Source of the DNA: Candidatus Saccharimonadota bacterium
GTDB lineage: Bacteria; Patescibacteriota; Saccharimonadia; Saccharimonadales; Saccharimonadaceae
Assembly: GCA_017561575.1 (NCBI GenBank)
Contig: JAFZBS010000009.1
Span: forward strand, 1-59,874
Length of the DNA stretch: 59,874 nt
Direction: 5' to 3'
Shown: piece after piece, positions 1 through 59,874 of the stretch
Layout of the letters: each line of letters opens with the position of its first letter
How positions within the stretch are numbered: the stretch's first letter is position 1
Program-made: the position numbers and the translations under genes
The notes under the pieces: model-generated
Databases searched by the model: none
What the model saw: only the letters and a program-made list of their open reading frames with translations
What the model was told of the DNA's origin: nothing

Positions 1-1
1 A

Positions 2-1138
2 GTCATTAATGCCACTACTAACCATGATGGTACTGCCGCTACTGGCTATACTGGTACTAGCTCTACTAACTTTACTATTGGTGCTAAAGCTTCTGCTGAC
101 CAAGCTGCTGGTGACTATACTAATGTGATTACGTTTACGGCGGTAACAAATGCGCCACCTAGGATTTACATGCAAAACATTACCCAGAGCATGCTTGCTA
201 CTCTTATGCCAAACGTAGGTGATTCCACTACTCTTTATGACAATCGCGACGAAAAACCCTATGTAATTGCTAAATTAGCCGATAATAACTATTGGATGGT
301 GCAAAACTTAGACCACGACATCAGGGCAGTATCTGATTTTTACACTAACCAAAACACAGACATTGGCTACAATTCTTCGACTAACTCATACGAAACGGCA
401 TCCTGGGTGCCCATGCGACAAACCTATCCAACTTCTCCAACTAACACTTCTCAATGGTGCCAGAGCGGCACATGGAGAGCCACAAACGGAACATGCCGCT
501 ACAACTATACTCCAGAATCATATGACCCTGGCAATGTTTATTGGAATGGCGTTGAGGATAATACCATGGATTGGGAAGATTATATAGAAACTTGCGATTT
601 TTCTGCTAGTGCAACAATAATTTGTGATGAGACGGAGAACCCTATTGGAGATTATATTGCCAATGGGGGGACAACAATCCAACAATATCATTTAGGAAAC
701 TATTATAATTGGACTGCCGCCGTAGCAATGAATGATAGTAGCTCCGTCGGGAACGGTGTAGTAGTTGATCGCTCCATTTGCCCTGCAGGCTGGACTTTAC
801 CTCACTATATTTCGGGTAGCGGAAGCTTTTCTTCGCTGTGGTCCTTCCAGGGTTTCGGAAGTAGCAATCCAATTAATGGTAACAATAAGCTCTGGACCGA
901 ACCAATTAATTATGTTCTGGGCTCTAATTGGAACGGTTATTATTATGAAGTGGGCAAAAATGGCTCATATTTGTCTTCCTGGACAGCCCCAGATAATGGT
1001 CGAGTTGGAGTAGCAATATTCAGTAACGATTTTGCGTCTGCTAATGCAGATGAATCTAACGGTTACGGTTATTTCGTACGTTGTCTTGCGCGCCCATTTG
1101 CCACCCTACCGCCAACCGGACCCGAAAACCAGAACTAA
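2..1138 (+). CDS. FISUMP-domain surface protein, 5'-truncated by window edge
   Basis: The frame is open from base 2 and runs on from upstream, so this is the C-terminal part of a larger protein. A short Thr/Ala-rich stretch ending FTAVTNAPP matches the segment before the repeats in the protein at 35196 (LNFNAVTNYVP). A FISUMP-type domain (Fibrobacter succinogenes major paralogous domain) follows, with the hallmarks DNRDEKPYVIAKLADNNYW, a YYNWTAAVAMN block, CPAGWTLP and the terminal FVRCLA. Such proteins are abundant on Saccharibacteria surfaces; their function is unknown. The C-terminus is odd: after the domain comes LPPTG, a sortase-like motif, but only five residues follow, with no membrane segment. 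It is therefore either a decayed anchor or chance. FISUMP identity is well supported by two further domains in this window. Confidence 0.85.
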   Translation, partial: VINATTNHDGTAATGYTGTSSTNFTIGAKASADQAAGDYTNVITFTAVTNAPPRIYMQNITQSMLATLMPNVGDSTTLYDNRDEKPYVIAKLADNNYWMVQNLDHDIRAVSDFYTNQNTDIGYNSSTNSYETASWVPMRQTYPTSPTNTSQWCQSGTWRATNGTCRYNYTPESYDPGNVYWNGVEDNTMDWEDYIETCDFSASATIICDETENPIGDYIANGGTTIQQYHLGNYYNWTAAVAMNDSSSVGNGVVVDRSICPAGWTLPHYISGSGSFSSLWSFQGFGSSNPINGNNKLWTEPINYVLGSNWNGYYYEVGKNGSYLSSWTAPDNGRVGVAIFSNDFASANADESNGYGYFVRCLARPFATLPPTGPENQN

Positions 1139-1223
1139 AAAATCAACCACCACACCAGTTATTCTATTATAACCAGTCAAGAACTTACCAAATATTTTAT
1201 ATAAGCAACAAAGTCCTAATCTT

Positions 1224-1928
1224 TTATTGCAAACTGCTTGCTTCCCTAAACCCATCGTAAAAGTTTTCGGAAATCTTTGGATGGCCAATTTTGTTGGCAG
1301 CGCGCACTACTTCATTCAGGTCATCAGTGATCTTAAAGATCTTTGCATCCTGTGGAGCAATCGTTTTTACTTCGAGCATTTTATTTAACACCTTATCAAA
1401 AGCCTTCCAAAATGATTTGCCAATCAAAAACACCGGCATCTTTGGCATTTTGTCTTCCTGCATCAAGCATAAAATCTCAGACAATTCGTCCATTGTGCCG
1501 AACCCACCCGGGAAAAACACAAACACTTTTGAAGCCATCGCGAGCGAAACTTTACGTGCAAAAAAGTACTCAAAAGTGACACAATCCGTCAGATATGGAT
1601 TTGGGAATTGTTCGTGTTTTAATGTAATATTAAGCCCAATCGTCCTGCCACCAATTTCGTAAGCACCATGTGAGGCGGCTTCCATGATGCCAGGTCCACC
1701 ACCCGTTACGACAGCATGCCCATTCTTGGCTAGCAGTCCACCTAGCTCGTAGGCCATTTTGCAAAACTTGTTATCTTGCCCCAATCTCGCCGAACCAAAA
1801 ACAGTTACGCCTTGCGGAAAAGATCTTACAATGGTGAGACCTTGCCCTAAATCTTTGGCATAAGCGTTAGCTCGCTCGAGATCGGCAATTGAAAGTTTCT
1901 TTAATAGTTCTTGTTCTGTTCCTAACAT
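1224..1928 (-). CDS. LOG family (TIGR00730) Rossmann-fold nucleotide hydrolase
   Basis: This 234-residue protein carries the two LOG/lysine-decarboxylase-like signatures: GGGPGIMEAASHGAYEIGG near residue 80 and PGGFGTMDELSE near residue 140. The second is the PGGxGTxxE motif that binds the nucleotide and holds the catalytic Glu. Family members cleave nucleoside 5'-monophosphates (cytokinin-type or AMP/IMP) to base plus ribose 5-phosphate. Cytosolic; no signal or TM. It is the last gene of the gap-rpiB-rpe-pfkB cluster, 25 nt after the sugar kinase, so released ribose 5-phosphate would feed the neighbouring RpiB and Rpe enzymes (inference). GAGGT lies before the ATG. Confidence 0.85.
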   Translation of the reverse strand: MLGTEQELLKKLSIADLERANAYAKDLGQGLTIVRSFPQGVTVFGSARLGQDNKFCKMAYELGGLLAKNGHAVVTGGGPGIMEAASHGAYEIGGRTIGLNITLKHEQFPNPYLTDCVTFEYFFARKVSLAMASKVFVFFPGGFGTMDELSEILCLMQEDKMPKMPVFLIGKSFWKAFDKVLNKMLEVKTIAPQDAKIFKITDDLNEVVRAANKIGHPKISENFYDGFREASSLQ

Positions 1929-1953
1929 GTTTTACCTCATTATATATTATATA

Positions 1954-2922
1954 CTATATTTTTTGGATTATCATCGGATGCAACTCTTCTAGTCCAGACA
2001 TTATTCCGCGATTTGCGCCAATTTTCCCTACCACCGCGGTAGAATTTGCCGACGCAAACACTAGTGACCTTCTAAAACTCTTGCCACTTGCAAACGCTGC
2101 GAGGAATCCAGAGCCAAACGCATCGCCCGCCCCAGTCGCATCGCGAATCTTGACATCCTCATAGATGCCAAACCGGTAGATTTCGTCACTTGCGCGGTTT
2201 CCCGCAACACCGCCCATCGGGCCATCGGTAATAATCGTGATTGGTACGTAACCATTTAGATGATAAAGTAGCTCAACTAACAGTACTCCAGGTACTATCT
2301 CCGATGCTTCCGTCTTGTTGACTAGCAAAACATCTACATATTTAAGCAAACCAACCAGTTCTTTTTTCTGTTCGAGCTCTTTTTTGCCGGGATTAAACAT
2401 GATTTTAATACCATTTTCGTGCGCTTTTTTGAAGAACAAAGACAAAGTCTCCATATCACCACGCAGCGTCGTCACGTACATCCAGTCCGGTTGGATAATA
2501 TCCAATTTATCCGTCGTGAAATTATCAAACTTCTCACTAGCTCCACGATAAGTTAAAATCGTTCTTTCGCCATTTTTGGAGTCTAAAAGCACGATGGAAG
2601 TACCGGTAGTCTTACCAGAAATAAAATTGATAAAACTGCTATCAATTCCCTCGCGGTCTAATACGCGAAGAATTGCTTCACCGGCCGGGTCGTGCCCGAT
2701 ATTTCCCATAAAGATGGCTTCATGACCGTGCCTTGCAAAAGAGATTGCCGAATTAATACCACCGCCACCCACCTCGTAGCTTAGGCGGTCTATATCTACC
2801 TTGGTCCCCACCAAAATTTTTCCAAAAATCGCTTCTTCGCCAATCGTCGTAGATTCCAAGTCTTCGCGGTCAATCAAATAAACATCCTGAAGCGCTGAGC
2901 CAAGCGATAAAATTCTTGCCAT
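1954..2922 (-). CDS. PfkB/ribokinase-family carbohydrate kinase
   Basis: This is a 322-residue ribokinase-fold kinase. The C-terminal PfkB signature DATGAGDAFGSGF (about residues 263-275) includes the catalytic Asp of the anion hole. The N-terminal half has the substrate loop GGGGINSAISFARHG, equivalent to GGxxxN in ribokinase. It probably phosphorylates a sugar or nucleoside, but the substrate cannot be read from the sequence. Its ATG overlaps the stop of the upstream epimerase by one base, so translation is likely coupled. Its position with rpiB and rpe suggests a pentose or ribose substrate (inference). Confidence 0.85.
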   Translation of the reverse strand: MARILSLGSALQDVYLIDREDLESTTIGEEAIFGKILVGTKVDIDRLSYEVGGGGINSAISFARHGHEAIFMGNIGHDPAGEAILRVLDREGIDSSFINFISGKTTGTSIVLLDSKNGERTILTYRGASEKFDNFTTDKLDIIQPDWMYVTTLRGDMETLSLFFKKAHENGIKIMFNPGKKELEQKKELVGLLKYVDVLLVNKTEASEIVPGVLLVELLYHLNGYVPITIITDGPMGGVAGNRASDEIYRFGIYEDVKIRDATGAGDAFGSGFLAAFASGKSFRRSLVFASANSTAVVGKIGANRGIMSGLEELHPMIIQKI

Positions 2923-3578
2923 TAGAGAACCACTCCAGTTTTATCAATTTCGGCTACCAGCGCGTCGTACATCGCGGCCGGGTTCTCTGCCTTTGAAATT
3001 GCTGAACCAACATTAATCACATCAAGATCCGCATGTGCTAAAGCGCGGATATTAGTAAGGTTGGCGCCACCATCCCAACCAATTTCTACATCTGGCGACA
3101 TCGCACGAATGAGAGGAATTTTTTCTGTTTGCATCATATCAGCTGGTGAACCCTGCATCCCAAGTCGCCCCGCAAAAATCAAAACGTGATCTACCATTTT
3201 GATGTAGTTCTCTACGTTGCCTGGAAAAGTGGATGGCACCAGAGCAATACCGGTTTTGATATTGTGCTCCTTTAGCTTTTCGAATAGCGGCGTCAAATCT
3301 TCTTGCACTTCAGCATGAAAAATACAAAGCGAAGGGTTTAGTTTCAAAATTACATCAATATGGTCGGATGGCTTTGCCGCCATTAGATGTAAATCAGCTG
3401 CCCAGTTGCGTGGCCACCAAATATTTGTAATGTCGAGTGTTGTTGCTGGCGCAAAAACTCCATCCGTTACGTCGATCTGCACGCGCCTGGTAAAAACATT
3501 CAACCGTTCTACCTGCGTGCGATAGTCAACTTTACTTTTGGTGGTAATGGTAGGAACTATGGATACAGTCCTAATCAT
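2922..3578 (-). CDS. rpe: Ribulose-phosphate 3-epimerase family protein
   Basis: A 218-residue TIM-barrel protein. It retains VQIDVTDGVFAP (residues 34-45, corresponding to HxDVMDGxFVP), a metal-site His in DLHLMAAKPSDH, a HAEV segment and the phosphate-binding GWDGG plus INVGSAI near the C-terminus. Canonical Rpe has H-x-D in the first motif; here Gln replaces His (QID), and the N-terminal SIVPTITTKS differs from the usual SILSADF. It may thus be a divergent Rpe or a related hexulose-phosphate synthase-like enzyme. It overlaps rpiB by 8 nt and pfkB by one base, consistent with one operon for pentose-phosphate interconversion. Confidence 0.75.
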   Translation of the reverse strand: MIRTVSIVPTITTKSKVDYRTQVERLNVFTRRVQIDVTDGVFAPATTLDITNIWWPRNWAADLHLMAAKPSDHIDVILKLNPSLCIFHAEVQEDLTPLFEKLKEHNIKTGIALVPSTFPGNVENYIKMVDHVLIFAGRLGMQGSPADMMQTEKIPLIRAMSPDVEIGWDGGANLTNIRALAHADLDVINVGSAISKAENPAAMYDALVAEIDKTGVVL

Positions 3579-4020
3579 AATTTCCCCTTTCGTCTAAACG
3601 TTTTATCCGTCGAACCCTGCGTTCAAGAGGTTCGAAACTTGTATTTAAAAATGCATTTATTATTTCCTGGATGAGCTCCTTATTCATAAAATGTGCCGAC
3701 AGACACAGGACGTTGGCATCATCATGCTCACGCGCTAGTACCGCTGATTCTGCTGAATCGCAGTGCGCCGCCCTAATACCTTTGAATCTATTTGCTTGCA
3801 TCGTCACGCCGTGTGCCGAGTCGCAAACCAATATGCCCATCGAACCGGGATTTTCTTTTACTAGCGTAGCTACACTAATCGCTGGGTCATTAAAATCATC
3901 ACCTTCTTTATATTCATACGCGCCAACATCAAATGCTGCGTCATCTTTTTGCTTCAAAAAACCCAAGATTTCCTTTTTGCATTCAAACCCACGATAATCC
4001 GACCCAACAAATATTTTCAT
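3571..4020 (-). CDS. rpiB: RpiB/LacAB family sugar-phosphate isomerase
   Basis: A 149-residue protein starting MKIFVGSDYRGFECKK, the RpiB/LacA-LacB N-terminus (usual form GSDHAGxxLK). LVCDSAHGVTMQANRFKGIRA (about residues 66-86) corresponds to the RpiB segment with the active-site Cys and the GxG(I/M)xIAANK stretch. EHDDANVLCLSAHFM matches the EHNDANVLxLG region. It interconverts ribose 5-phosphate and ribulose 5-phosphate. The Gly-rich turn is altered (DSAHGV rather than GTGIG), so a different aldose/ketose phosphate cannot be excluded. The ATG directly abuts the gap stop codon. Confidence 0.85.
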   Translation of the reverse strand: MKIFVGSDYRGFECKKEILGFLKQKDDAAFDVGAYEYKEGDDFNDPAISVATLVKENPGSMGILVCDSAHGVTMQANRFKGIRAAHCDSAESAVLAREHDDANVLCLSAHFMNKELIQEIINAFLNTSFEPLERRVRRIKRLDERGNYD

Positions 4021-5025
4021 CTATGCCTCTTTTTCATAATCTACTGCTAGCTCAACTAGACGATTTGAATAACCCCACTCGTTGTCGTACCAAGCGACTA
4101 TTTTAATCATATTGCCGCCAATTACGTCAATCAAAGGCAAATCTACAATGCAAGAATGCGGGTCGCCAATAAAGTCGGATGAGACGAGCTCTTCGTTTGT
4201 TATGCCAATAATCCCTTCATAGTATTCGTCCGCTGCCACTCCGATGAATAAATCGCGTAACTCTTCTACTGTCGTATCTCGTTTGATTAAGGCGGTGATA
4301 TCTGCCAGTGAAACCACTGGGGTTGGGACTCTAATTGATAGGCCGGCAAAATGGTCTTTGAGAGTTGGAATTGTGAGTGCCGCTGCCTTTGAAGCGCCAG
4401 TCGTTGTTGGTACGATGTTTTCTGCTGCACTTCTCGCCTCGCGCAAATCTTTGGCCGGCGCATCAAGAATCCTCTGTGAGCCAGTATAAGAGTGCACGGT
4501 GGTCATCATGGCTTTTTCTACGCCGAATTCATCCTCAAGTATCTTCATGATAGGCGCGATACAGTTGGTCGTGCATGATGCGTTGGAAAGTATTTGGTCT
4601 GAATCTTCGATAACCTCTTCATTTACGCCGATTACTACAGTCTTGGCGCCTTCACCTTTGGCTGGTGCCGAAATAATTACTCGCCTTGCACCCGCATCGA
4701 TATGCGCTTTTGCGTCTTCGGGCTTAGTAAAGAAGCCGGTGGATTCAATCACGACATCTACACCTAAATCTTTCCACGGAAGGTTTATAGGCTCTTTTTC
4801 CGCAAAAATTGGGATTTCTTTTCCATCTACTACGATTGAGTTTTCTTTAGCCTCCACATTCCGATCATAAGTACCATATGACGAATCGTGTTTTAAAAGA
4901 TGTGCCAAAGTCTTTGCATCCGTCACGTCATTTATCGCAACCACTTCTGCATTGTCACGTTCAAACAAAATCTTGAAAGCATTCCGACCAATTCTGCCAA
5001 AACCATTTATTGCTACTTTTACCAT
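4021..5025 (-). CDS. gap: Glyceraldehyde-3-phosphate dehydrogenase, type I
   Basis: Full-length 334-residue GAPDH. It has an N-terminal NAD-binding Rossmann motif (INGFGRIGRNAFK, residues 6-18), catalytic Cys in SNASCTTNCIAP (about residues 149-160), TTVHSYTGSQ, and WYDNEWGYSNR with the C-terminal helix. It catalyses the oxidative phosphorylation step of glycolysis. It is the first gene of a five-gene minus-strand cluster. AGGAGG precedes the ATG, and TATAAT on the minus strand lies about 25 nt further up, so this gene has a leader, unlike many others here. The G+C-rich palindrome at 5073-5197 separates it from rpsG. Confidence 0.97.
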   Translation of the reverse strand: MVKVAINGFGRIGRNAFKILFERDNAEVVAINDVTDAKTLAHLLKHDSSYGTYDRNVEAKENSIVVDGKEIPIFAEKEPINLPWKDLGVDVVIESTGFFTKPEDAKAHIDAGARRVIISAPAKGEGAKTVVIGVNEEVIEDSDQILSNASCTTNCIAPIMKILEDEFGVEKAMMTTVHSYTGSQRILDAPAKDLREARSAAENIVPTTTGASKAAALTIPTLKDHFAGLSIRVPTPVVSLADITALIKRDTTVEELRDLFIGVAADEYYEGIIGITNEELVSSDFIGDPHSCIVDLPLIDVIGGNMIKIVAWYDNEWGYSNRLVELAVDYEKEA

Positions 5026-5072
5026 AAACCTCCTAATATACTTATGTATATTATATCACACCATATCGCAAA

Positions 5073-5197
5073 TATAAACAACAAAAATAACACCTCTTCG
5101 GGGTCGCGTCCCTCGCGCCCGTCTTCACGGGGCTCGGGCGCTCCTTCTCGGCAGCAGCCTCCGAAATCCCCTCAGAGGTATTATTTTGTTGTTTATA
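5073..5197. repeat. G+C-rich palindromic element, intergenic copy (rpsG-gap)
   Basis: The outer arms are TATAAACAACAAAAATAACA… (5073-5097) and its near-complement ending at 5197, leaving an A+T-rich inverted repeat of about 25 bp. Inside is a degenerate core carrying GGGGTCGCGTCCCTCGCG, CCCGTCTTCACGGGG and CGGCAGCAGCCTCCG, recognisable as the reverse complement of the core inside trmD, alaS and tatD. It is the only clear full-core copy outside a coding region and looks the most eroded. Confidence 0.8.
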
Positions 5198-5220
5198 ACT
5201 ATCTGAGAAAGTCCAAAGCG

Positions 5221-5697
5221 TTAGCGAGCAAAATGTGCAAAAGCTCTGTTTGCTTCTGCCATACGGTGGCAATCTTCCTTCTTTTTGAAGGCAGCACCAG
5301 TCTCGTTGTAAGCATCTACGATTTCAGCTTCAAGCCTTTTGGCATACGGCATACCACCACGAGTCCTCGCTGATTGGACGAGCCACGAAAAGGCAAAATG
5401 TAGTTGTCTGTGACCTGCAATTGGAAATGGAATCTGGTAGTTTGCGCCACCGACACGGCGTGACTTAACTTCAAAATCTGGTGAAACGTTGGCGATGGCT
5501 TTCTCAAGCACTTCAACCGGGTTTTCAGACTTGAGTTTCTTAGCGGCACCTTCAATAGCGGCATAAACTGCGCGCTCTGCGGCTTGCTTCTTACCATCAA
5601 GCATCGACTTATTGATTAGTCTTTGTACCATGATAGACTGATATTTGCGATCTGGATTGACTTTGCGTTCCAAGGATTTAGTAGTTTTTCTAGGCAT
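5221..5697 (-). CDS. rpsG: 30S ribosomal protein uS7
   Basis: A 158-residue uS7 with the typical start MPRKTTKSLERKVNPDRKY, the GKKQAAERAVYAAIE region and the C-terminal KKEDCHRMAEANRAFAHFAR. It binds the 3' major domain of 16S rRNA at the head of the small subunit. It follows rpsL by 2 nt as in the classic str operon, but fusA and tuf are not downstream; a palindromic element and gap follow instead. Confidence 0.97.
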   Translation of the reverse strand: MPRKTTKSLERKVNPDRKYQSIMVQRLINKSMLDGKKQAAERAVYAAIEGAAKKLKSENPVEVLEKAIANVSPDFEVKSRRVGGANYQIPFPIAGHRQLHFAFSWLVQSARTRGGMPYAKRLEAEIVDAYNETGAAFKKKEDCHRMAEANRAFAHFAR

Positions 5698-5699
5698 AA

Positions 5700-6113
5700 T
5701 TACTTATCCTCCTTCTTGGCACCGTATTTAGAACGGCCTTGTTTGCGTCCTTGTACACCCTGTAAATCGAGCGTACCGCGCACCACATGATAACGCACAC
5801 CAGGAAGATCTGGCACACGTCCACCACGGACCAAGACCACTGCGTGCTCCTGCAAGTTGTGGCCTTCACCACCAATGTAAGCCCAAACTTCCTGACCATT
5901 GGTAAGACGCACACGGGCGACCTTACGCATAGCTGAGTTTGGTTTCTTTGGAGTCTTGGTAGTAACCTTGATACAAACGCCGCGCTTTAATGGTGCAGCT
6001 TTCTCGTAACGCTTGGTCTTCAAAGTATTAACAATAGAACCAAGTGCTGGAGATTTGGATTTTTTTGCAGCCTTTTTACGAGGCTTGCGAATCAACTGAT
6101 TAATAGTTGGCAT
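5700..6113 (-). CDS. rpsL: 30S ribosomal protein uS12
   Basis: A 137-residue uS12: [14 protein letters not shown] at the start, [19 protein letters not shown] (the decoding-site loop with KPNSA), and [17 protein letters not shown] carrying the PDLPGVRYH motif. The extra basic N-terminal stretch ([13 protein letters not shown]) is common in bacteria. It is the first gene of the rpsL-rpsG pair; minus-strand TATAAT-like sequence lies at about 6127-6140. Confidence 0.97.
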
Positions 6114-6203
6114 TCAAAATTCCCTTATATTATAATATTATTTTGCCCCACTAGGTTTACAGCAACACTCTAGCGAGATGAAACTCTTTAATACATTATA
6201 TCA

Positions 6204-7481
6204 CTATTTGTTCACTTTGACAAGATAATCTAAAGTTTTTTCGATAATCAAACGGTTTTTGATGTCCATCTTAACATTGGGATCTTTGAGTGATTTTATG
6301 GCCTCTGGTGATTTTTTGTAGACATCTCTTAATTCGGCCAGTCTTGCTGCCACTTCGTCATCAGATACCGTAATTTTCTCGGCGATTGCCAAATTCTGCA
6401 AAACGAGAGAACCCTTGACGCGTTGCGCGGCAATTTCGCGGGCTTTTTTGTCCCAAGATTCTGGCGTTTCTCCGGCCCTAGCGATATAGCTCTCAAAATC
6501 CGTCCCAGCCGAAGCGGCGTTACGGTTCACGTCTTCTCGCATCATTTTGATTTGATCTTCAACTAGTATTTCTGGTGCTGATACGGTAGATTTCTTAACC
6601 AATGCTTCCACCAGGTCATTTTTATACTTATCAATGATTTGATGCTCAGTTTGCGCAGTTAGATTTTTGCGAATATCCTCTTTCAAAGCTTTCAAATCTT
6701 TGAATGGACCACACTTTTTGGCGAGTTCATCGTCAATCGCCGGCTTGATTATTTCATTAACCTGCTTTACTAGAATGTCAAATACAGTTTTAGCTCCAGC
6801 AAGCTCTTTTACACCATAATCTTTTGGAAAAGTCAGAGGAAGCTCAAACTTGTCGCCCGGCTCATGACCAACCACGCCATCTTCAAAACCAGGAATAAAA
6901 GTTTTTGAGCCGAGGAGCAACTTGTAATCCTTTGCCGAGCCACCATCAAACGCCTTGCCGTCTTTTTTGCCAACAAAATCTATTATCACCTCATCGCCAA
7001 GCTTTGCAGCGCGCTTGGTTACCTTTTTCTCGGCGAATGAAGTCGCTAGGTTGTCTAGTGTGCCATCGATATCCTTATCACTCACTTTAACTTCGTCAAG
7101 TTTTACACCAAGTTTCTTGTAGTCGCCCAGTTTTACCTCTGGAATAATATCGGCGGTTGCCGTATATTCTAGCATTTCGCCTGGCACATATTTAGTGATA
7201 TTGACGCCAGGGAGAGCCAAAGGCTGACGCGATTCCTGCAAAAACGCATTAATCACCGTAGAGCGCACTGCAATATCTGCCGTCTCGGCATTTAGGTCAT
7301 TTTCCGGAATAAACTTACGCGCTACGTCTGCTGGTACTTTTCCCTTGCGGAAGCCACCAACCGTAAGCTCCTTAGCTAGTTTCACAACGGCTTTTTCCGC
7401 CGCTTCTTTTAGGTCTTTTTCGTCCAACGTAACAGTAAGTTCGATGCGAGAATCAGACAATTTCTTTAATTTTGTTTTCAT
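6204..7481 (-). CDS. tig: Trigger factor (ribosome-associated chaperone/PPIase)
   Basis: A 425-residue protein with three trigger-factor domains. The N-terminal ribosome-binding domain has GGFRKGKVPADVARKF (about residues 42-57, the GFRxGKxP signature). The FKBP-type PPIase domain is at about residues 160-245 (GDEVIIDFVGKKDG, GSKTFIPGFEDGVVG). A helical C-terminal chaperone domain follows. It assists folding of nascent chains at the exit tunnel. GAGGAG precedes the ATG. An extended -10 (TTTTTGTGTTATAAT, minus strand, box at 7505-7510) gives a leader of under 20 nt. Confidence 0.96.
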   Translation of the reverse strand: MKTKLKKLSDSRIELTVTLDEKDLKEAAEKAVVKLAKELTVGGFRKGKVPADVARKFIPENDLNAETADIAVRSTVINAFLQESRQPLALPGVNITKYVPGEMLEYTATADIIPEVKLGDYKKLGVKLDEVKVSDKDIDGTLDNLATSFAEKKVTKRAAKLGDEVIIDFVGKKDGKAFDGGSAKDYKLLLGSKTFIPGFEDGVVGHEPGDKFELPLTFPKDYGVKELAGAKTVFDILVKQVNEIIKPAIDDELAKKCGPFKDLKALKEDIRKNLTAQTEHQIIDKYKNDLVEALVKKSTVSAPEILVEDQIKMMREDVNRNAASAGTDFESYIARAGETPESWDKKAREIAAQRVKGSLVLQNLAIAEKITVSDDEVAARLAELRDVYKKSPEAIKSLKDPNVKMDIKNRLIIEKTLDYLVKVNK

Positions 7482-7504
7482 AAAAAACTCCTCTATTTAC
7501 AATT

Positions 7505-7519
7505 ATTATAACACAAAAA
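7505..7519 (-). promoter_or_regulatory. Extended -10 promoter of tig (TTTTTGTGTTATAAT)
   Basis: On the minus strand this reads T5-GTGTTATAAT, an extended -10 (TGNTATAAT). The same 15-mer or a close relative occurs before tRNA-Leu, recG and the gene ending at 30615, so it appears to be a preferred promoter form in this genome. Confidence 0.6.
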
Positions 7520-7544
7520 CACCTAAAAAGTAACTTAAAGCCAA

Positions 7545-9110
7545 TTATTTCTTGCGAAAATGACGAATAGTGTAAGTGGCATCCGCTCCGAGTTTTACGC
7601 CAGGATTCAAAATCTCATATTTATCAAAAATGTTTTTAATGCCGGCGTAAAGAGCCATTTTATCACTTGGCATATCGTCATTGGTGACCAAAGCCTTAAT
7701 TCTACCTTCTGGCGCGCCGCCAGCCAAATCACCACCCTGTCTTTTGATTACGAAAGCACCAGTTCGGATTAAAGTAGTGGCTTTCTTGCTAAAATCTTTA
7801 TCGTCCAATTTAAATTTGGGCCTCAAATTATAATTTGAGGCTGAATATGAACCATAAAGCGCCAAACTCAGCCCCAATTTTTCCTCTAGAATTTTAAGAT
7901 CGTTCATTAGCCCGCCTAGATTTCTTGCTGGTACATAGAAATTCGTCAAGAAAGGCACGCGCTCGTCTGCTCTCGCCTGGGCCGTAAATCCGACTAGTAG
8001 ATTCTCAAACTCGTCTAGTACGGCCTTATTCTTGTTTGATTCAATCACAAGCTCGGTCTGCTTTGGCAGAACTTTCCTCAGGCTAGCAATTTTGCGAAGC
8101 GAAGAATTTGCCTTGCCACCAAATTTGGCAAAAATCACAAAACCATCTTTGAGTTTGCCGGCAATTTTACCCAACTTTTTGCCACTTTCTTCTGTAATTT
8201 TAATAATACGAATATCGTACAGGTTTAATTCACGCGGTTTCATCGGTTTGACTGTATCAAGGAACTTTTGCGCCATGGTGAAATCGCTAAATGTTGCCAC
8301 CACGCGTTGCTCTTTAGGACTAAGCGGTACCGCTCTCAAAATCACTTCCGTGATTACACCAAGTGTGCCCTCCGCACCAAAGAATAATGGCATCAAATCG
8401 ATAGTCTTCTTTTGGCTCGCAGTTACAATCGTGGGGTAACCTGCCCGGCCAAGCGCTTCTTTACGCATTTCTTTTAAAAGACCTTCGTTTTTGTCGATTA
8501 GTTGTGACAACTTTCCATAAATACTACCCTCGAGTGTCTTTTCGCTGGCCTTTTTCTTTACGGAACGACTGCTAAGGCGAGCAGTCTGTAGAACATCACC
8601 ATTTGCCAGTACTACTTCAATGCGCTCGACATAATGCATAATACCACCAAATTTACTAGCCTGATCATCATAAGGGTTGTTTGATATTAGCCCACCGATT
8701 GTATCCATATCGTGACCAGCAACCGGAATCGTTAGTCCATTCACGGAAAGCGCGGTATTAATTTCTTTAAGCGTAATACCAGCCTGTACCCTTACTAATC
8801 GTTCGCGCTTGTCTGACTCGAGCAACCGATTTAGCCTTTCGGTAGAAATCACCATCCCATTTCCGAGATCAGCCCCCATTTCGTCTAACCCAGAACCTCT
8901 CAGGGTCACTGGTATTTTGATTTCCTTTGCCGCCAGCTGATAGCAAAAACGCATGAGTTTTCGCACATCCTCCGTAGACTCTGGCAAAGCCACCAGTTTT
9001 GGTCTAATTCTCAGTGCGGATTTGTCAGTAGCATAATTTTCGAGCACTTCAGGTGTGTCAAAAACATTCCCGACAATCAACTGATTTAAATACCTCGCAA
9101 TCTTTCCCAT
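7545..9110 (-). CDS. FAD-binding oxidase (GlcD/FAD_binding_4 type)
   Basis: A 521-residue cytosolic flavoprotein. The N-terminal PCMH-type FAD domain begins at about residue 35 (KLVALPESTEDVRKLMRFC) and contains the flavin loop RGSGLDEMGADLGNGMVIS and AGHDMDTIGGLISNN. The C-terminal cap follows, with PKFKLDDKDFSKKA and RQGGDLAGGAPEGRIKA. Relatives are D-lactate, glycolate and other 2-hydroxyacid dehydrogenases. The loop is usually RGGGTG; here it is RGSGLD, so the family is clear but the substrate is not. It may provide a link between hydroxyacids and respiration or redox balance (inference). AAAGG precedes the ATG. Confidence 0.85.
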   Translation of the reverse strand: MGKIARYLNQLIVGNVFDTPEVLENYATDKSALRIRPKLVALPESTEDVRKLMRFCYQLAAKEIKIPVTLRGSGLDEMGADLGNGMVISTERLNRLLESDKRERLVRVQAGITLKEINTALSVNGLTIPVAGHDMDTIGGLISNNPYDDQASKFGGIMHYVERIEVVLANGDVLQTARLSSRSVKKKASEKTLEGSIYGKLSQLIDKNEGLLKEMRKEALGRAGYPTIVTASQKKTIDLMPLFFGAEGTLGVITEVILRAVPLSPKEQRVVATFSDFTMAQKFLDTVKPMKPRELNLYDIRIIKITEESGKKLGKIAGKLKDGFVIFAKFGGKANSSLRKIASLRKVLPKQTELVIESNKNKAVLDEFENLLVGFTAQARADERVPFLTNFYVPARNLGGLMNDLKILEEKLGLSLALYGSYSASNYNLRPKFKLDDKDFSKKATTLIRTGAFVIKRQGGDLAGGAPEGRIKALVTNDDMPSDKMALYAGIKNIFDKYEILNPGVKLGADATYTIRHFRKK

Positions 9111-9171
9111 CCTTTTATCCTACTTATGATTATATCACATATTATTTTTTTAAAACAATACCATTTTTAAA

Positions 9172-10266
9172 TTATTCACAAAAAACTTCATTTAAAAATT
9201 CGGTACATGTATTGCTGCCAAAGTCGTAATTCTTTTCGTAAGTTTTTACAATCAAATCATATAGAGTTGAAAATTCAGAATACATTCTCGAAGAGTCGCT
9301 AAAATCAAGCGGTGCTACGGTAGAAATACTTGGCGAGTTAGCCGAGCGCCAATCACTGAATTCCCTGCTTTTATTATTATATTCTGTATATGCTTCGGCG
9401 CTGGTTTGCCATGGTGACGATTGATAAGCTCGGTAGGCCGCAGTAACACCAAGAACGCGTTCTAGCCAACCTTCGCCGTAAGCCTTTAAAGTATCATTAC
9501 CAGACTCAATCAAATAATTCGCAGCCGTTTTAAAACCGGAGTCCGGTGAGCTCATCGTTAGATCATCCACTGCGTATGTAAAATCATGTACTGCCTGCCA
9601 AAGCGATAATTTCTCAGCAAGCGCTTCCGCATCACCAGCCGAAAGCGACGAATACTCGGCTTTAAACTTATCAAATTGATTTTTTATTTCATCATTTTTC
9701 TTAACACCATCAGAATCTCCAAGCTGATTTACTAGATCATTTACGGCCGAACCATAGGCTTTTTTACAGTTTTCTATATATCCACTATAAGACTTTGGCG
9801 TAGTGTACGTTGAAGAAACATAATCAATCACATAATCACAGTCGTAATTACGATAAATTTCATAAATCTTTGGTTTTAGCTCCTTCGCGATTTTGTAAGT
9901 TTCACCATAGTTGACTTTAAGCAACATTGGTATGACAATGGCGGCAACGATTCCGAGCACCAAGCCTATCCCACCAATTACGCAGCCTAAAATTATTTTT
10001 TTCTTCGTGGCAGGCGACATAGGCTCTTTTTGTGTCTTTTCTGTTGGTTGCGAAGTGGCTGTTTGCGCCATCGTCGCAGTTTGGATGTCTACCGGCTGCC
10101 CTGCCACCGGCTGTTCTGCCGCTGGTTGCTCGGCCGGCTGTTCTACCGGTCGCTCAGCCACTGGCTGCTCTACCGGCTGTTCTACCGCCGGCTGCGCAAC
10201 ACCCGGCGCTTCCGGAGTCGGCTCGTTTACCGGCTGATTCACTGGTTGTTCTGGATTATTATCCAT
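9172..10266 (-). CDS. Single-TM protein with Pro/Glu/Gln/Val-rich cytoplasmic repeats
   Basis: A 364-residue protein of unknown function. Residues 1-85 are a degenerate tandem repeat of units such as PVEQP, PAEQP and PVAERP. A TM helix lies at about 91-113 (IILGCVIGGIGLVLGIVAA…). The remaining 250 residues are extracytoplasmic and predominantly helical, with several Tyr/Ser-rich segments and Cys pairs (NYDCDYV, NTCTEF, VFCE). A KKK stretch just before the helix supports an N-in orientation. No catalytic motif is visible. GGAGG lies 6 nt upstream of the ATG; a possible short leader ORF overlaps the start. Confidence 0.8.
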   Translation of the reverse strand: MDNNPEQPVNQPVNEPTPEAPGVAQPAVEQPVEQPVAERPVEQPAEQPAAEQPVAGQPVDIQTATMAQTATSQPTEKTQKEPMSPATKKKIILGCVIGGIGLVLGIVAAIVIPMLLKVNYGETYKIAKELKPKIYEIYRNYDCDYVIDYVSSTYTTPKSYSGYIENCKKAYGSAVNDLVNQLGDSDGVKKNDEIKNQFDKFKAEYSSLSAGDAEALAEKLSLWQAVHDFTYAVDDLTMSSPDSGFKTAANYLIESGNDTLKAYGEGWLERVLGVTAAYRAYQSSPWQTSAEAYTEYNNKSREFSDWRSANSPSISTVAPLDFSDSSRMYSEFSTLYDLIVKTYEKNYDFGSNTCTEFLNEVFCE

Positions 10267-10288
10267 TCGTTACCTCCATTTGTCCCAT
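10259..10288 (-). CDS. Possible 9-codon leader peptide overlapping the next start
   Basis: On the minus strand an AAGGAG is followed 7 nt later by ATG and nine codons (MGQMEVTNG). The TAA stop overlaps the ATGGATAA start of the membrane protein. The second SD (GGAGG) of the main gene lies inside this ORF. The arrangement would allow translational coupling; whether it is translated is unknown. Confidence 0.3.
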   Translation of the reverse strand: MGQMEVTNG

Positions 10289-10429
10289 AGGACCACTCCT
10301 TAATAACAAAATGCTTACGCAATTACTACCATTATAACATACATTTTTAACATAATAATAAATCATATTATAAATAAAGAACCTAGTAGTCATGAAAATA
10401 GATGGTAGCCAAGCAGTATCAGGCGAATC

Positions 10430-10594
10430 CTAATCCAGCTCAAGCAACTCTTCGGTTTTTTCCTCAATCATTTTTTCGTACCCAACCAATGATTTATATG
10501 ATGCGAATTGTGCCGCACGGTCTCTTAAGGACATGTATGGTTTGGTCGGGTCGTGAAAATGCGGCAAATTGATAATATCATCGTACTCATTCAT
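10430..10594 (-). CDS. YolD-like small protein, partner of the Y-family polymerase
   Basis: A 54-residue protein beginning MNEYDDIINLPHF and containing MSLRDRAAQFASYKSL followed by VGYEKMIEEK, the YolD-like pattern (RAxQFAPFxALxGYEexI). YolD-like genes commonly sit beside UvrX/DinB-type translesion polymerases, and here the ATG overlaps the polymerase stop (ATGA), so the two are translationally coupled. It presumably modulates the polymerase as UmuD' does (inference from the family's genomic habit). It ends with an acidic TEELLELD tail. Confidence 0.75.
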   Translation of the reverse strand: MNEYDDIINLPHFHDPTKPYMSLRDRAAQFASYKSLVGYEKMIEEKTEELLELD

Positions 10595-11961
10595 GCTCGA
10601 TGCCCTCCCACTTGCCGATTGCGCATCCGCATTGTGGCTTTTTTCTCGTAATTTTTTAGTTTCATAATTGCATTTCTGCCATAACGTCTTTTTATTTCTA
10701 TCTCTGCGGCCTGTAATTTTTGCTCGCGAGCGTTCTTAAGGTTTTCTTCTTCGTAATTTGTAAAAAGATTTGTCTGACGCAGAGCGTTTTTGGCGTTGCT
10801 GGCATTTTTAACATGTCCCGCCACTACATAAATGGCTCGCACATTTAGTGTGGGATTTACAATTTTATCAAAAAGTTCGACGGTTTTTTCCGCAAACAGT
10901 CGCGAAGAATTTGTAAATGATTCAAGTGCGATAGTTCCATGCGCTGGTTTTGGCACCATTCTACCATAGTGATCCTTATGCACTGGCCCATCATAATTTT
11001 TAAAATCTTTATCATAATTCACCGTTAGTACGATTTGGTCGGTTGCAAGTCCGTCAGCAAACAAATCCAGCGCCATCGTGTCGGCCATTTCCCAGGTCAC
11101 CAGCCTTGCTGAATCATAGTCGTATGGTTCATGTAAAACTTGCCCGCTAGATACAGAATGATTTTCGGAGCGGTAATTTTTGATATCCTCCATGGTGACC
11201 GGTTCGTATCCCCACGCGTGGTCAATCAGAAGCTCGGCGTTAATGCCAAATTCTTTATAAAGTTTTGATGACCCGACTGTTGAATATTTTGCAAGTTGTC
11301 CCATAGTGTGTATTCCGAGCTTATTTAAACGCCTGGCTGTGCCAGGCCCCACTCGCCAAAAATCCGTTAGCGGCGTGTGACTCCAAAGTTCCTTACGGTA
11401 AGACATTTCGTTTAACTCCGCAATTCTCACGCCGTGTGAATCTTCTTTTAGGTGCTTTGCTTTGATATCCATCGCAATTTTGGCGAGATATAAATTTGAC
11501 CCAATTCCAGCTGTCGCTGTAATGCCGGTTTCTTCAAGCACTGCATGAATCATTTTTTCAGCTAATTCCCTTGCGGTCATTTTATAATTTTTAAGATAAG
11601 GCGTCGCGTCGATAAAAACCTCATCAATAGAGTAAACATGAATATCGGTTGGCGCAATAAATTTCGCGTAAATTCCAAAAATCTGCCGCGAAATCTTCAT
11701 GTATTTATGCATTTGCGGCGGCGCCACCATAAAATCAGTATTTGCTCTTTTTGCAGCCTGGATAACTTTATAAAGTCTCTCCCTGCCACCGAGTCCACAC
11801 AGCGCTTTTAGCGCTGGGCTCACGGCCAGGCAAATTGTCTTGTCGGTTCTTGAAATGTCTGCCACAACTAATCGCGTCTTTAACGGGTCAAGCCCGCGTT
11901 CTACGCATTCCACTGAGGCATAAAATGACTTCAAATCAATTGCAATATAACACTTTTCCAT
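10591..11961 (-). CDS. Y-family (UmuC/DinB/UvrX-type) DNA polymerase
   Basis: A 456-residue translesion polymerase. Catalytic carboxylates are visible in IAIDLKSFYASVE (about residues 6-18) and VYSIDEVFID (about 110-119). The helix-hairpin-helix and little-finger regions follow (VGPGTARRLNKLGIHTMGQL). A C-terminal basic extension (KKATMRMRNRQVGGHRA) may carry a clamp contact, though no clear QL(S/D)LF-type motif is seen except RQTNLF at about residues 404-409. Family enzymes copy damaged templates in the cytosol. Pairing with the YolD-like gene suggests the UvrX/YqjW subgroup rather than DinB (Pol IV) proper. Confidence 0.9.
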   Translation of the reverse strand: MEKCYIAIDLKSFYASVECVERGLDPLKTRLVVADISRTDKTICLAVSPALKALCGLGGRERLYKVIQAAKRANTDFMVAPPQMHKYMKISRQIFGIYAKFIAPTDIHVYSIDEVFIDATPYLKNYKMTARELAEKMIHAVLEETGITATAGIGSNLYLAKIAMDIKAKHLKEDSHGVRIAELNEMSYRKELWSHTPLTDFWRVGPGTARRLNKLGIHTMGQLAKYSTVGSSKLYKEFGINAELLIDHAWGYEPVTMEDIKNYRSENHSVSSGQVLHEPYDYDSARLVTWEMADTMALDLFADGLATDQIVLTVNYDKDFKNYDGPVHKDHYGRMVPKPAHGTIALESFTNSSRLFAEKTVELFDKIVNPTLNVRAIYVVAGHVKNASNAKNALRQTNLFTNYEEENLKNAREQKLQAAEIEIKRRYGRNAIMKLKNYEKKATMRMRNRQVGGHRA

Positions 11962-11982
11962 TTTCTATATAATATAATATTA

Positions 11983-12009
11983 TGGCAACTACTACAACTG
12001 GACTGCAGC
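11983..12009 (+). pseudogene. FISUMP gene fragment (GNYYNWTAA block)
   Basis: These 27 bases encode GNYYNWTAAA and match the GNYYNWTAAV block of the FISUMP gene at about 36196, differing at one position in the first 26. No other part of the domain is present. The fragment is butted against an inverted repeat that begins at 12010. It is interpreted as a leftover of a deleted surface-protein gene. Confidence 0.6.
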
Positions 12010-12069
12010 TGCACCAATTTTTATTTTAGCGCCCACGCAGGGCCTCGCCCAGCGCAAAATATTGGTGCA
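12010..12069. repeat. Hairpin element, A+T-rich arms around G+C-rich centre
   Basis: TGCACCAAT at 12010-12018 is inverted as ATTGGTGCA at 12061-12069. ATTTTAGCGC pairs with GCGCAAAAT closer in, around the centre CCACGCAGGGCCTCGCCC. The build (variable A+T-rich arms, G+C-rich middle) resembles the palindromes inside genes, but the conserved core is not recognisable. Confidence 0.55.
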
Positions 12070-12175
12070 ACGCGATAATTTTTGAGACCGCCAAAAACCA
12101 CCAAAATATAAAAAATACCCCTGTAAAATGAGGGATTCCCAAACGACAATGTGTTCTCCACAGTGGTGTTAATCT

Positions 12176-12197
12176 GTGGTGCCCGGAACAGGACTTG
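12176..12197 (-). repeat. Duplicate of the tRNA-Leu 3' end
   Basis: These 22 bases are identical to 12248-12269, the 3' CCA end, acceptor strand and start of the T arm of tRNA-Leu. The remainder of the tRNA is absent and an imperfect hairpin (about 12190-12221) follows. Duplicated tRNA 3' ends are typical scars of integration, but no integrase is nearby. Confidence 0.65.
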
Positions 12198-12248
12198 CCT
12201 GCCGAAGGCTGCCAATGTCCTACTTTTTGAGCGACTCTCCCAGAGTCG

Positions 12249-12333
12249 TGGTGCCCGGAACAGGACTTGAACCTGCACACCAAACGGCATATGCTCCTAA
12301 GGCATACGTGTATACCAATTTCACCATCCGGGC
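12249..12333 (-). tRNA. tRNA-Leu (anticodon UAG)
   Basis: On the minus strand the 85-nt sequence opens with the acceptor GCCCGGA and closes with TCCGGGC-ACCA, with CCA encoded. The anticodon stem TATGC/GCATA encloses the loop CTTAGGA, giving UAG. A long variable arm fits the class II tRNA-Leu, and the T arm CAGG-TTCAAGT-CCTG is intact. A TGTTATAAT box ends 8 nt upstream of the mature 5' end, so transcription should start almost at the tRNA itself. Confidence 0.95.
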
Positions 12334-12341
12334 GTGACTTT

Positions 12342-12347
12342 ATTATA
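12342..12347 (-). promoter_or_regulatory. -10 box of tRNA-Leu
   Basis: Minus-strand TTTTTTGTGTTATAAT directly follows the terminator hairpin at 12355-12380. The terminator T tract thus runs into the extended -10 of the tRNA. Confidence 0.6.
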
Positions 12348-12354
12348 ACACAAA

Positions 12355-12380
12355 AAAGCCGGGATTAAAACCCGGCTTTT
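12355..12380. terminator. Rho-independent terminator (AAAAGCCGGG hairpin)
   Basis: AAAAGCCGGG pairs with CCCGGCTTTT around a 6-nt loop, with T runs on both strands. It ends the LPXTG-protein gene (minus strand, stop at 12390) and insulates tRNA-Leu. Confidence 0.85.
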
Positions 12381-12389
12381 TAAAATGAC

Positions 12390-12911
12390 TTATTTTTTCT
12401 TTACTCTTTTTTCGCTCTTTTTCATAATCACGGCAGTTGTCACGGTGGTCAAAATGCCAAGCATGATTGCAACTGGAAGTAAATCTTCTGGACCAGTTTT
12501 TGGTAAGCTAGAGCTACTGTTATTGTTGCCGGACTGGGATTCGTTATTGTTTGACGCATCGCCACTCTTTTCTGACTTGTCATTATTCGAGGCATTGTTA
12601 TCGGAAGTATTATTGGAGCTTGAGGCATTATCTTCTTTTGATGAATTGCCTTCTTTTGAAGCTTCATTTGAACCTTCCTTGCCAGTCTCGTCTTTCTTGC
12701 TCGAGTCGTTATTTCCCGTTTTATTGCCCTCACCGTTTTCACTATTGCTTGTAATAGAAAATTCCGAATTCGTATTGTCGTTCTTTCTGCCACTTTTACC
12801 AGTTGCAACTACTACAATTGCAGCAATCAGCAAAATAATAATCGCTACCATAGCTGTAGCTGCTAAGATTAATTTGCGTCTTTGTTTTTTCTCACTTTCG
12901 ACGTTATACAT
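12390..12911 (-). CDS. Small LPXTG surface protein with Asn/Ser-rich stalk
   Basis: A 173-residue protein. A basic N-terminus (KKQRRK) is followed by a TM helix or uncleaved signal at about residues 14-37, then a roughly 95-residue low-complexity stretch of Asn, Ser, Gly, Lys and Glu. A complete sortase signal comes last: LPKTG at about 136-140, a hydrophobic helix (LLPVAIMLGILTTVTTAVIM) and a KKSEKRVKKK tail. This predicts covalent attachment to peptidoglycan by a sortase encoded elsewhere. The low-complexity middle has no recognisable domain, so it may be a spacer or a rapidly changing surface peptide. AAGGAG precedes the ATG. Confidence 0.85.
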   Translation of the reverse strand: MYNVESEKKQRRKLILAATAMVAIIILLIAAIVVVATGKSGRKNDNTNSEFSITSNSENGEGNKTGNNDSSKKDETGKEGSNEASKEGNSSKEDNASSSNNTSDNNASNNDKSEKSGDASNNNESQSGNNNSSSSLPKTGPEDLLPVAIMLGILTTVTTAVIMKKSEKRVKKK

Positions 12912-12982
12912 ATAAAACTCCTTATGCCCACATTATATCACGCATTTGATAAAAAATCAACTATATGTCGTAAACATAAGCG

Positions 12983-13519
12983 CTAAGCACTATTCTTTTT
13001 TTGGTAAATCGAAAGATTTGCCCCTGCATATGAACGGGTTTTATCTAGTATAAGTCCAGGGAGTTCAGGCGCTTTTTTGGGGTGCGACAATACCAGCAAT
13101 CCGCCAACCTTTACCAGCGCGGCCAAAGCCTCGATATGAGGCAGCCTAAAATCATCATATGGTGGATCTGCAAGTACAACATCAAATTCCCCAAGGTTTG
13201 CTAGTACGCTAGGCACTACACCTCGTATTACCTTTGCGTTTTCATTCGCCGAGAGCTGTTCGAGGTTCATTTTGATAATTTGAACAGCAGGGATGTTTTT
13301 GTCTATAAAAGTTGCACTTTTGGCTCCTCTAGAGAGCGCCTCAATCCCAAGCGCACCGCTTCCAGCATAGATATCAAGTACAGAGGCTCCCTCAACTCGT
13401 CCTGCCAGCATATTAAAAAGCGCTAATCTCTCGCGAGAGCCCATTGGGTGCGTCGCCCCGCCAGGGGTCAGTATGCTCCTTCCGCCATATTTACCGCCTA
13501 TAATCATTATTTTATTCAT
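12983..13519 (-). CDS. rsmD: 16S rRNA (guanine-N2)-methyltransferase RsmD
   Basis: A 178-residue SAM-dependent methyltransferase. The SAM-binding loop is VLDIYAGSGALGIEALSRG (about residues 44-62), and the catalytic motif VLADPPYDDF (about 114-123) carries DPPY. The N-terminal IGGKYGGRSI and GSRERLALFNML match RsmD, which methylates G966 of 16S rRNA. The start lies 8 nt after the recG stop, giving a recG-rsmD operon. No downstream coaD, the frequent partner, is present. Confidence 0.92.
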   Translation of the reverse strand: MNKIMIIGGKYGGRSILTPGGATHPMGSRERLALFNMLAGRVEGASVLDIYAGSGALGIEALSRGAKSATFIDKNIPAVQIIKMNLEQLSANENAKVIRGVVPSVLANLGEFDVVLADPPYDDFRLPHIEALAALVKVGGLLVLSHPKKAPELPGLILDKTRSYAGANLSIYQKKNSA

Positions 13520-13526
13520 ATTACCT

Positions 13527-15641
13527 CTAATTAAGCGTTGTTAGCTGCTGATACTTTGAAATTCCCACCATTAACTCTTTATATTGTAGCATATCCTCAC
13601 CCGAATTCAAAAAATCCTTCGCATCCTTTCTTGCTTTTGCTATTAGTTTTGTGTCGGAGAGTGAAGCAATTCTAAGGTCGAGTGCACCATGTTGCAAAGA
13701 ACCATAGATTTCGCCCGGACCGCGCATTTTTAAATCCACCTCAGCAAGATAAAAACCATCTGCAGATTTTTCTAGCTCTTTGAGTCGCCGTGATGGCTGT
13801 AAATCCCCAGATGTTAGCAAATAGCAATAAGCAGCCGATGCTCCACGCCCCACTCTTCCCCTCAATTGATGAAGCTGTGCCAGGCCATATGATTCTGCAT
13901 TTTCAATTACCATCAGAGTAGCATTCGGTACATCTACGCCAACTTCCACCACGGTGGTAGACACCAAAATATCAATCTCACCGCTCGAAAAACGTTCCAT
14001 AACCGCATCCTTCTCAGCGGGTTTCATTTTGCCATGCAAAAACTCAATTTTGTATTCTGGGAAGACCTCCTGGAGCCTCCTAGTGCGCTTTTTAACCGAA
14101 GTTATCTCCGAACCACCACTAAACCCCACTTTGGCTGTTTCGCCGCTCCCAGACCCACCAGCATTGCTAAGAAGGGAGTTTGTCTCGTCAATTGCCTTGC
14201 AAATCCAATAAATTTGTTGTCCGCGGGCTTTTTCGCCGTGTTTTTTGGCATCTGGTTTTAACTGCAAGATTTGGCGCATCGCTGGGTATAACTTTTCTTT
14301 TGCATCAATCTCCGTAATTATTTGGGTCTTTACTGGTTGCCTTCCGGCCGGAAGTTCGTCAAGTATCGAAACGTCTAAATCTCCAAACACCGTGAGTTGC
14401 AAGGAGCGCGGAATTGGTGTAGCGGTCATGGCGAGAAAATGTGGTGCCAGTCCAGATGGAGATTTAAGTACCAGTTTTTGCCTTTGCTCTACTCCAAAAC
14501 GATGTTGCTCGTCAATCACTACTAGATTAAGATTACTAAACTCAGTATCATCGGTAAGCAAAGCATGGGTACCAATAACTAAATTGATTTCGCCACTTTC
14601 TATTTGCTTTTTTAGGGCCGGCTTTCTCTTGGTCGACCCAGTAAGCAGCGCAGTTTTTACTCCAAATTTTCCGAGCAGTGGCCCAATGTTCTCATAATGC
14701 TGGCTTGCTAAAATTGCTGTTGGCGCAAGCAAAGCCACTTGCCCGCCCGCGAGAATTGCCTCATATGCTGCGAGCGCCGCCACCATTGTCTTACCGCTAC
14801 CTACATCGCCCTGAAGCAAACGATTCATTGGTGTACATTTTTCCATATCTTGGAAAATATCCCAGGCTGCCCTTCTCTGGGCATTCGTTAGTTTAAATGG
14901 TAAAGCCCCCACAAATTCACGGATTTTTTCCACTTTAAAAGCTACCGGGTTGGCTTTTAGCTTTTCGTTTTCGCGGCGATTTAAACTAGCCGCAAGAATC
15001 AACTCGAATAGTTCCTCGTACGCGAGGTACTCACGCGATTTTTTTACTGACGCAGCCGATTCCGGAAAATGTGCATCAAAAAGCGCTTCTCTGCGTTCCC
15101 CCTTTTTCGCACTTGGCAAAAGATCGGGGATTTCCGCAAATTTATCTCGGGAATTATTCATCAGTCGTTTAAAATCATTTGATTTTAGCCCACCATGTGC
15201 CACATAAATTGGGCTAAACCCACCTGAGAAATCTACATCGGAAGCGAGCGCTGCCGATGGTGTCGTCAGCTGAAAACGGCCATTTTTTAGTTCGTAAACT
15301 CCAGTAAAATAATATTCCCTGTCGGGCGCAAATTGTCTCAGTCGATAGCTCTGATTAAACCATACCACCCGCACTGCCCCAGTGTTATCACGTACCACCC
15401 CCTCTGTTATAGAGAGATTGCGTTTCCTTGCGCGCCGCGATTTTAAATCGGATATTAACCCCTTGATGACCACCTTGCCTGGCTGAATTTGAGAGATACT
15501 GCTTGGCATCGCAAAGTTTTCGTAATCCCTCGGCAAGTTGTAAAAAAAATCACGTAGCGTTTTTATGCCGGCCTTTTTCAGAATCTCTGCCGTCTTTGGG
15601 CCAATACCTTTTAATTCCTCCACGTTCTTAGACAAATCCAT
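13527..15641 (-). CDS. recG: ATP-dependent DNA helicase RecG
   Basis: RecG of 704 residues when started at the Met of MDLSKNVEELKGIGP. This start lies 6 nt after a TATAAT box (15648-15653), whereas the longer reading would begin inside the upstream terminator hairpin. An HhH-like N-terminus (GIGPKTAEILKKAGIKTL) and OB wedge precede the helicase core: Walker A GDVGSGKT, DEQH box, MTATPIPRSL, and VVEVGVDVPNATLM with QLRGRVGRG. It remodels stalled forks and Holliday junctions. A Gly/Ser-rich insertion between the two helicase lobes (SNAGGSGSGETAKVGFSGGS) is longer than usual. Confidence 0.95.
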   Translation of the reverse strand: MDLSKNVEELKGIGPKTAEILKKAGIKTLRDFFYNLPRDYENFAMPSSISQIQPGKVVIKGLISDLKSRRARKRNLSITEGVVRDNTGAVRVVWFNQSYRLRQFAPDREYYFTGVYELKNGRFQLTTPSAALASDVDFSGGFSPIYVAHGGLKSNDFKRLMNNSRDKFAEIPDLLPSAKKGERREALFDAHFPESAASVKKSREYLAYEELFELILAASLNRRENEKLKANPVAFKVEKIREFVGALPFKLTNAQRRAAWDIFQDMEKCTPMNRLLQGDVGSGKTMVAALAAYEAILAGGQVALLAPTAILASQHYENIGPLLGKFGVKTALLTGSTKRKPALKKQIESGEINLVIGTHALLTDDTEFSNLNLVVIDEQHRFGVEQRQKLVLKSPSGLAPHFLAMTATPIPRSLQLTVFGDLDVSILDELPAGRQPVKTQIITEIDAKEKLYPAMRQILQLKPDAKKHGEKARGQQIYWICKAIDETNSLLSNAGGSGSGETAKVGFSGGSEITSVKKRTRRLQEVFPEYKIEFLHGKMKPAEKDAVMERFSSGEIDILVSTTVVEVGVDVPNATLMVIENAESYGLAQLHQLRGRVGRGASAAYCYLLTSGDLQPSRRLKELEKSADGFYLAEVDLKMRGPGEIYGSLQHGALDLRIASLSDTKLIAKARKDAKDFLNSGEDMLQYKELMVGISKYQQLTTLN

Positions 15642-15647
15642 GCCGTA

Positions 15648-15688
15648 ATTATAACACAAAAATCCCCCGGGCATTTGCCCGAGGGGGC
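15648..15688 (-). terminator. Terminator fused to the recG promoter
   Basis: On the minus strand a hairpin CCCCCTCGGGCAAATGCCCG followed by GGGGGATTTTTGTG ends the small gene at 15696. Its T run continues directly into GTGTTATAAT, the -10 box of recG, whose ATG is 6 nt further. Terminator and promoter share bases. Confidence 0.8.
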
Positions 15689-15695
15689 GTGGTGG

Positions 15696-16067
15696 TTAAC
15701 CATATCGTTCTTTCATCTTGTAATAGAATTGTATTACTTTGTTCATAGCTTCGTTTGAGCGATCATGACCTTCGAGAAGATATGTATACGCGGTCAGAAT
15801 CGACCGCTGGGATACATTTTTCTCCCCGAGTGCCAGGGCACTCAACACTCGCTCAGCGCGTTTGATGCGCGCCCTTTCGTTCTCAAGCTCCGTCTGGGCT
15901 GAGAGAAATTCTTCCGGATCAACGTCCACATCATATTCCTCTTCAACCCACTGGATATAAGATCTTACCCAGCTTATATTTCCTTTAAAGATCGGAATTA
16001 GAGTGTCGCGTGCGTACCGGACTTCCTTTTCCAGAAGCACGATCATATCGGAACGTGTGTTTTTCAT
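15696..16067 (-). CDS. Small helical protein of unknown function
   Basis: A 123-residue soluble protein when started at MKNTRSD, where GGGGGA lies in SD position; an upstream in-frame ATG at 16124 has no such site. It is rich in Glu/Arg with long helical stretches (SAQTELENERARIKRAERVL) that may form a coiled coil. No known family is recognised. It has its own terminator. Confidence 0.65.
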   Translation of the reverse strand: MKNTRSDMIVLLEKEVRYARDTLIPIFKGNISWVRSYIQWVEEEYDVDVDPEEFLSAQTELENERARIKRAERVLSALALGEKNVSQRSILTAYTYLLEGHDRSNEAMNKVIQFYYKMKERYG

Positions 16068-16170
16068 ATTATCCCCCGTTCTTGGCAAACCAACCACTAT
16101 CATAATTATATCATTTTTTATCAAAAATGTCCAGTCATAAAAAGCACAAGCCTTTTTTCAAAAAAAGTCC

Positions 16171-16199
16171 TTGACAACTAAATGTTTATGCTTTATTAT
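16171..16199 (+). promoter_or_regulatory. Consensus promoter of the orphan ncRNA
   Basis: TTGACA (16171-16176), a 17-nt spacer and TATTAT (16194-16199) form a near-ideal sigma-70 promoter facing right. No ORF of the plus strand follows before the terminator at 16333. Confidence 0.75.
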
Positions 16200-16205
16200 A
16201 AAAAT

Positions 16206-16360
16206 AAGCTGGTACGCTTCACGGGGTTCCACTGATTAGTTAGTGGAGTGTGGAGACTTACATTAATAATCAAAAACAAACAGCGGATTAAAACAAACCA
16301 ATGTGCCCCTGGGTGGGCGCGTAACAGCGGGGAAACGGCTTCAAAAAGCCGTTTTTCTTT
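16206..16360 (+). ncRNA. Orphan structured ncRNA, about 150 nt
   Basis: The transcript predicted between the strong promoter and a terminator (AAACGGCT…AGCCGTTT then T5C) has no plausible reading frame. The ends pair: GCTGGTACGC near 16209 matches GCGTAACAGC near 16319 with one mismatch, making a closing stem. Inside lie a hairpin TCCAC/GTGGA (about 16228-16247) and a G+C-rich GCCC/GGGC hairpin near 16306-16318. RNase P, SRP RNA and tmRNA signatures were not seen. A 6S-like or unknown regulatory RNA is possible. It faces the hexapeptide operon head-on. Confidence 0.6.
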
Positions 16361-16385
16361 TATATGGTCACCAGAATCAAACAAC

Positions 16386-16424
16386 GAAAAAGGCGCCACT
16401 CTCATCGAGCAACGCCTCTTTTGT
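16386..16424 (-). terminator. Terminator of the hexapeptide-protein operon
   Basis: On the minus strand AGGCG…CGCCT forms a hairpin followed by TTTTTCGTT, shortly after the stop at 16431. Confidence 0.6.
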
Positions 16425-16430
16425 TGATTT

Positions 16431-17096
16431 TTACTGGGCAGCAATCTTGGCATTGCCAGCAATCTCGGTATCGCCGGAAATCCATATAACACAGCCACTA
16501 GGAGAGTCATAGCACTCAATATGGGCGCTGCCATAAATCTTTGCTCTGTCACTAATGTGGACACGACCTCCGATTACCGCGTTCTCATAAATACGTGCAT
16601 TGTGTCCAACATCAACATCGCCGGTGACACGAGCATTGCCATAGATTTCAGCATGGCCGCTAATTGTCGCGCCAACTACCGAGGCGTAGTCGTAAACTTT
16701 TACCTCGTCCAAGATGATTGAGCTCCCACGTATGGTCGCTCCACCATAAATCTCGCTCTGGTCCATAATCATAGCATTGTCGGAGATTTGAGCCTCACCG
16801 TAGACTTTTGCTTTTCCACCTACCGAGCCCGCAGATGATACTCTGGCATCGCCATAGACCATGCCTTCATGAAAAATCCAGCAGGCTCCAACATGTGACA
16901 GGTTTGACTCTTTCTCGACCCATCCACCGAGCGTGCCCTTTTTGAGATCGATAGTATAATAAAGACTCTTGATATGAATTACGGCACGGATGCGGTGGAG
17001 AATATGTCCGTCCACCTCCTTCGTTTCCTCGGTCAGCTCAAACTTTTTCTGGCCTGGCGCCAAATACTCAATAAACTTGTGATTCTTTGTTGCCAT
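16431..17096 (-). CDS. Hexapeptide-repeat (left-handed beta-helix) protein, paralogue 2
   Basis: About 221 residues starting at MATKNHK, chosen because AAGGAG lies 9 nt upstream; the longer form adds MKEIV. An N-terminal module (FELTEETKEVDGHILHRIRA, then GGWVEKESNLSHVGACWIF) precedes many imperfect hexads such as GDARVS, GGKAKV, YGEAQI and SGHAEI, predicting a left-handed parallel beta-helix. Proteins of this layout occur in gut bacteria and phages without assigned function. No transferase active-site His loop is evident. It is a tandem paralogue of the next gene and starts 22 nt after its stop. Confidence 0.75.
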   Translation of the reverse strand: MATKNHKFIEYLAPGQKKFELTEETKEVDGHILHRIRAVIHIKSLYYTIDLKKGTLGGWVEKESNLSHVGACWIFHEGMVYGDARVSSAGSVGGKAKVYGEAQISDNAMIMDQSEIYGGATIRGSSIILDEVKVYDYASVVGATISGHAEIYGNARVTGDVDVGHNARIYENAVIGGRVHISDRAKIYGSAHIECYDSPSGCVIWISGDTEIAGNAKIAAQ

Positions 17097-17118
17097 CACT
17101 ATCTCCTTCATTCATTTA

Positions 17119-17853
17119 TTACCGTCCGCCAATGGCCTTCGTGACATCCTCATTGTGGAAGATTCTCGCATCATAAAACACGCGAGCATTTTTGTGGATT
17201 CTCGCCGAATCAAACACGAACGCATCGTCGAAAACCATCGCATCCTCAAAGACTTGCGCCTCACCGTAGATTTCGGCTCGGCCATAGATTTTGGCATTGC
17301 CAAAAACTTTCGCTGAGTCGTAAACTCTGGCCCAGTCATAAACAGATGCCTTCTGAAACACCTCGGCATCGCCAAAAACCTGTGCCGCACCAAAAATCTT
17401 TGCGTAAAGGTAAATATTGGCCCGGCCATAGATTTTGGCATTGCCGAAAACCCGGGAATCCCCACTTATCCTAGTTTGACCAGAAATTTCGGCCTGGTCA
17501 TAGATATGGGCATTCTCACCCACGGCGGCAAAGCCGCTAACCTTCGCGAAACCATAAACTCTTGCGTCGCCAGAAATTTCGGCCTGCCCGCTTACTTCTG
17601 CGTGGTCAAAAATTTGCGCGAAATCACGGATTGCGGCATCACCGGAGACGCTAGCCTTATCCCAGACGTTGGCATACTCATAGACCCAGCAGTCCCCCTC
17701 ATGTGACAAATTGCTGTGATTTTCGATCCAGCCACCATGTGTACCTGCCTTAATATCGCCAAAGTCTTTCTTCGCAACAATCTGACGCAGAATGTGCCCT
17801 TTTACCTCCTTGGTTTCACCAGTGAATTCGTATTTTTTTTCTGAAGTTGTCAC
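17119..17853 (-). CDS. Hexapeptide-repeat (left-handed beta-helix) protein, paralogue 1
   Basis: A 244-residue protein with a GTG start preceded by GGGGGA. The N-terminal module (YEFTGETKEVKGHILRQIVA, GGWIENHSNLSHEGDCWVY) matches its downstream paralogue; about 25 hexads follow (SGDAAI, SGQAEI, YGRANI, FGAAQV, YGRAEI). Expected to be soluble and trimeric by analogy with hexapeptide proteins. No signal peptide. A minus-strand GGTATAAT at about 17936-17943 gives a leader of some 75 nt. Recent tandem duplication is likely. Confidence 0.75.
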   Translation of the reverse strand: MTTSEKKYEFTGETKEVKGHILRQIVAKKDFGDIKAGTHGGWIENHSNLSHEGDCWVYEYANVWDKASVSGDAAIRDFAQIFDHAEVSGQAEISGDARVYGFAKVSGFAAVGENAHIYDQAEISGQTRISGDSRVFGNAKIYGRANIYLYAKIFGAAQVFGDAEVFQKASVYDWARVYDSAKVFGNAKIYGRAEIYGEAQVFEDAMVFDDAFVFDSARIHKNARVFYDARIFHNEDVTKAIGGR

Positions 17854-18026
17854 TTTCTATTCCCCCTTGTATTCAAAAAACCAACATTTTAAGGAACCAA
17901 CTCTAAACACTACCGTGGATAAAGATAATACGTCCATTATACCATATTTTTTAAGTAACAGATTGCAACATAAATAATTACCCATCAAAAATGACTTTAC
18001 TATAAAAATATGTTATAATATAGGAT

Positions 18027-18773
18027 ATGATTAAATTCACAATTATCACGTTATTTCAAGAGGCGATTGAACCATATCTCAAGACTTCCATGATGTGGAA
18101 GGCCGTAGACAAAGGTCTTGCTGAGTTTGATTTTGTGAATCTACGCGACTTTGGTCTTGGCCCACACAAATCTGTCGACGATACTCCTTATGGCGGTGGC
18201 GATGGCATGTTACTCCGCTGCGAACCAGTTTTTGCCGCCATTGAATCTATCAAAGAAAAAGACCCTACCGCTTTAGTTATCCTCCCGACCCCAGTCGGCG
18301 AAACCTGGACCCAAGATCTAGCGAGGAAGTTTGCATCCGGACTCGGGGCATTTCGGAGCGCGGCAGCGCGAGAATTAGCGCCGTCCGCCCGTGGCGACGG
18401 GCCGGACGGACGCGGCCCCGAGTCGGATGCAAACTTCCTCCATTACATCATTCTTTGTCCTCATTACGAAGGCTATGACGAGCGGATTTTAAGCTTGGTA
18501 GATTACAAGATTTCGCTTGGCAAATATGTCTTAACCGGCGGCGAACTCCCAGCATTAATCATCATCGATTCAGTAGTTCGTTTGATTCCGGGCGTCCTCG
18601 GCGGCGAGACCTCTGCCGAAATAGAATCATTTTCCGACGGCGACAATTTAGAGTATCCTCAATACACCAAGCCAGCCGATTTCCGCGGCATGAAAGTCCC
18701 AGATATTTTACTTTCAGGCAACCACGGCGAAATCGCCAAATGGCGCAAAGAGCATTCAGGCAAAGCCAAATAA
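18027..18773 (+). CDS. trmD: tRNA (guanine-N1)-methyltransferase TrmD, with palindromic insertion
   Basis: A 248-residue TrmD (SPOUT family, trefoil knot). Hallmarks: N-terminal IKFTIITLFQEAIEPYL, DDTPYGGGDGMLLRCEP, ILCPHYEGYDERIL, GKYVLTGGELPALIIIDSVVRLIPGVLG and the C-terminal LEYPQYTKPADF. It makes m1G37 in tRNA. About 34 residues between QDLARKFAS and NFLHYIILC (Arg/Ala/Gly/Pro-rich, including RSAAARELAPSARGDGP) are absent in the family and are encoded by the element at 18323-18440. The ATG is 7 nt after TATAAT (18014-18019), so the mRNA is probably leaderless. Confidence 0.95.
   Translation: MIKFTIITLFQEAIEPYLKTSMMWKAVDKGLAEFDFVNLRDFGLGPHKSVDDTPYGGGDGMLLRCEPVFAAIESIKEKDPTALVILPTPVGETWTQDLARKFASGLGAFRSAAARELAPSARGDGPDGRGPESDANFLHYIILCPHYEGYDERILSLVDYKISLGKYVLTGGELPALIIIDSVVRLIPGVLGGETSAEIESFSDGDNLEYPQYTKPADFRGMKVPDILLSGNHGEIAKWRKEHSGKAK
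18323..18440 (+). repeat. In-frame G+C-rich palindromic element in trmD
   Basis: GAGGAAGTTTGCATCCG (18323-18339) is perfectly inverted at 18424-18440. Then come CTCGGGGC/GCCCCGAG, the shared GGAGCGCGGCAGCGCGAG, and an apical hairpin CGTCCG-CCCG-TGGCGA-CGGGC-CGGACG. The core is read in the orientation giving RSAAAR. This is the cleanest copy, with the longest perfect host-matching arm. Confidence 0.9.
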
Positions 18774-18789
18774 AACCATTTAATAAATT

Positions 18790-20094
18790 TTACCAATCCT
18801 CGACAAGCGTAAATTCCTTGCCAGCAATCGAAACGATTGAATCTGGCTCAGCACCTAGTGATGTAAGCTCGGCTCTAATCCCCATCTTTTTCATAATATC
18901 GCGCAGACGATTCACGCTAGCATAATTGTTCATATCAGTCCTCTTGGCAAATTTCTCAATCTTTTCACCAGTTACAATAAACTTGTCATCTTCTTTCGTC
19001 ACTTTCCAGGTCGTCTTTACGGCTTCCGGTGATAAGGAGATGGTCGGCAAAGCTTCATCATCTGATGGTTCGGTAAAGTGGGCCTTATCATGCGCAGAGT
19101 TAGCTTCTGATTGTCTTTGTAAAATTACTTCACTTTTTAATTCCCTCAGCAAGTCATCTATTCCCTGATGTGCTGCTGCCGAAATCGCAAAAACCTTTAC
19201 TTCGGGGTTAATTTTCAAAATTGACGCCATCTGCATCTCTATAATTTCAGAATCGACTCCTTCACATTTGGTCAGCGCTACAACCTCTGGTCGTGAAGCT
19301 AGATCGGAATATTTTTCTAGTTCTCCCCGAATTGTTTTATAAGCTTCTCCCGCGTCATTATTATAAACATCAACAAGGTGAAGCAAAACCGCAGTTCTGT
19401 CAATATGCCGGAGAAAATCATGTCCGAGTCCCTTCCCCTCCGAAGCGCCCTCAATAAGACCAGGAATATCAGCAATCAGCAAATCTTGCTCGTCAATTGT
19501 TGCCATCCCGAGTTGTGGCGTAAGTGTCGTAAACGGATAATCGGCAATTTCTGGCTTTGCATTCGAAACCACAGAAAGAAATGTTGATTTTCCAGCATTT
19601 GGCAGACCCACTAATCCCACATCAGCTAACAGTTTTAGCTCAATTTCAGCCTCAAATTCTTCACCTGGCTCCCCTACCTCGGCAATTATTGGAGCCTGTC
19701 TTGTAGAACTTTTGAAATGTGCATTGCCAAACCCACCATCGCCACCACGAGCAATCACCGCGGTCTGGCCATCGGTCACCAAATCAGCAATAACTTTGCC
19801 ATCACGCTTTACTATTGTCCCAATTGGTACTTCAACAATCAAATCTTTGCCCGCTCGTCCCGCCGAACGCGTGCCAGAGCCATTTCGTCCATCTTCTGCC
19901 GTCAAAATCGGCGTATATCTAAAATCTATCAAAGTATTGGTATCTTTGTCTGCTTTAAAAATGATGTCTCCGCCTTTGCCGCCATCACCACCATCTGGTC
20001 CACCTTTTGGAATATAAATTTCCCGTCGAAAAGAAACGGCACCATCTCCGCCTTTACCAGCTTTTAAACTAACTTTTGCTGTGTCGCTAAACAT
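18790..20094 (-). CDS. obgE: Obg GTPase (CgtA)
   Basis: A 434-residue ObgE with the Gly-rich Obg fold (GGKGGDIIFKADKDTNTLIDF), the G domain with G1 GLPNAGKST, G3 DIPGLIEGA and G4-like ALTKCEGV, then a C-terminal OCT domain (KFAKRTDMNNYASVNRLRDIM). It acts in 50S ribosome maturation. AGGAG precedes the ATG. It converges with trmD, leaving 16 nt between the stops. Confidence 0.96.
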   Translation of the reverse strand: MFSDTAKVSLKAGKGGDGAVSFRREIYIPKGGPDGGDGGKGGDIIFKADKDTNTLIDFRYTPILTAEDGRNGSGTRSAGRAGKDLIVEVPIGTIVKRDGKVIADLVTDGQTAVIARGGDGGFGNAHFKSSTRQAPIIAEVGEPGEEFEAEIELKLLADVGLVGLPNAGKSTFLSVVSNAKPEIADYPFTTLTPQLGMATIDEQDLLIADIPGLIEGASEGKGLGHDFLRHIDRTAVLLHLVDVYNNDAGEAYKTIRGELEKYSDLASRPEVVALTKCEGVDSEIIEMQMASILKINPEVKVFAISAAAHQGIDDLLRELKSEVILQRQSEANSAHDKAHFTEPSDDEALPTISLSPEAVKTTWKVTKEDDKFIVTGEKIEKFAKRTDMNNYASVNRLRDIMKKMGIRAELTSLGAEPDSIVSIAGKEFTLVEDW

Positions 20095-20145
20095 TATACT
20101 CCTAATTATATAATATTTTTTTGGAAAATCAATGTAAAGAGCCGT

Positions 20146-21225
20146 TTACTTGCGATGGATGTAATTAAAGTTTTTTACTGCGCTAGCTGGAATAATAGCC
20201 CTAATTACAAGATAGGTACGATAGTTATAGTTCATCTCTGTTACAGTGATAGAACCATCAGCATTTACCGCCTCTACATAGCCTACGTGACCATACCAAC
20301 CAGAAGTAGTTTGGAAAACCGCCCCTGCCGACGGAGTACGACTTACCGGAAAACCGGCCGCCGCTGCACGCCTGGCCCAAGTATTGGCATTACCAAGGTT
20401 AGATGGCAAATCCTGGCGATTATACCAAGCCCACTGTGTACACTGACCGCGCCCGTAAGGGCCACCCAGACCATATTTGTAACCAAGCACCTGGATATTT
20501 TGCCTTTCGGACGTGTTACCAAGATAGGTGTAATAATATCTTACAACTGGCGCTACGTATTCTGGGCGTTCAGTAGTTGGCAATGTCCCGCCCTTAATTA
20601 CGATTCTCATTCCTTCGGAAACACCAGAAAGTTCAAGGTCATTTAAAGCAATTATCTCTGCCACGGTGCCACCATATTTTGATGCTATAGACTCCACTGT
20701 CTCGCCGGCCTTTACGGTATAAACAATTCCCGGCACGCTAGGTATATATAGCTTTGCTCCAACTGGCAAAGCGGTAGTTTTTAAGTTATTTGACCAACGA
20801 ATTTGGTCGGTAGTCAAGCCATATTTAGCTGCAATCTGTTCCATCGATTCGCCCGCAGAGACGATATACTCGATGACACCGCGAAGCGTTGGTAAGTTTG
20901 TGATATTTGGTTTCTCGGTTTTACCACTTGAAGTCTGCCCTGCCTCATACATGGAATTGGTTAGCACGTAGTTATTTGCAACGTCTGACGCCGAAGCAAG
21001 CCCCAAAGTATCGGATAAATCTGCCACGACAAATAGCTCAGACAACTGGTCAACCGAAACCTTATAATTGCTCTCCGCAAAAGCACTGAGGCTTAAGTTC
21101 ATGTTTGAATTTTGTTTATCAAGTGAACCAACAAAAACTAAAGCGAGCGTTAAAAGCGTAGCAGCTACATAAGGTAAAACATGTTTGATTTTCTTAAAAC
21201 TAAATGTTTGGTTCTTCTTTGTCAT
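20146..21225 (-). CDS. Secreted LysM-CHAP peptidoglycan hydrolase
   Basis: A 359-residue protein with an N-terminal membrane segment (HVLPYVAATLLTLALVFVGS, about residues 15-34). Two LysM modules follow (about 111-157 and 163-209: YIVSAGESMEQIAAKYGL and YTVKAGETVESIASKYGG). A C-terminal CHAP domain has the catalytic Cys in GQCTQWAWYNR and the His in GHVGYVEAV, with Asn/Glu at TEMNYNYR. Such enzymes cut peptide bonds in peptidoglycan and could act on the cell's own or a host actinobacterial wall. The ATG overlaps the stop of the RuvX-MltG gene (ATGA), so two wall-active proteins are coupled. Confidence 0.9.
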   Translation of the reverse strand: MTKKNQTFSFKKIKHVLPYVAATLLTLALVFVGSLDKQNSNMNLSLSAFAESNYKVSVDQLSELFVVADLSDTLGLASASDVANNYVLTNSMYEAGQTSSGKTEKPNITNLPTLRGVIEYIVSAGESMEQIAAKYGLTTDQIRWSNNLKTTALPVGAKLYIPSVPGIVYTVKAGETVESIASKYGGTVAEIIALNDLELSGVSEGMRIVIKGGTLPTTERPEYVAPVVRYYYTYLGNTSERQNIQVLGYKYGLGGPYGRGQCTQWAWYNRQDLPSNLGNANTWARRAAAAGFPVSRTPSAGAVFQTTSGWYGHVGYVEAVNADGSITVTEMNYNYRTYLVIRAIIPASAVKNFNYIHRK

Positions 21226-22688
21226 AACGATATGTTACAGAGGGTCTGGCAATGTAAGTAAGCGTTCTGATTATGCTCAGCCTCTGTATAACTATAATAC
21301 ATCATACCATCGTCTCCTGTCAAGAAGTAAAGATAAGCCGAATCGGCAGGATTTGCTACCGCTTGGAGCGCTGAAAGGCCAGGGTTCGATATTGGCCCGC
21401 ATGGGAGACCAGCGTAGAGCCGCGTATTATAGCATGAATCAATTGTGAGTGCCGCAGCATTATCACGATAAATTGTGCGTTCTGGGTCCACAAGATCAAG
21501 CGCATATGACACTGTCACGTCGCTACCAAGCTTCCAACCATAAGCCAATCTAGAGTAGAACACTTGCGCTACAGTTGCCTGTTCGCCCGGCACAGATTCT
21601 TTTTGTACCACACTTGCCAGCGTGATACCATCGTGCAGTGATAGATTATGCTTGGCATATTTACTCACGAGGTCATTTTCGACGATAACCTGATTCATTC
21701 CTTCAAGAAATTTTTGGATAACCGCCTCTACCGTGTCGCTCGCGTAAAATTCATGCGTCTCCGGGTACAAATAACCTTCTAAGCTTGCTCCCACCGGCCG
21801 GTTTCGCAAGAATTCGAAATCATAATCCGCATTAAATGCCGCCTCGATTTCTTCCGCAGTATAATTTGGAACTTTTTCCTCATCATCACTGCTGTCTCTT
21901 GTGACCGTAAGGAGTTTCTTTTTTACGTCAAAGATTGTTTCGCCCGGGGTGATTGTGAAACTAAAAACTTTTGCCTTCATGGCAGCTTCTTGTTCAGCGT
22001 ATTCACGCTCACGTTCCGCGCGTACAAAATCGCGAATTTTGAGTACGGCAGTTATTCCAAGTAGTATCACCGCAATCGTAATTGGCGAAATAATCAACAA
22101 CTTCTTCATTTTCTTACCTTTTAGTTTAGCTTTATCGTAGGTGGTTTTCAGTTTTTCTTCTGGTATAGCCTTCATGTCTCGCAAGGTTCTAGGTTTAGTT
22201 TCAACTGCATTTTTTTCGGAATGTTTAACCGCTGCGGCACTAGTGCGCGTTTTGCCAGCGCGATTGTTTGATGTTAACGATTCGGATGCTCTAAATCCTT
22301 CGAGAAAATCCTGCAAAATAATTGTTGCCGCCTCTACATCGATATCGCCTTTCTTGTATTTTTTACCGCTTTCCTTCAAACGCTTCTCTGCCTCCACGGA
22401 CGTGAGCGATTCGTCCTGGAAACGAATTTTAGCTCCCGGGATTTTTTCGCAAAGTGTGCGAGCAAAATTTCTGACATATAATGTTTGTCGCGTTTCATTC
22501 CCGTCATTGCTTCTTGGCAAACCAAGCACAAACAAATTTGTACTACTAAGCTTAGCGATTCTAGCAATTTCCTGCCACTCAGAGCCATCCACCACCAAAA
22601 ACCCAACCGGTACCGCAATCCGAGTGTTCGAATCTGCTTTTGCCACACCGATACGTTTTTCACCAACGTCAAGTGCAATAACTTTCAT
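21222..22688 (-). CDS. RuvX (YqgF)-MltG fusion protein
   Basis: One open frame of 488 residues. Residues 1-130 are YqgF/RuvX, an RNase H-like nuclease implicated in pre-16S rRNA 5'-end maturation (IALDVGEKRIGVA, FVLGLPRSNDG, FQDESLTSVEAE, DVEAATIILQDFL). After a charged linker, a TM helix at about 195-215 (LLIISPITIAVILLGITAVL) leads into an MltG endolytic transglycosylase domain (LASVVQKESVPGEQATVAQVF with the catalytic Glu, then SDVTVSYALD and GLPCGPISNPGLSALQAV). The two genes are neighbours in many bacteria (yrrK-yrrL in B. subtilis). Topology works: nuclease inside, transglycosylase outside. A sequencing frameshift joining two genes is the alternative. Confidence 0.88.
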   Translation of the reverse strand: MKVIALDVGEKRIGVAKADSNTRIAVPVGFLVVDGSEWQEIARIAKLSSTNLFVLGLPRSNDGNETRQTLYVRNFARTLCEKIPGAKIRFQDESLTSVEAEKRLKESGKKYKKGDIDVEAATIILQDFLEGFRASESLTSNNRAGKTRTSAAAVKHSEKNAVETKPRTLRDMKAIPEEKLKTTYDKAKLKGKKMKKLLIISPITIAVILLGITAVLKIRDFVRAEREREYAEQEAAMKAKVFSFTITPGETIFDVKKKLLTVTRDSSDDEEKVPNYTAEEIEAAFNADYDFEFLRNRPVGASLEGYLYPETHEFYASDTVEAVIQKFLEGMNQVIVENDLVSKYAKHNLSLHDGITLASVVQKESVPGEQATVAQVFYSRLAYGWKLGSDVTVSYALDLVDPERTIYRDNAAALTIDSCYNTRLYAGLPCGPISNPGLSALQAVANPADSAYLYFLTGDDGMMYYSYTEAEHNQNAYLHCQTLCNISL

Positions 22689-22714
22689 TTTTTCCTCGCT
22701 TTTAACTCTACTTT

Positions 22715-24409
22715 TTATTCCTCAACATTTATTGTTACGGTAATTTTCGTTGGGTCATTTGGTACCGAGAATACCCAAGGGTACGATACGTCTATTCTGG
22801 TATTATTACTATCAATACCATTAAATGTATCTAGTAAGTCTGCTCTTGCCTGCCCCAATCCTTTACCCTTAATGACATCAATTATACCATTTTCGGTAAC
22901 TTTTGGACCAGATACTACGGATGTTTTAATTTTACCAATATATCCAGATTCCCCCGCCTCCATAAAATTCTCAATAAACGGATCGTTCATCTTGTAAATC
23001 TTATAGTCGTCCGCAAGTTTTGCTTTCTCGGAGATAAATTCTTCCACTTTTGTTTTGTCTACGATGTAAATTGAATCAGTTGTTATTACTGTTAGGGTTG
23101 CTTTTTCACCAGGCTTAACTTCCTCACCGAGCGCTGGAGTAGAAACTGGTTCGCTGACCGTTTGCTTGTAACTTGAATCAATGATAAATGAACCATCTTC
23201 AATTGTCGAAAGCAACTTAGCTTTTCTCTCAGCTTGTGAAGAAGCGTTGTTATTAACTACCTTGGCTAGTGCCTCATCGATATCGGACTGCTGCACAATG
23301 GTGATGGTCTTGCTTGTACCACCTGCCATTGCCTGATCGCTATATACACCAACATTCGCTGTGGTTTCCCAGCCTCTTTCCTGTGCCGCAATATTGTACT
23401 GTGCCCCCGGTTCACTTGCGGTTACTGCAATGCGCCCAGAGACCAAACACCCCGACGTAAAGCTACTTGCCTCACCTTTGTTCTCGCATTTGTTTACATC
23501 TTTTCCATCCCACGACAAAGAAGCATCTTTGTCTGAAATAAACCGAAGATTTCCGTAATTAAACACCGAGCCTGCATTTATCGCCTTTGCCCCGCTATTC
23601 TTGAAATAGGTATAAACCACTACTTCACCAGTAGCCTTGTCACCGACATTCTTGGTGCCGGTTGCCTCAAAGCTCGCTTCGGTTTTTGTCTCATTCTTCT
23701 TTTCGTCGAGATAAAACTTGCCTTCACTCACATTCTCGGCGGCTAAGTCGGTTACAAATGAAGCATTTTCCGAAAAGTTTGTTGTAGTGGTACGAATTGT
23801 CACCGTCACGGATGCAGCTGGAGCAATCACAATTGCCCAAACCAAAGCAAGTATCAAAGCAATTAATAATACAATAAGAATTGGGAACAAAACCTTATGA
23901 TTTTTAATCCAGTTTATGACAGGGTTCTTTGACTTTACCGGTTTTGCTTTTTTGCCAGATTTTTCGCCATCCTCTTTATCGTCTTTGTCTTCGTTTTTTT
24001 CGTCATCATCCTTGTCTTTTTCTGGCTTTGCTTCGGCCTCAAGGTCTTCAACCTCTTCCTCTTCCGATTCGGCCGCCGCAGACTCAACTACGTCGTCAGC
24101 TGAAGCTGCTTCAGCCTCAACGTCATCATCAATTTTCGGAACGGACGGCGCAGATTGTAAATTTTTTGTAACGGGAAGCTTGGTGGTTGCGGCAAGCTTT
24201 ATAATGGCGGGATCAGTTGTGACGAGCACAATTTTTTTGTCAGCATTTACACCAGACTTAGCAATAAGCTTGATATTAACTATGCTACGGAACACCCCAG
24301 CTTTTTTTGGTGGTACAAGTGCTATGATTTTTTCTTTTGAATTTTCGATTTTAGTAATGATATCAGTAATATCATCTTCTGGTTCAATATAAATCACGTC
24401 TTTGTTCAT
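22715..24409 (-). CDS. CPR-type single-TM protein, 'baseplate J/gp47-like'
   Basis: A 564-residue protein. A small N-terminal alpha/beta domain (VIYIEPEDDITDIITKIENS; IALVPPKKAGVFRSIVNIKL) is followed by an acidic linker of Glu, Asp and Lys, a TM helix at about 172-195 (LFPILIVLLIALILALVWAI) and a large beta-rich external region starting VTVTIRTTTTNF. Proteins with this layout in CPR genomes are usually labelled baseplate J/gp47 family; no phage genes are nearby and the role is unknown. The ATG lies 6 nt after a minus-strand TAAAAT box and is divergent from the histidine kinase. Confidence 0.75.
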   Translation of the reverse strand: MNKDVIYIEPEDDITDIITKIENSKEKIIALVPPKKAGVFRSIVNIKLIAKSGVNADKKIVLVTTDPAIIKLAATTKLPVTKNLQSAPSVPKIDDDVEAEAASADDVVESAAAESEEEEVEDLEAEAKPEKDKDDDEKNEDKDDKEDGEKSGKKAKPVKSKNPVINWIKNHKVLFPILIVLLIALILALVWAIVIAPAASVTVTIRTTTTNFSENASFVTDLAAENVSEGKFYLDEKKNETKTEASFEATGTKNVGDKATGEVVVYTYFKNSGAKAINAGSVFNYGNLRFISDKDASLSWDGKDVNKCENKGEASSFTSGCLVSGRIAVTASEPGAQYNIAAQERGWETTANVGVYSDQAMAGGTSKTITIVQQSDIDEALAKVVNNNASSQAERKAKLLSTIEDGSFIIDSSYKQTVSEPVSTPALGEEVKPGEKATLTVITTDSIYIVDKTKVEEFISEKAKLADDYKIYKMNDPFIENFMEAGESGYIGKIKTSVVSGPKVTENGIIDVIKGKGLGQARADLLDTFNGIDSNNTRIDVSYPWVFSVPNDPTKITVTINVEE

Positions 24410-24456
24410 AAATTAATTTTAGCACATTTTTATACGCTTGTGTTAAAATATATTTA

Positions 24457-25839
24457 ATGAGTATTTTTAGCCGCAAAAAAGAACCCGATACGAATGCCAG
24501 AGAGACTGCCAACAATCAACTTTCCGAGCTTGCTCTGTCAACTATTCACGACGGGGTTATTATTACTGGTGGTACTGGCATAATCCACTATGCCAACCCA
24601 GCGGCTGCTACAACATTAGGCTATACCACCCCAAGCAATATTATTAATCTTGATGCCTCACTACTTCTTAAAATCGAAAGTAAAGAAGGCCGCGAACTGC
24701 CAGAAAATGAGAATCTTTTGCTTCAATCCATCCGCACCGGTCAAGCGCTTGATAATTACAAAGTATGTCTAATTGTAGGTCAGGCAAAAAAGCGTATTCC
24801 GGTGGCATTTTCTGTTATCCCGGTCAAAAATTCAAGCAACAACCGCATTATTACTTTTCGTAACATTACCAAAGAACTTGCCGAGGAGGGCGAGCAGACT
24901 GAGTTTATTTCCACCGCCTCGCACGAAATGCGTACCCCGGTAGCCTCTATAGAAGGTTATCTTTCGCTAGCGCTTAACCCACAGACCGCTACTATCGATG
25001 AGCGTGCTCGCACTTATCTAGATTCCGCGCATGCGGCTTCTCAGCATCTGGGCAAACTATTTCGCGATTTGCTAGATGTTACGAAGCTCGACGATGGTCG
25101 TCTTCGCCCAACCTTCCAGCCAGTTGAAATGGTCGGACTTATTAAGCAAATTGTTGACCAATTTTTGCCCGCCATCAAAAAAGGCAATCTCACCTATCAA
25201 TTCGGTGCCTCCGAACCAAACGTTGGCACTTCTCGTCGGCTCGACCAAGTTATCTATGGTTTTGTGGATGTTAGCTTTATGCACGAAATAATGGACAACC
25301 TTATCGATAATGCAGTTAAATACACGCCAGCCGGCGGTTCGATATATGTAAATGTTTTAGGCGATGGCGACCGTGTTTTGATTAATGTTACCGATACTGG
25401 TATAGGCATTTCGGCAGACGACCTCACTCATATTTTTCAAAAGTTTTATCGCTCTGACAATTCCGATACTCGCACTATTGGTGGTACGGGCCTAGGGCTA
25501 TATCTAGTTAAACAACGAGTTGAAGCTATGGGCGGACGTGTTTGGGCAGAATCAGCCTTTGGCGAAGGCTCAACTTTTTATGTTTCTTTGCCCAGAATCA
25601 CAGGAGAAGAGTACGAAAAACGCATGATAGCGTATAATAATAGTATGGGTATGAATTTGAATCCTACAACTAAGCCCGCATCTTCGCCGCAGCTTCCCCA
25701 AGTGCAGGTTATGCAAGGTGCTCAGCCAGCCCAACCGCAGCCCGCGCAACCTCAACCAGCTCCTCAACCCGCCCCGAGCCCACAATTAAACCTTTCGCAA
25801 ACAACATCAAATAACATAAATGGAGGAACAAATCAATGA
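24457..25839 (+). CDS. Soluble PAS-type histidine kinase
   Basis: 460 residues without TM segments. A PAS domain is at about 24-135 (LSTIHDGVIITGGTGIIHYA). The HisKA motif FISTASHEMRTPVASIEGYL has the phospho-His at about residue 155. HATPase_c follows with N box DNLIDNAVKYTP, G1 DTGIGI and G2 GGTGLGLYLVKQ. The last 60 residues are a Gln/Pro/Ala tail. It would autophosphorylate in response to a cytosolic signal and pass phosphate to the next gene's product, whose ATG overlaps its stop (ATGA). The start is 7 nt after TAAAAT; leaderless. Confidence 0.93.
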   Translation: MSIFSRKKEPDTNARETANNQLSELALSTIHDGVIITGGTGIIHYANPAAATTLGYTTPSNIINLDASLLLKIESKEGRELPENENLLLQSIRTGQALDNYKVCLIVGQAKKRIPVAFSVIPVKNSSNNRIITFRNITKELAEEGEQTEFISTASHEMRTPVASIEGYLSLALNPQTATIDERARTYLDSAHAASQHLGKLFRDLLDVTKLDDGRLRPTFQPVEMVGLIKQIVDQFLPAIKKGNLTYQFGASEPNVGTSRRLDQVIYGFVDVSFMHEIMDNLIDNAVKYTPAGGSIYVNVLGDGDRVLINVTDTGIGISADDLTHIFQKFYRSDNSDTRTIGGTGLGLYLVKQRVEAMGGRVWAESAFGEGSTFYVSLPRITGEEYEKRMIAYNNSMGMNLNPTTKPASSPQLPQVQVMQGAQPAQPQPAQPQPAPQPAPSPQLNLSQTTSNNINGGTNQ

Positions 25840-26351
25840 AAATAATGGTAGTAGAAGATGATGCAGCGCTTCGCGAAATCTACAGCATACGTATTGCCGC
25901 CGAAAACTACGAAGTGGTATCCGCCGGCGACGGTGAGGAAGCTCTTGCCGTAGCGGTCCGCGAAAGACCAGACCTAATTTTATCCGATGTGATGATGCCA
26001 AAAATTTCCGGTTTTGATATGCTCGACATTTTGCGAAACACCCCGGAAACCGCAAAAATTAAAGTAGTTATGATGACGGCACTGTCGTCTGATGACCAAC
26101 GCGCTCGTGGTGAACGCCTCGGCGCAGATCGCTATTTAGTAAAATCACAAGTTGGCATTGAGGATGTCGTAAATGCTATACACGAAGTATTAGGTGATAA
26201 AGCAGCCGGACAGCCAGCACCGGCAGATGCCGCCCAACCTGCCGCAACTCCAGCCGCCCAACCTGCCGCCCAGCCCGCTACAGCCCCAGTCGCCCAGGCA
26301 CCAGTAGCTCAACCAGATCAAACAACCTATGGAACAAATCCGGCTCAATAA
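25836..26351 (+). CDS. Stand-alone response regulator with Ala/Pro/Gln tail
   Basis: 171 residues. A CheY-like receiver spans 1-120, with acidic pocket VVEDD, phospho-acceptor Asp in DLILSDVMMPK (about residue 51), Thr/Ala in VMMTALSS and Lys in YLVKSQ. No output domain follows; the last 48 residues are a PAAQPA-type low-complexity tail, like the tail of its kinase. It may act through protein contacts. Its 3' end overlaps rluB by 23 nt in a different frame, so the tail is partly constrained by that gene's start. Confidence 0.9.
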   Translation: MKIMVVEDDAALREIYSIRIAAENYEVVSAGDGEEALAVAVRERPDLILSDVMMPKISGFDMLDILRNTPETAKIKVVMMTALSSDDQRARGERLGADRYLVKSQVGIEDVVNAIHEVLGDKAAGQPAPADAAQPAATPAAQPAAQPATAPVAQAPVAQPDQTTYGTNPAQ

Positions 26352-27000
26352 ATTTCTGGCCGAACGTATCGGAGTTTCACGTCGCGAAGCCGATGATTTA
26401 ATTGTTGCTGGCAAGATAACTATAGATGGGAAAAGGGCTGTATTAGGCAGTAGGATTGACAAAAACAGCAAAGTGTGCTATAATGAAAAAATAGTCCCAT
26501 TTGAGGCAAAACACTTATATCTTGCTATGAACAAACCGGCCGGTTATGTCTGTTCACGTCGCGCTCAGGGGGCAGCGCCCACATTATATGATTTACTCCC
26601 AGAGAAATACAAGGCCCTAAAAACCGTCGGCCGCCTCGACAAAGATAGCTCCGGTTTAATTCTTTTGACAAACGACGGTGATTTCGCTTTCACGATGACC
26701 CACCCAAAGTTCCGCAAAGAAAAAGTTTACGAAGTGGAATTAAACCGCTCACTTGAGCCGCTGCATCAGCAAATGATTTCGGACTTCGGAATTATGCTTG
26801 ATGATGGCCTCTCAAAATTTACAGTCATCAAAAACCAATCAAATAATTATACTGTCATCTTGAGCGAAGGGCGCAATCGTCAAATCAGGCGGACTTTCGC
26901 CGCTCTCGGCTACCGCGTCACCAAGCTTCACCGTACCACATTTGGCAAATACGAGTTAAGTGGCCTCGAGCCCGGAAAGTGTGCTATAATAGAACCATGA
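26329..27000 (+). CDS. Pseudouridine synthase, RsuA/RluB family
   Basis: 223 residues. An N-terminal S4 RNA-binding domain (IRLNKFLAERIGVSRREADDL) precedes the catalytic domain, with the family motif GRLDKDSSGLILLTNDGDFA holding the catalytic Asp and LSEGRNRQIRRTFAALGYRV near the C-terminus. It converts U to pseudouridine in rRNA (16S or 23S; the target cannot be decided from the sequence). It is joined by overlaps to the genes on both sides. Confidence 0.92.
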   Translation: MEQIRLNKFLAERIGVSRREADDLIVAGKITIDGKRAVLGSRIDKNSKVCYNEKIVPFEAKHLYLAMNKPAGYVCSRRAQGAAPTLYDLLPEKYKALKTVGRLDKDSSGLILLTNDGDFAFTMTHPKFRKEKVYEVELNRSLEPLHQQMISDFGIMLDDGLSKFTVIKNQSNNYTVILSEGRNRQIRRTFAALGYRVTKLHRTTFGKYELSGLEPGKCAIIEP

Positions 27001-28226
27001 GCACTATTCTAGGGCTAGATATTGGTACCGAATTTGTCAAAGCTGTTTTAGCCAAACCAGACGGCAAAGGCAATCTGGAGATTTTGGCTGCATGTAAAGC
27101 TCGTCAAAAAGAAGGCAGTATGCACGCCGGCGCCATTTCTGATATTACTGCTGTCATTTCCACCTGCGAAGAAGCACTGGTTAAGGTTGAGGATGTTACT
27201 GGCGAACGCGCCACGAGGACCGTCGTTGGGGTAGCAGGCGAATTAATTAAAGGCAACACCACATCTGTCAAATATTCCCGCAAAGATTCAAATCTGCCAA
27301 TCTCCGAGGCCGAAATGGAAGAAATCATCAAAAAAGTTCAAGAAAAAGCCGGGGAAGTCGCCAAAAAAGCCGTTGCCATTGAAACGGATAACAAAAATAT
27401 CGATGTCCGCCTGATTAACTCAGCCATCGTTTCCTTGACCATTGACGGTTACAAAGTTAGCAATCCGGTCGGATTTAAAGGCACAGAAGTGTCGATGTTG
27501 GTTTATACCGCTTTTGCCCCCATGATTCATATCGCCGCCATCGAAAAAGTCTGCGCCGAGCTCGATCTCGACCTCATTACTGTAGCAGTTGAACCATTTG
27601 CTATTTGCCGAGCGTGTCTTGGTGACGATTTGGATTCAAATTTTTCCGGTATTATTATGGATATTGGTGGCGGCACTACCGATATTGCGGTCGTGGATGA
27701 TGGCGGTGTAGAATGCACCAAAATGTTTTCCATCGGTGGCCGTAGCTTTACCCACCAAATCGCCGAACAAGTGGGCGTAGATTTTGAAACAGCCGAAAAG
27801 TACAAACTCGAATATGATGCTGGCACACTCGACGACCACTTAAAAGCCAAAGTCGAAACGGCAATTTCTCGCAACCTAAGTGTTTGGCTGACCGGTGTAG
27901 AGGTTGCCCTCGAAGATTATGAATCTGGGTCGCTACCACGCAATGTCCTACTTTGTGGTGGTGGCGCTGGTTTGTCACTACTACAAGAAAAGCTCGCTCT
28001 TTCAGACTGGTATACTCGTCTGCCGTTCTCGCGTCGTCCGATTATTAACTTAGTAGATATCGACTCTCTGCCAAATCTCACCATCAAAGACGAAAAACTC
28101 GCCACTAGTCTCGACTATTCTTTTGCCACCGCACTAGGTTTAATCAGGGTCGGTACAGATACACTTGAGGCTTCGCCAGAGAGTAATGGGCTCAAATCCA
28201 AGATTGATAAAATTCTCCAAAACTAA
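26997..28226 (+). CDS. FtsA/PilM-like actin-fold ATPase
   Basis: About 409 residues starting at MSTILGLDIGTEFVKAV. This ATG overlaps the rluB stop and lies 6 nt after a TATAAT box (26985-26990); an upstream in-frame ATG at 26979 is less likely. Actin-fold motifs: PHOSPHATE1 GLDIGTEFVK, PHOSPHATE2 GIIMDIGGGTTDIAVV and ADENOSINE-like VLLCGGGAGLSLL. An SHS2/1C-type segment lies between residues 90 and 195. Both FtsA (division) and PilM (type IV pili) have this layout. There is no C-terminal amphipathic FtsA helix that I can recognise and no ftsZ or pilN next door, so the choice is open. Confidence 0.82.
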   Translation: MSTILGLDIGTEFVKAVLAKPDGKGNLEILAACKARQKEGSMHAGAISDITAVISTCEEALVKVEDVTGERATRTVVGVAGELIKGNTTSVKYSRKDSNLPISEAEMEEIIKKVQEKAGEVAKKAVAIETDNKNIDVRLINSAIVSLTIDGYKVSNPVGFKGTEVSMLVYTAFAPMIHIAAIEKVCAELDLDLITVAVEPFAICRACLGDDLDSNFSGIIMDIGGGTTDIAVVDDGGVECTKMFSIGGRSFTHQIAEQVGVDFETAEKYKLEYDAGTLDDHLKAKVETAISRNLSVWLTGVEVALEDYESGSLPRNVLLCGGGAGLSLLQEKLALSDWYTRLPFSRRPIINLVDIDSLPNLTIKDEKLATSLDYSFATALGLIRVGTDTLEASPESNGLKSKIDKILQN

Positions 28227-28245
28227 AACTTCTTACCAAACAAAA

Positions 28246-28270
28246 AAACCGCCCTCTTAAAGGGCGGTTT
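28246..28270. terminator. Bidirectional terminator
   Basis: AAACCGCCCT-CTTA-AGGGCGGTTT with T runs on both sides. It ends the FtsA/PilM-like gene (+) and the small TM-protein gene (-). Confidence 0.85.
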
Positions 28271-28277
28271 TATTAAG

Positions 28278-28478
28278 TTAAACAATCACCATTGCGACAT
28301 CTGCACAAAGTAGAAGCGCGGCAATCATACTCATGATTGTCACGATGTAGACATGCATCTTTTCTCTAGCGTCAATTTGCTTACAAGCGCAAGCCTTAGT
28401 GCGCGTTGTTTTCCTTGCTTGTTGACCTTGTTTTTTTGCCGCAGTTTTGGTTGCTTGTTTCTTTTTTGCTTGAGGCAT
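28278..28478 (-). CDS. 66-residue protein: lysine-rich N-terminus and C-terminal TM helix
   Basis: Residues 1-30 are Lys/Ala/Thr/Gln-rich and resemble histone-like or ribosome-binding tails (KKKQATKTAAKKQGQQARKT). CACK follows, and a hydrophobic helix fills 43-66 (VYIVTIMSMIAALLLCADVA). The shape is a tail-anchored protein with a basic cytosolic arm that could bind nucleic acid or anionic lipid (inference). AAGGA precedes the ATG. Confidence that it is a gene rests on the SD site and the terminator shared at its end. Confidence 0.65.
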   Translation of the reverse strand: MPQAKKKQATKTAAKKQGQQARKTTRTKACACKQIDAREKMHVYIVTIMSMIAALLLCADVAMVIV

Positions 28479-28535
28479 ATTATTATATCCTTTTTATAAT
28501 TCTTATGCCTATTATATCAAGGTATTAGGCGCCAG

Positions 28536-30524
28536 TCAAGACTCTTCTTTTGTTAATACAGCTTTAATTCTGCGTACACCTGCCGAACTCGACTCTTCCT
28601 TGGTAATCTTAAAATGACCAAGCACGCCAGTGTGCTCAACGTGTGGACCACCACAGACTTCGCGCGAAATCGGTTTCTCAAAATCACCAATTGTATAAAC
28701 CTTCAAAACATCGGGATATTTGTCCCAAAATTCACCGTGCGCCTTCAAAGTATCGCGTGCATATTTTTTGTCGTACTCGTCAAACACGACTGGGAGATCG
28801 GCGTCAATCCATTCATTTACTTGGTCCTCCACGGCCTTTAATTCTTCTGGCGTCAATTTATGGTCGCAGTTAAAATCAAAACGTACGCGGTCCGCTGTGA
28901 TATTAGAACCTTTTTGTGCAATGTTTTTATTAATGTGATTTTGTAGGGCTGCAAGTAGTAAATGGCAAGCCGTGTGGTATTTTACGGTTTGCTCACCATG
29001 GTCTTCGAGACCGCCTTTAAACATACCTTTCGATGCGGTTTGCGAACGTTCACGCTGCTCTTTAAGAGCTTTTTCAAATTCCGCTTGATAATCCTTTGAA
29101 AGTTCAATACCTTGATGGTAGCATTCTTCAACCGAAAGTTCCAAAGGAAAACCATACGTATCCTGAAGCTTGAACAAATCGTAACCTGTGAGGGTGGTAC
29201 ATGTATCCAATTCCGGGGGATTCCGGAGCGCGGCAGCGCGAGGATTAGCGCGCGAGCCCCGTGGCGACGGGAGCGAGCGACGCGACCCCGGGATGGATAC
29301 ATGTGCCACCCGCCTGAGCTCCTTTAATCCTTTATTCAAAGTCTTGCGAAAAGCCACCTCTTCCTTGAGTAATGTTTCGAGTGCCACCTCGCGGTGTGTC
29401 AAAATCGAATCCGGAAGTCCAGCATAATTATCAGCCACAATCGGCACGATTTCCGACAAGAAATTGGTTGAAATGCCAAGGTCAAGTGCACGCAAAATCG
29501 CGCGGCGCACTAATCTTCTCATGGCGTAACCTTGGGTTTTATTAGACGGCACCAAGCCCTGAGCAGCTAACAAATATGCACCGCGAATGTGGTCAGCAAT
29601 CACTCTCATCTCGTCGGTATTGTTATCGTAAGATTTCCCTGATATTTCCTCAAGTTTATCAATAATCGGTTTCATGAGAGAAATCTTAAATACGTCAAAC
29701 GACCCAATCGAAGCCGCCGTAATGCGCTCAAGCCCGCCACCAAAATCCACATTTTTGTGTTCTAGCTCTTCAAAAGTCCCATCTGGCAAGCGACGATATT
29801 GCATGAAGACTTGGTTGCCAATTTCCATAAATCTAGCCCCATCCGAAGCCGGATGCGACAAACCATATTTTTCTACATCCTGCTTGTCTTCACCAAAATC
29901 ATAAAACACTTCCGAGTCTGGACCACACGGGTCACCAATCGGCGTAGATTCACATCCGCCCCCACGGCTCCACCAGTTTTCATGGTCGTCATAGAAGAAA
30001 ATTCGCTCGCCTTCCTTAATTCCCCGTTTGTCACCATTTTCGGCCGAGCCAATCTCGGCAATTTTTGCCTCAATCCCAGCCTTTTTAAAGACCTCCTGCC
30101 AAATCTTTGCCGCCTCAGTATCCTTTGGAATACCATATTTTTCGTTACCAATAAAACATGTCACGTAGATTTTTTGCGGGTCTAACCCAATTTCTTTAGT
30201 CAAAAACTCGAAGAAGTTGTGGATTTGCTCTTTCTTGAAGTAATCGCCAAGCGACCAGTTGCCCAGCATCTCAAAAACCGTCGTATGACGCGGGTCGCCG
30301 ATATCCTCGATGTCTTGCAATCTCATCGAGGGTTGCGAGTCGCACAACCTTTTACCGTCCTTATGTGGTTCACCAAGAAGATAAGGCAAAAGTGGCTGCA
30401 TCCCAGAGCCGGTAAATAAAGTGGTCGGGTCGCCCTCTAGAACCAAAGGGGCCGGCGCAATAACTTTGTGTCCTTTTTTAACTTGAAAATCTAAAAATTT
30501 TTGGCGTACTTCGTTTGCATTCAT
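28536..30524 (-). CDS. alaS: Alanyl-tRNA synthetase lacking the C-Ala domain, with palindromic insertion
   Basis: 662 residues against about 870 in most bacteria. Class II core: motif 1/2 region (LFTGSGMQPLLPYLLGEPH, RHTTVFEMLGNWSLGDYFK) and motif 3 GGGLERITAA. The editing domain is present (HTACHLLLAAL; CGGPHVEHTG with Cys/His zinc-type ligands). The protein ends right after it (VRRIKAVL…), so the C-terminal DHHA1/C-Ala dimerisation domain is missing. An Arg/Ser/Pro-rich stretch after HVSIP comes from the element at 29192-29311. The ATG is 7 nt after TATAAT; leaderless. Confidence 0.95.
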   Translation of the reverse strand: MNANEVRQKFLDFQVKKGHKVIAPAPLVLEGDPTTLFTGSGMQPLLPYLLGEPHKDGKRLCDSQPSMRLQDIEDIGDPRHTTVFEMLGNWSLGDYFKKEQIHNFFEFLTKEIGLDPQKIYVTCFIGNEKYGIPKDTEAAKIWQEVFKKAGIEAKIAEIGSAENGDKRGIKEGERIFFYDDHENWWSRGGGCESTPIGDPCGPDSEVFYDFGEDKQDVEKYGLSHPASDGARFMEIGNQVFMQYRRLPDGTFEELEHKNVDFGGGLERITAASIGSFDVFKISLMKPIIDKLEEISGKSYDNNTDEMRVIADHIRGAYLLAAQGLVPSNKTQGYAMRRLVRRAILRALDLGISTNFLSEIVPIVADNYAGLPDSILTHREVALETLLKEEVAFRKTLNKGLKELRRVAHVSIPGSRRSLPSPRGSRANPRAAALRNPPELDTCTTLTGYDLFKLQDTYGFPLELSVEECYHQGIELSKDYQAEFEKALKEQRERSQTASKGMFKGGLEDHGEQTVKYHTACHLLLAALQNHINKNIAQKGSNITADRVRFDFNCDHKLTPEELKAVEDQVNEWIDADLPVVFDEYDKKYARDTLKAHGEFWDKYPDVLKVYTIGDFEKPISREVCGGPHVEHTGVLGHFKITKEESSSAGVRRIKAVLTKEES
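29192..29311 (-). repeat. In-frame G+C-rich palindromic element in alaS
   Basis: Arms: GGGTGGTACATGTATCCA (29192) against its inverse ending at 29311, one T/C difference in 18, then CCGGGGG/CCCCGGG and the core GGAGCGCGGCAGCGCGAG. The core is antisense to the gene, giving GSRRSLPSPRGSRANP in the protein. The outer part of the apical hairpin does not pair well here, although CCCCG/CGGG does. Confidence 0.9.
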
Positions 30525-30566
30525 AGAGATAATTATAGCATATTTTTGTCAAATCATCCCAAAAAT

Positions 30567-30595
30567 TTAGGGCGCCCCGCCTTGGGGCGCCCTAA
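30567..30595 (-). terminator. Terminator with perfect 12-bp stem
   Basis: TTAGGGCGCCCC and GGGGCGCCCTAA flank a 5-nt loop; the minus strand continues into AAATTTTTGG. It ends the gene whose stop is at 30615 and precedes alaS. Confidence 0.75.
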
Positions 30596-30614
30596 GGCTG
30601 TTTGTGGATTTTGT

Positions 30615-31598
30615 TTACCAGGGATTGTCCTCATTAATTTGACGTTCTTCGTCGTCGCGCCTCCGATAACCGCTCAGCTGACCGTCCAGCCAAATTTCCA
30701 GCGATTTGTCCAGCCTGGACCAATCAATCAAATTGCCCTCGGTGGCACAACCATCAGAAATCACAAAATCGATGTGCTCCAACTTCAGCAGCCTATTGAT
30801 TGTTTCGGCTCCGGGCCCGTCCCATCCGCGATATCTGCAGACAAAGTAGTTTTCTTCCTCTGCATAGTTTTCGACCCAGTCTTTGATTTGCTCCTCGGTG
30901 TCTTTCTCGCTACAGTTGTCATCGTAAGAAAACGGTGCGCCACCATAAATGACCGGGAAGCACCCAATATCGCGAATCGACTTAGCAACCAGCGATACGG
31001 TATTGGGCAGAGCGCTCCCCTCCGGGGCATGCTCGACCACCAAACAAACGCAAGGCATCGGTTTGCTGTCGACGCTCGAGATAAACAACGTTGGCTCAGG
31101 AAAGTTGGTGTCAGTCTTCAATGGGAAGACGGAGAGCAATCGATTTTGTTTAATCGGCAAATCCAGGATGTGTTTATGGGGATTGCCATCTTCTGCCGGT
31201 TCGGACACATTCACGAGTGGCACAGGCAAGAATTTTTTCGGGAAAAAGCTTTTTCTGTCAGGCAAAGCACCACAAAGAGTGGGATTTACATAACAATATG
31301 TATCCTCACATACGCTATAGGCGTGCTCGTCAAGACGGATTTTGCTGTAGAGCAACTTGATGTCCATGTTTTCGATCTGCTGAGTGTTGTAGAGATGGAA
31401 TTGCTTGATTGCCTCCGCGGGGTCCGAGGTGCCGACCAGGAAGCTTTGCCCCAACTGGTTTTCCACCAGGATGGTGTCCTTCAAGCCTTCGTACGGATTC
31501 TCAAGGTTGACGATTTCGTAACAATGGGTGATTTCTACAGTGAATGCTTTTTTGATGAGTTCCGCAAAGCAAGATTCAAAAGTTTTCTGCTCAGACAT
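30615..31598 (-). CDS. Hypothetical soluble protein
   Basis: About 327 residues starting at MSEQKTFESCFAEL, where GGAGG lies about 10 nt upstream; an in-frame ATG at 31667 overlaps the -10 box. No signal or TM. Several short Cys-containing segments (YSVCEDTYCYVNPTLCGALP) and a C-terminal half with CRYRGWDGPGAETINRLL and EHIDFVISDGCATEG are visible; I do not recognise a family. Minus-strand TTTTTGTGTTATAAT (box 31666-31671) gives a leader of about 60 nt. It has its own terminator, so it is probably monocistronic. Confidence 0.6.
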   Translation of the reverse strand: MSEQKTFESCFAELIKKAFTVEITHCYEIVNLENPYEGLKDTILVENQLGQSFLVGTSDPAEAIKQFHLYNTQQIENMDIKLLYSKIRLDEHAYSVCEDTYCYVNPTLCGALPDRKSFFPKKFLPVPLVNVSEPAEDGNPHKHILDLPIKQNRLLSVFPLKTDTNFPEPTLFISSVDSKPMPCVCLVVEHAPEGSALPNTVSLVAKSIRDIGCFPVIYGGAPFSYDDNCSEKDTEEQIKDWVENYAEEENYFVCRYRGWDGPGAETINRLLKLEHIDFVISDGCATEGNLIDWSRLDKSLEIWLDGQLSGYRRRDDEERQINEDNPW

Positions 31599-31716
31599 TT
31601 CTAATATCCTCCAATCCACAAAACTTAAATTACCTAAGAGCTGCCCATAACTCCTACTTGTCAACATTATAACACAAAAATATCTCTAGCAATGCTATTA
31701 TTGCAAGAGTATAAGC

Positions 31717-32430
31717 TTACTTAGCAAGAAGACTCTTCATTTCGGTCTTAAAAGCCTCTGGGTTTTTTGACATCTCGGTAAATTTGGCTAGCATTTTTTC
31801 AAACTCCGGGTTTTCAAAATACATCTTTTTAGCACTATAAGCCTGGTCGCCGGCAAATTTTTTGCAAATTTTTTTGTAAGTCCATTCAATTGACTCATCC
31901 TCGGTGCGGTCCGGGTGCAAAAACTGATTATAAGCGTATGCCCGAAGCATAATATCCTGATAATCCGTATCACGGTCTGCTGACGACACAATCCGCCCAT
32001 AAATTGTAAGCGGGTCTAGCTCATTTGACGCCCGGTGATCCATAATTGCGTCCGCCATCACCCGGAGCTGTTCACGCGAGAAATTCTCTGCCATAAAATC
32101 ATCATTTAACAAATAGCCCGCCGATACCAAGTGATGTAGTTTCTGATTCTTGTCGCGTCCGAGGTCATGAAAAGCCGCCACCACAAAACACATATCATAA
32201 TCAATCTTACGGTTTTTATTTGGTTTCAATTCTTTTGGTAAACCTTTAAAATCTTTCGGAGTGGTTTTAATCTTTCCTTCGTTAATTCGCTTCGCAAAAT
32301 CTAAACTTCGCCGAATCACATTCTTAATATGGTCTAGTCCGTGCCCATTATCACCGCCGTAGCGCGGAAAAATCTGCGCTTTAATATATTCCACCACCGC
32401 TGGATTAATCAAATTATAATTTTCCTCCAT
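31717..32430 (-). CDS. HD-domain phosphohydrolase
   Basis: About 237 residues starting at MEENYNLINPAVVEYI, 9 nt after a TATAAT-containing stretch. HD-superfamily metal ligands are visible: GHGLDHIKNV (H…H), VVAAFHDLGRDK (the HD pair, about residue 92), H in LHHLVSAG and D in SSADRDTDYQD. Such enzymes hydrolyse nucleotides or cyclic nucleotides; the substrate is unknown. Start at 32460 would add ten residues. Confidence 0.8.
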   Translation of the reverse strand: MEENYNLINPAVVEYIKAQIFPRYGGDNGHGLDHIKNVIRRSLDFAKRINEGKIKTTPKDFKGLPKELKPNKNRKIDYDMCFVVAAFHDLGRDKNQKLHHLVSAGYLLNDDFMAENFSREQLRVMADAIMDHRASNELDPLTIYGRIVSSADRDTDYQDIMLRAYAYNQFLHPDRTEDESIEWTYKKICKKFAGDQAYSAKKMYFENPEFEKMLAKFTEMSKNPEAFKTEMKSLLAK

Positions 32431-32482
32431 AATAAAACCATTATAACACGGTTCAATCAAAAATTATGATGCGAAAAGATAT

Positions 32483-33841
32483 TTAAAGAATGATGCCGCC
32501 ACCAAGACAAACTTCACCATCATAAAACACAGCAGATTGTCCTGCGGCCGGTCGTTTAATTTCTTGCTCAAAATACAAAGTGTCGTCCACCAATTTAGCC
32601 GGGATTAAAGGCGCCCGATGTCTGAGCCGAACCAAAATTTGAGGCAATGTCCCGGCTTGGGGGATTCCGGAGCGCGGCAGCGCGAGGATTAGCGCGCGAG
32701 CCCCGTGGCGACGGGAGCGAGCGACGCGACCCCAAGCGGGACATGCCTCGAATTTAGTCCGCATTACGATATCTCGCAGCTTCAATTCCTTCGTCCAAAT
32801 ATGCTTGTCGTTTAAATTTTTAGATACATAAACAATATTTTTCTTCAGGTCTTTAGAGACGACATAATATGGCAAACCATCATTAATCTCGCCTTTCACG
32901 CCCGAAATATAAAGCCCATGCCTCTGTCCAACCGTATAAAAAACTGCTCCTTCGTGAAACCCAAGCACTTTTTCGGTTTCAATTTCGCGAATCTCCCCTG
33001 GCCGAGTATCGATATATTCCTTCAAAAAATCCTTCATCCCTACCTCACCAACAAAGCACACGCCCATTGACTCTTTTTTATGGGCATTATGAAGCCCATG
33101 TTTCTCGGCCAGTTTTTTGACATCTGGCTTCATCATCTCGCCAATCGGGAAAATCGTGTGAGCGAGCGCTTCATCCGAAATCCGGTAAAGAAAATACGTC
33201 TGGTCTTTATTCTCGTCCACGGCCCTAAGTAGAACTGGGGTCCTGTCCGAAACGGTCGCTCTCGGGCCGCGTCCGGCCGGCCCGTCGCCACGGGCGGCCG
33301 GCGCTCGTCCTCGCGCTGCCGCGCTCCGGAGGCCCTTCGATCGACCATTTTCGGCCACCCCAGTTCCTGCATAATGTCCGGTCGCAATAAAATCAGCACC
33401 CCGTTCCATCGCTTTTTCGTAAAATAATTTAAACTTAATTTCTTGGTTGCACATGATGTCAGGGTTTGGTGTATTGCCGGCCTTGAATTCGCGCAACATA
33501 TATTCCACGACTTTTTCGCGGTAATCTTTTTCAAAATCCCACACTTCAAACGGAATACCGAGTTTTACCGCCACACGTTTAGCGTCAGCTAAATCTTCCG
33601 CCCAAGGGCACTTCATACCAGGCAAATCTCGCGACCAGTTTTTCATGTAGACGCCAGTTACATCGTAGCCCTGCTGTACCAAAAGCAAAGCCGACACGCT
33701 CGAATCCACGCCACCGCTCATCCCGACAAAAACTTTTTTATTATGGCGGGGGTCCTGCCGGACCTTCTCCTCCCCCACCTCATAAATTCGGTGGGGGACC
33801 CCCTCCAGGTCCGTCACCCCCGCGGATGAATTATCGTTCAT
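32483..33841 (-). CDS. mnmA: tRNA 2-thiouridylase MnmA with three hairpin-derived insertions
   Basis: 452 residues against about 360-370 normally. PP-loop VGMSGGVDSSVSALLL; catalytic Cys residues in DIMCNQEIKFKLF and ESMGVCFVGEVGMKDFL; GQRHGLYISG. It puts sulfur on U34 of Lys, Glu and Gln tRNAs. Three stretches are extra: an N-terminal extension encoded by the hairpin at 33746-33823, an Arg/Ala/Gly-rich loop after GTGVAENGRS (33233-33365), and a loop after KFEACPAWG (32635-32755) read in a different frame. It overlaps the cysteine desulfurase gene by 11 nt, which would supply its sulfur. Confidence 0.94.
   Translation of the reverse strand: MNDNSSAGVTDLEGVPHRIYEVGEEKVRQDPRHNKKVFVGMSGGVDSSVSALLLVQQGYDVTGVYMKNWSRDLPGMKCPWAEDLADAKRVAVKLGIPFEVWDFEKDYREKVVEYMLREFKAGNTPNPDIMCNQEIKFKLFYEKAMERGADFIATGHYAGTGVAENGRSKGLRSAAARGRAPAARGDGPAGRGPRATVSDRTPVLLRAVDENKDQTYFLYRISDEALAHTIFPIGEMMKPDVKKLAEKHGLHNAHKKESMGVCFVGEVGMKDFLKEYIDTRPGEIREIETEKVLGFHEGAVFYTVGQRHGLYISGVKGEINDGLPYYVVSKDLKKNIVYVSKNLNDKHIWTKELKLRDIVMRTKFEACPAWGRVARSRRHGARALILALPRSGIPQAGTLPQILVRLRHRAPLIPAKLVDDTLYFEQEIKRPAAGQSAVFYDGEVCLGGGIIL
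32635..32755 (-). repeat. In-frame palindromic element in mnmA, 3' copy
   Basis: Arms AAATTTGAGGCAATGTCCCG and inverse CGGGACATGCCTCGAATTT; then CTTGGGG/CCCCAAG; core GGAGCGCGGCAGCGCGAG. The core is identical over most of its length to that in alaS but read in another frame (GRVARSRRHGARALILALP). Confidence 0.9.
33233..33365 (+). repeat. In-frame palindromic element in mnmA, middle copy
   Basis: Arms AACTGGGGTCCTGTCCGAAA and an imperfect inverse ending at 33365 (CGGCCACCCCAGTT). The core is in the orientation opposite to the 3' copy and is read in the gene as GLRSAAARGRAPAARGDGP. The apical hairpin is of the CGGCCG/CGGCCG type. Confidence 0.88.
33746..33823. repeat. G+C-rich hairpin at the mnmA start, different core
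   Basis: GCGGGGGTCCTGCCGGACC (33746) is inverted, with gaps, at 33808-33823; CCTCCCCCACC pairs with GGTGGGGG around a short A+T loop. It encodes most of the extra N-terminus between the start Met and KKVFVGMSGG. The GGAGCGCGG core is absent. Confidence 0.75.
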
Positions 33842-35072
33842 TATCTAGCCTTTCTTTTTCTTGAGTCACCACCTTGTTGATAATTCGCGCAGCTTCATGA
33901 ATTTGCGCTTCGTCATTGGTTTCGCCAAGCGTTAAACGCAAAGAACCAGCAATTTCGGCATCTGATAGCCCAATTGCTTTTAGTACGTGTGATTTTACGC
34001 CTTTGCTCGCAGCACAAGCTGCGCCAGTAGAAACATAAACCCCTTTTTCTTCAAGAAGGAACACTAAACGTTCCGCATCCATACCATTATAGCACAAAAC
34101 AACAAAATTGTCAAGAGAGCGCTTTTTGTTAATCAACTCATACCCCTGTAATTCAGCTAACAAAATCTTGCGCCACGAAGCATATTTTTTACGATTGCCA
34201 TTCAAATGCTCTTTTGCTAGCTCCACCGCCTTGGCAAAACCAATTACGCTAGGCACATTTTCGGTCCCACTACGCAACCCATTTTCCTGCCCACCACCGT
34301 AAATTACGGGCTTTAGTCGGGCATCGTGCGACACATACAAAGCTCCCACACCTTTCGGCCCATATACTTTTGCTGAATTCAAAGTCAACAGGTCCACGCC
34401 TAGCCGAGCAACATTAATATCGAGCAGATTCAAAGCCTGCGAAGCATCAGAATGAAGCAAAAGTTGCGTTTTGATTCCTCGTCTTAAACGGTCAATTTTA
34501 ATCTCGCGAATTATGCCGCTTATTTCAGCAAGTGGCTGAATTGTGCCGAGTTCATTATTGGCCAGCGATACCGAAATTAACTGCGTTTCATCCGTAATCT
34601 TCGCCTTTAAATCATCTAAATCAATTACCCCGCTTGGCAATACCTTGACGGCCTCGCCACCATATTGTTCCGCAACCTTCCGCACCGAATCATGCTCGGT
34701 TTCAAGATACAATACGGAAGATATGTTCTGGCTCGGGGCATTTCGGAGCGCGGCAGCGCGAGAATTAGCGCCGGCCGCCCGTGGCGATGGGCCGGCCGGA
34801 CGCGGCCCCGAGCAGAATATATCTTCCGTTACTATAGCACTAAACGCCAGATTATTCGCCTCGGTAGCGCCAGCGGTAATGACGAGGTCAGATGCTTTGG
34901 CGCCGATTGCATGTGCAATTACGCCTTTGGCTGTTTCATAATCCGCCGCAACCTTTTTAGCCGGTAAATACGCCGCCGAAGGATTAAAGAAATCATGCAA
35001 AAAATACGGCTTCATTGCCTCAAAAACCTTATCAGAAACTGGCGTCGCCGCCGCATGATCTAAATATATCAT
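33831..35072 (-). CDS. Cysteine desulfurase (NifS/IscS family) with palindromic insertion
   Basis: About 413 residues starting at MIYLDHAAATPVSDKV, the canonical N-terminus, 7 nt after TATAAT (35080-35085). PLP-binding fold type I: HSDASQALN with the PLP-contacting Asp, LTLNSAKVYGPKGVGALYV with the Schiff-base Lys, TENVPSVIGFAKA, and the catalytic Cys in STGAACAASKG. It supplies persulfide sulfur; direct overlap with mnmA points to tRNA thiolation. The stretch between TEDIFCS and NISSVLYLETEHDSV (GPRPAGPSPRAAGANSRAAA…) derives from the element at 34714-34829. Confidence 0.93.
   Translation of the reverse strand: MIYLDHAAATPVSDKVFEAMKPYFLHDFFNPSAAYLPAKKVAADYETAKGVIAHAIGAKASDLVITAGATEANNLAFSAIVTEDIFCSGPRPAGPSPRAAGANSRAAALRNAPSQNISSVLYLETEHDSVRKVAEQYGGEAVKVLPSGVIDLDDLKAKITDETQLISVSLANNELGTIQPLAEISGIIREIKIDRLRRGIKTQLLLHSDASQALNLLDINVARLGVDLLTLNSAKVYGPKGVGALYVSHDARLKPVIYGGGQENGLRSGTENVPSVIGFAKAVELAKEHLNGNRKKYASWRKILLAELQGYELINKKRSLDNFVVLCYNGMDAERLVFLLEEKGVYVSTGAACAASKGVKSHVLKAIGLSDAEIAGSLRLTLGETNDEAQIHEAARIINKVVTQEKERLDNER
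34714..34829 (-). repeat. In-frame palindromic element in the cysteine desulfurase gene
   Basis: Arms ACGGAAGATATGTTCTG against CAGAATATATCTTCCGT (one G/A difference); CTCGGGGC/GCCCCGAG; core GGAGCGCGGCAGCGCGAG; apical hairpin CGGCCGCCCG-TGGCGA-TGGGCCGGCCG, where a G-T wobble replaces G-C at the apex. Confidence 0.9.
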
Positions 35073-35111
35073 AACTATTATTATAACATATTTTACGAAT
35101 TTAAAAAAGTC

Positions 35112-35140
35112 TTGAATTACCCACAAAACCACGTTATAAT
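35112..35140 (+). promoter_or_regulatory. Promoter of the two-domain FISUMP gene
   Basis: TTGAAT (35112-35117), a 17-nt spacer and TATAAT (35135-35140). The leader of about 50 nt ends in AGGGAG before the ATG at 35196, so this gene is not leaderless. Confidence 0.7.
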
Positions 35141-35195
35141 TAAAATGCTATAGTATATTTTTACTTGGTGAGGTTATACAATATAGGGAGAAATT

Positions 35196-37412
35196 ATGAA
35201 AAAAATAAATAAAATTTGTCTAGCATCAGTTACAACTCTAATTCTTGGTTCTGCTATTCTTTCAAGTAGAGCGATAGCCGAAGACGCCATCTTTACCGTC
35301 CGAGCCAATGCTGTTATAGAGCTTACTGTGCCTAGTCTCGTTAATCTCAATCTCTATCCTACTACTGGTTCAGATTTTAATACGGCCAGTATGGATATTA
35401 GTGTGGGTACCAACAACCCCACTGGCTATACCCTCACCATGACCGCAGATAGTGATACTTTGACACGTACTGGTAGCATTACAGATGGTAGTAACAATAC
35501 CTATACTCCAACAATTCTTCCTATGCTAACCACTGGTAGCGCTACAGGCTATACTGCTGCTCAATTTGAAAGCTCCACCACAGATGCCTATACACTAAAC
35601 CGTTGGGGCTATAAACTCTCTACTGCTACCAACTTTATGCCAATGACTACCACTACTACCGAACTATCTACTACCAACGCTCCTAGTAATGGTGATACCA
35701 TCACCCTAGACTTCGCTGCTAAGGTAGATACCACTAAACCAGCTGGTACTTATCAGACTACTTTAAACTTTAATGCTGTAACTAATTATGTGCCAATATC
35801 TAGCATTTACGACCTTGAATACATGCAACAGTTCGCTATGCTTACTAACAGCGAAAGAGCTGATGTTCTCTCATCTATGACTACTGGTCAGCAATACCAA
35901 TTAAAAGATAATCGCGATGAGAAACCTTATTACATTTCCAAGCTTGCTGATGGTAATGTTTGGATGACGCAAAACCTCGACCACGATATCGTAGCCCAGG
36001 CAAACTATTATACACCAGCTAATACCGATATTCCTGCCAACTGGACGGCTAGTGCCGCTACGTATTCAACCAGCCATACTGCATGGAATTTTGATACAAG
36101 CGCGCCAGAATCTTATGATCCAGGTGATTACTGCTGGAGTGGTGATCTAGATGATTCTACTCCAGTAACCTGCAACCAAGACGGCAGCCACTACCACCTG
36201 GGCAACTACTATAACTGGACTGCAGCGGTGGCGATGAATGACACTAGTTCCTATACCGGATTTACCAATGTTGATCAATCTATTTGCCCTGCTGGTTGGA
36301 CATTGCCAAGAGATGGTGGGACAAATTATGAAACGTATGAAAATTTGTTGATACAATACGGTTTGGATACTTTTTCACACGAAATGACTTCTCATTATAT
36401 AGAAGAATCTCCACTGTATTTCACGCTCTCTGGTTATTGGTATGATGGAAACATCAATTATCTTGGCAGTCGTACTGAGTATAGGTCATCAGTAGTTGAG
36501 GACACTAATTTTACTTATGGTATTTACCTCGGAAGCGACGAAAAAGCAAGCCAAAGCTGGCTATTCCGCGAGCAAGGCGACTCGGTGCGCTGTGTAGCTC
36601 GTAGACCCACAATGAACAATATATCCGACCTTGAATATATGCAAGATTTTGCTAAACTCACGAGTAGCGAAAAAACCAACGTTTTAACTTCCATGACTAC
36701 TGGTCAACAATATCAATTAAAAGACAATCGCGACGAAAAAACTTACTACATTGCTAAACTCGCCGACGGAAACGTTTGGATGACGCAAAACCTCGATCAC
36801 GACATTATCCAATCTGTAGATTTTTATATACCAGCAAATACCGACATTCCTTCCTTGTGGGAATCTTGGCTCCCCACTCGCTCTACTAGTGACACTACTT
36901 GGAGCAATACTGATATTGCACAATCATATGATCCGGGTGATGTTTGCTGGGATGGAGTAATAATTAATAATGATGAGCCAGTGGGGACAACTACATGCGG
37001 GAACGACAGGCATTACCACTTAGGCAACTACTATAGCTTAGCTGCAGCATTAGTTATGGAGACCACGATGAGTCTGCAAAATTACGATTACGAGATAGAC
37101 CAATCCATATGCCCAGCAGGCTGGAGATTGCCAGCAGGTGGCAGCGAGAATGGTTCAGGGTCATTCTCATATTTAGTGAATCAAAGTAACATCACCACAG
37201 GCAGCGATATGATTAACGCCCCACTTTATTATGTGTATGGAGGCAGTTGGCAAGGCCGTTATTTGAGTAGTGTTGGCTTGTACTATTCCTCAATGCGTAA
37301 GACAAATTCAGGCGTCTATGGATTATGGATTAGCGATCCCACCTATGATCCAGCAATAAGCTATGGAATTAATATTGACAAAGGTGTTTCAGTGCGCTGT
37401 GTAGCTCGCTAA
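35196..37412 (+). CDS. Secreted surface protein with two tandem FISUMP domains
   Basis: 738 residues. Signal peptide at 1-28 (KKINKICLASVTTLILGSAI, cleavage near SRAIAEDA). A Thr/Ser-rich beta module occupies about 30-200. Two FISUMP domains follow, at about 208-468 and 474-738; each opens with ISDLEYMQ-like sequence and has TTGQQYQLKDNRDEK, LADGNVWMTQNLDHDI, YDPGD, HYHLGNYYNWTAA (second copy YYSLAAA), CPAGW and the terminal VRCVAR. The repeats are near-identical in their first 60 residues and diverge later, as expected from duplication plus diversification. No LPXTG or C-terminal TM, so attachment is unclear. Confidence 0.9.
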   Translation: MKKINKICLASVTTLILGSAILSSRAIAEDAIFTVRANAVIELTVPSLVNLNLYPTTGSDFNTASMDISVGTNNPTGYTLTMTADSDTLTRTGSITDGSNNTYTPTILPMLTTGSATGYTAAQFESSTTDAYTLNRWGYKLSTATNFMPMTTTTTELSTTNAPSNGDTITLDFAAKVDTTKPAGTYQTTLNFNAVTNYVPISSIYDLEYMQQFAMLTNSERADVLSSMTTGQQYQLKDNRDEKPYYISKLADGNVWMTQNLDHDIVAQANYYTPANTDIPANWTASAATYSTSHTAWNFDTSAPESYDPGDYCWSGDLDDSTPVTCNQDGSHYHLGNYYNWTAAVAMNDTSSYTGFTNVDQSICPAGWTLPRDGGTNYETYENLLIQYGLDTFSHEMTSHYIEESPLYFTLSGYWYDGNINYLGSRTEYRSSVVEDTNFTYGIYLGSDEKASQSWLFREQGDSVRCVARRPTMNNISDLEYMQDFAKLTSSEKTNVLTSMTTGQQYQLKDNRDEKTYYIAKLADGNVWMTQNLDHDIIQSVDFYIPANTDIPSLWESWLPTRSTSDTTWSNTDIAQSYDPGDVCWDGVIINNDEPVGTTTCGNDRHYHLGNYYSLAAALVMETTMSLQNYDYEIDQSICPAGWRLPAGGSENGSGSFSYLVNQSNITTGSDMINAPLYYVYGGSWQGRYLSSVGLYYSSMRKTNSGVYGLWISDPTYDPAISYGINIDKGVSVRCVAR

Positions 37413-37475
37413 CCCAAACATTTTCTCCTCCACTCATTTAGGCTATGTTATAATTGTAGAATAACAAGGAGGTTC

Positions 37476-38942
37476 ATGACAAAAAAGTGCTTCGATGCCG
37501 ACAAATACCTAAAAATCCAAAAAAAGATAATCAAAAATCGCATTGCGATGTTTGATAAACTTTATCTCGAATTTGGTGGTAAACTCATCGATGACCAGCA
37601 CGCTGCGCGCACCCTCCCCGGATTTTTGCCCGACCTCAAAATCAGTCTTCTCCAAGAATTCAAAGACGAAGCCGAGGTAATTTTGTGCATCAACGCCAAT
37701 GCTATCGAAAAATCCAAAATTCGTGCCGACCACATGATTTCCTACGAAACTGAAGTCCTGAGGTTAATCGAATTTTTAAGAAGCCGCGGTATTTTTGTGA
37801 GCTCCGTCGTGATTACCCTCTTTGATGGTCAGAAAAAAGCCAAAGATTTTGCGCGAAAACTCAAAGATTACAAAGTCAAAACTTATTTCCATACCTTCAC
37901 AAAAGGTTATCCGACCGATGTCGACACTATCGTCTCGGACGAAGGCTATGGCGCTAATCCTTATATCGAGACATCTAGAAAGCTAGTTATCGTTTCGGCT
38001 CCCGGCCCCTGTTCTGGCAAGCTTGCGACCGCCCTGTCGCAGCTTTATCACGAATATAAAAAAGGTGTCAATGCCGGCTATGCTAAATTTGAGACCTTCC
38101 CGGTCTGGGCTTTGCCTCTAAAACACCCTGTCAATGTTGCCTATGAAGCCGCCACAGCCGATCTTGGTGATGTCAACATGATTGACCATTTTCATCTCGA
38201 AAAATATGGTACCACCGCAGTAAATTACAACCGCGACCTTGAGACTTTTCCGGTCTTAAAAGAGATATTGACGCGCATCACCGGCAAGACGATATATTAT
38301 TCGCCCACCGACATGGGTGTCAACGTCATCGGCGAATGTATTACTGACGACAAAGCGGTCAGAAAAGCTGCCAAAGACGAAATCGTCCGTCGCTATTACC
38401 GTGCGTTGACAGATCTCAAAAAAGGCGCCGTCACGCCAGAAGTTCCCGAGCGCATTAAGCTCCTCATGAATGAACTTGGCATTTCTGAAAAAGACCGTAA
38501 AGTCGTCTTAAAGGCCGATGAAAAACGAAAGAAAGCCAACGGTCTTCCCTCTGCCGCAATTCAAGTTGACCGCAAGTTTATCGTCGGTCGTAAAACTGGC
38601 TATCTTTCGCCTGTCTCCGCAACTTTTTTGAATGCCTTAAAGGAAATCAACAAGATTCCCGACGAAGTAGATTTAATTTCCCCGACCGTCCTTGAGCCAA
38701 TCCTCGAAATCAAGAATAAAACCAGCAATTTCAAAGAGAGCTATTTAAAACTCGGCGAAGTCTTAATCGCGCTTTCAATTTGTTCTACTACTAATCCAGT
38801 TGTTAAAAAACTTCTCGACAATCTAGGAAAGCTCGAAGGAGCCGAGCTTCATTCTACTCACATGCTGTCCGACGATGAACTCGTTGTGCTCTCAAATCTT
38901 GGCATCAATGCCACATCGGGTACCGAGATCGACATAAACTAA
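37476..38942 (+). CDS. DUF1846 family protein
   Basis: 488 residues matching the DUF1846 pattern: FDADKYLKIQKKIIKNRIAM at the N-terminus, then LYLEFGGKLIDDQHAARTLP, EAVILCINANAIEKSK-like sequence, and the central VSAPGPCSGKLATALSQLYHE, a P-loop-like GPCSGK segment. Cytosolic. No biochemical function is established for the family that I can name with confidence. AAGGAGG precedes the ATG and TATAAT lies about 20 nt further up. Confidence 0.85.
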   Translation: MTKKCFDADKYLKIQKKIIKNRIAMFDKLYLEFGGKLIDDQHAARTLPGFLPDLKISLLQEFKDEAEVILCINANAIEKSKIRADHMISYETEVLRLIEFLRSRGIFVSSVVITLFDGQKKAKDFARKLKDYKVKTYFHTFTKGYPTDVDTIVSDEGYGANPYIETSRKLVIVSAPGPCSGKLATALSQLYHEYKKGVNAGYAKFETFPVWALPLKHPVNVAYEAATADLGDVNMIDHFHLEKYGTTAVNYNRDLETFPVLKEILTRITGKTIYYSPTDMGVNVIGECITDDKAVRKAAKDEIVRRYYRALTDLKKGAVTPEVPERIKLLMNELGISEKDRKVVLKADEKRKKANGLPSAAIQVDRKFIVGRKTGYLSPVSATFLNALKEINKIPDEVDLISPTVLEPILEIKNKTSNFKESYLKLGEVLIALSICSTTNPVVKKLLDNLGKLEGAELHSTHMLSDDELVVLSNLGINATSGTEIDIN

Positions 38943-38982
38943 GGCAATTTTGCGGAATCATTTGGTGTTTTTAATTGAGCAA

Positions 38983-39582
38983 CTATTCCGTGGGTTCTTC
39001 AGAGTTTTCGTTTGAGTCGCTAGGCTCTTCTTCTGCACTCTCACCGGGCTCTTCTTCTCCGCCATCGCCAGTCTCTTCTTCTTCGGGCTCAGCTTCCTCG
39101 AGCGGCACAAACACCGCCACATTATTTAAAATCAACTTGTCCCCTTCCAGAGAAAAACTATACTCATCGTTAATATCATAAAGCCAAGCAGTTTCAATTT
39201 TGAGAGTCCTTCCCTCGGCAGACCAAATAAAATCGTAATCGTTAATGTGATTATTTGTAGTGAGAGTACCTTTGCCAATGTCCGTAAAATTCCAAATCAC
39301 TCCCGGCTCATCCTCGCGCTGCCAAGCCCCCACCTCTACCAAACGGTCCGCGTCGCGTAACTCCGGTTCTTTTAGAAGAGTCATCACGAGAAAAACTACA
39401 CCGCCAATCAAGGTCAAAAGTCCAGCACCAAAAATGCAACTCCCAACAATCATTTTCACATTAATTGGTTTTTTAACGGTCCCACCAGGAGCATCCTTTT
39501 GGGTGATTATCGTGCCGGGACCATTCGTAGCTACTTCTGGTAATTTGTCTGTCGTTTCTGGTTTATTTGGTGCCGTATTCAT
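38983..39582 (-). CDS. Single-TM protein with acidic C-terminus
   Basis: 199 residues. The N-terminal 40 are cytosolic and polar; a TM helix is at about 47-69 (MIVGSCIFGAGLLTLIGGVV). A small beta-type domain follows (VIWNFTDIGKGTLTTNN, FIWSAEGRTLKIETAWLYD), and the last 35 residues are almost entirely Glu, Ser, Gly and Asp. It is last in the typA-tatD cluster. Function unknown; the beta region resembles small lipocalin-like stress proteins only superficially. Confidence 0.75.
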   Translation of the reverse strand: MNTAPNKPETTDKLPEVATNGPGTIITQKDAPGGTVKKPINVKMIVGSCIFGAGLLTLIGGVVFLVMTLLKEPELRDADRLVEVGAWQREDEPGVIWNFTDIGKGTLTTNNHINDYDFIWSAEGRTLKIETAWLYDINDEYSFSLEGDKLILNNVAVFVPLEEAEPEEEETGDGGEEEPGESAEEEPSDSNENSEEPTE

Positions 39583-39591
39583 AAGACCATT

Positions 39592-39984
39592 TTAGCAATA
39601 AAGTTCATGCTTTACAAGGTCGTAATACGTTCTCACGGCGGTCACGAAATTGTCTAGTTCGTCACCTTCAAGTTTTTCGTAGCCACCACCGAGTGGTTTT
39701 TTGTAAACTCCCGCCGGGCGCACTTCGTAACGAATGGTGATGACCTTAGGATTGCCTAGCTCATCGAGCCAGTTTTCGTGCCAAATCCAGACATTTTTCT
39801 TTGACTCAAAGAACTCTCTTTGGTGGCCTAAAGGAATCGGCCCAAATAGTGTCCGACCAATTTCGCTCTCTGCGTTCAAAAGGTCGTCGTAAGTAAACTG
39901 CACATTATGTCTTTCCGCGTTGACGCCTTGTCTCGCGCCAAAAACTGGTAAGAATTCGATACCTAAGAGTTCCTTAATCGACAT
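39592..39984 (-). CDS. Hypothetical 130-residue protein
   Basis: A soluble protein starting MSIKELLGIEFLPVFGARQG. Aromatic-rich (VWIWHENWLDELGNPK) and ending KHELYC. Conservation with a known family is not recognised. It lies in the typA-tatD operon, overlapping the preceding small gene by 22 nt and ending 9 nt before the next start, which supports it being real. Confidence 0.7.
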   Translation of the reverse strand: MSIKELLGIEFLPVFGARQGVNAERHNVQFTYDDLLNAESEIGRTLFGPIPLGHQREFFESKKNVWIWHENWLDELGNPKVITIRYEVRPAGVYKKPLGGGYEKLEGDELDNFVTAVRTYYDLVKHELYC

Positions 39985-40175
39985 TTTTCAAGATCCTCCG
40001 CGATACTATTTAATTCATCATAGAATGGGCATTTTTGTTCAACAGGCTGGTAGCTAATCTGGCCATAAGTAACGCCGGCAATTTGAATTGGCTCAGGGCG
40101 AGAAGGAGCAACAAAATCACTCGCCGGTGTTTGCGGTTGATTTGGTATTCTGAAAATTGTATAATCTTTCTGCAT
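39963..40175 (-). CDS. Hypothetical 70-residue protein
   Basis: Starts MQKDYTIFRIPNQPQTPASD inside the 3' end of tatD (59-nt overlap in another frame) and ends in the next gene. The middle has a Pro-rich segment and FYDELNSIAEDLEKCRLRNS. The start is uncertain and the long overlap lowers confidence, but the stretch after tatD up to the next gene would otherwise be empty. Confidence 0.5.
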   Translation of the reverse strand: MQKDYTIFRIPNQPQTPASDFVAPSRPEPIQIAGVTYGQISYQPVEQKCPFYDELNSIAEDLEKCRLRNS

Positions 40176-41010
40176 TTGAGGTAGTCTCCTTCTCTATCTT
40201 CTCAAATTCCACGCCAAATTTTTGGCTTAGCCACTCAGCAATATTATAAACATATGCTGGTTCATTAATTATACCACGAAATGGCACAGGAGTCAAGAAG
40301 GGGGCGTCAGTTTCGAGCAGAATTCTCTCTAGTGGTGGGGTTGGCAAAGTAGAATAAGTCGCAAGTCCATTTACACCAATAAAGTAGTCTGTCGTTTCAA
40401 CGATTCGTTTCAAAACCTTCTTGCTGTCAGTAAATGAATGTACTACGCCACGGATTTTTGGGAAATTCGCTGTTACCGCAAAAAAATCTTCAAAAGCATT
40501 TCTCACATGGAACGAAACCGGCAAATCATTATCTTGCGCTAGCTGCAGCATCTGTTCAAACAGCTTAATCTGTGCTTCTCTATTATAACCATCAGAATGA
40601 TAATCAAGCCCAATCTCACCGATTGCAATAGGGCAGGCTGAATTAGAACCCCAACTCGGGGGATTCCGGAGCGCGGCAGCGCGAGGATTAGCGCGCTCGC
40701 CCCGTGGCGACGGGCGCGAGCGACGCGACCCCGAGTGGGATTCTAATTCAGCCTGTCCCATCGGTCGCCACGGTCGAGAAAAGACTATTTCTGATGCCTT
40801 TTCATAATTCTCGGGGTGAATTCCATAAGTCCAGTATACATTATCGTGTTTACTGGCAAATTCGCATGCCGCGACGGAATCCTCCAGGTCTGTCCCAATG
40901 CATATTATTTTTTGCACGTTATTCTTATGTGCACGCTTTATCATTTCTTCTGCCTGGCTAGGCTCAAAGAATTCTGTGTCATGCAAATGGCAATGCGTAT
41001 CAATCAGCAC
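40117..41010 (-). CDS. tatD: TatD family metal-dependent deoxyribonuclease, with palindromic insertion
   Basis: 297 residues, TIM-barrel amidohydrolase fold. Metal ligands: DTHCHLHD (residues 4-11), Glu in IGEIGLDYHS, His in SFHVRNAFEDF and VVHSFTDS, and Asp in LLETDAPFLTP. It acts as a 3'-5' exonuclease or in DNA turnover. The segment after MGQAELESHS (GSRRSRPSPRGERANP…) is extra and arises from the element at 40631-40759, just before CPIAIGEIGLDYHS. It overlaps typA by 11 nt. Confidence 0.92.
   Translation of the reverse strand: MLIDTHCHLHDTEFFEPSQAEEMIKRAHKNNVQKIICIGTDLEDSVAACEFASKHDNVYWTYGIHPENYEKASEIVFSRPWRPMGQAELESHSGSRRSRPSPRGERANPRAAALRNPPSWGSNSACPIAIGEIGLDYHSDGYNREAQIKLFEQMLQLAQDNDLPVSFHVRNAFEDFFAVTANFPKIRGVVHSFTDSKKVLKRIVETTDYFIGVNGLATYSTLPTPPLERILLETDAPFLTPVPFRGIINEPAYVYNIAEWLSQKFGVEFEKIEKETTSNAERLYNFQNTKSTANTGE
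40631..40759 (-). repeat. In-frame palindromic element in tatD
   Basis: Arms GGGCAGGCTGAATTAGAACC and its inverse ending at 40759 (one inserted base and one T/C change), CTCGGGG/CCCCGAG, core GGAGCGCGGCAGCGCGAG, apical hairpin CGCTCGCCCCG-TGGCGA-CGGGCGCGAGCG. The CTC/GAG pair here replaces GCC/GGC of other copies, a compensatory change. Confidence 0.9.
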
Positions 41011-42922
41011 GGTTTTCCCGCTTTCTCTTAATTGGGTCGAGCTGGCGTTTGCGAAGTCGGAGCGATTTTGGTGTCACTTCAAGCAACTCGTCATCAAGCA
41101 AAAAGTCCAAGCATTGTTCGAGTGAAAGCTGAGTATAAGGAGTAAGCTGAATTGCGCCGTCTGAGGCATGGGTCCGCATATTGGTGAGCTGCTTTTCGCG
41201 GCAGATATTGATATCAAGATCGTCTTTTTTATTAGACAGCCCCACAATCATCCCCTGGTAAACCGGTACCTGTGGCGGTATATATAATATACCGCGTGCT
41301 TGGGCTGAATCCAGAGCATATGCAGTCGAAACGCCATCTTCCGAAGCGATTAAGGCACCATTTCTTTCTGGGCGATAGCGTCCTTCTACTGGGCGATAGC
41401 CTGCTGGTATAGATGACATAATGACCGTACCTTTGGTTGCAGTCAAGAGATTGTTCCTGAGCCCAATCAAAGCGGCAGTTGATATATCGTATACAAATCT
41501 AGTAGTGCCAGTTGCGGTCAACTCTTGCGATTTTAGCTCAGCTTTGCGTATGCCTAGCTCTTGTGACACGGCACCCACAAATTCGGGAGCGGCCTCCACA
41601 GTCAAAGACTCAAATGGTTCGCATTTTACTCCGTCTATTTCACGATAAACCACCTCTGGTCTACCTGCTTCCAGCTCGTAACCTTCGCGGCGCATGGTTT
41701 CAATCAAAACCGAAAGGTGCAACTCACCACGCCCAGAAACTTTATAGCCAAGCCCATCAGGCTGAAGTTTAAGTGCGATATTCGTTTCAAGCTCACGTTC
41801 CAATCTCTCTGCGATTTGCCTCGAAGTCGTAAATTCACCTTCTTTGCCCTTAAGTGGCGAGGTGTTTGGCCCAATGTAGATAGAAAGCGTCGGCGCCTCA
41901 AGCTCAATCGTAGGCAAAGCTTCTGGGTTTTCGCCCGTCGCTATGGTGTCGCCAATGTTTGCTTCTGATACGCCGGTGAGAGCCACAATATCCCCTGCAA
42001 TCGCTTCCTGCACCTCTTCCTTGCCGAGACCCTTATAGATAAATAAATTATCAATCCTGCCCGAACGGACTTCCAAAACATCCTCTTTGGACGCGCTTCG
42101 CTCGCTCCCGTCGTTACGGGGCTCGCTCGCTCTCTCGCTCCCCGTTGGTCGCGAATGGTCCTCAGAGGAGTATTTGGAAGTCCTCCGCAGAATTTTTACA
42201 GTTTGATTTTTCTTAAGCTTCCCACTAAAGATTTTACCGATACAATACTTACCAAGGTAGTTGTCAGATGCGAGCGCGGCAACGAGTAGTCTAGCACTTT
42301 CTGAATCTGGGTCTACTTCTGGTGCTGGTATATCGTTTATGATTGCGTCGAAAATCACATGAAGATCATTATCTAGTTCGGTCGTTTTTCCGGCTTTTCC
42401 CTCGCGTGCAATTGCATAATAAACCGGGTAATTTAGTTGTGACTCATCAGTTGCAAGCTCGAGAAATAGGCTCTCTACCTCGCTTAAAACTTCTTCAATT
42501 CTTGCTGCCGGCTTATCAATCTTATTAATGATTACCACCGGCTTTAATCCTAGCCCCAGCGCTTTAGATAAGACAAATTTCGTCTGCGGCATCGGACCCT
42601 CTTGGGCGTCCACAATTAACAGGACACCATCTGCCATATTAAGAGTCCGCTCAACTTCTCCTGAAAAATCTGCGTGTCCCGGGGTATCAATAATGTTAAT
42701 TTTGTAGTCATTATAATAAACACAAGTCTGTTTTGCAGTAATTGTAATGCCCCGTTCATGCTCTTGGTCTCCAGAATCCATGATGAGTGTCTGTGACATC
42801 TCGGCCTGGTTATCGCGAAAAGTATGTGACTGCTTAAGAAGTCCATCTACAAGCGTGGTTTTTCCGTGGTCAACATGGGCAATAATTGCTACATTTCGAA
42901 TTTTGTCTTTATTAAAAGTCAT
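41000..42922 (-). CDS. typA: Translational GTPase TypA/BipA, with palindromic insertion
   Basis: 640 residues. G1 AHVDHGKTTL (about 15-24), G3 DTPGHADF, G4 NKIDKP; EF-G-like domains III and V with GRGELHLSVLIETMRREGYE; and the BipA C-terminal domain (EGRYRPERNG). It acts in 50S assembly under stress. Within domain II the run SKYSSEDHSRPTGSERASEP…SASKEDVLEVRSG is extra and derives from the element at 42067-42183. The ATG is 7 nt after TATAAT; leaderless. Confidence 0.95.
   Translation of the reverse strand: MTFNKDKIRNVAIIAHVDHGKTTLVDGLLKQSHTFRDNQAEMSQTLIMDSGDQEHERGITITAKQTCVYYNDYKINIIDTPGHADFSGEVERTLNMADGVLLIVDAQEGPMPQTKFVLSKALGLGLKPVVIINKIDKPAARIEEVLSEVESLFLELATDESQLNYPVYYAIAREGKAGKTTELDNDLHVIFDAIINDIPAPEVDPDSESARLLVAALASDNYLGKYCIGKIFSGKLKKNQTVKILRRTSKYSSEDHSRPTGSERASEPRNDGSERSASKEDVLEVRSGRIDNLFIYKGLGKEEVQEAIAGDIVALTGVSEANIGDTIATGENPEALPTIELEAPTLSIYIGPNTSPLKGKEGEFTTSRQIAERLERELETNIALKLQPDGLGYKVSGRGELHLSVLIETMRREGYELEAGRPEVVYREIDGVKCEPFESLTVEAAPEFVGAVSQELGIRKAELKSQELTATGTTRFVYDISTAALIGLRNNLLTATKGTVIMSSIPAGYRPVEGRYRPERNGALIASEDGVSTAYALDSAQARGILYIPPQVPVYQGMIVGLSNKKDDLDINICREKQLTNMRTHASDGAIQLTPYTQLSLEQCLDFLLDDELLEVTPKSLRLRKRQLDPIKRKRENRAD
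42067..42183 (-). repeat. In-frame palindromic element in typA, diverged core
   Basis: Arms GGACTTCCAAAACATCCTC and inverse ending at 42183. The centre has GCTTCGCTCGCTCCCGTCGT and ACGGGGCTCGCTCGC, which is the reverse complement of the second half of the usual core. The GGAGCGCGGCAG part is changed or lost. Confidence 0.8.
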
Positions 42923-42968
42923 AGGATATATTATATCACATAATCCAGATTAAAACAATAGCTTATTC

Positions 42969-42997
42969 TTGACATTTAGCACAAAGTGTGATATAAT
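42969..42997 (+). promoter_or_regulatory. Perfect sigma-70 promoter, leaderless
   Basis: TTGACA (42969-42974), a 17-nt spacer, TATAAT (42992-42997), and ATG 8 nt later at 43006. It is the clearest complete promoter supporting leaderless initiation in this window. Confidence 0.8.
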
Positions 42998-43005
42998 GAT
43001 AATAT

Positions 43006-43215
43006 ATGGCCAATCGAAATAAACACTTAAATCCTAATCAAATCTACGAACCTGTTCGCTGTTGGGTTGGTGATTCTCACAAAATTTGTTATAGTACGCG
43101 CGAAGAGGCTGAGCTTGCTGCTAGAGTCGCCGAGTATGACCATCATATTAAAAGCCCACTTACAGTTTATAAATGTGAATATGGCGATCATTGGCACCTC
43201 AGCTCTAATAACTAA
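43006..43215 (+). CDS. Small conserved-looking protein (69 residues)
   Basis: MANRNKHLNPNQIYEPVRCW at the start, then a helix TREEAELAARVAEYDH and a C-terminal YKCEYGDHWHLSS. The Cys/His-Trp-His end suggests a possible metal site (inference). It has a perfect promoter of its own and its stop overlaps the cutinase/vWA gene by 11 nt on the opposite strand. Confidence 0.7.
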   Translation: MANRNKHLNPNQIYEPVRCWVGDSHKICYSTREEAELAARVAEYDHHIKSPLTVYKCEYGDHWHLSSNN

Positions 43216-45010
43216 CCCCAGTATCTGGTGTTTTTGGTACAAAGACATCATTTATTGTTTTTAGGGCATCATCTGCCGCTTCTACAACATCATCTGCCAC
43301 TTCCATAACGTCATCCGTTGTTTCTGTCACCTCCAAAACGTTTTTTTCAATTATTACTTCCGTTCCTTCTCCTCTGATTCCCTCTCTCAAAGGTACCAAG
43401 ACCAAACGATTGTCTATACTCCTATCCAAATCCTTTATTTTTACCTCACCCGTTTTCACCACCCCAAGTACCGCATCATTTAAAATCACCACCACTAATT
43501 CTGCCTCACCATCGTATGTAACTGTCACCTCACCAAAATTATCATTTGTCACTCTCGCCTCCAGTTTTGGCAAAACATATTCGCTAAGATCCTCCTCAAC
43601 TTTCGGCAAACTATCATAGCGCTCCATGATATAATCAGTCAGCATATTTAACTCGCCAATATTAGTAAAAACCATTCCTCCCGTAGCCTCCGCCAGCTCG
43701 GCCATTTCTGGATAGTCTTTTGCTACTGTGTTATCCGTAATAATGTACATATTTACCGGGTCAATTCGCTTACTAAGTTCTACCACATCCTCTACCGTTG
43801 TTTTGTCGCGGTCTGGTGACAAATATGGTGCGTCCGTAAGCACCACCAATGATTTGGTCGCACCTCGCCGCCATTTGAGCTCGTGCATCACTTTTACCGA
43901 GGCAGACAATAATGATTCTGGTACATCGCCACCGCCTGCAATTACTATTTCCTCAAGTAACTCTTCAAAATTTTCCATCGAGCAGGTTTCAAAATTGCAC
44001 CTCGCCACGGGCTCATATGGATCATCTAAGTCCCGATAATCATATAGTGCCACTCTGCCCCCAGATTCAAAGGTTTCCTTGGCGAGCCTCAAAGCCTCAT
44101 TCTTAAAACTATTTATCGCCGGCTCCATCGATGAGCTCGAATCAATCAAAATCGCCGTATCGTGTGGCGAAACATACTCGTTGTCAAGCCCAAACGCCGC
44201 CGTAATTTTGTGCGCAATCATACGCGACGCATCTTCATACAGATTATCTGAAATATACGAAACATGATCCGTCACGCTAAAATACGACGAGCAAAAAATG
44301 TCAAATTTATTGCACCAAGTCCCAAGCTTCCCACCAAATTCAGCAGGCTCGTATGGTTGATAACTACCAAGTAGCCCCTTATATGCCCGGCAATCCGGAA
44401 CATATACCCGGTAGTCTGATAAATTATCGCCCCTGCACGCAGCCGGTATAATCCCAGCGCCTTCTGGCAAATAGATTTTTGGATCACCAAAAGTTGCCGC
44501 ATAAATAACTTTGGCAGGATTCAAACTTGGCAAAGCTTTAGATATCACCATGGCGCCCTGCGAATAGCCACCAACCACAAATTTGGAATTCGGACAGGTA
44601 TTATTCACCACTCTAGCAAGCTCTCTTACCCCAGCATTCACGCTGTCGCCAAACTCATACGCATCTCCTGCCCCCACAAGCGCCCCGACCGTTACCCACA
44701 AATTGTCTAAACCTACGCCTACCGCGGGGTAATCAAGATCCAAAAAGTCGTAAGACAACCCGAGTCGGGGCATTTTTTCCGCGATTGCCCTCTTAAATTC
44801 ATAATAATTGTCATCTTCCCATCTTTTTCCGCCAGACCCTCGCACAAAAATGATTTTAAGTTCTGGGCACGACTCGGCCCTGGCCGCCATGTTGGCTCCC
44901 GGAAATTGAATAGATGCAAAGAGAGCTAACATTAGCACAAAATACCTGATTCTTACCTTGTTTTTAAAGTGTTTAATTTTTAGTATTTTCCACCGCATCT
45001 TTTTTGACAT
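43205..45010 (-). CDS. Secreted cutinase-like plus von Willebrand A domain protein
   Basis: About 601 residues starting at MSKKMRWKILKIKHF, with AAAGGAG upstream; the longer ORF start at 45067 lacks an SD. Signal peptide up to about ARA-ES. A cutinase-fold alpha/beta hydrolase spans about 30-250 (IIFVRGSGG, nucleophile GGYSQGAMV, GDPKIYLPEG, DHVSYI). A vWA domain follows, with MIDAS ILIDSSSSMEP, Thr at VVLTDAPYLSPDRD and GGDVPES. The C-terminus ends VPKTPDTGVSY, an LPXTG-like end without the hydrophobic helix. Secreted esterases with adhesive vWA modules could act on a host envelope (inference). Confidence 0.85.
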   Translation of the reverse strand: MSKKMRWKILKIKHFKNKVRIRYFVLMLALFASIQFPGANMAARAESCPELKIIFVRGSGGKRWEDDNYYEFKRAIAEKMPRLGLSYDFLDLDYPAVGVGLDNLWVTVGALVGAGDAYEFGDSVNAGVRELARVVNNTCPNSKFVVGGYSQGAMVISKALPSLNPAKVIYAATFGDPKIYLPEGAGIIPAACRGDNLSDYRVYVPDCRAYKGLLGSYQPYEPAEFGGKLGTWCNKFDIFCSSYFSVTDHVSYISDNLYEDASRMIAHKITAAFGLDNEYVSPHDTAILIDSSSSMEPAINSFKNEALRLAKETFESGGRVALYDYRDLDDPYEPVARCNFETCSMENFEELLEEIVIAGGGDVPESLLSASVKVMHELKWRRGATKSLVVLTDAPYLSPDRDKTTVEDVVELSKRIDPVNMYIITDNTVAKDYPEMAELAEATGGMVFTNIGELNMLTDYIMERYDSLPKVEEDLSEYVLPKLEARVTNDNFGEVTVTYDGEAELVVVILNDAVLGVVKTGEVKIKDLDRSIDNRLVLVPLREGIRGEGTEVIIEKNVLEVTETTDDVMEVADDVVEAADDALKTINDVFVPKTPDTGVSY

Positions 45011-45116
45011 CACACTCCTTTCTTTAATTTTAGGGTCATTTAAATCACAGTATTTTTCAAAAATCAACCCCCCACCCAGTAAATATGCTATAATAAAAGT
45101 GAATTAAGGAGTTAAT

Positions 45117-45665
45117 ATGAGCAAACAAGCCGATTGGGACGAATACTTTATGAAGATTGCCGAAGCTGCGGCCGAAAAATCCAAAGACCCGTCCAGCAAA
45201 ATGGGGTGCGTCATAGTAAACAAAAACAAACGCGTCGTATCGCTCGGTTACAACGGCATGATTCAAGGCGCTGATGAATCCAAAATGACTTTGAGCGAGC
45301 GTCCTATGAAGTATTATTTTGCTATTCATTCCGAAATGAACGCTCTCATTTTTGCCAGGCGCGATGTTACTGGCTGCACGCTTTATAATCGTGTGGCCAC
45401 TTGCGAAAACTGTCTTAAATATTGTCTCCAAGCCGGGATAAAACGTTTTGTCTATCGTGAACTTCGCGTCCACTCCCATTCTACCGATCGTAAACACTCC
45501 ATGACTAACATCGAGACGGACGAAGCGGTTATTAGACTTCTCTCTTCCATGCCGGATGTCGAGACTTTAAACCTCACCAATGGTAAAACTTACATCGAAG
45601 ATATCCTAGACGATTATCCCAAAGATTCCAAGGAATATAAACGCCTTAAAAAGTGGGCCAAGTAA
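45117..45665 (+). CDS. dCMP/cytidine deaminase family protein
   Basis: 182 residues. Zinc site: HSEMNALIF (His and catalytic Glu, about residues 70-78) and ATCENCLKYCLQAG (two Cys). N-terminal DWDEYFMKIAEAAAEKSKD and SSKMGCVIVNKNKRVVSLGY match dCMP deaminases. It would yield dUMP for thymidylate synthesis; ung, tdk and tmk follow, making a pyrimidine/uracil neighbourhood. AAGGAG precedes the ATG. Confidence 0.88.
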   Translation: MSKQADWDEYFMKIAEAAAEKSKDPSSKMGCVIVNKNKRVVSLGYNGMIQGADESKMTLSERPMKYYFAIHSEMNALIFARRDVTGCTLYNRVATCENCLKYCLQAGIKRFVYRELRVHSHSTDRKHSMTNIETDEAVIRLLSSMPDVETLNLTNGKTYIEDILDDYPKDSKEYKRLKKWAK

Positions 45666-45669
45666 CTTT

Positions 45670-46317
45670 TTACCACAAAATTGGCTCTAGGCCATTTTGT
45701 TTCAAAAACTCATTACACCTAGAAAAATGATGATTTCCAAAAAATCCCGCATAGGCCGACAAGGGCGACGGATGTGGCGATTCGAGCACTAAATGCCGAG
45801 AAGTGTCAATCAATGCTTTTTTATTCCTCGCATCCCTGCCCCAGAGTAAAAACACCAAATGTGGCCGAGTTTCATTTAAATACGATATCGTCGCAGTAGT
45901 AAATGTTTCCCAACCTTTGCCACGATGCGAACCAGCACGATGGGCCTCCACGGTCAAAACCGTGTTAAGCAGTAGTACGCCCTGCTTTTGCCAGGCCCTC
46001 AGACTCCCAGTCGGATTTGCATGATGTCCGATATCTGCATCAATTTCTTTATATATATTTATGAGCGACGGTGGCACTGGCTGGCTTGACGGCACCGAAA
46101 AAGCCAGCCCCTCTGCGGCTCCTGGTGTATGGTATGGGTCTTGTCCTAGTATTACCACCTTAACTTCGTTCAAATCAGTCGTAAACGCCGAAAAAACTAA
46201 ACCTTTTGGCGGATAAATCGTCTTTTTTTCATATTCTTCATGCAAAAAAGCCGACAAATCCTTAAAATACGGTTTCTCAAATTCCGCCCCTAAAAACTCC
46301 TTCCAACTCTCGTGCAT
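45670..46317 (-). CDS. ung: Uracil-DNA glycosylase, family 1
   Basis: 215 residues. Water-activating loop VVILGQDPYHTPGAAEGLAF (about 54-73), LLLNTVLTVEAHRAGSH, and the His-containing HPSPLSAYAGFFGNHHFSR. It excises uracil from DNA. The start codon is one end of the 24-bp palindrome shared with tdk; TATAAT ends 8 nt before the ATG. Confidence 0.96.
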   Translation of the reverse strand: MHESWKEFLGAEFEKPYFKDLSAFLHEEYEKKTIYPPKGLVFSAFTTDLNEVKVVILGQDPYHTPGAAEGLAFSVPSSQPVPPSLINIYKEIDADIGHHANPTGSLRAWQKQGVLLLNTVLTVEAHRAGSHRGKGWETFTTATISYLNETRPHLVFLLWGRDARNKKALIDTSRHLVLESPHPSPLSAYAGFFGNHHFSRCNEFLKQNGLEPILW

Positions 46318-46338
46318 ATGCTATAATTATAGCATATG
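46315..46338. promoter_or_regulatory. 24-bp perfect palindrome: divergent leaderless promoter of ung and tdk
   Basis: CATATGCTATAA followed by its exact reverse complement TTATAGCATATG. Its two ends are the start codons of ung (minus) and tdk (plus). Overlapping TATAAT boxes on both strands (46322-46327 and 46326-46331) lie 8 nt from each ATG. No other base separates the two genes. Confidence 0.85.
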
Positions 46339-46980
46339 GCGAAGTTATACTTTAGATACGGAGCGATGGGGTGTGGCAAAACCATGCAACTTCTGCAGGT
46401 CGCTTTTAATTACGAAGAACGTGGTCACAAAGTCTGTGTCATTAAACCCGCGACCGACACCAAAAATGGCACCAAGCTTTTAACCCGCATTGGCCCAGAG
46501 CGCGAGACTGACTTTTGCTTTGATAAAAAAACCGACATCTTCAAAAAGATTAAAGAGAAGTACAAGGATGTCCATTGTGTTTTAGTTGATGAAGCGCAGT
46601 TTTTAACACCAGCTCAGGCTGACCAACTTATGGATATAACAATTAAGCTTAATATCCCAGTTATGGCCTATGGATTAAGGCTTAATTTTCGCCAACAAGA
46701 TGGCGGTTTTGAAGGTGCCACCAGGCTTCTTCAAATCGCTCACGATATCGAAGAAATCAAAACTATCTGTGAATGCGGCCACAAAGCCACCCGCAACTGC
46801 AGGTTTTTAGACGGCAAGCTTGTCACGGATGGCCCAGATATTCTAATTGACGATGGTAAAACCAAAATCGAATACCGCGCCCTCTGCCCTGCTTGCTATG
46901 AAAAGTATTTAACTTCGACGGGTGATGACTTCGTAGGAGAAAACGAAGTCAGCAGGACCCATCGGGAGAAGAGGCTATAA
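46336..46980 (+). CDS. tdk: Thymidine kinase
   Basis: 214 residues. P-loop GAMGCGKTMQLLQ (about 9-21); Walker B/lid VLVDEAQFLTPAQ; substrate/lasso region; zinc ligands CECGHKATRNC and CPACYEK. Type II thymidine kinase, salvaging thymidine. Its stop overlaps the start of tmk by one base, so dTMP made by Tdk is passed on to Tmk. Leaderless start. Confidence 0.95.
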   Translation: MAKLYFRYGAMGCGKTMQLLQVAFNYEERGHKVCVIKPATDTKNGTKLLTRIGPERETDFCFDKKTDIFKKIKEKYKDVHCVLVDEAQFLTPAQADQLMDITIKLNIPVMAYGLRLNFRQQDGGFEGATRLLQIAHDIEEIKTICECGHKATRNCRFLDGKLVTDGPDILIDDGKTKIEYRALCPACYEKYLTSTGDDFVGENEVSRTHREKRL

Positions 46981-47588
46981 TGTATATCGTTATCGAAGGT
47001 CAAGACGGTACCGGTAAATCCACCCAGGCCAGGCTTCTAAAAGAATATTTTGAAAAGAAAGGCAAAGAAGTAGTCGTGATGGATGAGCCAGACGGCGATC
47101 TCCCACAGGCACATGACATCCACGACATGATTTTGACGCGTGGTTACAAACTTGAAGCGATGACCAACGTGTTATTATTTACCGCGTCACGTGTTGAGCT
47201 TTGGCGCAAAATCGCCGAGCCAGTTCTCAAAAGAAATGGTATCGTAATTTCCGCCCGTAACTTTTGGTCCACGATAGCCTATCAGGGCTATGGCGAAGGT
47301 ATATCAAGAAGCAAGATTATTAAATTAACTCACGATGCTCTGCCAGACAAATATTGTCATCCGGATAAAGGCTTCATCCTGACCGTTCCAGACAAAATCA
47401 GGCTCGAACGCCAGGGCACACGCGGCAAAGCCACCGAGACTTTTGAAGCAAAACCTGACGCTTTTCAACAAAAAGTCAACGCCGCCTATCCTAAAATCGC
47501 CAAAGAATTCAACATACCAATTATTGACGCATCCGGCACCATTGAAGAAGTCTTTGAAAAGATAATAAACTCTTTGCGATTGTCATAA
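46980..47588 (+). CDS. tmk: Thymidylate kinase
   Basis: 202 residues. P-loop IEGQDGTGKSTQARLL (about 4-19), MDEPDGDLPQ (DR-like region), FTASRVELWRKI, SARNFWSTIAYQGYG. The lid region has RLERQGTRGK. It phosphorylates dTMP to dTDP. The last codons of the gene form the left arm of a 148-bp palindrome that continues into the intergenic space. Confidence 0.92.
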   Translation: MYIVIEGQDGTGKSTQARLLKEYFEKKGKEVVVMDEPDGDLPQAHDIHDMILTRGYKLEAMTNVLLFTASRVELWRKIAEPVLKRNGIVISARNFWSTIAYQGYGEGISRSKIIKLTHDALPDKYCHPDKGFILTVPDKIRLERQGTRGKATETFEAKPDAFQQKVNAAYPKIAKEFNIPIIDASGTIEEVFEKIINSLRLS

Positions 47589-47706
47589 GACGGCTAGAAA
47601 ATTGAAAAAATAGTGATGGAAAGCCGGTACTGAAATACCGGAAGGCTTCCATCAAATTATTTTTTCAATTTTCCACCGAAGACAAGAGCAAAGAGTTTAT
47701 TATCTT
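47559..47706. repeat. Long palindrome mirroring the tmk 3' end
   Basis: AAGATAATAAACTCTTTGC (47559, within the last codons of tmk) is inverted perfectly at 47688-47706. After a variable stretch, GAAAATTGAAAAAATA pairs with TATTTTTTCAATTTTC around TGATGGAA/TTCCATCA and CCGGTA/TACCGG. The right arm lies between tmk and the convergent ABC gene, so it is probably the copied one. It may also serve as a terminator for both genes. Confidence 0.85.
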
Positions 47707-47708
47707 CA

Positions 47709-49487
47709 TTAGTTTTCAGCAAATTGCGAATTGTATAATTCGGCATAGAATCCGTTGGCTTTAAGTAAAGTCTCGTGATTCCCTTGCTCGACAATGCGCC
47801 CGTCTCGCATCACAAGTATTAAATCGGCATTTCGAATGGTAGATAATCTATGTGCAATTACAAACGAAGTCCTACCATGCGTTATTTTTTCAAACGATTC
47901 TTGAATTAAGTGCTCGGTACGCGTGTCTACATTTGATGTTGCTTCATCGAGAATTAACATTGGTGGATTTGCTACCATTGCACGCGCAATAGTAAGGAGC
48001 TGCTTTTCGCCCGCCGAAACATTGTCCGAATCTTCCGAAATCATAGTTTTATAACCATGTGGCAAGGCTTCTATGATATGCTCAATATTGCAAAACTTGG
48101 CGGCCGCCTTAATATCCGAAAGTGATGCGTCTTTTCTGCCATAGCGCAAGTTTTCATCAACTGTCCCTGAGAATAGCCACGTATCCTGAAGCACCATACC
48201 AAATAGTTGCCTCACGTCAGCGCGTTTGATTTCTTTAATCGGCACGCCGTCTATCACTATATCTCCAGAATCAGGTTCATAAAACCTCATCAGCAGATTA
48301 ATAATGGTAGTTTTGCCAGCGCCAGTCGGGCCCACAATTGCTACATTAGTCCCCGGTGCTACTTTGACTGAAAAATCTTTAATAATTGGTGTTACACCAT
48401 CATACGAAAAACACACATTCCTAAACTCAACTTCGCCTTTAATTGACGGAATTGTAAGAGCCGGTTCAAAATCTGGTTCTTCTTCTGGCTCGCTTAGAAA
48501 CTCAAAGATTCTTTCACTCGCCGCGAGCAACGATTGAATCGTAGTGGTGGTCGAGGCAATTTCGGTAATCGGTCGATTGAATCTTGACACATATTGAATG
48601 AATGCTTGCACCCCACCTATTGTCAAACTTTTATCAATCACAAACATCCCGCCCATCACGCAAATTGCGATGTAGCCCAAATTGGTAAATATATGTGTCA
48701 CTGGAAATGACAAGGATGAAAAGATTTGCGCCTTGGTCGTTGCCCGCGCCAACTTGTCATTGGTTTCACCAAAACTACTAGTCGCTGCACCTTCAAAAGA
48801 GTTAGATTTAATTATGATTAGTCCAGCATAATCTTCCTCGATTTTGCTATTTAAGACACCGAGCGTGGCTTGTTGTTCACGGAAATACTTATGTGCAAAG
48901 TTTGCAATTCTCCCCACTACTACCACAGAAATTGGTACCACAATAAATGCTACGAGTGAAAGCGGTACGCTGATTGTAAGCATCATCGTCATTACGCCAA
49001 TCAAAATCGTAACCGACAAAGACACATCGGCAATCTCCTGTGACATTGAGGTCGTTAGTACATCAACATCATTCGTCATACGTGACAAAATATCGCCGTA
49101 TTTGTGTTTATCAAAATACGAAATTGGAAGTCTAGCAATCTTGTCAATTATTTTTTCACGCAAATCTTTGGTGTAATGTGCGGAAACTACGGCAAGCACA
49201 AAAGCCTGCGCATATTGCAAAATTGCTGAGCTGGCAAATAGAATCACAACCGTAATTGCTTTGCTACTTATTTCGCCCCAATTTATGTTAGGATAGCTAT
49301 TAATAGCAATGTTTGTCATATCGCCAAGTAGTTTTGGCGTAAAAAGTCCAAGTATCGCCGAACCAACCGCAAGGAGCACCGAAAATGTAATTGAAATCCA
49401 ATATGGCTTTATTGAATGGGAGAATTCTTTGAATGCAAATCTAGAATTCTTGACTTTACCCGCCGATTCCTTACCGTGTGGCCCCAT
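47709..49487 (-). CDS. ABC exporter half-transporter, catalytically competent subunit
   Basis: 592 residues: six-TM exporter domain (first ~330) and C-terminal ABC. Walker A GPTGAGKTT, Q loop MVLQDTW, signature NVSAGEKQLLTIAR (VSAGEKQ variant), Walker B MLILDEATSNVD with the catalytic Glu, H switch VIAHRLST. It overlaps the preceding half-transporter by 17 nt. The pair resembles heterodimeric exporters (BmrCD/TmrAB type), where the site with Glu hydrolyses ATP. Substrate unknown: drugs, lipids or peptides. Confidence 0.93.
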   Translation of the reverse strand: MGPHGKESAGKVKNSRFAFKEFSHSIKPYWISITFSVLLAVGSAILGLFTPKLLGDMTNIAINSYPNINWGEISSKAITVVILFASSAILQYAQAFVLAVVSAHYTKDLREKIIDKIARLPISYFDKHKYGDILSRMTNDVDVLTTSMSQEIADVSLSVTILIGVMTMMLTISVPLSLVAFIVVPISVVVVGRIANFAHKYFREQQATLGVLNSKIEEDYAGLIIIKSNSFEGAATSSFGETNDKLARATTKAQIFSSLSFPVTHIFTNLGYIAICVMGGMFVIDKSLTIGGVQAFIQYVSRFNRPITEIASTTTTIQSLLAASERIFEFLSEPEEEPDFEPALTIPSIKGEVEFRNVCFSYDGVTPIIKDFSVKVAPGTNVAIVGPTGAGKTTIINLLMRFYEPDSGDIVIDGVPIKEIKRADVRQLFGMVLQDTWLFSGTVDENLRYGRKDASLSDIKAAAKFCNIEHIIEALPHGYKTMISEDSDNVSAGEKQLLTIARAMVANPPMLILDEATSNVDTRTEHLIQESFEKITHGRTSFVIAHRLSTIRNADLILVMRDGRIVEQGNHETLLKANGFYAELYNSQFAEN

Positions 49488-51222
49488 GCATCTCCTTTCT
49501 AAATTCCGCGTCCGAAAGTTGTGATTTTACAATGGATTGATATACTTTGCAACAACCGAGTAGTTCTTGATGCGTCCCCTTTCCGACCATTTTTCCTTTA
49601 TCGAGCACAACAATTTGATCGGCATCTTTAATTGTTGATACACGCTGAGCAACAATTAATACTACCGCGTCGCTGGTAATTGGTTTCAAAGCCTCACGGA
49701 GCCTAGCATCGGTTTTCATGTCAAGCGCTGAAAATGCATCATCAAACACGAATATATCTGGGTTTTTGCAGACTGCTCGCGCAATGGACAGACGTTGTTT
49801 TTGTCCGCCAGACACATTAGTGCCGCCCTGGGTAATATGTGAGCCGTAACCATTAGGCAACCGAGTGATAAATCCGTCAGCCTGTGCTATCTCGGCGGCC
49901 TTTCTGACCTGCTCGTCAGTTGCGTTGGGGGCACCGAATTTGATATTTGACTTCACCGTACCAGAAAACAGTACACCGCGTTGCGGCACTAGACCAATTT
50001 TCTGCATCAAATCATCCTTTGCGTATTCTTTAATATCAATTCCGTCAATCAATATTTCGCCGCTCGTTGCCTCATAAAATCTCGGAACCAAATTAATTAA
50101 TGTTGACTTGCCGGAACCTGTTGAACCGATAAAAGCCGTAGTCTTCCCCGCTTCCGCAGTAAAAGAAATATCGTCTAGCACTTTTTCGGCAGCATCAGGG
50201 TATGCAAAACTTACTTTCCTAAATTCTACTGATGCTTTTTTGTTTGGCACGCCACGAGTTTTTTTCGGAAAATGAATTTTTGGCGCCACTTTTAAAATTT
50301 CATTAATCCTCCCTGCCGACACATTGGCGCGCGGAATCATAATGAAAAATAGCGAAAGCATAAGGAATGACATCATTACGAAAGTGACATATTCCGCAAA
50401 AGCCGTCATATTACCAAGATATGAATAGTTTTGGTCAAGAAGTGAAATACCAATCCACGAACAAAGAAGCGTCGTGCCGTTAAATATAATATTGATCAAA
50501 GGGTTTTGTAGCTCGAGTATTCTATCTACAAAAATCAAAAGTTTTGTTAGTTCATCATTCGTGCGCGTAAATTTTCTTTTTTCGATACTTTCGTTATTAA
50601 ATGCCCGAATCACCTTAAGACCTGTTAAATTCTCACGCGTAATCAAAGTCACCTTGTCGACTAGTTTTTGGAAGACTTTAAATTTTGGAGCCACGAGTGA
50701 CATGATGATAATTACTGAAATTACTACTGCGCCAATCCCGACCGCTACAATCCAGCTCATTTCGGGCGCCGTCTGTATTGCCATCACGAGACCCAGCACA
50801 CAAAATAGCGGTGCACGAAGTAGCATGGATAACATCATCGTTACTATCATTTGAATTTGATTCACATCATTAGTAGTCCGTGTGATTAAACTAGCCGTAC
50901 TATAATTCTTGATGTCGGCTAAATTAAACATCAAAACCTTCTGAAATACCGCAGCTCTGATGTCCCGAGAAAAGAACGCCCCAACCTTCGCAGAAAAATA
51001 GCTAGATATAAAAGACGCCAAAGCTGAAATTGTTGCGAGTCCAAGCATCAAAAGACCATCCTTCCAAACCGTCGCCATATCGCTCTCAACAATACCGTTG
51101 TTAATAATATCAGCCATGAGAGCGGGCAACTGCAAGGTAGTATAAACCTGTCCACCAGTAGCAAGCAATAGTATTATTACTTGCCACCAGTACGGCTTTA
51201 AAAATCGCATAAGTTTAAACAT
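49471..51222 (-). CDS. ABC exporter half-transporter, degenerate-site subunit
   Basis: 583 residues, same layout. Walker A GSTGSGKST, signature NVSGGQKQRLSIARAV, but Walker B IFVFDDAFSALD has Asp in place of the catalytic Glu and the switch is IVAQRVST with Gln for His. Both changes mark the non-hydrolysing site of a heterodimer. It is encoded first and overlaps both the upstream LPG-synthase-like gene (8 nt) and its partner (17 nt). Confidence 0.93.
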   Translation of the reverse strand: MFKLMRFLKPYWWQVIILLLATGGQVYTTLQLPALMADIINNGIVESDMATVWKDGLLMLGLATISALASFISSYFSAKVGAFFSRDIRAAVFQKVLMFNLADIKNYSTASLITRTTNDVNQIQMIVTMMLSMLLRAPLFCVLGLVMAIQTAPEMSWIVAVGIGAVVISVIIIMSLVAPKFKVFQKLVDKVTLITRENLTGLKVIRAFNNESIEKRKFTRTNDELTKLLIFVDRILELQNPLINIIFNGTTLLCSWIGISLLDQNYSYLGNMTAFAEYVTFVMMSFLMLSLFFIMIPRANVSAGRINEILKVAPKIHFPKKTRGVPNKKASVEFRKVSFAYPDAAEKVLDDISFTAEAGKTTAFIGSTGSGKSTLINLVPRFYEATSGEILIDGIDIKEYAKDDLMQKIGLVPQRGVLFSGTVKSNIKFGAPNATDEQVRKAAEIAQADGFITRLPNGYGSHITQGGTNVSGGQKQRLSIARAVCKNPDIFVFDDAFSALDMKTDARLREALKPITSDAVVLIVAQRVSTIKDADQIVVLDKGKMVGKGTHQELLGCCKVYQSIVKSQLSDAEFRKEMHGATR

Positions 51223-52291
51223 ATTTTTTTGTCTCGCTCTTTTTCTTTTCTAAATGCATACGGAAATAAATCAGTGGTCCTATTATAATATATGAATAAT
51301 AAGAAATCAACCGCCAAACCAGCATCGCCCAAAAGATATAACCAGTAGACAAAGCCGAAAATACAATATAAAATGTCCCTTCCGCCGCCCCAGCGTTGCC
51401 AGGCGTTGGTACAAAATACACCGCAGCCGTTACGGCTACCGTCATTGCAAGACATTTAAAGAAATCGATATCGCCACCAAAAGCCTTTAATACAAAGAAC
51501 GGAATAGCAACAATTGCAAAATTATAAATTACCGACCAGATAATTATTTTAACAAATAATCCACGCACCTTCAAAATCTTTTTAATTGATTTGGAATACT
51601 CATTCACCTCATGTTCAACTTTGTTTAAAGTCGCCTCACGATTTTTGACAATATGTAGTTTCACTAAAATTTTTACGCCAAATTGTAATATTTTTGATAC
51701 ACCCTTCGGGAAAAGGCTCGTCCCAGCGACCATTACCGGCCAAAAAGCGTAAACCGCGAGCCCAATCCAACCAGCAACGAGCAGGGCCGGATTATCTTTA
51801 AAAACGCCACCATATGCAAAGCACACCAAAGCAATGATTAAAAAACCAATCTGGCTCGTGATCATACCACAAATCGGAATCGAAGTAGTTTCTCCAGCCG
51901 GCAAGTTGCTATGCTTTCGCATGTGATAAATCTGAAATGGTTGGCCACCAATCGAGGCCGGAGTGATGTTGTCATAGTACCTTCCGAGCATTACCACGCG
52001 CCACGCTAGTTTCCATATTTCTTTATTATCCATCTTTTTTTCTGCAGGACTAGATTTCTTTATCATCAAAACATATTTGACTAAGTTTGCAAACACGCCC
52101 ACCACGAAACAAAGCACCGCTGGTATTAACATCCACCAATTTAATGTAACTTCTGAAAGTTGCGAGGCATTTTGCCTGTCGCCAAATTCATTAACGGCCG
52201 TCGCGACGATCACTGCCACATTGATTGCTACAAAAAGCAGTACTAACAAAACTTTACGTAACGATTTTTTCTTTTTTCTAGTTTCTGTCAT
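51215..52291 (-). CDS. Lysylphosphatidylglycerol synthase TM-region family protein
   Basis: 358 residues with about eight TM helices (VLLVLLFVAINVAVIVATAV; WWMLIPAVLCFVVGVFANLV). Family marks: GRYYDNITPASIGGQPFQIYH (about 100-120) and VPTPGNAGAAEGTFYIVF near the end. This UPF0104/MprF-N-like module is a lipid flippase-type membrane domain; the synthetase part is absent. Next to an ABC exporter pair, it may help lipid handling at the envelope (inference). A basic RKKKKSLRK N-terminus suggests N-in. Confidence 0.88.
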   Translation of the reverse strand: MTETRKKKKSLRKVLLVLLFVAINVAVIVATAVNEFGDRQNASQLSEVTLNWWMLIPAVLCFVVGVFANLVKYVLMIKKSSPAEKKMDNKEIWKLAWRVVMLGRYYDNITPASIGGQPFQIYHMRKHSNLPAGETTSIPICGMITSQIGFLIIALVCFAYGGVFKDNPALLVAGWIGLAVYAFWPVMVAGTSLFPKGVSKILQFGVKILVKLHIVKNREATLNKVEHEVNEYSKSIKKILKVRGLFVKIIIWSVIYNFAIVAIPFFVLKAFGGDIDFFKCLAMTVAVTAAVYFVPTPGNAGAAEGTFYIVFSALSTGYIFWAMLVWRLISYYSYIIIGPLIYFRMHLEKKKSETKKYV

Positions 52292-52307
52292 TTTGTCCTC
52301 ACATTGA

Positions 52308-53420
52308 TTAGCGTTCTATGGCTCTTATGTTCGGATACTCATCAATCAAAACTCTGATACAGCCAGCAATCGGTACTGCAATAATTGCGCCAAGCAGCCC
52401 AAACATATACATGCCAATAACGATTGCGACGAGTATCACTACGGCTGGCAAGTTTAGCGCATTTCCCTGAATCTTTGGTGCAATAATATTATTCTCAATT
52501 TGTGCATATATTATATATATAATAGCAAAAATGATTGCTGCTAGCGGGCTGTTGAACAGTAAAATCAACGTCACGAGTGTACCACCAATAAACTGGCCAA
52601 ACATTGGAATCAAATAAAACAGCATCGTAATCATGCCAATCGGAATCGCAATACTTGTAGGTACTCCAGTGAAAAGCGAAAGACAGAACACAATAAAACC
52701 AGAAGCACAGCCATCAATCGCCGCCACAATTGCCTGTCTCGATACATAAGTAGAAATCACATTGGCCATTTTAAAGACTATGCGTTTTGCAACGGCGACG
52801 GGCTTTTTGTCTTCCTCTCCACTGCTGAGTCTCTTCCAAAAAGCATTCATCATCGAGGGGCCTTCGAGCAAAAATAGCAACGTCAGTATTAGCACTAGTA
52901 CAATCTTCATCACAATATCTGCAACTCCGCTTACGCTCGAAACAAGATTATTTCCGAGCATTCCGAGTAGATTATTAGACAAACCGTTCATTGCATTGGT
53001 AATTTCGGCATGCAGGTTTTCGATACCGAGTGATTTACCAAAATTATTAATCCCCTCCCATCCGCCAAAGTTTTTTTCAAACGTTTCGGGAAAGTTTTGG
53101 ATAAAGTTAGATGTCTCATTTACAACAACCGGCCCAACAACCGCAATAATCCCACCGATTATTAACACCACGATAAAATATGCAAGGGCCGCCGACAGGG
53201 TTTGATGTTTTTTCTCGGTGCCAAAATGCCGAATAAAGAAATTATTGACTCGCCTAACGAGAGGTTTTAGAGCCAACGCCAAAAAAATCGAAATTCCCAC
53301 CACCACTAAACCAGTCGCGGCATTTTGAATAAAAAGCCAAATCGCATAAATCACCACCGGAATCAGCCAAAACTTCAAAAAAGTTTTCGTATCCGTCTCT
53401 ATTTCTTTTGTCGCCATCAA
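52308..53420 (-). CDS. AI-2E/PerM family membrane protein
   Basis: 370 residues with roughly eight TM helices: an N-terminal pair (FWLIPVVIYAIWLFI; TGLVVVGISIFLALALKPLV), a long extracellular helical segment, then GCASGFIVFCLSLFTGVPTS and the family-typical PMFGQFIGGTLVTLILLF and AQIENNIIAPKIQG. Members include exporters of AI-2 and Na+/H+ exchangers; the substrate is not deducible. Start at MMATKEIET; AGGAGG upstream. First gene of the minus-strand membrane cluster, divergent from queH. Confidence 0.9.
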   Translation of the reverse strand: MMATKEIETDTKTFLKFWLIPVVIYAIWLFIQNAATGLVVVGISIFLALALKPLVRRVNNFFIRHFGTEKKHQTLSAALAYFIVVLIIGGIIAVVGPVVVNETSNFIQNFPETFEKNFGGWEGINNFGKSLGIENLHAEITNAMNGLSNNLLGMLGNNLVSSVSGVADIVMKIVLVLILTLLFLLEGPSMMNAFWKRLSSGEEDKKPVAVAKRIVFKMANVISTYVSRQAIVAAIDGCASGFIVFCLSLFTGVPTSIAIPIGMITMLFYLIPMFGQFIGGTLVTLILLFNSPLAAIIFAIIYIIYAQIENNIIAPKIQGNALNLPAVVILVAIVIGMYMFGLLGAIIAVPIAGCIRVLIDEYPNIRAIER

Positions 53421-53467
53421 ACCTCCTTTAATAGACTAATTATACCATATGTGCTATAATAATGTAA

Positions 53468-54046
53468 ATGAAATTATTAATGCATACCTGCTGCGCTCCG
53501 TGCAGCGTTTATTGTATTGACTCGCTTCGCGCCGAAGGTATTGAGCCGACGCTATTTTGGTATAATCCAAATATTCATCCATACATTGAATATAAAACTC
53601 GTCGGGACTGTCTAAAAGAATATGCCAAAAAGGTCAACGCCGAGCTGATAATTGATGAAGAATACGGTCTTGACGAATTTTGTAAAAATGTTGTCAGCGA
53701 TATTCCTAATCGTTGTGTAAACTACTGTTATAAAAAGCGACTTACAGAGGCAGTGCGTTATGCTGCCAAAAATGGCTATGACGCTTTTACTACCACTTTA
53801 CTCGTCTCACCTTATCAAAAACACGATGAGCTAAAAAAGGTTTGTGAAGAACTCTCCAGGCTTTCTGGCGTAAAGTTTTTATACCGGGACTTTCGGGTCG
53901 GTTTCCGCGAAGGCCAAGCAAAAGCTCGCGCCGAAGGTCTCTATATGCAAAAATACTGTGGCTGTATTTTTTCCGAAGAAGATCGCTATCAGAAACAAAT
54001 CCTTCAGGACTTGAACTCTTGCGAAATAAGCAAAAATAGTATATAA
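53468..54046 (+). CDS. queH: Epoxyqueuosine reductase QueH
   Basis: 192 residues. N-terminal LLMHTCCAPCSVYCID with the CC pair, YNPNIHPYIEYKTRRDCLK, NRCVNYCYKKRLTEAVRYAA, and C-terminal YCGCIFSEEDRYQKQ. The Cys set fits the Fe-S cluster and redox pair of QueH, which reduces epoxyqueuosine to queuosine in tRNA. It is the first gene of queH-queA-tgt. Start codon 7 nt after TATAAT (53455-53460). Confidence 0.93.
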   Translation: MKLLMHTCCAPCSVYCIDSLRAEGIEPTLFWYNPNIHPYIEYKTRRDCLKEYAKKVNAELIIDEEYGLDEFCKNVVSDIPNRCVNYCYKKRLTEAVRYAAKNGYDAFTTTLLVSPYQKHDELKKVCEELSRLSGVKFLYRDFRVGFREGQAKARAEGLYMQKYCGCIFSEEDRYQKQILQDLNSCEISKNSI

Positions 54047-54053
54047 TATATAT

Positions 54054-57702
<3,649 letters not shown>

Positions 57703-57710
<8 letters not shown>

Positions 57711-58428
57711 TTAGTTCCTCCTCCAAACTTTCACGGATTTTATTATATTTATCTTGCGTCACCGAATGTTTGCCATCGGTTTTTTCTGCACGAATCAACG
57801 AGTTGTCGCTCAGAACCCTTTTATAATTATGTTGCCCAATCAACTGGTCTTTTTCACCATATATTAATACGGTCGGAATTGTGATGTTTGACAAAGTTTG
57901 ATAGTTTTCGCGATTTTTGACGATATTCTCGACCGAGTTTTTAAAGGCCTTTTCTTTAGATAAATCACCACCTTTAGTGCTTACCATGTCCTCAAATGCT
58001 TTCATTGCCGTGTCGAACGCCGGATCGTCCAAATCTTTCTCGGTAAACACTGGTGGTGACACCAAAACGAGTTTAGCGACCATCGACGGGTATTTACTCG
58101 CAAAGCGCGTCACAATCAAAGTCCCCATCGAATGTCCCACCAAAACTAGTGGCGTATTAATATTAAGCTCGTTTAACGAATCATAAAGCGCCTTAATCTG
58201 TTCGTCATAATTATATTCAAGCTCGTCTGATTTTAAAGATTTGCCAGAACCCAGCAAATCAAATGTCACGAACCGCACATCCTTAAGCGATTCTAAACTT
58301 TCAAGGTATTCTAAAACACCCTTAAATGATTCTGAGCTCGATGCGATACCATGGATAAAAACCGCGGTGAGTTTCGATGTATCGCTCTTTAAAAAGTCAT
58401 GTGTTTTTGTAAGCTTTAAGTCATTCAT
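57703..58428 (-). CDS. Alpha/beta-fold hydrolase
   Basis: 241 residues. VFIHGIASSSESFKGVLEYL (oxyanion HG), nucleophile elbow VLVGHSMGTLIVTRFASKYP (Ser at about 99), Asp in VLIYGEKDQLIG and His in KTDGKHSVTQDKY. Cytosolic; substrate unknown (ester or lipase-like). It sits between the DHH and cysS genes with 8-nt overlaps on both sides. Confidence 0.88.
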
Positions 58429-59410
58429 CGCTATCCTCCGCTAATAATTCTGGCACAATTTTAACTAAATCCACCACTACGTCTTCGTAGCTCATATCAT
58501 AAGTCCGAAATCCCGCCGCAAAACCATGACCGCCACCGCCAAAATACCCAGCAATTTTATCAGCTATTTCGGCTTTACCGGAACAACGAATTTTACCGGT
58601 GATTTTACCATCCGGATAAGTCTTAACTGCCACCGCCACTTTTACACCCTCTACCATACGGAGCTCCTCAAGTATTAGTATGTTCGGATTATACTCGTCC
58701 GAAAATTGCGCGATGTCATCCCACGGAATATGTACCGTCGCGAGCATCCCATCCAAAGAATAGTCGATACGCTTGATTAAATCCGCCTTATAATCAAGAA
58801 TTCGGGGTGATTTTTTCATGTATTCACGTCGCTTTTCCTCGAGCTCAGCATTATTGGCACCAAGCTTGGTTAGCTCTGCACAAACTTCAAACGTTCGCGC
58901 CGTCACCGCATCGCTAGTTAGCCCCAAGGTATCAGACATAATGCCTTGCATGATGGCTTCTGCGGCCGGCTTTTGTATCTCCATGCCGAGCTTAGTAGCA
59001 ATTTCGTAAATTAATTCCGCGCAGGCAGATTTTATTTCGATAATACTCTCGTGCGGAAAATCTATATCGTCCGCCGTTTCGTGATGGTCAATTACAAATA
59101 CCGGCGCCGAGTACAGGCGGTTGCGTATCGCCGAGTCGTCAAGCAACTTAGAAAGAAGCACCTTCGCCGCAGTATCTACAATAATATACCCATCAGCGAG
59201 GTAGTCAAATTCATTGGTGATTCTAGACCAGTCATCAAAATAATGTAGGTATTTTGGCACATCTACTGGGCAATATAAACTTACTTCTTTGTCATCCAGT
59301 AAATAATCTAAGGCGATTGCACTTCCTAGCGAATCCCCGTCCGGGTTTTCCGCCTGAATGACGCAAATTTTTTTCTTATCTTTCAAAAAATCACGAAAAT
59401 TGTTGTACAT
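58421..59410 (-). CDS. DHH/DHHA1 phosphoesterase (NrnA/RecJ-like)
   Basis: 329 residues. DHH motifs: AENPDGDSLGSAIALDYLL, VDTAAKVLLSK, VIDHHETADDIDFP (the DHH triad), plus C-terminal DHHA1 with GGGGHGFAAGFRT. NrnA-type enzymes degrade nanoRNA, pAp or cyclic dinucleotide products. ATG is 7 nt after TATAAT (59418-59423). Confidence 0.9.
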   Translation of the reverse strand: MYNNFRDFLKDKKKICVIQAENPDGDSLGSAIALDYLLDDKEVSLYCPVDVPKYLHYFDDWSRITNEFDYLADGYIIVDTAAKVLLSKLLDDSAIRNRLYSAPVFVIDHHETADDIDFPHESIIEIKSACAELIYEIATKLGMEIQKPAAEAIMQGIMSDTLGLTSDAVTARTFEVCAELTKLGANNAELEEKRREYMKKSPRILDYKADLIKRIDYSLDGMLATVHIPWDDIAQFSDEYNPNILILEELRMVEGVKVAVAVKTYPDGKITGKIRCSGKAEIADKIAGYFGGGGHGFAAGFRTYDMSYEDVVVDLVKIVPELLAEDSDE

Positions 59411-59432
59411 ATATATAATTATAACATACTTA

Positions 59433-59525
59433 CTAACGCGTATTAGGTAAACTGACTAGACAGCGAACGAAGCTACCGGTATTACGATTACCATTGGTTT
59501 TATTGTAGCGCATTTCAAAAAAGTC
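59433..59525 (-). pseudogene. C-terminal remnant of a FISUMP surface protein
   Basis: Minus-strand codons read FFEMRYNKTNGNRNTGSF, then VRCLVSLPNTR and stop. The VRCL motif near the end matches the FISUMP C-terminus (YFVRCLA; VRCVAR) and an LPNTR follows where the gene at the window start has LPPTG. No upstream half is present: the frame runs into the promoter of the next surface gene. Likely the scar of recombination. Confidence 0.65.
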
Positions 59526-59526
59526 A

Positions 59527-59559
59527 TTGACAACCCTCCGGGGGGGGGGGGGGTAATAT
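59527..59559 (+). promoter_or_regulatory. Promoter with a 14-G tract between -35 and -10
   Basis: TTGACA (59527-59532) and TAATAT (59554-59559) are separated by 21 nt, of which 14 are an unbroken run of G (59540-59553). Ideal spacing would be 17. Slipped-strand changes in this run would alter promoter strength, as for Bordetella fim and Neisseria porA promoters. ATG follows at 59568, so the transcript would again be leaderless. Confidence 0.7.
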
Positions 59560-59567
59560 ATAAGTAT

Positions 59568-59874
59568 ATGCATAATAATATATATAATAATATATGCAAA
59601 GCTTCTCTTTATGCTTGTCTAAGTCTTGTTGGCGTAACAGTATTGTCTGGTATTTTAGCTTCTAATGTAGTCCCGAATGCTTCAGCAGATTCTTCAGTTG
59701 TTTCTACCGCAACTGTTATTATTCCCACTTCTTGTTCTATGACCGCAAATGTAGATAGTGAACATACTGCTTCACTCATTAATGGTATATATTCAGGAGG
59801 AAATGATTATTATCCAAATGGTATAGGTAAAACCACACTCACTGCCTTTTGTAATGATGCTTCAGGCTTTGCTA
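59568..59874 (+). CDS. Start of a secreted surface protein, truncated by window end
   Basis: 102 codons of an open frame. Signal peptide: MHNNIYNNICKASLYACLSL, then hydrophobic VGVTVLSGILASNVVPNASA. The mature part begins DSSVVSTATVIIPTSCSMTA and has Cys residues and IGKTTLTAFCNDASGFA. Similar leading modules are found in Saccharibacteria FISUMP proteins, and the next FISUMP part would lie beyond the window. Controlled by the poly-G promoter. Confidence 0.75.
   Translation, partial: MHNNIYNNICKASLYACLSLVGVTVLSGILASNVVPNASADSSVVSTATVIIPTSCSMTANVDSEHTASLINGIYSGGNDYYPNGIGKTTLTAFCNDASGFA

Follow-up and report, generated by a model that had tools for sequence, protein, structure and literature searches.

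The DNA analysed here, hereafter the window, comprises contig 5 in full (59,874 bases), one of 11 contigs in an assembly of 622,696 bases that is ~80% complete. Its right-hand end carries the start of a gene for a protein with a signal peptide, beginning MHNNIYNNICKASLYACLSLVGVTVLSGILASNVVPNASADSS..., and a promoter with a long homopolymeric G tract (Table 1). Because the window is the entire contig, this gene is incomplete. The final 73 nt match the paralogue on contig 3 without a difference, and a repeat shared with that paralogue is therefore probably the reason for the contig break.

Table 1 Features of the window discussed in the text.
Feature	Position	Strand	Remarks
C-terminal part of another FISUMP protein	2..1138	+	Other contig end; weak FISUMP match, below curated cut-off
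DHH/DHHA1 phosphoesterase gene	58421..59410	-	Divergent neighbour; conserved in 163/170 genus genomes
Short remnant resembling a FISUMP C-terminus (..NRNTGSFVRCL)	59437..59540	-	Overlaps the -35 element on the other strand; read by eye
-35 element, TTGACA	59527..59532	+	Matched in alignment by the TTGACA of contig-1 and contig-7 paralogues
Spacer, 21 nt	59533..59553	+	ACCCTCC (59533-59539) followed by G14; 17 nt in 7 paralogues
Homopolymeric G14 tract	59540..59553	+	Non-template strand; proposed switch
-10 element, TAATAT	59554..59559	+	Assigned from the sequence and paralogue alignment
FISUMP-family surface protein, N-terminal 102 aa	59568..59874	+	Signal peptide (..SNVVPNASA-DSS..); ends at contig edge
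73 nt identical to the contig-3 paralogue	59802..59874	+	

Pfam and NCBIfam searches with the 102-aa fragment returned only meaningless weak matches and no domain; the C-terminal FISUMP domain (Fib_succ_major, TIGR02145/PF09603) would fall past the contig end. Full-length paralogues on contigs 1, 3 and 6 share homology with the N-terminus, and their later parts match the FISUMP tail at the other end of the window, which itself matches TIGR02145 below the cut-off. The first-pass annotation had called the product a surface protein, and this was borne out by the signal peptide and by the homology to the paralogues, from which the gene is inferred to encode the N-terminus of a FISUMP-family member. 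A role as an adhesin binding the bacterial host cell is speculative and unproven.

On re-reading the sequence, the promoter anatomy given in that annotation (14 G between TTGACA and TAATAT, and a spacer of 7 + 14 = 21 nt) proved exact. The ATG at 59568 lies only 8 nt past the -10 element, so the mRNA would be leaderless or nearly so. The G14 tract is the sole run of at least 7 G or C in the window, where the next longest is 6, and G10 was matched 5 times (overlapping) compared to a mean of 0.05 in shuffled sequences. The assembly has just one other G9, located where contig 6 begins. That run (L010:1-23) has the form G11-C-G11, reads as a Pro-rich segment (PTPTPPPAPPP) of a protein encoded on the other strand, and may be either real or an artefact of the assembly end.

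Paralogous promoters and preferred spacing

The FISUMP family of this genome is large and redundant, and eight loci, including that of the window, share the N-terminus of the window protein. Three of the paralogues read CATTGACAAACCCCAAAGCAAAGAT-TAATATATAAGTATATGCA, with a spacer of 17 nt and with the -10 element, its distance to the start codon and the ATG as in the window. The promoters of paralogues 7a, 1a and 1b (numbered by contig) were assigned as TTGACA-17-TAATAT with the spacer AACCCCAAAGCAAAGAT, that of 1c as TTGACT-17-TAATAT, that of 7b as TTGACT-17-TATTAT, and those on contigs 3 and 6 as TTGAAA-17-TATGAT. These boxes were assigned by eye, and contig 3 has another TTGACT farther out. 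Six of the eight loci agree fully or almost fully in the -10 element and in the 8 nt between it and the ATG. The spacer is 17 nt in all seven other paralogues (7/7), and the G tract and the long spacer are found in the window copy only. By its homology to these promoters the window promoter is taken to be real, with 17 nt as the preferred spacing.

Ordinary TTGACA promoters in DNA of the same genus also showed a sharp spacer peak at 17 nt (28 of the 52 with spacers within 12-24 nt). Spacers of poly-G promoters were instead spread over 14-26 nt, and only 8 of 64 within 12-24 nt measured 17 nt (Fisher p = 2e-6 for the share at 17 nt). The test pools loci of related species that are not fully independent, and G-run lengths are imprecise in short-read assemblies, which can inflate the spread. 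The first-pass annotation had stated that loss of four G would bring the window spacer to its optimum of 17 nt; the paralogues (7/7) and the peak of the genus promoters both place the optimum there, corresponding to G10.

Poly-G tracts across the genus and the order

Tracts of G10 or longer were found in 72 of 174 genus genomes, and the printed contexts repeatedly showed the same arrangement. The pattern TTGAC-N(3-22)-G7-TANNNT gave 71 matches in 45 of the 174 genomes, while the reversed-pattern control gave 0. Order-wide, 40 of 393 genomes had matches, 38 of them in the family of the window, and the reversed pattern matched 3 times. None of 137 distinct tracts had both boxes in the opposite orientation, so the G run always lies on the non-template strand; a poly-C promoter was likewise not found among these 137.

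The recurrence bears on whether the tract could be a sequencing or assembly artefact, arising from two-colour poly-G calls or from mis-assembly at a repeat. The window tract is 321 nt from the contig end, which itself falls in a repeat, contig 6 starts with a G-run, and the tracts of several relatives lie near contig ends. An artefact can nevertheless hardly be the explanation: the upstream sequence is unique, the downstream side is homologous to the paralogue promoters, and the same position relative to the -35 and -10 elements recurs at 71 genus loci from many assemblies against none in the control. The exact length of 14 in the window could nonetheless be wrong by one nucleotide or more.

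Confinement of poly-G promoters to the lineage of the window was considered and rejected, as TTGAC-poly-G-TANNNT occurs in many other bacterial groups, including Spirochaetes, Clostridia, Bacilli, Alphaproteobacteria and Coriobacteriales (L214-L329). Among the matches listed from these groups, 71 of 99 ORFs behind the pattern encode secreted or membrane proteins.

The same site was inspected in the 29 closest relatives as identified by the neighbouring DHH gene. None had a FISUMP start or a G tract there, and a comparison of tract length between species is therefore impossible at the window site. The position is mostly occupied by another gene, and some relatives have FISUMP-tail-like sequence, seen upstream of the DHH gene in L334, L343, L353 and L359. 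Together with the remnant in the window, such tails make it look as though the interval from the DHH gene to the tract gains and loses FISUMP genes, an impression drawn from sequence comparison alone.

Among 112 distinct tracts of at least G10, promoter spacers account for 44, and another 29 fall within the initial 150 nt of a candidate reading frame. The latter form a second class just past start codons, in which 13 are in frame and 16 out of frame as assembled (n = 29); in the out-of-frame cases the long frame opens at another tract length. One family in genome G108, for instance, reads ATGAGCACTAAAATTCGTCT-Gn-TATAAAAGC, which is in frame at n = 10 and out of frame at n = 11. A FISUMP-type homologue of the window gene (L051, G014:C26:4340-4350) carries an intragenic G11 that is out of frame with a conserved continuation. 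The mixture of in-frame and out-of-frame tracts is the pattern expected of working contingency loci and is hard to square with fixed lengths.

These lengths also weigh on the proposal that the tract is not a switch but a fixed spacer element, a stable structural component of a promoter that is either constitutive or regulated. The G run might then, for example, be the binding site of a factor or fold into a G-quadruplex in the non-template strand. The strict strand bias could reflect a structural role of this kind, and certain genomes carry one length several times over, as genome G095 does with its G10 promoters. Spacers nevertheless vary from 14 to 26 nt, and similar paralogous promoters within a single genome differ (G17 and G16 in genome G088, G15 and G10 in G027, G10 and G11 in G029). 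The gene-start tracts, moreover, alter the reading frame and are left unexplained by a role in the promoter. We consider a fixed element quite unlikely.

An N-terminal signal or membrane segment was assigned to 33 of 52 ORFs downstream of poly-G promoters using a simple hydrophobicity rule on the first 70 residues; a few of the 52 come from other genera. In BLAST clustering, 26 of 51 ORFs fall together in a single loose group, which was probably formed by chaining along signal or repeat sequences that its members have in common. The families identified include FISUMP (at least 5, TIGR02145), Listeria-Bacteroides repeats (5), leucine-rich or internalin-like proteins (2) and GNAT acetyltransferases (2), with single cases of a pectate-lyase-like adhesive domain, a GDSL lipase, a papain-family protease and a T4SS pilin. 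A promoter of this type also precedes homologues of the window N-terminus from two further species (L178, L205). Because the class covers many families, the window FISUMP gene is one of several targets.

Two further observations concern individual genes. The T4SS pilin (PF18895; L121:2023-2457, minus strand, G016:C21) lies behind a G14 promoter with a spacer of 22 nt, and a surface part of a conjugation or secretion system may accordingly be phase-variable. Cytosolic-looking proteins downstream of poly-G promoters at L170, L179, L180, L186, L188, L198 and L200, two of which are GNAT acetyltransferases, share a short N-terminal W/Y-[DE]-x-x, sometimes followed by EVPF.G; the W/Y-[DE]-x-x motif could be a targeting signal.

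Mismatch repair, proposed mechanism and known systems

MutS1 was not detected in any of 20 genomes (the assembly itself and relatives), and MutL was above the cut-off in none of 20; among 14 control genomes, 11 exceeded the cut-off for each. When mismatch repair is lost in Neisseria, the switching of mononucleotide repeats increases 100- to 1000-fold (PMC3639595). In other families of the order, the members sampled likewise lack a detectable MutS1 and yet are mostly without poly-G promoters, so missing repair is not enough to cause the tracts.

The same evidence applies to the suggestion that the window promoter is decayed and permanently silent, its homopolymer having grown by slippage without MutS/MutL and the gene being off for good. 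A 21-nt spacer is poor, the gene family is large and redundant, and mismatch repair is apparently absent, all of which would suit decay. The -35 element, -10 element, start codon and signal peptide are all intact, however, and tracts of this class cluster at promoters and gene starts. Loss of repair alone would not produce such promoters, given that the sampled members of other families, which lack MutS1, are mostly without them, and a long G tract stays reversible. Permanent silencing is accordingly regarded as very improbable.

We instead hold with considerable confidence that the window promoter, which serves the gene of a FISUMP-family surface protein, is phase-variable through the length of its spacer, both slippage and the effect on expression being inferred. 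Three features of a porA-type spacer-length promoter are met: the homopolymer lies between recognisable -35 and -10 boxes, a realistic length change (to G10) puts the spacer at the 17-nt optimum, and a surface or secreted component is controlled, as indicated by the signal peptide and FISUMP-family N-terminus here and by the signal or membrane segments in the class as a whole. Phase variation, as first proposed for this locus, is likewise supported by the 71 genus matches against 0 in the control, the spread of lengths, the restriction to one strand and the mostly secreted or membrane targets. Because G14 sits exactly between the boxes and relatives show this layout at dozens of genes, mostly for surface or secreted proteins, Saccharibacteria of this genus very probably switch surface genes by gain and loss of G.

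Slipped-strand mispairing in replication would add or remove G and thereby shift the distance between the -35 and -10 elements by single bases, while a sigma-70-type RNA polymerase needs a spacing of ~17 bp. Cells with about 9-11 G (spacer 16-18) would thus be expected to transcribe the FISUMP surface protein, most strongly near G10, and cells in the assembled state (G14, spacer 21) would show weak or no transcription. The apparent lack of MutS/MutL in the lineage would leave slippage uncorrected and fast. On and off cells would then coexist in the population, and binding to the host cell, or evasion of recognition by phages, predators or the host, may vary as a result. For the window locus, slippage, the off or weak state at G14, the on state at about G10 and the surface role all remain inferences.

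As regards the parallel to Neisseria drawn in the first-pass annotation, the poly-G spacer mechanism has been demonstrated for porA of N. meningitidis, where the tract lies between the -35 and -10 elements, expression depends on its length and the switching rate is higher in a mutS mutant (PMC3639595). The window promoter resembles porA in having a homopolymeric G run in the sigma-70-type spacer of a surface-protein promoter, with tract lengths of ~10. It differs in that its start is leaderless or nearly so, its protein is unrelated (FISUMP), length change and its effect on expression are only inferred, the lineage is apparently without MutS/MutL, and many different genes of the genus carry the tract. 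In the fim promoters of Bordetella pertussis, which are activator-dependent and control surface structures, a poly-C homopolymer sets the spacing. The window promoter would share this control of spacing in surface-structure promoters but has poly-G on the sense strand. G-tracts in pilus genes of the gut bacterium Bifidobacterium breve undergo reversible intragenic replication slippage (PMC9187656). These tracts in surface genes resemble the gene-start class of the genus and, unlike the window promoter, act through the reading frame and not through promoter spacing.

No report of phase variation in Saccharibacteria, TM7x or Patescibacteria was found, although only open-access literature was covered and this is weak evidence of absence. 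The kind of mechanism is already known from porA and from Bordetella fim; its occurrence in Saccharibacteria and the number of genes apparently using it seem to be the new interest.

On a broader scale, we are inclined to believe, with less assurance than for the single promoter, that this gut Saccharibacteria family of episymbionts, apparently lacking MutS/MutL, possesses a genome-wide 'phasome' of poly-G promoter spacers and gene starts. Such a phasome would stochastically reshuffle surface proteins, internalin-like repeat proteins and even a T4SS pilin, making each epibiont population a mixture of surface types for finding or keeping host cells. If true, it would be the first in Patescibacteria known to us. 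The poly-G tracts may also partly explain assembly breaks near the surface genes of such genomes. How ultrasmall episymbionts choose, hold and change their hosts is largely unknown. Being legible in sequencing reads, an on/off code of this kind would allow phase variation in Patescibacteria to be tested in metagenomes that already exist, and would indicate directly which surface proteins are important for host interaction.
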